This document shows, piece after piece, positions 1 to 40,407 of a stretch of 40,407 nucleotides of DNA (positions are counted from its first letter, which is position 1; each line of letters opens with the position of its first letter). Under the pieces are notes generated by a model that made no database searches, was not told the origin of the DNA, and saw only the letters and a program-made list of their open reading frames with translations. The translations under genes were made by a program, and so were the position numbers. This DNA comes from Acidobacteriota bacterium (lineage in GTDB: Bacteria > Acidobacteriota > Terriglobia > Bryobacterales > Bryobacteraceae): positions 1-40,407 of the forward strand of contig JAFDVZ010000029.1 of assembly GCA_018268715.1 (NCBI GenBank). Reading direction: 5' to 3'.

Positions 1-83
1 CGCGGGGTGAAGTCACAGGCTAGGTGGCAGGAGTCAGAACCTGACGCGCAGCATCTCTCCCCGGGCGTCGAGGAAGTCGGAAT

Positions 84-1061
<978 letters not shown>

Positions 1062-1128
1062 GAGTTCTCATTGACGCCCGTTGCGCCGGGCTCTAAACCG
1101 TAATTGTACGATGGCGATGGGGGACGGC

Positions 1129-1905
1129 ATGGAATATAAGAACCTGAAAGTGGCGTTTGAGAAGCCCGTGGCGACGGTGACTCTGAACCGGCCCGAGAAG
1201 CGCAACGCGCTCTCACTCGAGTTGATGGAGGAACTGATCGCCGCGCTCGAGCAGGCGGCCGCCGAGGACGGCGTTCGAGCGGTGATTCTCGCGGCCGAGG
1301 GGAAGGTCTTCTCGTCAGGCCATGACCTGGGCGAGTTGAGCGGCCGAACGCTGGCCGATTATCGCCGCACCTTCGACGTCTGCACCGCTTTGATGGAGCG
1401 GATCCAGTCGATCCCGCAGCCGGTGATTGCGCGGGTGCAGGGCGTGGCCACGGCGGCGGGGTGCCAGTTGACGGCCTCCTGCGATCTGGCCGTCGCTTCG
1501 AGCGAAGCACGGTTCGCCACGCCCGGCGTGAAGATCGGCCTGTTCTGTACGACGCCGATGGTCGCCCTGACGCGCGCCATCGGCCGCAAACGGGCCATGG
1601 AGATGCTGCTGACCGGAGCGTTCATCGACGCGCGAACCGCCGCCGATTGGGGTCTGGTGAACCGCGTGGTCGAGCCGGACCGGCTGGAGGCGGAAACGTC
1701 CGCGCTCGCCGCACAAGTGGCCGCGGCGAGTCCGCTGACCGTCGCCGTGGGCAAGCAGGCCTTCTACACGCAGATCGACCTGGACCAGGCGAAGGCGTAC
1801 AGTTACGCCAAGGAAGTGATGTCGATGAATGCGCTGGCTGGCGATGCTCAGGAGGGCATTGCGGCCTTCCTGGGGAAACGCCAGCCGTGTTGGACCGGCC
1901 GCTAG
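1129..1905 (+). CDS. Enoyl-CoA hydratase/isomerase family protein, ECHDC3-like
   Basis: Crotonase-fold protein of about 258 aa, expected to act on an acyl-CoA in the cytoplasm. The first oxyanion-hole region reads SSGHDLGEL and the second GVATAAGCQLTASCDLAVAS, followed by FATPGVKIGLFCTTP. This pattern matches the ECHDC3 branch rather than fatty-acid beta-oxidation hydratases. In classical crotonase two glutamates activate water. Here the first (in QPE) is replaced by Gly (TPG), while the second (RAME) is kept, so ordinary hydratase activity is doubtful. I chose the ATG at 1129 because GGGGGA lies four bases upstream. In-frame ATGs at 1111 and 1117 are possible. Its TAG overlaps the TAG of the converging TolC gene. 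Confidence 0.85.
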   Translation: MEYKNLKVAFEKPVATVTLNRPEKRNALSLELMEELIAALEQAAAEDGVRAVILAAEGKVFSSGHDLGELSGRTLADYRRTFDVCTALMERIQSIPQPVIARVQGVATAAGCQLTASCDLAVASSEARFATPGVKIGLFCTTPMVALTRAIGRKRAMEMLLTGAFIDARTAADWGLVNRVVEPDRLEAETSALAAQVAAASPLTVAVGKQAFYTQIDLDQAKAYSYAKEVMSMNALAGDAQEGIAAFLGKRQPCWTGR

Positions 1906-3170
1906 CGCAACGCTCCGATCTGGTACTGAAGCGAGCTCCACTCCGCCTGGTAGTCGTAGCGCGCGTTCGTGTTGGCGATCAGGGCCGAGGTCAGGTTCAA
2001 CTGCGCCTGGCTCAGTTCCACGATGGCGCTCAACCCCAGGTTGTAGCGTTGTTGCGCCAGCTCGAGCGCGAGCTTCGCCTGCTCGAGCAGCTTCTCCGTA
2101 AGCGAGAGACGATCGTAGCCGGTCTGCGCGTCCAGGTAGGCCACCTGAACGTCGCGCATGACGCGGTTTTCGAAGTCCTTGAGGCTTGCCGCCGCGCCGC
2201 GAGCCCGTAACTCCGCTTCCGATCGACGGGCCTTGTAGAGGCCGCCGTTCAGGATCGGGATGTTCAGGTTCATGCCCACGGCGCCGTAATGGTTGGACAC
2301 CTGCTCGACAGCGGCCGGCGCGACGCCCACCGCCGCCACGGCGCTGACGGTCGGCCTCCAGAGTTCGCCTTCCGCCTTGGCGAAGCGTTCGGTCGCCGCG
2401 AGTTCATGTCGCAGCGCGGCGAGTTCCGGACGGTCCTTGAGCGCCGATGCGATCAGCGTCTTATCATCGTCCGGCGGGGCGGCGGGCATCGGCTCGTCGC
2501 TCAACTCAAAGCTCCTGCGGCTTGGTTCGGCGATGGCGTTGGCCAGCGCCGCGGTGGACGCCTTCAGGTTGTTTTGAGCGGTGGCGAGCAGCAGTTTCGC
2601 CTCCGCCAGATTGACGTTGGCGAAGCTGACGTCGAGGCTCGACTTCAGCGCGTTGCGGGCCAGCGCCGCGATCTGATCGGCCACCAGTTGCCGCGCGGAT
2701 ACGGTCTGCTGGGCCACCTTGAGGACGGCCTGCGCCCGTAATACGCCGAAATAGGCGCCATCCACGGCCAGCAGTGCGGTGGCTCGGGTGGCGTCGGTGT
2801 TGTCGAGTTGCGACTGCGCGCGGGATTCGGCGGAGCCCACCAGGTCGGCGGTGCGGCCGAAGTCCGTGATGAACTGGCTGACTCCGACGCCGCTGGCGAA
2901 GCGGCTGTAGAGCGCCGGATTATTCAGGGAGCCGGCCGCCAGGCGCGTGCCGTTGTCGGCGCCCACCGCGGTCACGCTGCCGAAGGCCGCCGGCTGGTAA
3001 ACCGACTTCAACTCCTTCGGGATCTGCCCGTAGGCGTCGGCGGTGAATCGCGCGGCGGCGACCCGTGGGCTGTTCTTCGCGGCCAGTTCCTCCGCTTGCT
3101 TGAGCGTCAGCTTCAGCGCGTCCTGGCCGAAGGCGGCGCCCATCATGAGAAACGCGACGGCCCATCTCAT
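1902..3170 (-). CDS. TolC-family outer membrane efflux channel
   Basis: Outer membrane component of the tripartite efflux system encoded by this operon. The 422-aa protein starts with a signal peptide (residues 1 to about 15, ending AAFG-Q). It contains two related halves rich in Ala, Leu, Gln and Asn that are typical of the long periplasmic helices of TolC/OprM proteins. The repeat signature appears as LAEAKLLLATAQNN in the first half and LSQAQLNLTSALIANTNARYDY in the second. Its ATG overlaps the stop of the RND pump gene (ATGA at 3170-3167), so it should be translated by coupling as the last gene of the operon. Substrate is unknown. Confidence 0.9.
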   Translation of the reverse strand: MRWAVAFLMMGAAFGQDALKLTLKQAEELAAKNSPRVAAARFTADAYGQIPKELKSVYQPAAFGSVTAVGADNGTRLAAGSLNNPALYSRFASGVGVSQFITDFGRTADLVGSAESRAQSQLDNTDATRATALLAVDGAYFGVLRAQAVLKVAQQTVSARQLVADQIAALARNALKSSLDVSFANVNLAEAKLLLATAQNNLKASTAALANAIAEPSRRSFELSDEPMPAAPPDDDKTLIASALKDRPELAALRHELAATERFAKAEGELWRPTVSAVAAVGVAPAAVEQVSNHYGAVGMNLNIPILNGGLYKARRSEAELRARGAAASLKDFENRVMRDVQVAYLDAQTGYDRLSLTEKLLEQAKLALELAQQRYNLGLSAIVELSQAQLNLTSALIANTNARYDYQAEWSSLQYQIGALR

Positions 3171-6100
3171 GCGGCGGCTCCCATGGCCTTTTCGCGATGC
3201 ACCGCATAGTAGGCGGCGGGCACCAGGAAGACCGTCAGGGCCACCGACAGCGTCAGGCCGCCGATGATGGCGCGCGCCAGCGGAGCGTAGGCTTCGCTGC
3301 CCGCGCCGAGTTTCAACGCCATCGGCATCAGGCCGATGATGGTGGCGAGCGATGTCATCAGCACCGGGCGCAGGCGGACGCGGCAGGCAGTGGCGACGGC
3401 GTTGCGCACCGTGTGTCCCTCGCCGCGCAGGTGACGCGTGAACTCCACGATCAGGATGCTGTTGGATACGGCGATGCCGACCAGCATCACCACGCCCATC
3501 AGCGACATCACGTTGAGGGTTGTGTCGGTCAGGTACAGGGTCAGGACCACGCCGGCCAAGCCAGGCGGCACGGCCACCAGAATGATGAACGGATCGACGA
3601 ACGATCGGAACTGCGCCACCAGGATCAGGTACAGCAGCACCACGGAGAGAATCAGGCCGATGGTGAAACTGCGGAAGGAGGCGCGCATGCCCTGCACCAT
3701 CCCGCGCAGCGTGACGGTCAGTCCGGTGGGTATCTTTTCGCCGGCGATGATGCGGTCGATCGAATTCGCGATCCTGCCCAGATCCTCGTGCAGGGGCCGC
3801 ACGAAGATATCGATGGTGCGGCGCAGTTGGTAGTGGTCCACCTCGGTCGGCGACTTGATCCGTTGAATGTTGCTGACCATGTCGAGGCGCGTCGGATTGC
3901 TTCGAGAAGCGCCCCGCAGGGGGATCGAACGGAGGTCTGTAAGCGAATTCACCTGGGTTTCCGGATACTGAACGGTCAACATGTAGTCGTTGCCGGTCTT
4001 CGGATCAATCCAGAAACTGGGCGCGATCATCGTGTTGGAGGTCAGCGCGGTGATGATGTTATTCACCACTTCCTTCTGATCCAGTCCGAGTTCGCTCGCC
4101 CGGGTGCGGTCGACTTCGAGTTGCAGCGCAGGGTAGTCGACATCCTGCGGGATGAAGACGTCCGCAACGCCGTCGATCTTGCGGATCTGCGACGCCAGGC
4201 GCACCGCCGTGTCGTGCCCTCTTTCGATGTTGGAGCCGGCCACCTGCACGTCGATGGGAGCGGGAAGGCCGAGATTCAGCACCGCGTCCACCAGTCCGCC
4301 GGATTGGAAGTAGGCGTTCAACTCAGGCAGGTCAGACGCCAGCCGGCGCTTCACCCGCGACATGTATTCGTAACTGCCCAGCTTGTGGTCCTCTTTCAGA
4401 CTGACCTGGACAAAGGCCGTGTGCATGGCGGAGTTCGTCGTGTAGATCGCCGAGAAGTCGGGCGTGGAGCCGATGTTGGAGACGATCATGCCGAGGTCTT
4501 CGGGCGGCACCACCTTCCGCACCAACTCCTCCACCTTGGCCACTTCATTCTCGGTGACATTGAGCCGGGTGCCCGTCGGGGCCTTCAGATTGATGACGAA
4601 CTGGCCGGCATCGGTTCGCGGGAAGAACGACAGCCCGAGCAGCGGAAAGACCGCCAGCGAGGCGGCAAACAGCAGCGTGAATGCGCCCAGCGTCGCGATG
4701 GGCCGCCACAGCACCTTCGCCACCAGCTTGTCGTAGAAGCGGAGGAACCGCTCGAACTGGTCGTTAAACCACTTGTTGAAGCGCTCGCCGAAACTCCACT
4801 TCCTGGCGCGCCTGTGGGTCACGACCACCGGAATTTCCGCCGAGGGAGTGCCGTGATGCGCGGCCGCCTTGATGAAGCGCGCGCAGAACAGCGGCACCAC
4901 GGTGAGCGCCACCGCGTAGGAGGCGAACAGCGACAGCGCCACGGCCAGGGCCAGGGCGGAGAACAGGAACTTGCTGACGCCGTACAGGAACGTCACCGGA
5001 AAGAACACCACCACGGTGGTGAGCGTCGCGGCCAGCACCGGCAAGGCGACCTCGCGGCCGCCCAACTCCGCCGCCACTTCCGGCGATTCGCCTAACTCGA
5101 GATGCCGGTATATGTTCTCGAGAACCACCACGGAGTTGTCGATCAATCGCGAGAAGGCCAGGGCGAGTCCGCCCAGCACCATGCTGTTGATGGAGCCTCC
5201 GCCCATCGACAGGGCGATGAACGCCGCCAGCGCCGACAGCGGAATCGAGAAGAAGACGGCGACGGTGGCCCGCATGCTTCCCAGGAAGACCAGGATCATC
5301 ACCGAGGTGAGAAACAGGCCGACGCCGCCTTCGTGCAGCAACGTCTCGATCGCGGTCTTGACGAAGCGCGACTGATCGAACACCACCTTGCTGACTAACT
5401 GCGAGGGTACGTCGAACAAGTGACCCAGCGCCGACCGGACGCCTTCCACCACCGCGATCGTGTTGGTGTCGCCGCCCTGCTTCAACACGGGCAGGTAGAC
5501 GGAACGCTGCCCGTCGACGCGGACCACGTTCGTCTGAATCTGCTGGGAGTCCTTGGCGTAGCCGATGTCGGCCACGCGGACGGGCGCGTCGTTCACCACC
5601 TTGAGCGGCAGGTTGTCGATCTCCGACACGCTCTGAAGCTGACTGTTGGTGTAGATGTTATAGTCGAACGGCCCGATCTGCGCGTGCCCAGCGGGGAGGA
5701 TCAGGTTCGACTCGTTCACCGAACGAACCACGTCCATCAGGCTGAGATGGTGGGCCTCCAGCTTGAAGGGGTCGGCGTAGACCATGATCTGGCGGTAGCG
5801 TCCCCCGAACGGCTGCGGAACGGAAGCGCCCGGAACGCTGGCGATCTGGTTGCGAACCTGAAACTGGGCCAGGTCTCGCAGCGCCGTCTCATTCAGCCCC
5901 TCGCCCTTGAACGTAACCAGGCACACCGGCAGACTGGAAGCGTCGAACTTCAGCACCACCGGCGGCAATGTTCCGGGCGGCAGGCGCCGCAACTGGGCCA
6001 TCGCGAGGTTCGAGATGGTGGTCACCGCCGAGTCGGGATTCGTGCCCGGCTGGAAGTACACCTTGATGACGCTGACGCCCGGCAGCGAGCGCGACTCGAT

Positions 6101-6331
6101 ATGCTCGATGCCGCTGCCCAGCGTGAAGAAGCGTTCGAAACGGCTGGTGATGTCGGTCTCGATCTGTTCGGGCGGCATGCCGGAATAGAACGTCGCCACC
6201 ACCACCACCGGAATGTTCATCGACGGAAACATGTCCACCGGCATGCGCGACAGGCTGGTGACGCCCACCACCGCGATGAACAGACAGATGACGACGATGA
6301 AGTAGGGATTTCGGATCGCAAAGCGGGACAT
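3167..6331 (-). CDS. RND efflux pump, inner membrane permease
   Basis: Large inner-membrane transporter (1054 aa) of the AcrB/HAE-1 type that exports a substrate from periplasm or membrane through the TolC channel, driven by protons. The N-terminal TM segment is followed by the porter-domain start VVVVATFYSGMPPEQIE (42-58). The second TM bundle begins near residue 335 and the C-terminal bundle near 880. The proton-relay pair normally D-D in TM4 is D398-N399 (RLIDNSVVVLENI). The lysine normally in TM10 is S956 (AVSNSILIVEF). The adaptor gene lies 6 bp upstream and the TolC gene overlaps downstream. Whether it moves drugs, lipids or metals cannot be told from sequence; the heavy-metal subfamily signature is not apparent. 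Confidence 0.92.
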   Translation of the reverse strand: MSRFAIRNPYFIVVICLFIAVVGVTSLSRMPVDMFPSMNIPVVVVATFYSGMPPEQIETDITSRFERFFTLGSGIEHIESRSLPGVSVIKVYFQPGTNPDSAVTTISNLAMAQLRRLPPGTLPPVVLKFDASSLPVCLVTFKGEGLNETALRDLAQFQVRNQIASVPGASVPQPFGGRYRQIMVYADPFKLEAHHLSLMDVVRSVNESNLILPAGHAQIGPFDYNIYTNSQLQSVSEIDNLPLKVVNDAPVRVADIGYAKDSQQIQTNVVRVDGQRSVYLPVLKQGGDTNTIAVVEGVRSALGHLFDVPSQLVSKVVFDQSRFVKTAIETLLHEGGVGLFLTSVMILVFLGSMRATVAVFFSIPLSALAAFIALSMGGGSINSMVLGGLALAFSRLIDNSVVVLENIYRHLELGESPEVAAELGGREVALPVLAATLTTVVVFFPVTFLYGVSKFLFSALALAVALSLFASYAVALTVVPLFCARFIKAAAHHGTPSAEIPVVVTHRRARKWSFGERFNKWFNDQFERFLRFYDKLVAKVLWRPIATLGAFTLLFAASLAVFPLLGLSFFPRTDAGQFVINLKAPTGTRLNVTENEVAKVEELVRKVVPPEDLGMIVSNIGSTPDFSAIYTTNSAMHTAFVQVSLKEDHKLGSYEYMSRVKRRLASDLPELNAYFQSGGLVDAVLNLGLPAPIDVQVAGSNIERGHDTAVRLASQIRKIDGVADVFIPQDVDYPALQLEVDRTRASELGLDQKEVVNNIITALTSNTMIAPSFWIDPKTGNDYMLTVQYPETQVNSLTDLRSIPLRGASRSNPTRLDMVSNIQRIKSPTEVDHYQLRRTIDIFVRPLHEDLGRIANSIDRIIAGEKIPTGLTVTLRGMVQGMRASFRSFTIGLILSVVLLYLILVAQFRSFVDPFIILVAVPPGLAGVVLTLYLTDTTLNVMSLMGVVMLVGIAVSNSILIVEFTRHLRGEGHTVRNAVATACRVRLRPVLMTSLATIIGLMPMALKLGAGSEAYAPLARAIIGGLTLSVALTVFLVPAAYYAVHREKAMGAAA

Positions 6332-6337
6332 GGGTGA

Positions 6338-7555
6338 TTATTCCGCCTTGATCGGCGCCATCTCCGTCACTTTCGGCACAACCTGTTGGCCCTCGGCAAG
6401 CTGGCTGCGATTGCCGATGGCGATCAGGTCGCCGGCGTCCAGTCCCGATTCGATTTCGGCGAAATTAGCGGTCTCCAGGCCCAGGCGGACGCGCCGCACC
6501 TCGACACGGTTGTCCTTGGTGACCACGTACACGACGGGCTCCTTCCCGGTGCCGCCGATGGCGGTGACGGGAACCACCAGCGCCTGGTCGCGGTGCTCCA
6601 GGGTGAGGTTCACCTCGGCGTACATTCCGGGAATCAGGGTGAGGTTCGCATTGGGCACGTCCACTTCGGTGTCCATGGTGCGCGTATCCGTCTGCACGCG
6701 GTCGGCGAACCGCGCCACCCGCCCGGGGAAGCTTCTATGCAGCGACGGCGCCGACACCATCACCGTGGACCCGATCTTGATCGAGGGCACCGCCGACTCC
6801 GGCACCGGCAGAATCAGTCGTAGCAGGGTGTTCTCCGACAGCCGGACCAGCGGCATGGCCTGCGTCTGCGAACTGGTTCCCGCCTGAATCATCGAGCCCG
6901 TGTTGGCGAAGCGTTTCGTGATGACGCCCGCAAACGGCGCGGTGACTCGCATGTAGTTGTTCAGCGTCTGGGTCTTGGCCAACTCGGCTTGCGCGACGCG
7001 GACCTGCTCCTGGTCGGCCGCCAGGCTCGATTTCGCCGCGGCCACCTGGGCCTCGGCGACCAGGTCGCGCCCATGGGCGTCGTCCACTTCCTGCTGCGCG
7101 ATCAGGCCGGGCTTCTCCTTCATCACGCCGGCCAACCGCGTGTAGGACAGGTGCGCGATGTCGTGCGCCGATTGCGCGCGCTGCAACTCCTCCTGCGCGC
7201 GGCGGACGTCCGCGCTGGCCCTCTGCAGGGTGGCTTTACCCCGCGCGAGGTCGTCGGCCATTTCCGGCGCCTCGAGCACGGCCAGCAGTTGTCCCTGCCG
7301 GACGCGATCGCCGATATCAACGTTGATGTTCTTGACGTATCCGGCCACCTTCGCCATCACGTCAATTTCCTGAAACGGCCTGAATTCGCCGGTGAGAACC
7401 AGGCTTCTCGAGAGGTCCTGAAGTCCAGCCCGCGCCACCGCCACGGTAGGGGCGTCCGGAACAGAAGCAGCTTCCACCGTTTTCTGCCGGCTGCAGGCGC
7501 ACAGTCCTCCAAGGGTCACAACCGCGGTTGCGTACAAGAGATGCTGAGGGGTCAT
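6338..7555 (-). CDS. RND efflux periplasmic adaptor (membrane fusion lipoprotein)
   Basis: First gene of the efflux operon. The 405-aa protein links the RND pump to the outer membrane channel. The N-terminus has a lipoprotein-type signal with lipobox L18-C-A-C21, so it is probably lipid-anchored in the inner membrane with the rest in the periplasm. Order of domains: barrel-sandwich (VMAKVAGYVKNINVDIGDRV, about 68-87), a long Ala/Gln/Arg-rich coiled-coil hairpin (about 100-185), the second lipoyl half (YMRVTAPFAGVITKR), beta-barrel, and membrane-proximal domain. AGGA lies five bases before the ATG, which supports the start. The gene is divergent from the sulfatase, so the 135-bp space between them should hold both promoters. 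I could not define these with confidence. Confidence 0.91.
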   Translation of the reverse strand: MTPQHLLYATAVVTLGGLCACSRQKTVEAASVPDAPTVAVARAGLQDLSRSLVLTGEFRPFQEIDVMAKVAGYVKNINVDIGDRVRQGQLLAVLEAPEMADDLARGKATLQRASADVRRAQEELQRAQSAHDIAHLSYTRLAGVMKEKPGLIAQQEVDDAHGRDLVAEAQVAAAKSSLAADQEQVRVAQAELAKTQTLNNYMRVTAPFAGVITKRFANTGSMIQAGTSSQTQAMPLVRLSENTLLRLILPVPESAVPSIKIGSTVMVSAPSLHRSFPGRVARFADRVQTDTRTMDTEVDVPNANLTLIPGMYAEVNLTLEHRDQALVVPVTAIGGTGKEPVVYVVTKDNRVEVRRVRLGLETANFAEIESGLDAGDLIAIGNRSQLAEGQQVVPKVTEMAPIKAE

Positions 7556-7690
7556 TCTAGTCCTGACTAATGGTAAACGAGAGCGATTCTGATACGATCG
7601 GCATTCGAGGATTTGGAGGGATCACCAGGCTATAGGACCTTCTGTTAAGTAGAACCCCCTCCGTCGGTTTTCAACACAGTGTCACCGTTA

Positions 7691-9139
7691 ATGATGACGA
7701 GTACGAGCTTTCGTAACAGGCTTTCGCGACGTTCCTTCGCGGCCGCGGCGGCGGGGGCGGCCGCGTCGCTCGGCGGGGAGGCCGCGCGCCGGCCGAACAT
7801 CCTGTTTATCATGCCGGATCAACTGCGGGCCGCGGCTCTCGGCTCGATGGGCGATCCGAACGCGGCCACGCCGAATATCGACCGGCTCGCCTCCGAAGGC
7901 GTGCTGTTGCGCAACACCATCGCGAACACGCCGGTGTGTTGCCCGGCTCGCGCGAACATACTGACGGGCCGGTATGCGCACCGCAACGGGATGGTCGCCA
8001 ACGACCTGCGCCTGCGTGAGTCGGAAACGACGCTGTCCCAGGCGCTGGCCGCCGCGGGCTATCGCACCGGTTTCATCGGAAAGTGGCACCTGGACGGCGG
8101 TCCCCGAATGCCCGGGTTCGTACCACCCGGCCCGCGCCGTCACGGCTTTGAGTACTGGGCCGCCAACGAATGCAGCCACTCCCACTTCAGCACGCAGTAC
8201 TTCCGCGATTCGCCGGAACCGATCCCGATCCGGAAGTTCGAGGCGGAGGCGTGGGCCGACCTCGCCATCGGATTCCTGCGCGAATCCTCGCGCGCCGCCG
8301 CCCGGCCCTTCTTCCTTACCGTGCAGATGGGGCCCCCGCACGACCCCTACAAGGCGCCGCCCGAGTATTCGCGCCGCTTCGATCCGGCGAAGCTTCGCGT
8401 GCGGCCCAACTGGCGCGAGGGCGTCACCGGCGGCGGCCGCGCCGACCTCGCGGAATACTACGCGATGCTCGCCGCGGTGGACGATCAGGTGGGCCGCCTG
8501 ATGCGGGCGCTCGATGACTACGGCCTGCGCAACGACACCATCGTGCTGTTCTCCTCCGACCACGGCGACATGCTGGGCTCGCAAGGGCTGCGGCTGAAAC
8601 GAAAGCCGTGGGAGGAATCGATCCACATTCCTGGCATCGTTCGCTATCCGCGCCGGATTCGCGCGGGCCGAACAAGCGATGGCATCTTCACGCACGTCGA
8701 CTTCGCCCCGACGTTGCTCGCCATGGCGGGCGTCGCCGCGCCGTCGACGATGCAAGGTGCTGACCTGTCCGGGCTGTTGACGGGAACCGCGAGCCTTGGA
8801 CCGGATTCGGCCTTCCTCCAGATCTTCGGGCCCTATCGAGGCGACGGGACCGAAGGGGGATGGCGGGGCGTCCGCACGTCGCGCTACACGTACGCGCGCT
8901 ACCAGAACCGCCCCTGGGTCCTGTACGACCTGGAACGCGACCCGTATCAGTTGCGCAATCTGGCGGACAACAAGAAGCTGGCGGGGGAACTGGACCGCGA
9001 ACTCGCGCGATGGATGGAGCGGACCGGCGACAGTTGGAGCAACGACTGGACGGCGCTGGTGGAAGACGACAGCCGCCTGTTCCGCGACAAGACCTATTAC
9101 ACGGTGGGCGAATACCTGGCCGAACACAGCGGCCGTTGA
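7691..9139 (+). CDS. Exported sulfatase (type I, formylglycine-dependent)
   Basis: Hydrolyses sulfate esters, probably on a polysaccharide or sugar, outside the cytoplasm. About 482 aa. The N-terminus carries a Tat-type signal (S-R-R-S-F followed by an Ala-rich core). The mature domain starts RPNILFIMPDQLR, the usual sulfatase entry strand. The activation motif is C-C-P-A-R within TPVCCPARANILTG, so the first Cys should become formylglycine. Further active-site pieces are GKWHLDGG and SSDHGDMLG. The ATG at 7691 directly precedes the Tat region; a GTG at 7679 is in frame. It is followed at 39 bp by a mannonate-dehydratase-like gene and then a FucP-like permease, so a role in uptake and use of a sulfated sugar polymer is likely. 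The substrate is unknown. Confidence 0.92.
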   Translation: MMTSTSFRNRLSRRSFAAAAAGAAASLGGEAARRPNILFIMPDQLRAAALGSMGDPNAATPNIDRLASEGVLLRNTIANTPVCCPARANILTGRYAHRNGMVANDLRLRESETTLSQALAAAGYRTGFIGKWHLDGGPRMPGFVPPGPRRHGFEYWAANECSHSHFSTQYFRDSPEPIPIRKFEAEAWADLAIGFLRESSRAAARPFFLTVQMGPPHDPYKAPPEYSRRFDPAKLRVRPNWREGVTGGGRADLAEYYAMLAAVDDQVGRLMRALDDYGLRNDTIVLFSSDHGDMLGSQGLRLKRKPWEESIHIPGIVRYPRRIRAGRTSDGIFTHVDFAPTLLAMAGVAAPSTMQGADLSGLLTGTASLGPDSAFLQIFGPYRGDGTEGGWRGVRTSRYTYARYQNRPWVLYDLERDPYQLRNLADNKKLAGELDRELARWMERTGDSWSNDWTALVEDDSRLFRDKTYYTVGEYLAEHSGR

Positions 9140-9178
9140 ATCCTGGACGGCGCGTAGGATAGGCTGTTCTCACCGCCT

Positions 9179-10264
9179 ATGAACCGCCGCAAATTCTTCT
9201 CGAATTCGAGCGCCGCGATTGCGCTCGGCGTCGGGCTCGCCCCGACCGCCACGCCTTCCAGGCGCGCACTGATGAAGCTGGGATGCCAGAGCGCTCCCAC
9301 CACCGACGAACATCTGAAGTACTTCGCTCGCTACGGCGTCAGGAATATCTGCGGCTATCCGGAAATCGCCGACGGCCGGCTGTACGCCACCGTCGACGAG
9401 TTGAAGCGGATGGTCGAACTGGCGCATTCCAACGGCGTTTCGGTGGATTGCCTGGCGCCGCCGTTCCTCGGCTCGAGCCATGTGGACAAGGAGAAGCACG
9501 CCTCCATCATGCTCGCGCAGAGCCCCGAGCGCGACGGCGACATCGAGTCGATGCAGACGCTCATCCGCAACTGTGCGGCGGCGGGCGTACCGTCGATCAA
9601 GTACAACATGAGCCTGCTCGGCGTGCTGCGCACGGAGCGGACCAAGGGCCGCGGCGACGCAACCTACAGCACCTGGCGGCTGCGCGAGGCCAAGCCTCCC
9701 ACGCCGGTGACGCGCGCCGGCGTGGTGAACGCCGAGCAGTTCTGGGAGCGCATCACCTACTTCCTGGACCACATCATTCCGGTGGCGAACGAGTACAAGA
9801 TCCGGATGGCCTGCCATCCGCACGACCCCGGCGTCCCGCCCGAAGGCTACCAGGGCGTGACGCGCGTGCTCGGCACGGTGGACGGTTTGAAGCGCTTCGT
9901 CTCCATTCGCGAGAGTCCCTATCATGGCCTGAACTTCTGCCAGGGCACGGTGTCGGAGATGTTGCAGGATCCGGGCAAGGAGATCTACGACGTCATTCGC
10001 TACTTCGGCTCGCGCAAGAAGATCTTCAACGTCCACTTCCGCAACATCCGCGGCAAGCGCGACGATTTCGTCGAGGTGTATCCGGACGAGGGCGACATCG
10101 ACCTGGTGAAGGCGATCAAGCTGTACCGCGACCTGGAATACCCGTATCTGTTGATGCCGGACCATGTGCCGGTGGCGCCGGGCGATCCGCGGGGCCTCCA
10201 ATCGTTCGCCTTCTGCTACGGCTATATCCGCGCCCTGATACAAGGCTTGGATCAGATGGCGTAG
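9179..10264 (+). CDS. Mannonate dehydratase-like TIM-barrel protein with Tat signal
   Basis: The 361-aa protein resembles UxuA, which dehydrates D-mannonate to 2-keto-3-deoxygluconate using a divalent metal. Residues equivalent to UxuA metal ligands can be seen: H213 in ACHPHDPG, C254 in NFCQGT, H286 in NVHFRN and D328 in MPDHVP. The N-terminus (MNRRKFF followed by a hydrophobic stretch to about residue 27) looks like a Tat signal, which is unusual for a UxuA homologue. It could instead be a relative with another sugar substrate. It sits between an exported sulfatase and a FucP-like permease on the same strand (gaps 39 and 28 bp), which argues for one sugar-catabolic operon. The family is fairly sure; the exact reaction is not. 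Confidence 0.78.
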   Translation: MNRRKFFSNSSAAIALGVGLAPTATPSRRALMKLGCQSAPTTDEHLKYFARYGVRNICGYPEIADGRLYATVDELKRMVELAHSNGVSVDCLAPPFLGSSHVDKEKHASIMLAQSPERDGDIESMQTLIRNCAAAGVPSIKYNMSLLGVLRTERTKGRGDATYSTWRLREAKPPTPVTRAGVVNAEQFWERITYFLDHIIPVANEYKIRMACHPHDPGVPPEGYQGVTRVLGTVDGLKRFVSIRESPYHGLNFCQGTVSEMLQDPGKEIYDVIRYFGSRKKIFNVHFRNIRGKRDDFVEVYPDEGDIDLVKAIKLYRDLEYPYLLMPDHVPVAPGDPRGLQSFAFCYGYIRALIQGLDQMA

Positions 10265-10292
10265 CGGCGCGCTGATAGAATCGTGGCAGATC

Positions 10293-11681
10293 ATGAGCAC
10301 TCAAAAGAAGGGCCTGTTCATCACCAACGACGGCTCAAACGTCATGTTCACGTTCATCCTTGTCAGTTCCCTGTTTTTCTTATGGGGATTCTGCAACGGA
10401 ATGATCGACGTGATGGACAAGCACTTCCAGGAAGAGCTGGGGTTGAGCAAGGCGCAATCGGCCTGGGTGCAGTTCGCCCACTATCTCGGCTACTTCCTGA
10501 TGTCGATCCCCGCGGGATGGCTGGCGAGCAAGCTCGGCTATAAAGGCGGCATCATCGCGGGATTGCTGCTGGTGGCGGTAGGCGGCTTCTGGTTCATTCC
10601 GGCAACGCAGATCAACGCGATGGTGAAGGGCGGCTCGGTGTCGCCCACCTCCGCGTTCGTCGCCTTTCTGGCGGGCGTTTGCGTGATCGCGACCGGCCTG
10701 ACGTTCCTCGAGACGATCGCCAACCCGTACACGACGGTGCTCGGCGACCTGCGTTACGCCGCCACGCGCATCAACCTGGCGCAGTCCTGCAATGGCGTGG
10801 GCTGGATTCTGGGGCCGATCGTCGGCGGCATGTTCTTCTACGGCAAGGACGCGGCTGGCCGCAGCACGGGCAGCGAGACGTTGTACATCCCCTACGCCGG
10901 CATCGGCGTGGGCGTGATCCTGATCGCGGTGATCTTCTACTTCGCCAACGTCCCCGACATTAAGATGGAGGACGACTACCATTTGGACGACTCCGCCGGC
11001 AGCGCGTCGCACTCCATCTGGTCGCATCCCCACTTCGTGATGGCGGTGGTGGCGCAGTTTCTGTACGTCGCGGCGCAGGCGGGGATTTTCAGTTTCTTCA
11101 TCAACTACATGACCTCGGAGGTCCCGCCGATCCCGGGCTCCTGGGGCGGCGCGTCCGGATGGCTGCACAGCCTGGTGGAGACCAACCGCGCCGGCCTGTT
11201 GAGCATCAGCAATCAAGGCGCGTCGACGCTGGCGTCGATCGGTTCGACGTGTTTCCTGATCGGCCGGTTCACGGGCGCGGGATTGCTGCGGAAGTACTCG
11301 GCGCACAAGATTCTCGGCATCTACGGAGCGGCGAACGTCCTGGTGACGTTGTTGATCTTCCTGAAGCTCGGCTGGCTGTCGGTGCTGTGCGTGTTCCTCA
11401 GCTACTTCTTCATGTCGATCATGTTCCCGACGATCTTCGCGCTGGGGATTTTCGGATTAGGCGCGCGGGCGAAGACGGCTTCGGCCTACATTGTGATGGC
11501 GATCATGGGCGGCGCGCTGATGCCGAAACTGATGGGCTGGGTGGCCGACACGTGGGACATGTCGCGAGGCTTCATCGTCCCGATGTTCTGCTTCATCTTT
11601 GTGGCCTACTACGGCTTCAACTGGCCGAAGTTCAGCAAGGCGGAGTCGTTGAGCGGAGTTAAGGTCGGATCGGGCCACTGA
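10293..11681 (+). CDS. MFS sugar permease, FucP-like
   Basis: Inner-membrane 12-helix transporter (462 aa) of the fucose:H+ symporter family. The first helix reads FFLWGFCNGMIDVMD and the second IPAGWLASKLGYKGGIIAG, both close to FucP. The FucP residues needed for proton coupling and sugar recognition appear conserved: D39 in NGMIDVMD and E140 in TFLETIANPYTTVLG. It ends the operon begun by the sulfatase and is likely to import the sugar or sugar acid released by the exported enzymes. The specificity could be fucose or another hexose or uronate; FucP relatives differ widely. The next gene converges on it from the other strand. Confidence 0.88.
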   Translation: MSTQKKGLFITNDGSNVMFTFILVSSLFFLWGFCNGMIDVMDKHFQEELGLSKAQSAWVQFAHYLGYFLMSIPAGWLASKLGYKGGIIAGLLLVAVGGFWFIPATQINAMVKGGSVSPTSAFVAFLAGVCVIATGLTFLETIANPYTTVLGDLRYAATRINLAQSCNGVGWILGPIVGGMFFYGKDAAGRSTGSETLYIPYAGIGVGVILIAVIFYFANVPDIKMEDDYHLDDSAGSASHSIWSHPHFVMAVVAQFLYVAAQAGIFSFFINYMTSEVPPIPGSWGGASGWLHSLVETNRAGLLSISNQGASTLASIGSTCFLIGRFTGAGLLRKYSAHKILGIYGAANVLVTLLIFLKLGWLSVLCVFLSYFFMSIMFPTIFALGIFGLGARAKTASAYIVMAIMGGALMPKLMGWVADTWDMSRGFIVPMFCFIFVAYYGFNWPKFSKAESLSGVKVGSGH

Positions 11682-11814
11682 CCCGTTCGATTTTGGACCG
11701 ATCCACGGCTCTTAGCGAGAGTCCAGGCATAATTGGGGCGCCGGACGCCTGATTTCCAAACGAAGCCACTCGTGGCGGCGGCGCCCGGCCCGGGTGTCGG
11801 CAGAAGCGCCCGGC

Positions 11815-12699
11815 CTATCCCTTAATCCCCTCGAAGGCCTTTTCGATTTCCTTCTGAACCTGGGGACTCACCGGCGTGAGCGGCAGACGCACCGGCCCGC
11901 CGTAATACCCGTTCAGATCCATCGCGTACTTGAGCCCGGGAATGCCGAACCGCGTGGTCACGGCCTGGGCGGCGCGGATAATCCGGCCCTGCCAGTCCTT
12001 GGCCGCGTCCGTGTCACGAGTCCGGTGCGCTTCCCAAATCGTGATGCAGGCGTACGGGGCCGCATTGGCGAAGGCCAGCACCGCGCCCACCGCGCCCACC
12101 GCCAGAGACGGCGCCAGGGTCGGAGCCGACCCCACCAGCACCTGGAAGCCCGGCTTCACTTCGCGGATCATCTGCATCACCTTCTCGAGGTTGCCCGAAC
12201 TCTCCTTGATCGCGATGATGTTGGGATGCTCGGATAACTGGCACACCGCGTCGACCGAGATATCCACGCCAGTGGTCTGCGGCCAGTTATAAATCATCAG
12301 CGGTATCTTCGACTGATCCGCCACCGATCGGAAGTACAGCACCTGCGCGGCCGTGTTATTCAGCAGCGTCTTGTAATAGTGCGGCGTCCGCACCATGGCC
12401 GCCTTATACCCGATCTCGGCCGCGCGATTGGTCAGAGCCACCGTCTCGCGAACGCTCTCGACGCCCGTGCCCGCAATCAGCAGCTTGCTCGAGGCGGCGT
12501 ACTGCGCCACCCACTCCCACAGTTGGATCTTCTCCTCGGGAGTCAGCATGACGCTCTCGCCCGTGGATCCGCATACGACGTAGCCGGAAAGCGTCGTCAG
12601 GTTCCACTTCTCGACGTTGTGCTGCACCTTGACCTTATACAGGTCGCCTTTGTGATCGAACGGAGTCGCAATGGGAGGGAAAATACCTTGGAGTTTCAT
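11815..12699 (-). CDS. DHDPS-superfamily aldolase (HOGA1/KDG-aldolase-like)
   Basis: Class I lyase or aldolase of 294 aa, a TIM barrel that forms a Schiff base with a 2-keto acid. The Schiff-base lysine is K165 in IIAIKESSGN and the assisting tyrosine Y137 in IYNWP. The substrate loop is G-S-T-G-E at 44-48. The C-terminal stretch FGIPGLKYAMDLNGYYGGP resembles human HOGA1 (4-hydroxy-2-oxoglutarate aldolase) more than DapA, so lysine biosynthesis is unlikely. It converges on the FucP-like gene, so it may cleave a keto-deoxy sugar acid made by the neighbouring dehydratase. This link is inference only. No Shine-Dalgarno precedes the ATG, and a strong hairpin ends 11 bases before it. Confidence 0.85.
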   Translation of the reverse strand: MKLQGIFPPIATPFDHKGDLYKVKVQHNVEKWNLTTLSGYVVCGSTGESVMLTPEEKIQLWEWVAQYAASSKLLIAGTGVESVRETVALTNRAAEIGYKAAMVRTPHYYKTLLNNTAAQVLYFRSVADQSKIPLMIYNWPQTTGVDISVDAVCQLSEHPNIIAIKESSGNLEKVMQMIREVKPGFQVLVGSAPTLAPSLAVGAVGAVLAFANAAPYACITIWEAHRTRDTDAAKDWQGRIIRAAQAVTTRFGIPGLKYAMDLNGYYGGPVRLPLTPVSPQVQKEIEKAFEGIKG

Positions 12700-12710
12700 A
12701 GAGACACGAA

Positions 12711-12736
12711 AGGGGCGGGTGTTGGGACCCGCCCCT
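12711..12736 (-). terminator. Strong hairpin between atpE and the aldolase gene, probable terminator
   Basis: A perfect 10-bp GC-rich stem (AGGGGCGGGT pairing with ACCCGCCCCT) closes a 6-base loop. Read on the minus strand it follows atpE by about 27 bases and is followed by TTTCGTGT, a short U tract. It probably ends the F0 transcript. Because it also stops 11 bases before the aldolase ATG, an attenuator-like role for that gene is possible. Confidence 0.65.
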
Positions 12737-12763
12737 CCTCACTAACTGACAAACCGGAACCAG

Positions 12764-13057
12764 TTACTTCGTCGTGAACGTGATGACGAGGGTATACAGT
12801 GCGAGCGATTCGATCAGCGCCAGGCCCAGGATCAGGGCGAAGCGGATGCCCGCCGCGGCTCCGGGGTTGCGCGCCATCGCTTCGGCTGCGCCGGCGACGG
12901 CCTTTCCCTGCGCGAGACCGCACAGGCCGGACGCGAACGCCATGCCGAGCACGGCGGCCACGGGCTGACTGATTGCACTACCGCTGCCATCGGCCGCGAA
13001 AATCGGCGTGGCCAGCAGGAACAGAACCGCTAAAAGCAGAAGGGACTTTTTGGTCAT
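12764..13057 (-). CDS. atpE: ATP synthase F0 subunit c
   Basis: Ring-forming proteolipid of the ATP synthase that carries the coupling ion across the membrane. The 97-aa protein begins with a cleavable-looking signal sequence (residues 1 to about 21, ending FAA-D), making it longer than the usual 70-90 aa. The two-helix hairpin follows, with the polar loop A-R63-N64-P65 and the ion-binding carboxylate E83 in ALIESLALY. Q50 in helix 1, S84 and Y88 fall at positions that coordinate Na+ in the Ilyobacter ring, so the coupling ion is open. A good Shine-Dalgarno (AAGGAGT) precedes the ATG. It lies 94 bp downstream of atpB, and no b-subunit gene follows, so the rest of the enzyme is encoded elsewhere. 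Confidence 0.95.
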   Translation of the reverse strand: MTKKSLLLLAVLFLLATPIFAADGSGSAISQPVAAVLGMAFASGLCGLAQGKAVAGAAEAMARNPGAAAGIRFALILGLALIESLALYTLVITFTTK

Positions 13058-13151
13058 CTTCTGACTCCTTTCTATTAAGATCGCCCTCAGGAGGTGGTTG
13101 ACGGCGTGGCTTGGGAGCCCGCCGCCCTCACACTGGAGCGGAGAACCGTTG

Positions 13152-13889
13152 TTAATGCTCGTGAGCCACGGCGCCGCTTACATAGATCATCGTGAGCAAC
13201 GCGAAGATGTAAGCCTGCAGGAACGACACGAACACGTGCAGTCCCATGAACACCGCCGGAGCGATCAGGAACGTCAGCTTCAGGAACGCGATGGTCACCT
13301 GCTCGCCCGCGAACATGTTGGCGAAAAGACGGATGGTGAGCGAGAGCGGCCGGGCCATGTGGCTGACCAGCTCGATCGGCACCATCAACGGCGCGAGCGC
13401 CGGCATCGGACCGGCGAAATGCTTCAGGTACGTCCCGATGCCCTGCTCGCGGAATCCCCAGAAGTTGTAGTAGAGGAACGTCGCGATGGCGCATCCGCAG
13501 GGCACCCAGGGGAACATCGTGGGCGACTCGAACGCCGGAATAATACCGATCAGGTTGCAGGTCAGGATGAAGATGAACAGCGTCCCGAAATAGGGCAGGT
13601 ACTTGGCGGGATGGTGGATGCCGGTGTCCTCGGCGGTGTCGCCCAGGAAGCCCCAGACCACTTCGACCAGATGCTGCATGCGGCCCGGCTTGTCCACTGA
13701 AAGACCGCCTCGAATCACGGCCACCATGACCATGATCAGCAGCACCACCAGCAACTCCGTGGTGAGCCAGTTCTCCCAGGGGCGCGCCGGATTGTGCGCC
13801 TGCAGATTGAACAGTCCCAGGATCGTGTTCGCGACGCCCGCGAGATAATCGTTAAAAAGGCGAGTAAGCCAAAGTTCGTGTTCCGTCAT
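13152..13889 (-). CDS. atpB: ATP synthase F0 subunit a
   Basis: Membrane stator subunit (245 aa) that forms the two half channels for the ion and contacts the c ring. The essential arginine is R187 in LSLTIRLFANMFAGEQ, matching E. coli R210. The conserved P-I-E-L-V-S and ARPLSL segments precede it. Several transmembrane helices are evident (about 45-60, 100-118, 130-145, 195-240). Its start overlaps the stop of the preceding atpI-like gene by ATGA, so translation should be coupled. It is followed by atpE. Confidence 0.95.
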   Translation of the reverse strand: MTEHELWLTRLFNDYLAGVANTILGLFNLQAHNPARPWENWLTTELLVVLLIMVMVAVIRGGLSVDKPGRMQHLVEVVWGFLGDTAEDTGIHHPAKYLPYFGTLFIFILTCNLIGIIPAFESPTMFPWVPCGCAIATFLYYNFWGFREQGIGTYLKHFAGPMPALAPLMVPIELVSHMARPLSLTIRLFANMFAGEQVTIAFLKLTFLIAPAVFMGLHVFVSFLQAYIFALLTMIYVSGAVAHEH

Positions 13890-14266
13890 GGTCGGGTAGT
13901 AAGCAGCTCGTAGAGAATCTCCACAAGCACGGCGGCAACGGACATAAACAGACCCGCGAAAATCGCGGTCAAACTGACCTCAAAGAATCTGATTATACCA
14001 AAGCACGCCCCGGCCAGAATCAGATATCGGAATCCTAAACCCGCCGCCGACCCCGCGCTGGAGCCCGCTTCGCCGCCCACCCCGGCCGCCACGCTCTTCA
14101 GCCGCCGCAGGTTATAGACCGAGGCCGCCGCGCACACCGCGCATCCGGCGCCCGCGCGCCACCCCTCCCGCACCAGGAAAAACAACGACGCCGCGATGGC
14201 CAACGTCAACGCAATCCCGTCCAGGCGCCGAAGCGCGCGATCGTAGAAGGCGGCGTCCTCGCTCAC
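13886..14266 (-). CDS. atpI: ATP synthase subunit I-like membrane protein
   Basis: Small membrane protein of 126 aa with about four hydrophobic segments (roughly 17-32, 36-52, 78-90 and 98-118). Its position directly before atpB and its size fit the AtpI family, which helps assemble the c ring. The sequence itself is weakly conserved and the assignment rests mostly on context. The start codon is GTG and overlaps the stop of the upstream atpZ-like gene (GTGA). Its own stop overlaps the atpB start (ATGA). Confidence 0.68.
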   Translation of the reverse strand: MSEDAAFYDRALRRLDGIALTLAIAASLFFLVREGWRAGAGCAVCAAASVYNLRRLKSVAAGVGGEAGSSAGSAAGLGFRYLILAGACFGIIRFFEVSLTAIFAGLFMSVAAVLVEILYELLTTRP

Positions 14267-14481
14267 GAGTCTTTCGTATCCTTGAGCAGCGTCCGCACCA
14301 CCTCCAGGGTTCCGCCGGCGACGCCCAGAATCAGAAACACGATTGCCAGAAAGCCGGTGTGAAACGCCTTGTCAAGCAGGTAGCCGATCACATAACCCGC
14401 AAACGCAGCGCTCGGGGGCGCCATGGCGAGCGAACTGTACTTTCCCACCAGGGCCATCACATTGTCGCGTTTCTCAGCCAT
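14263..14481 (-). CDS. atpZ: AtpZ/AtpI-type F0F1 ATPase accessory protein
   Basis: Tiny two-helix membrane protein (72 aa) of the F0F1-ATPase gene-1 type. The pattern is a short N-terminal helix followed by PPSAAFAGYVIGYLLDKAFHTG, a second hydrophobic helix FLAIVFLILGVAGGTLEVV, and a charged end. Such proteins open atp operons and have been linked to c-ring assembly or divalent ion transport. It overlaps hemD by 8 bp upstream and the atpI-like gene by 4 bp downstream, so the F0 genes appear to share a transcript with hemD. Confidence 0.8.
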   Translation of the reverse strand: MAEKRDNVMALVGKYSSLAMAPPSAAFAGYVIGYLLDKAFHTGFLAIVFLILGVAGGTLEVVRTLLKDTKDS

Positions 14482-15301
14482 CAGCCCTCTTTCGGAGCAG
14501 AATCCCGGCCGCCGCCTCCGCGGCCTCCTTCATGAGAAAGCCCATCTTGGCGTGCGACGGCGCCATGTCGGGCGCGACGCCGCATTCCTCCAGCGCCTCG
14601 CTGGTGGTCGGACCGATGGAGGCCACCATGGCGCGTCGCAACCCCTCGCGCACGCCGTCCTCGACGCCCAACTCCGCCGCCACTCGCAGCAGGTGTACGA
14701 TCTGAACCGCCGTGGTGAACAGCACCACGTCAAACTCGCCGGCCGCCAGGCGTCGCGCGGCCTGCTGGAGCGGTTCGGCATCCTCGGGAAGATCGTATTG
14801 GTACACCCAGACGGGCGTCACCTCGGCGCCGCGCGCGCGCAACCCCTGGTGCAACTCAACGCTCTCCCGCCCGTACTGCTGCACCGCGATCCGTCGCTCG
14901 GGGCGGCCCTCTATCGCCGCCAGAACCTCGCGCCAGGTGTTCGGCTCCGGGGCGCTGACGGTCACGGGCGCGCCCAACTCGCGCAACGCGCCGGTCGACT
15001 TCGGCCCTCGCGCGACGACGGTGATCTTCTTGAGCGCCTCGGCGAAGGCGTCGGCCGGATAACGGGTCGCCAGCACCCGATTCAAGGCCCGCGTCCCGAC
15101 CCCCGTCAACAGGATCATCATGTCGAAGCCGCCCGCAAACAGCCGCTCGGCGAAGGCGAAGGCGTCCTGATTGGACTCCAGCGGCGCCTCCCGCAGCGAC
15201 GGCGCGACGAACGGCTCGCCGCCCTGCCTGCGGATCAACTCCGCGATCTCGACGGCGCGCCGAGACTCGAGCGCCAGCACTCTCAGTCCGTCGAACGGCA
15301 T
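14474..15301 (-). CDS. hemD: Uroporphyrinogen-III synthase
   Basis: Closes and inverts ring D of hydroxymethylbilane in the tetrapyrrole pathway, in the cytoplasm. The 275-aa protein shows the HemD two-domain layout. Domain 1 begins GLRVLALESRRAVEIAELI and contains MMILLTGVGTRAL. The second domain carries the segments DVVLFTTAVQIVHLL and ASIGPTTSEALEECGV, the latter the most conserved HemD signature. No methyltransferase domain is fused. The start overlaps the end of the membrane glycosyltransferase-like gene by 19 bp and its end overlaps atpZ by 8 bp. Confidence 0.85.
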   Translation of the reverse strand: MPFDGLRVLALESRRAVEIAELIRRQGGEPFVAPSLREAPLESNQDAFAFAERLFAGGFDMMILLTGVGTRALNRVLATRYPADAFAEALKKITVVARGPKSTGALRELGAPVTVSAPEPNTWREVLAAIEGRPERRIAVQQYGRESVELHQGLRARGAEVTPVWVYQYDLPEDAEPLQQAARRLAAGEFDVVLFTTAVQIVHLLRVAAELGVEDGVREGLRRAMVASIGPTTSEALEECGVAPDMAPSHAKMGFLMKEAAEAAAGILLRKRADG

Positions 15302-16824
15302 ACGTCCACTCTAGCAGCGCGTCCGGTCCAGACCGCAATCCCGATCAACGTGAATGTGCCCACCGTGTAGGCGGCCCACAACCCCGACAACACCGTCGAA
15401 TTGATCCACCACGGCTTGTCGATCGCCAGCCGGTCGAACACGATATAGGACCAGCGCCCCAGCGGAAACGCCGCCAGCCGGCCCGTCGCGGAGTAGGTGA
15501 TGAGGCCCGCGTAATACGGCATTAACACCACATGCAGCCCATACAGGTCGAGAGAGCCGAAAGCGAACGCCGGGATCGCGATCGATCCGGGCAGAACACC
15601 CCGGAATCCGTACACCGCCAGGCACGCTCCGGCCGCGGCCAGGCAGCACAGATACCAGCCCGGCGTCACCGCCAGTCCGCCCGTTCGCACGTCTTCGAGC
15701 CCCTCCCAGGCAAGCGCCGCCATCACCGCCACATGGAACCCAACCAGGATCCACACCGGCGGCTTCCAACGGCGGCCCGTGCGCGACAATCCGAACACCG
15801 CCGCCAGCAGCATCAGCAGCATGAGCCGGTACACCCAGCTCCGCAGCCCCAGGAAACTGCCGTTCCCCGACCACACCAGCGTGTTCCAGGTGAAGTCGGC
15901 CGCGCGGATCCATTCCACTTTGCCGATGGCGCCGAACACGCCCATGGTCGTCTTGGCGGCCGGCTGCGCCCAATCGAAGGCGTACCACCATCCCGCCAGC
16001 AGCCCCGCGATTCCCACCGTGACCAGCGCCAGCTTCCACCGCCGCGCCAGCCCGAGCGCCATCACGAACACCGCCGGAACCACCACAAAATGCGGCTCGG
16101 CCAGCAGCGCGAAGCCGAGCAATAGCCCGCACCACACCGCATGCACGGTCTCTTCGACACGCAGCGCCGCCAACGCCAGCGCGGTCCCCAGCAGCAGCGA
16201 CACCGGTTCGGGCCCCACGTGAGCCACATTCATGGCCACCTCCGGCATGGCCGCCAGCGCCGCCGCCGCGCACAGTCCCGCGGCGTGATTCTCCAGCACC
16301 GAACGCGCCAGCAGATAGCCGAGCGGTATCGCCAGCGTCGCCATCAACACATTCGCCACGCGCAGCAGAAACACACGATTCAGCAGGCTCATCGACCCCG
16401 CGAGTTCATAGAAAGGCCGTAGCAGCCAGTAGTACAAGGGTCCGCGACGCGTGCTGTACACCGGCGGGATGCCGCCCGGTTCGGAGCGCCATGCCGTGGG
16501 AAGATCGCGCAGGGCCGCCGCGCGCCTCTCGCGAGCCGACTCCGAAAGGCCCCAGAACTCATCGTGGCTGATCGCCGCCGGCACGAAACCGACGAACCCG
16601 CGCGGCAGCGGGGCCAACCGCAGCGAGCTTTCGATCTCGCGCGAGATCGGCGGATGGGCGGGCGGCAGCGCCGCGCCGGAGGCCACCGCCTCCAACGCCG
16701 CCACCGAACCATGTTCGTCGAAGCCCTCCCACAACGGTGTGGCGCAGGCGTAGAACAACCCTCGCGCGAAAAAGCACAGGCAGATCGCGCCCACGACGCG
16801 CCAGCGATCGGATGGGTTGAACAC
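15283..16824 (-). CDS. Polytopic membrane protein, GT-C glycosyltransferase-like
   Basis: Inner-membrane protein of 513 aa with about ten to twelve hydrophobic helices. The region after the first helix reads PLWEGFDEHGS (30-40), with acidic residues D36-E37 in the position where GT-C transferases (PMT, ArnT and related) place their catalytic acid. A long extracytoplasmic loop follows up to about residue 125, then STRRGPLYYWLLRP, also typical of this fold. It would use a polyprenyl-phosphate sugar outside the membrane. The family assignment is moderate and the acceptor unknown. The start is a GTG without a visible ribosome binding site. It lies 54 bp after pheT and overlaps hemD by 19 bp. Confidence 0.65.
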   Translation of the reverse strand: MFNPSDRWRVVGAICLCFFARGLFYACATPLWEGFDEHGSVAALEAVASGAALPPAHPPISREIESSLRLAPLPRGFVGFVPAAISHDEFWGLSESARERRAAALRDLPTAWRSEPGGIPPVYSTRRGPLYYWLLRPFYELAGSMSLLNRVFLLRVANVLMATLAIPLGYLLARSVLENHAAGLCAAAALAAMPEVAMNVAHVGPEPVSLLLGTALALAALRVEETVHAVWCGLLLGFALLAEPHFVVVPAVFVMALGLARRWKLALVTVGIAGLLAGWWYAFDWAQPAAKTTMGVFGAIGKVEWIRAADFTWNTLVWSGNGSFLGLRSWVYRLMLLMLLAAVFGLSRTGRRWKPPVWILVGFHVAVMAALAWEGLEDVRTGGLAVTPGWYLCCLAAAGACLAVYGFRGVLPGSIAIPAFAFGSLDLYGLHVVLMPYYAGLITYSATGRLAAFPLGRWSYIVFDRLAIDKPWWINSTVLSGLWAAYTVGTFTLIGIAVWTGRAARVDVCRSTD

Positions 16825-16878
16825 GAGACTTGTACTCAGCCTATCATCTGAGCGCCACGAGCCCGCACCGCTTGCGGC

Positions 16879-19197
16879 CTACACGCGCAGTTCGTAGTTC
16901 CAGCCCCGCATGCCGTCGATGATGCGGGCGCGGATGACGCCCACCTCGTCGCTCGACAACGTGCGATCGGCCGCTCCTACGGTCAGGCGGAACGACACGC
17001 TCTTGGTCCCTTCGGCCAGCGGCGCGCCCGCGTACTCGCGCAGAAACTCGATCGCCAGCAGATCCACGCCGCCAAGCGTCGTCAACTGCCGCTCGATCCA
17101 CCCCACCGGCCGCCGCAGCTCCGTGATCACGGACAAATCGAACGCGCTCGCCGGCAGCCGCCGGATCTGCGTGTACTTCTGCATGCGCGGCAGCAGCCGT
17201 TCCAGCGCCCCCAGGTCGATGTCGAGCACCGCCGCCCGTCCCGTCTCGACAAAGGAGGGATGAAACTCGAACAGCCGGCCCACGGTCTCGCCGCCGATCT
17301 TCAGCCGGCCCGTGCGCGCCGGGTGCTCGTAGGCGAGCGCCTCGCCGGCCTCCACCTCGATGGTCGAAGCCAGGCACTGCGCCACGCGCTTCAATTCAAA
17401 CAACCCCTCTCGGCCGTCGCCCGCCTTCGCGTAAACAGCGGCGGCCAGGTGAGCCGTCTCCTCCGGCAGCCCTTCGGCCCGCTTGTGGATCTCCTGCCCG
17501 ATCTCAAACAGGCGGAAGGAATCGAAGTGCCGCGCGTTGTCGAGCACGTTCTTCCACACGCCCGGAATCAGGCTCTTGCGCAGCAGGTTCTGTCCCACCG
17601 CGATGGGATTGGACACCCGCACCAGGTCCGCGTGCCCGAACTTCTCGGCCGTTTCATCGCTGACAAACGAGTAGTTGTAGACCTCGGTGAAGCCCTCGTC
17701 GGTCATCAACTCGCGCACGCGGCGATGATAGCGGCGCTCTTCGTTGGTGGGCGGAACGGTGGCCGCCACCATCGGAGGACGCGGCGTAATCGACCCATAG
17801 CCGATCATGCGGCCCACTTCCTCCACCAGGTCGTCCTTGATCGCAATGTCCTTGGTGGAGCGCCAGGAGGGAACGGTCACCAGGAACACGCCGGGCTCGG
17901 GCTCGGCGACGCCGAACTCGATCGATTCGAGGATCCGCCGGACCTCGTCCTTCTCCACCGCGCGGCCCAGCTTGCGATACAACCATTCGAGCGGCAGCGT
18001 GATCGGCTGGGGCGCCGGTTTCGGCCGCCAGGCGTCGGCGAGCCCGCCCACCAGACGGATGCCGGGCGAAACCTGCTCGAGCAGCTCGATGGCCCGCGCC
18101 AGCCCGCGCAGCGTATTGGCCGGATCCTGCGCCTTCTCGAAGCGCATGGAAGCGTCGGTGCGCAGCTTCAGCGCCGAGGAGGTGCGCCGCACATTCGACG
18201 CCATGAAGTTCGCGCTCTCAAGCACGATGCGCGTCGTAATCTCGGAGATCGCGCTCTCGCCCCCGCCGATAACGCCCGCGATCGCGATCGGCCCGCCGGC
18301 GTCCGCGATCACCGTATTCGACGGCGTCAGATCGTAGGTCTCTCCGTTCAACGCCAGGATGCGTTCGCCCGACCGCGCCGGCCGCGCGAAAATCGTATCG
18401 CCGCGCAGCTTATCGGCGTCAAAGGCGTGCATGGGCTGCGCCAGCTCCGCCATGACGAAGTTCGTCACGTCGACGATGTTGTTGATCGAATTCAGCCCCA
18501 CCGCCTCCAGCCGGCACTGCAACCACAGAGGCGACGGCCGCACCGTGACATTCTCAAACACGAGCGCCGAGTACCGTGGACACAGCGTGTAGTCTTCGAT
18601 CTCCACCTTCACGGGCGCGGCGCCCGCGGGGATGCGGCTCAACCGGGCGGGCTCCTTCAGCTTCGCCCCGGCGATGGCCGCTGCCTCGCGCGCCATGCCG
18701 TGATGGCCCCACAAATCCGGCCGATGCGTCAGCGACTTATTGTCGATCTCGATCACCGCGTCCGGCCCCGGCTCGAACACGTCGCCCGCCAGTTCGAGAA
18801 TCCCCGAATGATCGCGATTGACGCCCAGCTCGTAGCCGCTCGCCAGCATGCCGTCGCTCTCGACGCCGTCCACCACGCGCTTACCGATCGTCATCGACCC
18901 GAGCTCGGTCCCCGGCGGAACGTACGCCGTCACCATCCCGGCCCGGCAGTTCGGCGCGCCGCACACCACCGTCCGCCGCCCGTAGCGACCCGCGTCCACC
19001 ACGGCCTTGCGGTTATGGCTACCCTCGATGGGCTCGGCCGAAAGCACCTTCGCCGCCGCCACCCGGGCAAGCCATGGCGCGAACGTCTCCACGCCGTCGC
19101 ACTCGGCGGTCTTCATCGTGATGAGCTGGCCGAGCTTCACGGGATCGGCCGCCAGGCCGTCCACCAGCTCGCAAAGCCAGTTGTATGAGAATTTCAT
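16879..19197 (-). CDS. pheT: Phenylalanine-tRNA ligase, beta subunit
   Basis: Beta subunit (772 aa) of the (alpha-beta)2 synthetase that charges tRNA-Phe. All domains are present. The N-terminal MKFSYNWLCELVD is followed by an EMAP-like tRNA-binding domain (about 40-150, with GAPNCRAGMVTAYVPPG and SDGMLAS). The B3/B4 editing region contains NKSLTHRPDLWGHHGMARE and NIVDVTNFVMAELAQPMHAFD. The B5 and synthetase-like core follows (YNYSFVSDETAEKFG, NLLRKSLIPGVW), and the C-terminal anticodon-binding domain ends the protein (FDLSVITE to RIIDGMRGWNYELRV). It starts 3 bp after the pheS stop, in the usual pheS-pheT order. Confidence 0.97.
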   Translation of the reverse strand: MKFSYNWLCELVDGLAADPVKLGQLITMKTAECDGVETFAPWLARVAAAKVLSAEPIEGSHNRKAVVDAGRYGRRTVVCGAPNCRAGMVTAYVPPGTELGSMTIGKRVVDGVESDGMLASGYELGVNRDHSGILELAGDVFEPGPDAVIEIDNKSLTHRPDLWGHHGMAREAAAIAGAKLKEPARLSRIPAGAAPVKVEIEDYTLCPRYSALVFENVTVRPSPLWLQCRLEAVGLNSINNIVDVTNFVMAELAQPMHAFDADKLRGDTIFARPARSGERILALNGETYDLTPSNTVIADAGGPIAIAGVIGGGESAISEITTRIVLESANFMASNVRRTSSALKLRTDASMRFEKAQDPANTLRGLARAIELLEQVSPGIRLVGGLADAWRPKPAPQPITLPLEWLYRKLGRAVEKDEVRRILESIEFGVAEPEPGVFLVTVPSWRSTKDIAIKDDLVEEVGRMIGYGSITPRPPMVAATVPPTNEERRYHRRVRELMTDEGFTEVYNYSFVSDETAEKFGHADLVRVSNPIAVGQNLLRKSLIPGVWKNVLDNARHFDSFRLFEIGQEIHKRAEGLPEETAHLAAAVYAKAGDGREGLFELKRVAQCLASTIEVEAGEALAYEHPARTGRLKIGGETVGRLFEFHPSFVETGRAAVLDIDLGALERLLPRMQKYTQIRRLPASAFDLSVITELRRPVGWIERQLTTLGGVDLLAIEFLREYAGAPLAEGTKSVSFRLTVGAADRTLSSDEVGVIRARIIDGMRGWNYELRV

Positions 19198-19200
19198 GGC

Positions 19201-20229
19201 TCAGAACTGATTCAGGAACCGCAGGTCGCCGCCCAGCAGCAACCGTATGTCGTCGATCGCGTACCGCATCATGGCCAGGCGCGTCAGCCCCAGGCCGAAG
19301 GCGAAACCGTTCCACTGTTCCGGATCGATGCCGCTCATGCGCAGCACGTTCGGATTCACCAGGCCGCACGGCAACAGCTCCACCCAACCGCTCTGCTTGC
19401 ACACCGGGCATCCCGGACCGCCGCAGATCAGGCACTGTATGTCGAGCTCGAAGCCCGGCTCGACGAACGGGAAGTAGCCCGGCCGCAGCCGCACCGTCAC
19501 CTCGCGCCGGAAGATCGAGGTGAGCAGCGTCTTCATAAAGAAGATGAGGTGCGCCACGCTCACGTCCCGGTCCACCATCATGCCCTCGAGCTGATAGAAC
19601 GTGTGCTCGTGGGAGGCGTCCACTTCCTCGTTGCGGAACACGCGGCCCGGCGCGATCATGCGCAGCGGCGGCCCCAACTTCCGCATCCCGCGCACCTGCA
19701 CGGGCGAGGTGTGCGTGCGCAGCAGATTGCCGTCGGTCAGCCAGAAGGTGTCCTGCGCGTCGCGCGCCGGATGGTCGCCTGGGATGTTCAGCGCGTCGAA
19801 GTTGTGCTCCTCGGTCTCCACCTCCGGCCCGTCGAGCACGGTGAAGCCCATGGAGATGAACAGATCCTCGATCTCGGTCTGAATCAGGGTGACCGGGTGC
19901 AGGCTGCCGCGGCGAGGCGGGGGCGCGGGCAGCGTCAGGTCCAGCCATTCCGAATCGAGCCGGGCGGCCAGCGCGGCCGAGGCGAAGGCGGCCTTGCGCG
20001 ATTCGAGCGCCGTTTCCACCTCCTGCTTCACCGCGTTCAACAGCTTGCCCATGCGCGCCCGCTCCTCGGGCGCCATCTTGCCAAAGTCCTTGCTGACGCC
20101 GGCCAGCAGACCCTTGCGCCCCAGCACCTCGACGCGCACCGCTTCGAGGTCGGCCTCGACGGCGGCGGCGGCGATGCGCTCCAGCGCGCGGTCCCTCGCG
20201 CCAGCTATCACTTCATCGTTGGGATTCAT
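19201..20229 (-). CDS. pheS: Phenylalanine-tRNA ligase, alpha subunit
   Basis: Catalytic alpha subunit (342 aa) of phenylalanyl-tRNA synthetase. The N-terminal coiled coil (about 1-80) contacts tRNA. The class II core includes GFTVLDGPEVETEEHNFDAL, motif 2 FRNEEVDASHEHTFYQLEG and motif 3 GFAFGLGLTRLAMMRY. A Cys cluster (C-L-I-C-G-G-P-G-C-P-V-C) precedes GWVELLPCGLVNP. A similar insertion is known in Thermus-type PheS and absent from the E. coli enzyme; it could bind zinc. The ATG at 20229 gives the normal N-terminus. An upstream in-frame start would overlap the ankyrin gene and adds nothing family-like. The ankyrin gene stops 10 bp before it, so the two are probably cotranscribed. Confidence 0.95.
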   Translation of the reverse strand: MNPNDEVIAGARDRALERIAAAAVEADLEAVRVEVLGRKGLLAGVSKDFGKMAPEERARMGKLLNAVKQEVETALESRKAAFASAALAARLDSEWLDLTLPAPPPRRGSLHPVTLIQTEIEDLFISMGFTVLDGPEVETEEHNFDALNIPGDHPARDAQDTFWLTDGNLLRTHTSPVQVRGMRKLGPPLRMIAPGRVFRNEEVDASHEHTFYQLEGMMVDRDVSVAHLIFFMKTLLTSIFRREVTVRLRPGYFPFVEPGFELDIQCLICGGPGCPVCKQSGWVELLPCGLVNPNVLRMSGIDPEQWNGFAFGLGLTRLAMMRYAIDDIRLLLGGDLRFLNQF

Positions 20230-20239
20230 TTTCGCCCGG

Positions 20240-20893
20240 CTAGGCTCCGTAGTGTTCGAGCGTCTCGACCATCGCCGCATGCCCCTTGGTCAATGCAAGG
20301 TCGAGAGCGTTCTGGTTGTTGTCGGCGCGCGCGCTCACATCGGCGCCCGCCGCGATCAGCAGATTCGCGAGCGCCACGTCGCCGTTCTGGGCGGCGGCGT
20401 GCAGTGCGGTCCAACCGCCGTGCTGGCGCGCGTTCACCCACGCCCCCCGCTCAAGCAGCAGGCGGACAATCTCGGCGTGGCGTCCGGCCGCGGCCGCGTG
20501 CAGCGGCATGTTCTGCATCGCGTTTTCCGACCGTTCGTTGATCTTCGCCCCCGCCCCGATCAGCGCCTCCACGCACTCCACGCAGCCGAAAAAGGCGGCC
20601 AGGTGCAACGGCGTCCAACCATCGGGACTCAGCGAATTCACGCTCGCGGGCGTTTCCGCCGCCAGCGTCCGCACCTGGTCGGCGCGCCCGGACATCGCCG
20701 CCGAGTAGATGTCGAACCGCGCCCCGGCGCCCACCAGCAGCGCGACGATATCCGGCTTGCGATGGTACACGGCCACGGTGATCGCCGGCAGCCCGGCGTC
20801 GTCGGTGGCGGAGGCGAGCGCGGGATTCTCCCCCACCATCCTTCCGACGGCCCCCGCGTCACCGGCGCGAATCGATTCGAAAAGCTGCTTCAT
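20240..20893 (-). CDS. Ankyrin-repeat protein
   Basis: Cytoplasmic-looking 217-aa protein built almost wholly of ankyrin repeats, with no signal peptide. At least four repeats can be read, the clearest being DGWTPLHLAAFFG, NMPLHAAAAGRHAEIVRLLLERGA and GWTALHAAAQNGDVALANLLIAAGADV. A degenerate first repeat covers residues about 5-55. Such proteins mediate protein-protein contacts; the partner is unknown. It lies 3 bp after the unknown gene upstream and 10 bp before pheS. Confidence 0.9.
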   Translation of the reverse strand: MKQLFESIRAGDAGAVGRMVGENPALASATDDAGLPAITVAVYHRKPDIVALLVGAGARFDIYSAAMSGRADQVRTLAAETPASVNSLSPDGWTPLHLAAFFGCVECVEALIGAGAKINERSENAMQNMPLHAAAAGRHAEIVRLLLERGAWVNARQHGGWTALHAAAQNGDVALANLLIAAGADVSARADNNQNALDLALTKGHAAMVETLEHYGA

Positions 20894-20896
20894 TCT

Positions 20897-21358
20897 CTAT
20901 GCGGCCGGCACGAACAACGACTCGGCTTTCTGCACCTCGACCGCCAGGTGGTTGATGTAGAGCAGCAACAGCGATTCCGGAAACTGCTCCTTGAAGTGGG
21001 CGTGAACCCGCTCGCGCCAGCCTTCTGTCAGATACGTCGTCGCGTCCAGGTCCTTGGCGAAGAAGCCGTCCTCGTTGGGAATCTCGAGGAATCCCAGCAC
21101 GGCGACGATCAGGTCCATGTGCGAGACCAGGATCGCCTGCGCCAGTTCGGTGGAGAACTCCTCGTCGCGCTCCTCGATGCGTCTCCAGGCCGACGGCGCG
21201 GCCTTGCGCAGCGTCTCGGTGTTCAGCTTCTGCACCCGCAGCCGGGCCTTGACGCGCTCGTACAATTGGAAGGTCTTGAGTTTCCCCAGGGAAACGGCTC
21301 GTAGCAGTTCCCGGAATCGTTCCTCGCCGAGCCCTGCAAAAATGTCGGAAACCTGCAT
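20897..21358 (-). CDS. Hypothetical protein, mostly helical, unknown function
   Basis: I do not recognise this 153-aa protein. It begins MQVSDIFAGLGEERFRELL and is predicted to be mainly alpha-helical, soluble, and rich in Glu, Arg and Leu, with no signal peptide or transmembrane segment. The segment LGKLKTFQLYERVKARLRVQKLN suggests a basic helix that could touch nucleic acid. That is a guess. It is the first gene of the leftward block leading into the ankyrin protein and pheST, and is divergent from the sigma factor gene. The space between them (21359-21462) probably holds both promoters. Confidence 0.75.
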   Translation of the reverse strand: MQVSDIFAGLGEERFRELLRAVSLGKLKTFQLYERVKARLRVQKLNTETLRKAAPSAWRRIEERDEEFSTELAQAILVSHMDLIVAVLGFLEIPNEDGFFAKDLDATTYLTEGWRERVHAHFKEQFPESLLLLYINHLAVEVQKAESLFVPAA

Positions 21359-21462
21359 GAATACACCAGTTTAGCGCAGCTTGCACGCCCGCGCGCCGCG
21401 CCGTCGTATCCTACAATTTGCCGCGAAATGTTCGCGTTCGGGCGGCGTCCTCCAGGCAACCA

Positions 21463-22023
21463 GTGCAATTCCACGACTTCGATAACGCCTATGTCGAACG
21501 GCTTCGGGATGCCGACCCGGAGACCGAGCGGCATTTTATCGAGTACTTCACTCCCCTGCTCCGCCTCCGCCTTCGACGCCGCGCCGACTCCCCCCAGCGC
21601 ATCGACGACATCCGCCAGGAGACTTTCCTCCGCACCTTCCGCGCCATCCGCTCCGGCGGCCTCCGCCAACCCTCCGGACTCGGCGCCTTCGTCCTCCGCA
21701 TGGGCGATAACGTCGCCTACGAGATGAACCGCCGCGAATCCCGCGTGCAACCGATTCCCGAAGGCGCCCCGGAAGCCCCCGAATCCCGCCCCGGCGCCGA
21801 AGCCGACCTGATCACCGAGGAGCGCAAGGACATGGTCCGCGACGTCCTCAAGGGCCTGAAGCAGCAGGATCGCTCCCTGCTCCGCGCCATCTTCTTCGAC
21901 GAGCGCGACAAGGACGAGGTGTGCCGCGAACTCGGCGTCGACCGCGATTATCTCCGCGTCCTGCTCCATCGCGCCAAAGGCCAGTTCAAACGCGAGTTCC
22001 TGCGCCGCGCCGCAGCCGGCTAG
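21463..22023 (+). CDS. RNA polymerase sigma factor, sigma-70 (ECF-like)
   Basis: Directs RNA polymerase to a set of promoters. About 186 aa. The region-2 helix reads FIEYFTPLLRLRLRRRADSPQRIDDIRQETFLRTFRAI and region 4 reads LKQQDRSLLRAIFFDERDKDEVCRELGVDRDYLRVLLHRAK, with a clear helix-turn-helix near the end. The linker (SRVQPIPEGAPEAPES) is Pro- and Glu-rich. I chose the GTG at 21463, with AGG about nine bases upstream, because the product then starts with the family-like VQFHDFDNAYVERL. A TTG at 21418 is also in frame. No anti-sigma gene is adjacent, so its control is not visible here. Confidence 0.85.
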   Translation: MQFHDFDNAYVERLRDADPETERHFIEYFTPLLRLRLRRRADSPQRIDDIRQETFLRTFRAIRSGGLRQPSGLGAFVLRMGDNVAYEMNRRESRVQPIPEGAPEAPESRPGAEADLITEERKDMVRDVLKGLKQQDRSLLRAIFFDERDKDEVCRELGVDRDYLRVLLHRAKGQFKREFLRRAAAG

Positions 22024-22084
22024 CACCGCGATCTTTCCATAAGAAGCTAAGATTCGCCGGGATTCCCTCCGATATGCAAGTCAG

Positions 22085-23263
22085 ATGCTGCACGCCATCA
22101 TCCTGGCCGTCGGAAAGGAGTCCGCTGAAGCGATGGTCCGCATCGTCCAGCGGAGCGGGCACATCAAAGTGGATTCGGTCTTTGCGCCCGCCGAATCGGC
22201 CCATCATTTTGTATTGAAGCTGAACGGCCTCAGTCCGGAGTTGGTGCTGATTGAGATGGGCGACGACCGGAACGCCTCCTATTGCAGTCTGGTGCGTGAA
22301 CGGGCCCCGGAAGCCATCATGCTGGGATTTTCCACCCGCGAGCCCGCCATGGTGGACCCCGTGTGGCCGAGCAATCCCACCGAGCCGCGGGAGCCTTGGC
22401 CGCTGACCCCCTCGGAGTTGGTCCGCATCGCCCGCCGCGGTTACGCCCTCAGATACCCCGGTCCGTTTGACAACCTGGTCGCCATGCTGCCGGCCAAGGC
22501 GGGCTGCGGAGCGAGCACGACGCTGCTGAACGTCGCCGGAAAGCTCGATCAGTCGTTCCAGAAGAGAGTGCTGGTAGTGGATGGCGATCTGCGTTCCGGC
22601 GCCCTGGCCGAAACGCTGAACACCACGCCCACCTGTTCGGTGGCCCACACCCTGGCCGATTCCTACCACCTGCCGACGCTCATGTGGAACCAGCAGGTGC
22701 TCGAACAGGACGGCGTTCACCTGATGCCCAGCCGGCGGGATGCCTGTGGTCCCCTGCCGCAATGGTACGAGTGGGCGCGCCTCATGCGGTTCGCCGCCTC
22801 CCGCTACGACATGGTGATGGTGGACCTGCCGGAGGTGATCAACGACGCGTCGGCCGAAGTGGTGCGGCTGGCCCGCGCCGTCTACGTCGTCACCACGCCG
22901 GAGTTGCCCGCCCTACAATTGGCTCGCAGCCGGATCGCGGAGCTGAACGACGTGCAGCCCGACGCCGACCGGATCCGCATACTGATCAATCGCTGGCATC
23001 GCAGCGACGTGCATCCGCGCGACGTGGCCAAGGCGCTCGGTCGCCGCGTGGAAGCGGTGCTGCCCAACGACTACCTCAGCGTGAAGAAGGCCATCCTGCG
23101 CAACGGCTACGTGGACGCGAAAACGTCGCTCGGCGCCGCCTATGGGGCGCTGGCCGGATTCCTGGTGAACGCCGGTCCGCCGCCCATGGTGGAGGAGCCG
23201 AAGTCGAAGCTGCTGGCGGCGTTCGTGCCCGCCCAGGTCCAGATCCGCCGCCGCACCGCCTGA
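22085..23263 (+). CDS. CpaE/MinD-like ATPase with receiver-like N-terminal domain
   Basis: The 392-aa protein has two parts. Residues 1 to about 115 form a degenerate response-regulator-like alpha/beta domain (MLHAIILAVGKESAEAMV, then LSPELVLIEMGDD). The rest is a P-loop ATPase of the ParA/MinD superfamily, with a deviant Walker A K138-A-G-C-G-A-S-T145, Walker A' VLVVDGDLRSG, and a switch region MVMVDLPEVINDASAEVVRLA. This is the CpaE layout, in which the ATPase helps place a type IVc (Tad/Flp) pilus or other machine. No pilus genes are next to it, so its partner is unknown. It follows the sigma factor by 61 bp on the same strand. Confidence 0.82.
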   Translation: MLHAIILAVGKESAEAMVRIVQRSGHIKVDSVFAPAESAHHFVLKLNGLSPELVLIEMGDDRNASYCSLVRERAPEAIMLGFSTREPAMVDPVWPSNPTEPREPWPLTPSELVRIARRGYALRYPGPFDNLVAMLPAKAGCGASTTLLNVAGKLDQSFQKRVLVVDGDLRSGALAETLNTTPTCSVAHTLADSYHLPTLMWNQQVLEQDGVHLMPSRRDACGPLPQWYEWARLMRFAASRYDMVMVDLPEVINDASAEVVRLARAVYVVTTPELPALQLARSRIAELNDVQPDADRIRILINRWHRSDVHPRDVAKALGRRVEAVLPNDYLSVKKAILRNGYVDAKTSLGAAYGALAGFLVNAGPPPMVEEPKSKLLAAFVPAQVQIRRRTA

Positions 23264-23283
23264 GGCTGCGCTACCATCGCCGT

Positions 23284-23646
23284 ATGTCCAACACGGCAGA
23301 ACCGCGTCCCAAAGTGGACGTGTCCATGGTAACCACCACCTTCACCCTGGACGGTTACCGCATCGTGCGCAAGATCGGCATCGTCCGCGGCATTATCGTA
23401 CGGTCGCGATCCGTCTTCGGCACCATCGGCGCCAGCCTTCAGACCCTGGTTGGCGGCGACATCACCCTTTTCTCCAACCTGTGCGAGGAAACCCGCGCCC
23501 ACGCCTTCGACCGCATGCTCGAGCACGCCTACGAAGCCGGCGCCAACGCCGTTTTGGGCGTCCGCTACGACGCCACCGAGGTGATGCAGAGCGTCACCGA
23601 AGTGCTGTGCTACGGCACGGCTGTGATGGTGGAAAAGATCGACTGA
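23284..23646 (+). CDS. YbjQ/UPF0145 family protein
   Basis: Small soluble protein of 120 aa in the YbjQ (PF01906) family, sometimes called heavy-metal-binding although the role is unsettled. It shows the family features TTTFTLDGYRIVRKIGIVRGI at the N-terminus, a central LVGGDI, and the end HAYEAGANAVLGVRYDAT with GTAVMV. YbjQ proteins usually form pentamers. The ATG at 23284 lies 20 bp after the CpaE-like gene stop. A much longer reading frame runs back through that gene but is not coding there. Confidence 0.85.
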   Translation: MSNTAEPRPKVDVSMVTTTFTLDGYRIVRKIGIVRGIIVRSRSVFGTIGASLQTLVGGDITLFSNLCEETRAHAFDRMLEHAYEAGANAVLGVRYDATEVMQSVTEVLCYGTAVMVEKID

Positions 23647-23647
23647 T

Positions 23648-24415
23648 TCAGAAGCCCATGATCTGGAAACCGGCGTCGACATACAGGACGTTGCCCGTGA
23701 CGCCGCGGCCCAGGTCGCTCGCTAGAAACACCGCCGCGTCGGCCACCTCGCGCGGATCGCAGTTGCGGCGCAGGGGCGCGTGTTCGGCCACTGCGTCGAG
23801 CATCCGCGACAGATCCTTCACCGCCCGCGAGGAGGCCGTCTTGATGGCCCCGGCCGAAATGGCGTTCACGCGGATGTTCTTCGGTCCCAGGTCGCTCGCC
23901 AGGTACCGCACGGAGGCCTCGAGCGAGGCTTTGGCCACACCCATCACGTTATAGTTCGGCACCACCCGGTTGGCCCCCAGGTAGCTGAGCGTGATCATCG
24001 ACCCGCCCTCCGCCATCAGCGGCTCCACCGCCCGCGCCACCGCCACCATCGAGTACGCGCTCACCTCCTGCGCCAGCAGGAAGCCGCCGCGCGAGGTCTC
24101 GACGAACGGCCGCGACAGGTCCTCGCGATTGGCGAAGGCGATGCTGTGCACCATGCAATCGATCCTGCCCTCGGACTTCAGCTCGGCGGTCAGCCGCGCC
24201 AGGTCGTCCTCCAGCGTCACGTCGCAGTTCAGCAGTTTGTGGGCGCCCAGAGCCGCGCCGACGTCCTCCACGGTCAGCCGTTGACGCTCGCCCTGGTAGG
24301 TGAGGATCAGTTTCGCCCCTTCGCGGCGGAACGCTTCGCCGATCGCATAGGCAATGCTCCAGCGGTTGGCCACACCCAGCACCACCGCCGTCTTGCCTTC
24401 AAGCAGTTGAGACAT
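23648..24415 (-). CDS. fabI: Enoyl-[acyl-carrier-protein] reductase (NADH)
   Basis: Catalyses the last reductive step of each fatty-acid elongation cycle in the cytoplasm and is the triclosan target in other bacteria. The 255-aa protein has the FabI form of the SDR fold. The nucleotide motif is VVLGVANRWSIAYAIG. The SIAFA segment contacts the cofactor. The catalytic residues are Y145 in LSYLGANR and Y155-x6-K162 in PNYNVMGVAKASLEA. The C-terminus GNVLYVDAGFQIMGF is typical. It faces the YbjQ-family gene tail to tail (one base apart) and is divergent from the MacA-like gene across a 231-bp region with no gene that I can see. Confidence 0.96.
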   Translation of the reverse strand: MSQLLEGKTAVVLGVANRWSIAYAIGEAFRREGAKLILTYQGERQRLTVEDVGAALGAHKLLNCDVTLEDDLARLTAELKSEGRIDCMVHSIAFANREDLSRPFVETSRGGFLLAQEVSAYSMVAVARAVEPLMAEGGSMITLSYLGANRVVPNYNVMGVAKASLEASVRYLASDLGPKNIRVNAISAGAIKTASSRAVKDLSRMLDAVAEHAPLRRNCDPREVADAAVFLASDLGRGVTGNVLYVDAGFQIMGF

Positions 24416-24636
24416 GAATTTACCAGGATAGCCGACTCCGGCGCACCGGCGCCGGGCCGCCTGAGGTCCGGGCCGCCACCTCCGGAGCCTGGGTGGATGT
24501 CGAGCTCAATGGCGCCGCATGACGGCCCCAATGGCGCTCCCACGGGACGTCGATCAACGCACGGCGTTTCAAAAAATTAGGGATGCTACGATGGTTTTAT
24601 CGAACTCCTGGCGCGCCGCCGTCGTCTGTACTGATT

Positions 24637-24641
24637 GAGGA
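24637..24641 (+). promoter_or_regulatory. Ribosome binding site deciding the GTG start of the MacA-like gene
   Basis: GAGGA lies five bases before the GTG at 24647. This spacing supports GTG over the upstream in-frame TTG at 24635, which overlaps the site. Confidence 0.6.
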
Positions 24642-24646
24642 CCCCC

Positions 24647-26074
24647 GTGAAGAGTAAAAAGAAACTCATCTTTCTGATCCTGTTCATAGTTGTGGCCGCT
24701 GGCGGAGTGTTCGCCAGCATCAAGATGAAGCAGAGCGGCGTGGTGACCGTTCAGACCGGGCGCACGTCGCGTCAGGACCTGACCAGCCTGGTCACCGCCT
24801 CCGGGGAAATCAAGCCTCGCAACTACATCAATATCAGCGCCGATCAGATCGGCCGCCTCACCGAAATCCTGGTGAAGGAAGGCGACCATGTCCGTAAGGG
24901 CCAGGTGGTGGCCCGCGTCGAGTCCGTGCAGGCCAAGGCCGACCTCGAAGCGCAGCAGGCCGCGCTGAACACGGCGCTGGCCGACTCGGCCGCCTCCGAG
25001 GCGGGTTTGAAGTCCATGGACGACGCCATCGCCACCGCGCAGGCCACCGTGGAGCGCTCCAAGGCGGACGTCGATCGCACCAAGACATTTTTCGACCGCG
25101 CGGCCCAGTTGTACTCCAACAAGCTGGTGGCCAAGCAGGAGTACGATCAGCGCAAGTCCGATCACGACGCCGCGGTAGCCGCCGTGCGCGAGGCCCAGGC
25201 CCGCGTGGACCAGGCCCGCAGCCAGAGGGCGCAGTCGGCCGCCCAGCTTTCGAGCGCGCAGCGGCGCATCGCGCAGTACAAGGCGCAGGTGGCCCGCGTG
25301 CAGGACGTTCTCGCCAAGTACAACTCGGTCGCGCCGCTCGACGGCATCGTGACCAACCTGCCGGTGCGCGTGGGCGAAACCGTGGTTCCGGGCATTCAGA
25401 ATTCGGCCGGCAGCACCATCATGACCATCGCCGACATGTCGATCATCACGGCCGAGGTGAAGGTGGATGAGACCGACATCGTGAACGTGAAGCTCGATCA
25501 GGTGGCCGACGTCACTATCGACGCCATCCCGGGCCGGACGTTCAAAGGTCATGTCATCGAAATCGGCAACACGGCGATCCTGCGGTCCACCGGTCTGGCG
25601 GCCTCGCAGAGCGCGGTGTCCAGCCAGGAAGCCAAGGACTTCAAGGTGGTGGTGGCGCTCGACAGCCCGCCGGACGACATCCGCCCCGGCCTGTCGTGCA
25701 CCTCGAAGGTCACCACGGCGACGCGGCAGAGCGTGGTCACCATCCCCTTGCAGGCGCTCACCGTGCGCCAGCGCGGCGACCTGGAGCCGCAGGATGGCAA
25801 GAAGAAGGGCGTGCAGGCGGCCGGCGCCACCGATCCCGCGGCTGAGAAGGCCAAGAAGGAAGAGCTGCAGGGCGTGTTCGTCATAAAGGGCGAGAAGGCC
25901 GTTTTCCAGGTGGTTCAGACCGGCATCACCGGCGCCACCGACATCGAGGTCACCAAAGGGCTCGAACAGGGCCAGGAGATCGTCACGGGCAGCTACAAGG
26001 TAATCCGCACTCTGCGCAACGATGCGCGTGTGAAGGTGGATAACAAGACTCCGGCCGCCGAAACCAAGAGCTGA
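24647..26074 (+). CDS. MacA-like membrane fusion protein (HlyD family)
   Basis: Periplasmic adaptor of an ABC-type export system, about 475 aa, anchored by one N-terminal transmembrane helix (about residues 7-22). The first lipoyl half is [35 protein letters not shown], followed by a long Ala/Gln-rich hairpin (about 85-215) and the second half [21 protein letters not shown]. The region near 380-400 is a charged insertion ([11 protein letters not shown] to [11 protein letters not shown]). I place the start at the GTG at 24647, since GAGGA ends five bases upstream. It is followed 28 bp later by a MacB-type ATPase gene. Confidence 0.88.
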
Positions 26075-26102
26075 CCGTCCTGATATAGACTGGGGAACAC
26101 CG

Positions 26103-26843
26103 ATGGCACAGGCAGTAGTGGAAGATAAGGCGGCGCGGGGCGAACAGCTCAAGCGCGACGGGATCGTCATTCGAACGTACGACTTGTGGAAAACGTACGT
26201 GATGGGCGATCAGGAGATCCACGCCGTATCGGGCGTGGATATCGAGATCAAGCGTGGCGAGTATGTCGCCATCATGGGTCCTTCGGGCTCCGGCAAGTCG
26301 ACGTTGATGAACCTGATCGGGTGTCTCGACACGGCCACCGCCGGCATGTATTACCTGAACGGAAAGCTCGTGAGCGACATGGACGACGACGAACTGGCGC
26401 GCATCCGCAACAAGGAAATCGGATTCGTGTTCCAGACGTTCAACCTGCTGCCGCGCGCCTCTTCGTTACACAACGTGGAGTTGCCGCTGATCTATGCGGG
26501 CCTCCCCGCCGAGGAGCGCGTCGAAAAGGCGCGCGTGGCGTTGCGCGCGGTCGATCTCGAACAGCGCATGTACCACAAGCCGAACGAACTGTCGGGCGGA
26601 CAGCGCCAGCGCGTGGCGATCGCCCGGGCTTTGGTGAACAACCCCTCGATCCTGCTCGCCGACGAGCCCACCGGCGCCCTGGACACCGCCACGGGCAACG
26701 AAATCATGGGCCTGTTCGAGCGGCTGTACAAGCAGGGCAACACCATCATCCTGGTGACCCACGAACTCGACATCGCCATGCACGCCCACCGCGTGGTCCA
26801 CATCCGCGACGGCAAAGTGGAGCGCGACGAAAAGATCAAGTAA
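26103..26843 (+). CDS. MacB-type ABC transporter ATP-binding protein
   Basis: Nucleotide-binding subunit (246 aa) of the LolD/MacB class. All ABC motifs are intact: Walker [10 protein letters not shown] (59-67), Q-loop [13 protein letters not shown], signature LSGGQ (163-167), Walker [13 protein letters not shown] (D187-E188) and the switch histidine in LVTHELDIA. About 25 residues precede the domain, which is a little longer than LolD. It is cotranscribed with the MacA-like adaptor. The permease that should complete a MacAB system is not next to it: the following gene is convergent, 6 bp away. The permease must lie elsewhere or the pair serves another partner. Confidence 0.93.
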
Positions 26844-26849
26844 GCGCGC

Positions 26850-27620
26850 CTACTTCTTCAGAAACAGCGACAGCGCCATCCCGAAGCCGATGCCGATCAC
26901 AATGCGGCGGACGGCGGTGCGTCCAATTCGTTTGGCCCCGTGGGCGCCCGCGAAGCCGCCCGCGATGGCCGCCGCGGCCATGACGAAAACGTCCGGCCAG
27001 TAGACCATCCCCTTCCACACGAAGTACAGCGACGCAATTCCGTTCACGCTGCCCCCCAGGAAGTTCTTGAGGCCGTTCATCTCATGGATGTCGGTCAACC
27101 CCAGGATGCTCAACGCCGCCAGCATCAGGATTCCGATGCCCGCCCCGAAGTAGCCGCCGTACAATCCCACGCACAATTGGAACGCCATCGCCCCCGCGAG
27201 CCACCGCGGCGATTCGTGGCCCTTCGCCGATTGCAAACGCGCCTGCACCGGCGTCTGCGCCATGAACAGCAGCGTGGCGACCAGGATCAGGTACGGAACC
27301 AGCCGGTCGAACATGTTGGTGGGCGTCATCCGCAACAGCACGGCCCCCGCCGCCCCCCCGACCAGGCTGGGAATCACCAGCGCCAGCATCCGCGGCTTCA
27401 CCTTCCGCAACTCCTGGCGATATCCGAACATCCCCCCCAGCGTCCCCGGCCAGATGGCCACGGTGCTGGTGGCGTTGGCCGTCACCGACCCCAGTCCCAG
27501 CCAGATCAGCGTGGGAAAGCTGACCAGCGTGCCGCCGCCGGCGATCGCGTTGATCATCCCGGCAAGGAAAGCCGCGGCCGCCGCCGCCAGTGCGTGGAGT
27601 GGAGTCAATGGACCGGTCAC
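26850..27620 (-). CDS. Sulfite exporter TauE/SafE (TSUP) family permease
   Basis: Inner-membrane protein of 256 aa with about eight hydrophobic helices. The two TSUP repeats are visible: AGMINAIAGGGTLVSFPTLIWLG near the start and GLYGGYFGAGIGILMLAAL in the middle. Both carry the glycine-rich turns of the family. Members move sulfite, sulfoacetate, taurine or other small anions; the substrate here is unknown. The start is a GTG at 27620, divergent from the TIM-barrel gene across 41 bp. Confidence 0.9.
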   Translation of the reverse strand: MTGPLTPLHALAAAAAAFLAGMINAIAGGGTLVSFPTLIWLGLGSVTANATSTVAIWPGTLGGMFGYRQELRKVKPRMLALVIPSLVGGAAGAVLLRMTPTNMFDRLVPYLILVATLLFMAQTPVQARLQSAKGHESPRWLAGAMAFQLCVGLYGGYFGAGIGILMLAALSILGLTDIHEMNGLKNFLGGSVNGIASLYFVWKGMVYWPDVFVMAAAAIAGGFAGAHGAKRIGRTAVRRIVIGIGFGMALSLFLKK

Positions 27621-27661
27621 GTTTCTCTCAGCGTATCGCGAACGGGGTAGACTCTTGACGT

Positions 27662-28615
27662 ATGACCCGAAGAACCCTTGTCACCTCCCTCGCCGCGACG
27701 GCGGCCCAGGCGCAGCCGCGCCGCCGCGTCGAATGGAAACCGAAGCTCGGTGTATTGGGCCCCTTCACGCCCGCCAACGTCGAGTTCGCGCGCTCGCAGG
27801 GCTACAACAACATGATCATCAACATCGGCCGGCGGGACCCCCTGGAGCCCGAAACCGTCACCGACGCCCAGATCGCCGAAGCCCGTGCCCTGCTCGACAA
27901 GGCGGGAATCAGCGTGTCCGCCCTGCAATGCACGCAGAACCACATCCTGCCCGATCCCGAACAGCGCGCCCGCCAGAACTCCTACTTCGTCAAGGTCATA
28001 CAACTCGCTGGCAAGCTCGGCGCGCCCTATATCGGCACCGCCTCCGGCAAGGACCCCGCCCGTCCCTTCGCCCAGCAGGTGGACGACATCGTGCGCACCT
28101 ACAACGAGAAGTACTTCTTGGCCTGCGAGCGAGCCAAGGTCCGCCTGCTCTGGGAGCCGTGGCCCGAAGGCCCCAACCTCGCCACCAGCCCGGTCGGCTA
28201 CGAAGCGCTGTTCAAACGCTTCGGCGACTCCCCCTACGTCGGCCTGCAATACGACCCGTCCCACTTCGTCCGCCAGTTCATGGACCCCATCCAGACCGCC
28301 CGCGACTTCGTGCGCTGGATCTACGACGTGCATCTGAAAGACACCGAAATCCTGTGGCCCGTCCTGCGCAGCGGCGGCATCACCCCGGTGAACAAGCAAT
28401 CCTGGTGGCGCTACCGCATCCCGGGCCTCGGGTCCATCAATTGGGGCGAGTTCTTCAGCGTGCTCCAGGAGGCCGGCTACCAGGGCGCGATGAGCGTCGA
28501 GCATGAGGACGCCCTGTACGGCGCCGACAACAACCCCGGCCCTGATTTCAGCGAGGAGTTCAAGGTGGGCTTCGTCATGGCCAAGCGCTACCTGGCGCAG
28601 TACGTCCCGCTGTAA
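27662..28615 (+). CDS. Sugar phosphate isomerase/epimerase-like TIM-barrel protein
   Basis: The 317-aa protein belongs to the xylose-isomerase-like TIM-barrel superfamily (AP endonuclease 2 family). It starts MTRRTLVTSLAATAAQAQP, which looks like a short Tat-type signal, so it may be exported. Metal-binding segments typical of the fold are RLLWEPWPEGPN (Glu), VGLQYDPSHFVRQF (Asp, His), DVHLKDTE (His, Asp) and MSVEHEDALYG (Glu, His). The actual sugar and reaction are unknown. It ends three bases before the stop of the converging selenoprotein gene. Confidence 0.82.
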   Translation: MTRRTLVTSLAATAAQAQPRRRVEWKPKLGVLGPFTPANVEFARSQGYNNMIINIGRRDPLEPETVTDAQIAEARALLDKAGISVSALQCTQNHILPDPEQRARQNSYFVKVIQLAGKLGAPYIGTASGKDPARPFAQQVDDIVRTYNEKYFLACERAKVRLLWEPWPEGPNLATSPVGYEALFKRFGDSPYVGLQYDPSHFVRQFMDPIQTARDFVRWIYDVHLKDTEILWPVLRSGGITPVNKQSWWRYRIPGLGSINWGEFFSVLQEAGYQGAMSVEHEDALYGADNNPGPDFSEEFKVGFVMAKRYLAQYVPL

Positions 28616-28618
28616 GGC

Positions 28619-29356
28619 CTACCCGGCGAAAGGAACCACCACCGGCTCACCCGTGGGGCGCGACGCCAGTGCGAGCGCCGCCTCGATAATCCGCGTCTGC
28701 AGCGCGACGTCGTTCGGCGCGCCCAGCGGATACCCGAGCGGACGATCCACCGCAAGCGCCCGGGGCGGCCGCACCTTCATCGTCACCTCCGTCAGCACGG
28801 AAACCGACGCCGTGGGAATCCCGGCCCTCTCGATAATGCTCTGAATCAGCCCGACCGACTGATGGCACATCGGTCAAACCGGCGTCAGCAGCACCACGTC
28901 GACCCCGTCGTCCACCAGCTTCCGCGCCACATCGGGCCCCGACGTGTCCATCAGGCGTCCCGGCGCCGTCAGCGATCCCATGAAGCTGAAATGCCGCCGG
29001 GCCACGCCCCCGATCACGCCGCGCTCCGCCAGTTCGCGCAACCGGTCGAGCGGCAGCGCCAGATTCCGATCCTGCTCGATTCCGCGATGATCGAAAGCGT
29101 CGCTCTTGTGGGCGATTCCGAGCGTCGCAAGCTCAGTATCGGCCGCGATTTCGCGATACGTCCAATCGCCCCCGCGGATCGAATCGTCGAAAGCGGGCTG
29201 ATCCGGCCGATAGAACGCGGCGGTGGTCACCACGGCCACCCTCGCCTCGCCAAGCGGCTTCGAAAGCGTGGCTCCAGGCCGCCAATCGACGCGCCGGTAC
29301 GGATAAGCCTGCATGAACACCCGGTACGTCAACTTCAAATCAGCCAGCCGAGCCAT
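28619..29356 (-). CDS. Selenoprotein, GrdB-like (selenoprotein B reductase family), in-frame UGA = Sec
   Basis: One reading frame of 245 codons is interrupted by a single UGA at 28876-28874, codon 161, read here as selenocysteine. The protein resembles the PF07355 family (glycine/sarcosine/betaine/D-proline reductase selenoprotein B), in its short, mostly aerobic version. Family features on both sides of the UGA match one continuous protein. Before it are ARVAVVTTAAFYR (38-50), HRGIEQDRNLALPLDRLREL (90-109), RRHFSFMGS and DGVDVVLLTPV. After it come PMCHQSVGLIQSIIERAGIP, RPPRALAVDRPLG and PLGAPND. Relatives I recall carry Cys in a C-x-x-C here, so U161-P-M-C164 is a redox pair. The ATG at 29356 has GGAA just upstream; a TTG at 29389 is in frame. 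The substrate is unknown. A SECIS-like hairpin follows the UGA. Confidence 0.88.
28845..28863 (-). promoter_or_regulatory. Candidate bacterial SECIS element
   Basis: On the minus strand, 10 bases after the UGA (28876-28874), the RNA can fold a 7-bp stem: AUCAGUC pairs with GGCUGAU, including one U-G pair. The loop is GGUCG. The loop guanines lie 18-19 bases from the UGA, inside the 16-37 range used for bacterial SECIS elements. From memory, the E. coli fdhF element has an 11-base spacer and loop GGUCU. SelB would bind here to deliver Sec-tRNA. An overlapping alternative stem (GACCGA with UCGGUC) exists and could compete. Confidence 0.8.
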
Positions 29357-29388
29357 CGCTTCCAGCGTATCAACAGCACGCCTGTACA

Positions 29389-30693
29389 ATGGTCAGAATC
29401 CCCATGGCCACCCCGTCCGCAGCCGCCCGCACCCCGTTGACGCCTGAACAGATCCGAGGCTTTCTGGCGTCCTGGGGAGGATGGGCGCTCGACGGTATGG
29501 ACTCCTTCATCTACGCGCTGGTGCTCGTCCCCGCGTTGAAGGAGCTGCTGCCGCTGTCGGGCGTGACGCCCACTCCCGCCAACCTCGGCTACTACGGCGG
29601 ACTGCTGTTCGCGCTGTTCCTCATCGGCTGGGGATTCGCCGCCCTGTGGGGCCCCATCGGCGACCGTTTCGGCCGCGTCCGCACCCTGATGCTGACCATC
29701 CTGTGCTACTCGCTGTTCACCTTCCTGGGCGCCGTGGCCGCCAACGTCTGGCAGTTGGCCGCGTTTCGTCTGCTGGCGGGCGTCGGCATCGGCGGCGAGT
29801 GGGCGCTCGGCGGAATCCTGGTGGCGGAGGCGCTGCCCGAAGACCGCCGCAAGACCGGCGCGACGCTGATGCACACCGGCTACTACGTCGGCATCTTCCT
29901 CGCCGGCGCGTTGAACTACCTGGTCGGCGCGCACTACGGCTGGCGCGCGATGTTCGCCCTGGGAGGAGCGCCCGCGTTGCTGGTCGGCTTCATCCGCGCG
30001 GGCGTCCATGAGCCGGAAAAGTGGAAGCAGCGTGCGGGACAGGCGCGGGGTCTGCTGCGCCCCATGCTCGATCTGTTCTCGCCCGCGCTGCGCCGCCGCA
30101 CGTGGCTCAATTCGCTGTACCTGCTGATCTCCATGACCGGGCTGTGGGCCGGATCCGTGTACGTCCCGTCTTCGGTCACCTATCTCGCCACGCGCGCCGG
30201 CTATCGCGCCGATGACGCCGCCCGCCTCGCCTCGTGGGCGACGATGCTGCTGTCGGCCGCCACCATCGCCGGATGCCTGGCCGCCGCGCCGCTCGCCGAA
30301 CGCTACGGTCGCCGCGCCGCGTTGGGCCTCTACTTCGCCGTCATGTTCGTCTCCATCTCAGCGGGCTTCGGCTGGAGCTACTACCTGGCCGCGAACGCGC
30401 TCCCCTGGTTCTTCCTGTCGCTCGCCTTGCTCGGCTTCGGCGGCGCGAACTTCGCCGTCTACACGCTTTGGCTTCCCGAACAGTACCCCACCGGATGCCG
30501 CGCCTCCGCCTTCGCCTTCGCGACCTCGGCGGGCCGCTTCGTGGCGGCCGGCGTAACGTTCCTGGTAGGCTCGGCAGTGTCGCACTACCAGACCATCGGC
30601 ACGCCGGTCGCCTGGACGTCCATCGCATTTCTCATCGGACTCCTCGTGCTGCCCGCCGGAGTCGAAACGAAAGGACAGCCGCTGCCCGAATGA
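29389..30693 (+). CDS. MFS transporter (organic acid:H+ symporter type)
   Basis: Twelve-helix inner-membrane transporter of about 434 aa. The first helix contains GGWALDGMDSFIYALVLVPAL, a hallmark of the aromatic-acid/sialate-type symporters (AAHS, NanT). The loop motif GPIGDRFGRVRTLML (loop 2-3) and RLLAGVGIGGEWALGGILVAE (helix 4) are strongly conserved. The second half repeats LAERYGRRAALGLYF. The likely substrate is a carboxylate, in keeping with the acyl-CoA ligase that overlaps its stop (ATGA at 30690-30693). The start could be the ATG at 29389 or 29404; neither has a clear ribosome binding site. TACAAT at 29385-29390 may be a -10 element, which would favour 29404. Confidence 0.87.
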   Translation: MVRIPMATPSAAARTPLTPEQIRGFLASWGGWALDGMDSFIYALVLVPALKELLPLSGVTPTPANLGYYGGLLFALFLIGWGFAALWGPIGDRFGRVRTLMLTILCYSLFTFLGAVAANVWQLAAFRLLAGVGIGGEWALGGILVAEALPEDRRKTGATLMHTGYYVGIFLAGALNYLVGAHYGWRAMFALGGAPALLVGFIRAGVHEPEKWKQRAGQARGLLRPMLDLFSPALRRRTWLNSLYLLISMTGLWAGSVYVPSSVTYLATRAGYRADDAARLASWATMLLSAATIAGCLAAAPLAERYGRRAALGLYFAVMFVSISAGFGWSYYLAANALPWFFLSLALLGFGGANFAVYTLWLPEQYPTGCRASAFAFATSAGRFVAAGVTFLVGSAVSHYQTIGTPVAWTSIAFLIGLLVLPAGVETKGQPLPE

Positions 30694-32102
30694 ACCTCGG
30701 CCACATCTTCGATCTCTCGCTCGCCGGACGCCCCCACGCCGCCGCGCTCGAATTCCAGGGCCGCGAATTCACCTTCGGCGAGATCGACGCCCGCGCCAGC
30801 CGCATGGCGAACGCCCTCTCCGCCCGCAGCTTCACTCAGGGCGACCGTGTCGCCGTCCAACTCGCCAACTGCGTCGAGATGATCGACCTCTACCTCGCCT
30901 CGACGCGCCTCGGCGTCATCTTCGTCCCCGTCAACATCCTCTATCGCGAGCGCGAGATCTCGCACATCCTCCACGACGCCGAACCCCGCCTGTTCGTCAC
31001 CGCGGAGAACATCGGCGAGTTGGCGCGCGAAGCCGAAGCCGCCTCCGCCACCCGCCCCTGGGCCGACCTCGACGGCGATTCCCCGGCCGGCATCATCTAC
31101 ACGTCCGGCACCACCGGAACGTCGAAGGGCGCGGTCATCACGCACAACAACTTCGCCTCGAACGCCGTGAACCTGGCCGCCTGCTGGCGCATCGATTCGC
31201 AGGACCGCTTTCTGCTCGCGCTGCCGCTGTTCCACGTCCACGCGCTAGGCAACGGCCTGCACACGTGGCTTCTATCGGGATGCCGCATGCGCCTGCTCGA
31301 ACGCTTCGAGCACCAGAAGGCCGCCGCCGAATTCCTCGACTTCGCGCCCACCCTGTTCTTCGGCGTCCCGACCATCTACGTCCGCCTTCTCGAGACCGAT
31401 CCCGCCATCGCGCGCCGGATCGGCGAGCGCATGCGCCTGTTCGTCAGCGGATCGGCGCCGCTGCCCGCCCAGGTGCTCGAACAGTTCCGCGCCTTGTTCG
31501 GCCACACCATTCTCGAACGCTATGGGATGACGGAGACGCAGATGAACATCTCGAATCCCTACGTCGGAGAGCGCCGTCCCGGCAGCGTCGGATTCCCTTT
31601 GCCCGGCGTCTCCGCGCGCATCCTGAACGACGACCAGCAGCCTGTGCCTGACGGCGGGACCGGCGAACTCTACCTGCGCGGACCCAACGTCTTCGCCGGT
31701 TACTGGCGGCGCGACGACGCGACCCGCGCGGCCTTTCACGAAGGCTGGTTCCGCACGGGCGACTTAGCCACGCGCTCCGCCGACGGCTATTACACGCTAT
31801 GCGGACGCCGCAGCGATCTCATCATCTCCGGCGGATTCAACATCTATCCGCGGGAAATTGAGGAGTTCCTGATGGAGCAGCCGGAGATCGCCGACGCGGC
31901 CGTGGCGGCGCGTCCAGACCGCGTTCGCGGCGAAGTGCCCGTGGCCTGGGTCGTGGCGCGCTCAGGACCCATCGACAAGGAGGAGTTAGCCGGACGCTGC
32001 CGCGCCCAATTGGCCTCATTCAAAGTCCCGCGGGAATTCGTAGTCGTGGACAAACTCCCGCGCAACGCCATGGGCAAGGTCCAGAAGCACCTGCTCGCCT
32101 GA
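30690..32102 (+). CDS. Acyl-CoA synthetase (AMP-forming), malonyl-CoA ligase (MatB)-like
   Basis: Activates a carboxylic acid to its CoA thioester through an acyl-AMP. The 470-aa protein has the ANL-superfamily motifs: phosphate loop TSGTTGTSKG (138-147), ALPLFHVHALGNGLHTWLL, the aromatic-Met-Thr motif ERYGMTETQMN, WFRTGDLATRSADGYYTLCGR, and the C-terminal lysine K463 in AMGKVQK. The stretches around FHVHALG and FFGVPTIYVRLLE resemble MatB, so malonate or a similar short dicarboxylate is the best guess. The ATG overlaps the MFS stop, so import and activation of the same acid are probably coupled. A longer frame upstream lies inside the MFS gene and is not coding. Confidence 0.85.
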   Translation: MNLGHIFDLSLAGRPHAAALEFQGREFTFGEIDARASRMANALSARSFTQGDRVAVQLANCVEMIDLYLASTRLGVIFVPVNILYREREISHILHDAEPRLFVTAENIGELAREAEAASATRPWADLDGDSPAGIIYTSGTTGTSKGAVITHNNFASNAVNLAACWRIDSQDRFLLALPLFHVHALGNGLHTWLLSGCRMRLLERFEHQKAAAEFLDFAPTLFFGVPTIYVRLLETDPAIARRIGERMRLFVSGSAPLPAQVLEQFRALFGHTILERYGMTETQMNISNPYVGERRPGSVGFPLPGVSARILNDDQQPVPDGGTGELYLRGPNVFAGYWRRDDATRAAFHEGWFRTGDLATRSADGYYTLCGRRSDLIISGGFNIYPREIEEFLMEQPEIADAAVAARPDRVRGEVPVAWVVARSGPIDKEELAGRCRAQLASFKVPREFVVVDKLPRNAMGKVQKHLLA

Positions 32103-32114
32103 GGGCCTCAACAC

Positions 32115-32130
32115 GCAACCTTTGGGTTGC
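32115..32130. promoter_or_regulatory. Upstream operator-like palindrome GCAACC-N4-GGTTGC (copy 1)
   Basis: Perfect 6-bp inverted repeat with a TTTG spacer, 12 bases after the ligase stop. An identical arm pair recurs at 32157. The centres are 42 bp apart. No T tract follows, so a terminator is less likely than a binding site for a dimeric repressor, plausibly the ArsR protein encoded at 32653. Confidence 0.6.
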
Positions 32131-32156
32131 AAAAGCGCCCGGCGCCTGCTACGATT

Positions 32157-32172
32157 GCAACCGAAAGGTTGC
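32157..32172. promoter_or_regulatory. Operator-like palindrome over the RBS (copy 2)
   Basis: Same arms, GCAACC-GAAA-GGTTGC, extended by one further T-A pair. It contains the AAAGG ribosome binding site of the SRPBCC gene and ends two bases before its ATG. Protein bound here would block transcription or initiation, and the RNA hairpin itself could hide the site. Confidence 0.62.
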
Positions 32173-32174
32173 AT

Positions 32175-32651
32175 ATGGACAGAATCGAAAAGAAGGCGCT
32201 CCTGCGCGCTCCGCTCGCGCGCGTCTGGCAGGCCGTCAGCGACGCGGCTCAATTCGGCAGTTGGTTCGGCGCACGGTTCAGCGGCCCCTTCGCGGCCGGT
32301 ACCCGGCTCTCGGCGAGCATCTCACCCACCACCGTGGATCCCGAAGTGGCGAAGCTCCAGAAGCCCCACGAAGGCATGGCTTTCGACTTCTGGGTGGAGT
32401 GCGTCGAGCCGATGCGTTACATCTCGTTCCGTTGGCATCCCTACGCCATCGAACCGGGCGTCGACTATTCCGATGAGCCGACCACGCTCATCGAATTCAC
32501 GCTCGAACCGTCGGACGGCGGCACATTGTTGACCATCGTCGAATCGGGCTTCGAGAACATCCCCCTGGCCCGCCGGGCGGCGGCGTTCCGCGCGAACGAA
32601 GGCGGCTGGGCTCACCAGATGCGGATGGTGGAAGGCTACCTGACCCGCTGA
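32175..32651 (+). CDS. SRPBCC (AHSA1-like) domain protein
   Basis: The 158-aa protein starts MDRIEKKALLRAPLARVWQAVSDAAQFGSWFGARFSGPF, the typical opening of Bet-v-1/START-like AHSA1 proteins. The fold ends with GTLLTIVESGFENIP and a C-terminal helix. These proteins bind small hydrophobic ligands and often sit in operons with an ArsR-family regulator, as here (one base separates the two genes). Ligand and process are unknown. The ATG at 32175 is preferred to an upstream TTG because it has AAAGG at the right distance and yields the family N-terminus. The two palindromes upstream suggest repression. Confidence 0.88.
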   Translation: MDRIEKKALLRAPLARVWQAVSDAAQFGSWFGARFSGPFAAGTRLSASISPTTVDPEVAKLQKPHEGMAFDFWVECVEPMRYISFRWHPYAIEPGVDYSDEPTTLIEFTLEPSDGGTLLTIVESGFENIPLARRAAAFRANEGGWAHQMRMVEGYLTR

Positions 32652-32652
32652 C

Positions 32653-33000
32653 ATGCCCGCCCACCGCGCACAGAAGTCCGCATCCCCGGCAGCCGCCGCG
32701 CCCGTGTTCGCCGCGCTCGGCGACGCGACGCGTCTCGGCATTCTGCTGCGGCTGCGTGAGGACGGCCCGCTCAGCACCACGCGGCTCACGGCCAACATCC
32801 GTATCTCACGGCAAGCCGTCACCAAGCATCTCGAAACGCTCGAAAAGGCCCGGCTTCTCAGCAGCAGACACGAGGGCCGGGAGCGGGTCTGGACTCTCGA
32901 GGCCGGCCGTCTGAAGGACGCGCAGGCCTACATCGAACAGATCTCCGGACAGTGGGACCAGGCCATCGGGCGTTTGCGAGCATTCGTCGAACGGCCCTGA
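32653..33000 (+). CDS. ArsR-family transcriptional regulator
   Basis: Winged-helix DNA-binding protein of 115 aa. The N-terminal helix PVFAALGDATRLGILLRL is classical ArsR, followed by the recognition region LSTTRLTANIRISRQAVTKHLETLEKARLLSSR and a basic wing EGRERVWTLE. The metal-binding ELCVCDL-type motif is absent and there is no suitable Cys pair, so it probably does not sense metal. It may instead respond to a small molecule or simply pair with the SRPBCC protein upstream. The 42-bp spaced palindromes before the operon are its likely operators. Confidence 0.9.
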   Translation: MPAHRAQKSASPAAAAPVFAALGDATRLGILLRLREDGPLSTTRLTANIRISRQAVTKHLETLEKARLLSSRHEGRERVWTLEAGRLKDAQAYIEQISGQWDQAIGRLRAFVERP

Positions 33001-33002
33001 CG

Positions 33003-34001
33003 TCAGCTCTTGGCGGCGTCTTCTTCGTCCGGCTTCGCGGCCTTCTCGGCCTTGCTGCGATCGCGCCGCTTCTTCACCTCCTGCGCCACCAGCATGGCCG
33101 CGACGCCAGCCACGCCCGTCACCGCCCACACCGCGATCAACCGCCCCGTCTGATCCGGAACCGGCGGCGGCAGCTTCACAATGCCCGACTCATCGGCCTG
33201 CGCCGGAGCCTGCACATACCGCCCGCCGCTCGGCCGGTCGAACGACCGCGCGTAGGCCAGCAACCGGTCCGCCGTATCCGGCCCGGCGATCGGGAGTCCA
33301 TGCCCCGCTCCCACCGCCGCGGGCGCAAGCGACGCCAGCGTGCACAACGAAGCCCCCGCCGCGTCCCAATCCACCGTGAACGGCGCCGGAGGACGGTAGA
33401 ACTCCGCCGTCCGCGTCACCGCCGTATACGGGTTGTCCTGGTTCACCGTGGTCAACGCATCGCCGGCCAGCAAAACCGCATCGCGCTTGCGCCACAGCGA
33501 CACATGCCCATGCGTGTGGCCCGGCGTGTGGATCCAGATCCAATCGGGTAGCGCGGGCACGGCTCCATTAGCCGGCAGCGCCTGCACGCGAGGGCCAAAA
33601 TCGTACCCCCGCGAAGGAAACACCCGCGCCGCCATCCCGATCATCCCGCCCACCGTCGGATCCTTCGGCGCATAATTCGACTTGCCGGTGAGGTACGGTA
33701 GTTCGAGGGTGTGTGCGAAAATCGGCGCGTCCCACAACTTCGACAACTCCAGCGCGGAGCCCGAGTGGTCCCAATGCCCATGCGTCAGCACGATCGCCTC
33801 GGGACGCGCACCCGCGCCGAATTTCTGCTCCGCCGCGCGCCGGATCGATCGGGCGAAACCCGGCAGCCCGGCGTCCACCAGCACCCAGCGCTCGGCCGTG
33901 CCGACCGCATAGAGATTGGCGAACAGGGTGGTGAAACGAACGATGTCGTCAGCCAGAAAATCGCGGGAACGCGCCGTGCGTTCCCCCTCGAAGAAGGCCA
34001 T
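33003..34001 (-). CDS. MBL-fold metallohydrolase with C-terminal membrane anchor
   Basis: The 332-aa protein has the metallo-beta-lactamase zinc motif LTHGHWDHSG (H74, H76, D78, H79), a second ligand in HTPGHTHGHVSLW, an Asp in LLAGDALTTV and GAGHGLPI further on. The natural start is MAFFEGERTARSRDFLADDI. Near the end is a hydrophobic segment (LIAVWAVTGVAGVAAMLVA) followed by a highly charged tail, so it is probably tethered to the membrane. Substrate is unknown: hydrolases of this type cleave thioesters, lactones or other esters. The ATG at 34001 overlaps the start codon of the divergent alkyltransferase-like gene (CATG at 33999-34002). The first 31 codons of a longer frame are not family-like. 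Confidence 0.83.
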   Translation of the reverse strand: MAFFEGERTARSRDFLADDIVRFTTLFANLYAVGTAERWVLVDAGLPGFARSIRRAAEQKFGAGARPEAIVLTHGHWDHSGSALELSKLWDAPIFAHTLELPYLTGKSNYAPKDPTVGGMIGMAARVFPSRGYDFGPRVQALPANGAVPALPDWIWIHTPGHTHGHVSLWRKRDAVLLAGDALTTVNQDNPYTAVTRTAEFYRPPAPFTVDWDAAGASLCTLASLAPAAVGAGHGLPIAGPDTADRLLAYARSFDRPSGGRYVQAPAQADESGIVKLPPPVPDQTGRLIAVWAVTGVAGVAAMLVAQEVKKRRDRSKAEKAAKPDEEDAAKS

Positions 34002-34326
34002 GTCTGTAGGATACGGCGAAACCGCTGCCGGTTCGGGAATGTTGGCCGCCCTGCGCCGGGTAGTGGCGCGCATCCCGCGAGGCAAGGTAGCCACCTACGG
34101 AGGAGTCGCCAAGGCGGCCGGGTTCCCCGGCGCCGCCCGTCAGGTCGCCTGGGCCCTGCATAACAACTCCACCGGCCTGCCGTGGCATCGCGTGTTAGGC
34201 GCCGGCGGACGCATCCTATTGCCCGGTAACGGTGGCCTCGAACAGCGTATGCGCCTGGAACAGGAGGGCGTCGAATTCCGCGGCGGCCGCGTCGCCATGG
34301 AGCGCCACGAAGCGAACCAGCTATAA
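34000..34326 (+). CDS. Alkyltransferase-like (ATL) protein, MGMT family with PWHR
   Basis: About 108 aa, equivalent to the DNA-binding domain of O6-methylguanine-DNA methyltransferases. The helix-turn-helix ARQVAWALHNN includes the arginine finger R47. The active-site PCHR of true MGMTs is P61-W62-H63-R64, with Trp in place of the acceptor Cys. ATL proteins with this change cannot remove the alkyl group; they flip out O6-alkylguanine and recruit nucleotide excision repair. The start at 34000 has AGAAGG just upstream and shares bases with the divergent MBL gene start. An internal ATG at 34039 would give a shorter but still complete domain. Confidence 0.87.
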   Translation: MSVGYGETAAGSGMLAALRRVVARIPRGKVATYGGVAKAAGFPGAARQVAWALHNNSTGLPWHRVLGAGGRILLPGNGGLEQRMRLEQEGVEFRGGRVAMERHEANQL

Positions 34327-34347
34327 TCACGAGTACCCCATTCATTC

Positions 34348-34352
34348 GGAGG
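34348..34352 (+). promoter_or_regulatory. Ribosome binding site deciding a TTG start at 34358
   Basis: GGAGG lies five bases before TTG at 34358. The TTG opens directly into a signal peptide, so this rare start is favoured over longer in-frame candidates. Confidence 0.7.
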
Positions 34353-34357
34353 CTCGT

Positions 34358-35257
34358 TTGTCTCACCGAATCAGCGGCGCTCTGGCCGTCCTTGCGCTCG
34401 CCTGCGGACTCGCCCGCGCGCAGACCGTTGAGCACGTGGTCGTCTTCGGCGTCGACGGACTGGCCGCCCGCGCCATTGACAAGAGTCGCGCCCCCAACAT
34501 GGTCCGCCTGATGGAGCGCGGCAGTTGGACCCTGCGGGCCCGCTCGGTGATCCCCACTGTCAGCAGCCCGAACTGGTCCGCCCTGATCGCCGGCGCCGGG
34601 CCCGATTTCACCGGCGTCACCAGCAACGACTGGCAGCCCAACAAATTCGAAATCGCGCCCTTCTGCCACGACGGCGCAAACCACCCGCCCACCATCTTCG
34701 GCGTCATCCGGAAGGCCAAGCCCGCCCTCAAAACCGCCCTATTCACCGACTGGCCCGACTTCGTCCGTCTGGTGGAGCCGCTGGCCGCGTCGAAAGTATT
34801 CTCCCAGCCCGACGACGCCGGCGCGGTGGTGCGCCAGGCCGCCTCCTACCTGATCGGCGACCGTCCCACGCTCCTGTTCATCCACGTAGACAACGTCGAT
34901 CACGCCGGCCATCAATCGGGCTGGTTTTCGCCAAAGTACCTGATGGCCGTGCACACAGCCGACGACGCGTTGGGCTCGGTGCTAGCCGCGATCGACAAAG
35001 CAGGACTAGCCGCATCGACGGTAGTGCTGCTCGTCGCCGACCACGGCGGCCACGATGCCAAGCACGGCGCGATGCAGCAAAGCGACATCGAGGTGCCCTG
35101 GATCGCCATGGGCCCGGGCGTCCCCTCCAACCGCGAGATCAAATCTCCCGTCTCGGTAACCCAGACCGCCCCCACCATCGCCGCCTGGCTCGGACTTCCC
35201 GCCAACGACTGTTGGGTCGCGCGCCCGGTGGCCGGCGCCATGGGCGGTCTCCGTTAG
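34358..35257 (+). CDS. Secreted alkaline-phosphatase-superfamily phosphodiesterase-like protein
   Basis: The 299-aa protein carries a signal peptide (residues 1 to about 21, ending LARAQ) and the metal-dependent hydrolase core of the type I phosphodiesterase/nucleotide pyrophosphatase family. Visible parts are VVFGVDGLAARAID (metal Asp), IPTVSSPNWSALIAG with Ser 69 in the nucleophile position (usually Thr), IHVDNVDHAGHQSG and VADHGGHDAKHG (metal Asp and His). The substrate may be a phosphodiester or phosphonate in the periplasm. The ribosome binding site GGAGG supports a TTG start. The gene is followed 20 bp later by an unknown exported protein on the same strand. Confidence 0.82.
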   Translation: MSHRISGALAVLALACGLARAQTVEHVVVFGVDGLAARAIDKSRAPNMVRLMERGSWTLRARSVIPTVSSPNWSALIAGAGPDFTGVTSNDWQPNKFEIAPFCHDGANHPPTIFGVIRKAKPALKTALFTDWPDFVRLVEPLAASKVFSQPDDAGAVVRQAASYLIGDRPTLLFIHVDNVDHAGHQSGWFSPKYLMAVHTADDALGSVLAAIDKAGLAASTVVLLVADHGGHDAKHGAMQQSDIEVPWIAMGPGVPSNREIKSPVSVTQTAPTIAAWLGLPANDCWVARPVAGAMGGLR

Positions 35258-35277
35258 CCGCCGCCTATACTGAATCC

Positions 35278-36906
35278 ATGACCAGACGTGAATGGGCGGC
35301 TGCTGTTGCCGCCTCCGCGGGCGCGGCCGTAGCGGCGCCGTCCCGTGATCCGATCCTTCGCCGCAACGACGCCGCTGTCGAACGCTATCTCCAGACCCAG
35401 GCCGTTGAGGGGCGCTGGTCCGGAGCCGTACCTGACGCAACCGGCCTGTATCTCGCCGGCTCCTGCGGCGGAGTCATCAACGTGTGCACCGCCTCCTACG
35501 TGCATCCGGCCTCCCGCTTTCACGGCGACGCCCGCGTGAAGAACGCCATCCGCCTTGCCGCGGAGCATCTCGCGAAGGTGCAGACCGCGGACGGTAACAT
35601 CGACCTCGAAGTCACGAATTTCAACTCGCCGCCCGACACCGGCTTCGTCGTGTGGAATGTCGCCGAAGCCGCTTCTGTCGCCCGCCGTCACGGCGCCCCC
35701 GATATCGAGCAGATGCTGTGGCCGTTCCTCACCCGCGCCGGCGCCGCGATGGCGAAGGGAGGTGTTCACACCCCCAATCACCGTTGGGTGGTCAGTTCCG
35801 CGCTTGCGCAGATCCACGCCCTGCGGCCCGACCCCGCCAATCTCCGCCGTATCGATCAGTGGCTCGCCGAAGGCATCGACATCGACTCCGACGGCCAGTA
35901 CACCGAACGCAGCACCACCATCTACAACACCGTCTGCGACCGTTCCCTGGTCGTCCTGGGCGCCAAGCTGAACCGGCCCGAACTATTCGAGCCCGTGCGC
36001 AAGAACCTCGACTCGATGATGTACCTGCTGCATCCCGGCTATGAGGTCGTCACTGAGATCTCCCGCCGCCAGGACCTTAACCAGCGCGGCACGATGGGCC
36101 GCTACTGGCAACCGCTGGCCGTGCTCGGCCTGCACGATAAGAACGGCCAATATTGGGGTCTCGCCAAGCACTTCGAAGCGGAACACGCCGCGCTGTCGAC
36201 GCTGCTCGACAACCCCGAACTCGGCGGCCCCGGCCCGGAACCGAAGCCCGTTCCGGAGGACTACCAGCGCCACTTCCCCGCCCTCGGCCTGGTCCGCACG
36301 CGCCGCGGACCGCTCAGCGCCAGCATCCTGCTCGGCGGTTCCAGCCGCTTCTTCAGCATCCGCCAGGGCGGCGCCGTCATTGAAGCCATCCGCTTCGCCT
36401 CGGCCTTCTTCGGCAAAGGCCAGTTCATCCCGTCATCCTGGTCGCAGGACGGCGATTCGTGGGTGCTCCGGCAGAACCTCCAAGGCGCCTACTACCAGCC
36501 CATCCAGGCCAAGGTCGCCGCCGGCGAATGGGGCGCGGTGCGCTCCCAGCGCGCTACCAGCGAGGTCTGCAAACTGGAGCAGTCCGCCGTCATCACGCCC
36601 ACCCAGAAGGGCTTCCGGCTGCGCCTTCAATCCACCGGGACCCCGGGCGTGCCGGTGGCCGTCGAGATCGGCGTGCGCCGCGAATGTCGGTTCAGCGGCT
36701 GCACCCAACTCACCAGCGGCGCGTGGCTGCTCGACAACGCTCCGCTGCGCATTTCGGATGGCGTGCACGAGATCCGCGTGACGCCCGGCGCCGCCGAACA
36801 CCGCTACGTCGACGTGCGCGGCGCTGAACCCAAGCTGCCCTGCGAATGCGTGTACCTCACCGGATACACGCCCTTCGATCGCACGCTCGAGTTAGAGGTT
36901 AGCTAG
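35278..36906 (+). CDS. Exported protein of unknown function, possible (alpha/alpha) toroid enzyme
   Basis: The 542-aa protein starts MTRREWAAAVAASAGAAVAAP, a Tat-type signal. I do not recognise a named family. The first 300 residues contain repeating helical pairs, with VWNVAEAASVARRH, NHRWVVSSALAQIHAL and YTERSTTIYNTVCDRSLVVLG. This resembles the alpha/alpha barrel of polysaccharide lyases and GH88/105-type enzymes. The rest is beta-rich, as in the C-terminal sandwich of heparinase-like lyases. That would make it a carbohydrate-acting enzyme, which is only a structural guess. It follows the phosphodiesterase-like gene by 20 bp and overlaps the converging hydrolase gene by 15 bp. Confidence 0.72.
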   Translation: MTRREWAAAVAASAGAAVAAPSRDPILRRNDAAVERYLQTQAVEGRWSGAVPDATGLYLAGSCGGVINVCTASYVHPASRFHGDARVKNAIRLAAEHLAKVQTADGNIDLEVTNFNSPPDTGFVVWNVAEAASVARRHGAPDIEQMLWPFLTRAGAAMAKGGVHTPNHRWVVSSALAQIHALRPDPANLRRIDQWLAEGIDIDSDGQYTERSTTIYNTVCDRSLVVLGAKLNRPELFEPVRKNLDSMMYLLHPGYEVVTEISRRQDLNQRGTMGRYWQPLAVLGLHDKNGQYWGLAKHFEAEHAALSTLLDNPELGGPGPEPKPVPEDYQRHFPALGLVRTRRGPLSASILLGGSSRFFSIRQGGAVIEAIRFASAFFGKGQFIPSSWSQDGDSWVLRQNLQGAYYQPIQAKVAAGEWGAVRSQRATSEVCKLEQSAVITPTQKGFRLRLQSTGTPGVPVAVEIGVRRECRFSGCTQLTSGAWLLDNAPLRISDGVHEIRVTPGAAEHRYVDVRGAEPKLPCECVYLTGYTPFDRTLELEVS

Positions 36907-37773
36907 AATCACGGCTAACTTCGAAATCAGAATCGCGCCTTTGTTCTCAGGCGAGTAGTCGATCTTCGGCATATCGTCGCAGGTGATCGCCATGGCCACC
37001 CGCCCGTGCGCCGTGTACACGATGCCGACATCGCTGCGGAGCGCGTCGAGCGCTCCCGACTTGTTCGCCACGGTGAGGTCCTGAAGTGACCGCCGGATGC
37101 ACTCCTGGTCCTGGTTTCGCTTCATCACCGCCAGCATTTCCTTGGAAGCCTCGGGACTCACCACCTGCCCCTTCTCCAGCTTCTCCAGCAGCGTGACCAT
37201 CTCATGCGGGGTGGTCACGCCCAGCCCGAACTTCTGGTTCTCCGGGAGCTTCCCGGCCTCGCTCCACCCGCTGGGCGCCTTGAGTTGGTTGCCGTCGCCG
37301 CGCACCTTGCGGTTCAGCCGCGTGGCCTTCAACCCGAGTTTGTCCATCTCCGCATTCACCCGGTCCGCCGTAAACCGGTCGATGATCAAATTCGTGGCCG
37401 TGTTATCGCTCAGTACGATCATCAGGTGCAAGACATCGGCCAGCGGCAGCGTCACGCCATCGGATAACTCGTGCATGACTCCCGACCCGGACACTTTATC
37501 GTCGTTGCGCAGCGTGACCGGCTCGGTGAACTTCGCCTGCCCGTCGGCCACGGCCTGAAACACCGCCGCCATTGCCGCCAGCTTGATCGTACTGGCCGTC
37601 CGCACCCGTTCATCGCCGCCCAGGCTGTACGTCGCGCCCGTGTCGAGATTCTGGGCGAAAACGAAGACTTTTCCCTCGAAGCCCTTGAGGGCCTCCCGCA
37701 CCTGTGTATCCACCGGCGCCTGGCCGAACGCCAGCGCCGCGAATAACGAAGCCATCAACCACTTACTTCGCAT
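36892..37773 (-). CDS. Class A beta-lactamase-fold serine hydrolase
   Basis: Periplasmic 293-aa protein with a signal peptide (to about residue 18). It has the serine beta-lactamase/DD-peptidase motifs S61-T-I-K64, S122-D-N124 and K238-S-G240. The omega-loop E-x-x-L-N that supplies Glu166 for deacylation is not found. The aligned stretch reads A-T-R-L-N, so the glutamate appears to be Ala. It may therefore be a poor lactamase, a D,D-peptidase-like enzyme or another esterase; resistance should not be assumed. Its start overlaps the S9 peptidase end by 11 bp, and its end overlaps the converging unknown gene by 15 bp. Confidence 0.85.
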   Translation of the reverse strand: MRSKWLMASLFAALAFGQAPVDTQVREALKGFEGKVFVFAQNLDTGATYSLGGDERVRTASTIKLAAMAAVFQAVADGQAKFTEPVTLRNDDKVSGSGVMHELSDGVTLPLADVLHLMIVLSDNTATNLIIDRFTADRVNAEMDKLGLKATRLNRKVRGDGNQLKAPSGWSEAGKLPENQKFGLGVTTPHEMVTLLEKLEKGQVVSPEASKEMLAVMKRNQDQECIRRSLQDLTVANKSGALDALRSDVGIVYTAHGRVAMAITCDDMPKIDYSPENKGAILISKLAVILANL

Positions 37774-39823
37774 CCGTCCCTCCGGCCGCGGGAGGCGCGG
37801 GTTTGGTCCACTCGCCGATCCAGTCCAGGAACGAGTTATACCAAAGCACGCTATTCAGCGGCTTCAACACCCAATGTCCCTCATCCGGAAACAGCAGCAG
37901 TTTCGAAGGAACCTTCTGCATTTGCAGCGAGGTGAATAACTGCATCCCCTGTCCCACCGGCACCCGGTAGTCAATTTCCCCGTGAATTACCAGCGTGGGC
38001 GTCTTGAAGTTATCCACAAAATAACTCGGCGACCACTTGGCGTATAACTCAGGGTTCTGCCAGGGCATGCCCTTGAACTCCCACAGCGGGAACCACAGCT
38101 CCTCGGTCTCCCCTGCCATGCTGCGCAGGTCGAACACGCCCGCGTGCGAGACGAAGGCGCGGAACTTGTCGGTATGCCCCAGCAGCCAGTTCACCATGTA
38201 CCCGCCGTACGAACCGCCCGCCGCCGCGAAGCGCCCCGGATCGGCCCACGGCTGTTTGGCGACGTGATCCACCACCGCGAGGATGTCGTCGAACGCCCGC
38301 CCGCCCCAGTCCGCGTTGATCTCATCGGTGAACTTCTGCCCATAACCCGTCGAGCCGCGCGGATTCGGCATCACCACCACGTAACCCGCCGCCGCGAAGA
38401 CCTGCGGATTCCAGCGGTAACTCCACGTCTCGCCCCACGCCCCCTGCGGTCCGCCATGGATCAGAAACAGCACCGGATACTTGCGGTCGGCCGCAAATTG
38501 CGGAGGCTTCACCACGAACGCCGCCACCTTCGCGCCCTCCGCGCCTTCCACGGAAATCTCCTCGAGCGGCTGCAGCCCGGCATCGGCCAGCACAGCGTCG
38601 TTCAGGTGAGTCAACGCCTGCGGAGGGCCGCCGCTCGACGACGCCTTCATGATCTCGGCCGGAGCCTTCCCGCTCTGCTCGGTGTAGATGAGGATCTTCG
38701 AGTCTTTCGAAAACTGCACATCGTCCACCGACACCGCGCCATTCACGATGATCCGCTGCCCGCCGCCAGCCGCCGGCATCATCTGCAGTTGATGCCGCCC
38801 TCGGTCCTCGCTCACGAAAAACACCCGTTTGGAGTCCGGCGACCACACGATACTGCCCACCGACCGGTCGAGCGACTCGGTCAGGATGTTCAGCTTGCCG
38901 GTCGCCCGCTCCAGCAGCACCAGCCTCCAGCGGTCGCTCTCGTATCCCGGCCGCGACTGCGCCCGGTAAGCAAGGTACTTCCCATCGGGCGAATACACCG
39001 GCCCGTTGTCCGCCGCCAGGTTGGTCGTGAGTTTCTTCGATTCGCCGCCGCCGATCGGAACGGCGTAGAGGTCGGAATTCGTGCTCGTCGCCAGATCCGT
39101 GTCCGCGTTCAGCGCGTAGCAGACCTCGTTCGACTCCGGCGAGATCGCATAATCCTCCCCGCCCAGGCTGAACGGCGGAGCGTCGCGATTGCCCGGCGTC
39201 AAGTCCTTCACCGGCCCGCCCTCGAGCGGCATCGACAGCAGGTGTTGCCGCCGTTGCGACTGATACTCGGTCCAGTGCCGGTAAAGCAGCGACGTGTAAA
39301 CCCGCGCCTTCACCTTCGACTTACCCTCGGCCTCAATCGCCTTCTTGTTGCAATCGGCGTCATATGCGCCCGAAAGGCTGCATTCCGGGTACACCGAGCT
39401 CTGAAAAACCAGGTATTTCGCGTCGGGCGACACGAGCACCCCACCGGCTTCGGTCGGAATATCGGTGAGTTGCTTCGGCTCCCCGCCGTCCGGATTCATG
39501 CTCCAGACCTGCGTCGAGCCGCCGCGCGAAGAGATAAACACCACCCGCTTGCCGTCTGGCATCCACCGCGGCCGTTCGTTGTTCCCTTGGGAAGTGATGG
39601 CGTGCGGCGAACCACCCGCCACCGGAATCGAATAGATCTGCCGGGGCTTGGAATTCCTCTCGAGATCGACCGTCTGCACAGTAAACAGCACCGTTTGGGC
39701 GTCAGGCGATAGTTGCGGATCGCTGATGCGAGCCAGCTTCATCATCTGATTCACCGTAAGCGGCTGCTTCTGCGCGGAAGCAGCAAACGACAGCAGCGCG
39801 AGCGCGCCGAGGACGCGGTACAT
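37763..39823 (-). CDS. Secreted S9-family (prolyl oligopeptidase/acylaminoacyl-type) peptidase
   Basis: 686-aa exported peptidase with a signal peptide ending near residue 18 (AASAQ). Residues about 35-420 form a TolB/WD40-like beta-propeller with repeated SPDGKYLAY-type blades. Residues about 430-680 form the alpha/beta hydrolase domain. The catalytic triad can be read as S538 in GGSYGGY, D618 in GEIDYRVP and H650 in DEGHWVL, with oxyanion support from LIHGGPQGAWG. Such enzymes cleave short peptides in the periplasm. It precedes the beta-lactamase-fold gene with an 11-bp overlap, so the two are cotranscribed. Confidence 0.93.
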   Translation of the reverse strand: MYRVLGALALLSFAASAQKQPLTVNQMMKLARISDPQLSPDAQTVLFTVQTVDLERNSKPRQIYSIPVAGGSPHAITSQGNNERPRWMPDGKRVVFISSRGGSTQVWSMNPDGGEPKQLTDIPTEAGGVLVSPDAKYLVFQSSVYPECSLSGAYDADCNKKAIEAEGKSKVKARVYTSLLYRHWTEYQSQRRQHLLSMPLEGGPVKDLTPGNRDAPPFSLGGEDYAISPESNEVCYALNADTDLATSTNSDLYAVPIGGGESKKLTTNLAADNGPVYSPDGKYLAYRAQSRPGYESDRWRLVLLERATGKLNILTESLDRSVGSIVWSPDSKRVFFVSEDRGRHQLQMMPAAGGGQRIIVNGAVSVDDVQFSKDSKILIYTEQSGKAPAEIMKASSSGGPPQALTHLNDAVLADAGLQPLEEISVEGAEGAKVAAFVVKPPQFAADRKYPVLFLIHGGPQGAWGETWSYRWNPQVFAAAGYVVVMPNPRGSTGYGQKFTDEINADWGGRAFDDILAVVDHVAKQPWADPGRFAAAGGSYGGYMVNWLLGHTDKFRAFVSHAGVFDLRSMAGETEELWFPLWEFKGMPWQNPELYAKWSPSYFVDNFKTPTLVIHGEIDYRVPVGQGMQLFTSLQMQKVPSKLLLFPDEGHWVLKPLNSVLWYNSFLDWIGEWTKPAPPAAGGTDAK

Positions 39824-39840
39824 TCTTCTAGTATGAAATG

Positions 39841-39857
39841 CCCGGCGCTCGGCCGGG
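39841..39857 (-). terminator. Weak hairpin after the small secreted-protein gene
   Basis: A 6-bp GC stem (CCCGGC with GCCGGG, 5-base loop) lies between the stop at 39879 and the S9 peptidase start at 39823. On the minus strand only a short ATTTC follows, so termination may be partial. Confidence 0.3.
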
Positions 39858-39878
39858 GAAGCCCCTTGGACCTACGCC

Positions 39879-40331
39879 CTACTGCATCTTCGCCGTGTCG
39901 TCGAAACGCAGTTCGACCTCGGCCGTCTTGCCATCTTCGATCTTGATGCCGCCGGGTTTCCCGGGCTCCGTGCTGTACATGCCCAGCGACGACCCACTCG
40001 GCGGCGGCCCGGACATCCCGTCATAACCGCCCGTCGGGTCGAACACCGCGACGACGTAGACCTTTTCCTGCGCCAGGTCGGTGAACTTCAGGGTCTCGCC
40101 CTTCGATGTCGCAGTCGCGGACGTGAAGGGCATACCGTTTCCACTCATGAAATCGGGATTATCGAACAGGAAGACGATGATCTTGTGCTTGTCATCGACA
40201 GTTCCGGCCCCGGTATAGTTCAGCGTCACGCTGAGCTTCCGCTCAGCTTTCTTCTCTTGCCCGAAAGCGGCGACGCCGAAAAGAGCCGCAATCAGGATGA
40301 AAGGCGCAACTGCTCGTGTGGGAATGGACAA
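39879..40331 (-). CDS. Small secreted protein of unknown function
   Basis: The 150-aa protein has a signal peptide (residues 1 to about 24, ending AAFGQ). The mature part is beta-rich and hydrophilic, with repeated short strands (KLSVTLNYTGAG, KHKIIVFLFDNPDFM, KVYVVAVFDPTGGYDG, TAEVELRFDD). It looks like a single immunoglobulin-like or transthyretin-like sandwich domain that could bind a surface partner; no family is recognised. It starts with TTG, supported by AGGAGG six bases upstream. It reads toward the S9 peptidase, with 55 bp between them. Confidence 0.72.
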   Translation of the reverse strand: MSIPTRAVAPFILIAALFGVAAFGQEKKAERKLSVTLNYTGAGTVDDKHKIIVFLFDNPDFMSGNGMPFTSATATSKGETLKFTDLAQEKVYVVAVFDPTGGYDGMSGPPPSGSSLGMYSTEPGKPGGIKIEDGKTAEVELRFDDTAKMQ

Positions 40332-40337
40332 GGAAAT

Positions 40338-40343
40338 CCTCCT
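40338..40343 (-). promoter_or_regulatory. Ribosome binding site deciding a TTG start at 40331
   Basis: AGGAGG on the minus strand sits six bases before the TTG at 40331. Together with the signal peptide that begins there, this makes TTG the likely start. Confidence 0.7.
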
Positions 40344-40407
40344 GGACCGAGCTACGAAGGAAGGGCTGAAAAAGTTCAGAAGCGGGAGCTGAAATGAAGA
40401 AAGCCCC

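Follow-up and report, generated by a model that had tools for sequence, protein, structure and literature searches.

The closest described relatives of the protein that concerns us, GrdB and the D-proline reductase, belong to selenoprotein families that a 2026 review gives as experimentally verified, and proteins bearing the PrdB name have also been reported from the sea: 42 "proline reductase PrdB" selenoproteins with a UxxC motif in the Sargasso Sea data (PMC1088965), and 235 "proline reductase PrdB" selenoproteins, together with 110 Cys homologues, in the GOS data (PMC2398784). What does the short, stand-alone form do? In the literature that we searched, which was mainly open-access, we found no role assigned to it. 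The gene described here joins this already known, widespread and functionally unexplained family of selenoproteins, whose UxxC "PrdB" members had been catalogued before.

We have studied it in a stretch of 40,407 nucleotides (the window) from an acidobacterial genome of 7.63 Mb, in 41 contigs and 99.8% complete. The preliminary description held that an apparently split gene is in truth one selenoprotein gene of the GrdB/PrdB family, with 245 codons and a single in-frame UGA at codon 161. That frame exists, on the minus strand (which had been left unstated): from 29356 to 28619, the TGA at codon 161 is the lone internal one, TAA and TAG are absent before the end, and the surrounding motif reads V-L-L-T-P-V-U-P-M-C (Table 1). 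Close relatives share the start position (MA-x-L-x-D-L-K), with ATG, GTG or TTG as start codon, and an alternative TTG upstream, at 29389, gives a reading of 256 aa. Neither of the two flanking genes, one xylose-isomerase-like and the other an MFS transporter, resembles a redox partner.

Table 1. Features of the locus, of its source genome and of related loci; plain numbers are window positions, and C, G and L are our handles for contigs, genomes and loci
Feature	Position	Strand	Detail
PrdB/GrdB-like selenoprotein gene (PF07355)	28619..29356	minus	245 codons + stop at 28619-28621
Sec codon UGA, codon 161	28874..28876	minus	position 1 of U-P-M-C; frame reading
Cys codon 164 of UxxC	28865..28867	minus	proposed resolving Cys; invariant in 60 aligned rows
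GGAAG, weak Shine-Dalgarno-like stretch	29359..29363	minus	2 nt before ATG, short spacing
bSECIS hairpin	28845..28863	minus	7-bp stem (one G-U), 5-nt loop GGUCG
Xylose-isomerase-like TIM barrel gene	27662-28615	opposite to the gene	convergent, gap 3 bases
MFS transporter gene	29389-30693	opposite to the gene	divergent, 32 bases between
tRNA-Sec (selC), anticodon UCA	C5:151986-152077		68.1 bits vs cut-off 47 (RF01852); ARAGORN: tRNA-Sec
selB	C40:441220-443070		361 bits vs cut-off 242
selA	C39:4198-5475		486 bits vs cut-off 268
selD (G000, L052)	C39:516246-517157		366 bits vs cut-off 125; one in-frame TGA
Arsenosugar-named neighbours	L065:5260-5994; L078:3705-7854; L074:6468-7460; L094:1422-1937		NCBIfam
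U-x-x-U homologue (L142)	G278:C91:14944-15567		TGA at both motif ends
Long GrdB-like frame, U-G-T-C (L206)	G435:C53:31384-32022		Acidobacteriota
Long GrdB-like frame, U-G-T-C (L207)	G192:C47:6461-7102		Acidobacteriota

The sequence is recognizably of the family on both sides of the UGA, as had been claimed, for both fragments match the PrdB model TIGR04483 in register: the upstream one, read from the TTG at 29389, with 94.9 bits (profile 22-145 of 238) and the downstream one with 38.7 bits (profile 151-217). Joined, they score 150.6 bits, which makes TIGR04483 the best NCBIfam model. Against PF07355, the joined frame scores 45.9 bits where the gathering cut-off is 22 (profile 196-345 of 347), and the upstream fragment alone, from the same TTG, 47.7 bits. 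In the tree, the window falls within a clade of 18 rows (SH-aLRT 96), all of them Sec forms, made up of the window, 15 loci from Acidobacteriota and 2 from metagenome-assembled genomes (MAGs) labelled Actinomycetota. The acidobacterial host proposed earlier agrees with the nearest named relatives, which are MAGs of Bryobacterales/Solibacteraceae (in a named collection where 171 loci were confirmed, judged on the best 80). Two members of the Bryobacterales clade, L064 and L070, come from MAGs that carry the labels Rubrobacter and uncultured actinobacterium, a placement of their contigs that may reflect transfer or mis-binning. Elsewhere in the Acidobacteriota, two loci (L206 and L207) hold long GrdB-like frames with U-G-T-C, their genomes each having a second row in our survey table (2.8 kb further on in G435); these are possible glycine/betaine-type reductase genes.

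How faithfully is the UGA kept? Among 61 genomes, 8 (the source genome included) carry the gene in 9 places, and all 9 have TGA at the codon-161 site; close homologues with unrelated codons or further stops at that site were not seen among them. In one locus, L011, there is also a TAG, which is the last codon but one of the alignment and is therefore taken as the natural end. When a profile built from eight Sec forms was run over 396 genomes of the phylum, 103 of them proved to hold the family, in 127 rows. By hand count, 79 of these rows hold an in-frame TGA (one of them holds two), its place having been checked in the fetched rows; of the 48 without TGA, 46 span the site, one of these being a marginal hit. 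Among distinct sites fitting the motif pattern (those not fitting it being left out of the count), 87 of 88 are TGA and the remaining one is TGC. Retrieval by so short a pattern may favour the TGA form, a bias on which the profile survey depends less.

Homologues with other codons are instructive as well. At 35 distinct homologous sites without TGA, the position holds Cys in 14, Ser in 16, and Asp or Glu in 5. Thus the Cys forms that the preliminary description told us to look for do exist, and the UGA does begin U-P-M-C, but its picture of relatives with a C-x-x-C at that place suits few of them: plain CxxC occurs at 4 of the 35 sites (L104, L196, L203 and L204). The 16 Ser homologues (L180, L183, L188-L195 and L197-L202) read S-x-L-C and form at most 5 of the 7 pairs of the hairpin described below. 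L142 (Table 1), with 5 of 7 hairpin pairs, may hold two Sec, given a TGA at both ends of its motif. Six residues, C164, D64, D96, D153, Q172 and E176, do not vary across 60 aligned rows. If the 3′ end were dead, its pn/ps should be near 1; against 8 relatives (picked from the 19 nearest loci, at 60-72% identity, where synonymous sites are near saturation), the ratio was 0.29-0.44 on the 5′ side of the TGA and 0.34-0.51 on the 3′ side, the latter being the higher in 6 of the 8 comparisons. These ratios indicate purifying selection on both sides of the TGA, a little weaker downstream.

Directly after the UGA lies a predicted hairpin whose loop is 17 nt from that codon and whose energy is -7.9 kcal/mol alone, or -8.5 with 3 flanking nt per side. 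These values, with its stem and loop, fall within the bSECIS limits as quoted in PMC13188914 (loop of 3-9 nt with G in its first two positions, stem of 4-16 bp, a distance of 16-37 nt from the UGA, energy of -7.5 or lower). Past the TGA the sequences need no gaps to be aligned, and pairs could therefore be counted by position (14-20 with 26-32 after the TGA). All 7 form in 88 of 114 distinct TGA sites and at least 6 in 100; among the 35 non-TGA sites, none forms 7 and three form 6, a contrast that is partly phylogenetic, since those 35 belong to more distant subfamilies. In total, 748 of 798 pairs form, as against a mean of 681 and a maximum of 696 when synonymous codons are shuffled among the sequences, and the 88 sequences with every pair compare with a mean of 40 and a maximum of 52 in 2000 shuffles, which leave the kinship among sequences in place and concern a hairpin chosen from folds of these same sequences. 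Sliding the partner by 1-3 bases leaves at most 349 pairs. Loop positions 2-3 are G-U in 110 of the 114 sites, and the stem shows paired changes, from Ser TCN/Gly GGA to Thr ACN/Gly GGT and from His CAT/Ile to His CAC/Val. Fewer than 6 pairs form in 14 sites, 10 of which are of the HRTVV type, and in 8 of those 10 a shifted hairpin is predicted. Taken singly, the window's 61-nt fold is mildly better than shuffles (z -1.4, with 22 of 200 as good), and an Rfam search of the hairpin region gave four weak matches to unrelated families, at E of 5 or worse.

The genome holds all four of the genes that we had been advised to search for: selA, selB, selC and selD (Table 1). The SelD of this genome, with its in-frame TGA, is probably a selenoprotein itself. 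Contig 9 has one weak match to SelA and one to SelD, both of which were dropped, the two looking by eye like an aminotransferase-like protein and ThiL. The tRNA model demands some caution: RF01852 has matches, weak ones, in all 14 control genomes and exceeds its cut-off in 5 of them, and that cut-off alone is therefore not specific. Of the 61 genomes, 56 have an RF01852 match above the cut-off (52 at E below 1e-11, by hand count) and 52 have one for TIGR00475; against so high a background, the presence of both in 8 of 8 genomes carrying the gene is consistent with our reading, not strong evidence for it. Machinery, conservation and covarying SECIS hairpin together support the UGA-decoded selenoprotein that had been proposed, and Sec is almost certainly what is inserted at codon 161.

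What might such a protein do? Our best overall reading, in which we have considerable confidence, is that this is one intact selenoprotein gene encoding a stand-alone selenol/thiol (UxxC) oxidoreductase. By the standard pathway (see also PMC13188914), SelA, SelD and tRNA-Sec would make Sec-tRNA, and SelB, held by the hairpin just past the UGA, would insert Sec at residue 161. The selenol of U161 would then attack an oxidized or electrophilic substrate, C164 would resolve the bond to an Se-S bridge, to be reset by a thiol of the cell or by a flavoprotein reductase; the protein would do without the pyruvoyl subunit that D-proline and glycine reductases use, and would be something other than the known Stickland enzyme. 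We somewhat favour this UxxC mechanism without a pyruvoyl partner; a peroxide- or disulfide-type substrate is a tentative first guess, less likely than not. An AlphaFold2 model of the protein is confident (pLDDT 95.6, pTM 0.93), and a fold search of the PDB with it returned nothing at E <= 0.001 (among the matches listed, the top probability was 0.60, at a TM of 0.29); a sequence search of solved structures gave a best E of 0.09. With no solved structure matching the fold, there is no homologue from which to read off the mechanism.

Nor does the gene's context in its own clade name a substrate, since no neighbour recurs widely: in 20 loci (the window and L055-L073), as read by a home-made gene caller on contigs that are in some cases short, no other gene family appears in more than 5. 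Two clade members do have redox neighbours, neither of which recurs widely: in L058, a Pyr_redox gene is 1.3 kb away, and in L061, a Pyr_redox/4Fe-4S gene comes next after the selenoprotein gene. The HRTVV sister clade is more eloquent. There, a peroxiredoxin gene, a neighbour that the window's own clade lacks, lies upstream in 11 of 11 loci (among L009-L164), with 748-927 bases from its active-site codon to the one in the PrdB-like gene. Ten of these loci (L016, L098, L119, L121, L122, L128, L129, L131, L132 and L134; nine from Bacillales and one from Acidobacteriota) have Sec in both proteins, and L104, from Ktedonobacterales, has Cys in both; the nine Bacillales loci are close kin, and the independent events are therefore few. 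In L088, L093 and L113, a gene for a pyridine-nucleotide disulfide reductase (Pfam-backed for L088 only) is directly upstream. These neighbours of the sister clades point to selenol/thiol redox chemistry, which the window gene would share by kinship.

Other neighbours suggest another role, in arsenosugar or other organo-metalloid metabolism. Genes with arsenosugar names (TIGR04282, TIGR04283 and ArsS) stand beside PrdB-like selenoprotein genes in several lineages (Table 1): TIGR04283, named by NCBI as an arsenosugar biosynthesis glycosyltransferase, is directly upstream in the clade member L065, and it sits next to the gene in five loci of Facklamia (L078, L083, L086, L087 and L091) and also, with 177.5 bits and so just short of its cut-off, in L094; ArsS is at most 5 kb away in L074, L078 and L108. 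Across the 61 genomes, however, 3 of the 8 that carry the gene have TIGR04283 above its cut-off as against 27 of 53 non-carriers, and ArsS occurs in 2 of 8 as against 22 of 53; in the source genome, ArsS was not found at E <= 1e-30, and the TIGR04283 copy of that genome lies on a different contig (C11). As a general role, we have dropped this link, because the 61 genomes show no co-occurrence and the search for ArsS in this one found nothing, and we regard it as improbable for the window gene.

The family name itself invites a different thought, that the gene encodes the PrdB subunit of D-proline reductase or the B subunit of a glycine/betaine reductase, at work in Stickland-type reduction. 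TIGR04483 is indeed its best model, and the 256-aa reading, and only that, barely passes the subfamily model TIGR01918 (66.3 vs 65.45). Yet the joined score is under the equivalog cut-off of 300, as are those of 9 further short relatives from different clades (125-200 bits for matched stretches, some of them therefore trimmed), all judged by cut-off alone; the GrdB equivalog TIGR01917 is failed by far (60.4 vs 602 bits); and none of the cut-offs of the PrdB, GrdB, GrdF and GrdH models is reached by the window protein. In the tree, GrdB is far away, on a separate long branch, with the motif UxxCxxC. PF09338, which we take to be the pyruvoyl partner family of the PrdA/GrdE type and which was the sole partner model used, was not found in the source genome or in any of the 11 acidobacterial genome records searched (the source and 10 others, one genome probably appearing twice), although the same search matched in 5 of 24 genomes overall, a positive control. 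No partner of the known type having been found, the protein is unlikely to reduce D-proline or glycine here as part of the known complex. We have rejected that identity, which the scores below the PrdB cut-off and the missing PF09338 make very improbable indeed.

Less credible still is a decoding of the UGA as Cys (or Ser), through an opal-suppressor tRNA of the selC* or allo-tRNA type, although such tRNAs exist and allo-tRNAs are reported from Acidobacteria too (PMC7609411). Within the RF01852 matches of the genome, ARAGORN finds one UCA tRNA among the 8 fetched of 9 and calls it tRNA-Sec, the remaining seven being tRNAs for Ser (4), Gly, Leu and Tyr; that UCA tRNA has G before CCA, whereas the selC* tRNA-Cys has U73 (PMC7609411); and SelA, SelB and SelD are all present. 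As for a real stop (a pseudogene, a sequencing error, or two proteins with a restart at the ATG 2 codons past the TGA), TGA is normally a stop and codon 163 is an ATG, but the identical TGA in other assemblies, the variety at codon 163 in relatives (Met in some; Leu, Thr, Ile, Val or others elsewhere), the purifying selection on either side and the covarying hairpin leave it with hardly any probability at all.

An apparently split gene is, then, whole and Sec-coding as far as one can tell from sequence, and we return to the stand-alone selenol/thiol oxidoreductase that it would encode. It is conceivable, if short of probable, that the short UxxC "PrdB" proteins as a group are not proline reductases and form a separate, pyruvoyl-free family of selenol/thiol reductases whose fold is still to be solved; they would be linked to peroxiredoxins in Bacillales and in a single genome of Acidobacteriota, and in some Clostridia to flavoprotein disulfide reductases. 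Should that be true, and should the marine sequences belong to the same kind, a selenoprotein family counted among the ocean's commonest has been filed under the wrong enzyme. A genome in which no known Stickland partner was found offers a test case for what a short PrdB-like selenoprotein does, and the question can be put directly to soil bacteria and perhaps to the sea, where the family of the PrdB name is abundant.

How, finally, does the protein stand among those already known? With GrdB, the selenoprotein B of glycine/sarcosine/betaine reductase (PF07355), it shares the C-terminal part and a Sec at the same site, but it has 245 aa where the model has 431, reads U-P-M-C-H-Q-S in place of UxxCxxC, and comes from a genome in which the GrdE-type gene was not found. 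It is homologous to D-proline reductase PrdB (TIGR04483) over most of its length, with Sec in UxxC in both, and differs in scoring half the equivalog cut-off and in the PF09338 search that found nothing in its genome. The Sec-peroxiredoxin/PrdB-like Sec pairs of Bacillales (L119 and others) represent another clade of the same short family, in which the hairpin register is different and a peroxiredoxin is adjacent, as it is not here. With the marine "PrdB" selenoproteins (PMC1088965, PMC2398784), likened to it by description and taken to be of the short kind from name and motif, it shares the family name (pfam07355 in PMC2398784), a Sec in the UxxC motif, and a family in which Sec forms are commoner than Cys forms, by 235 to 110 in the GOS data (PMC2398784).
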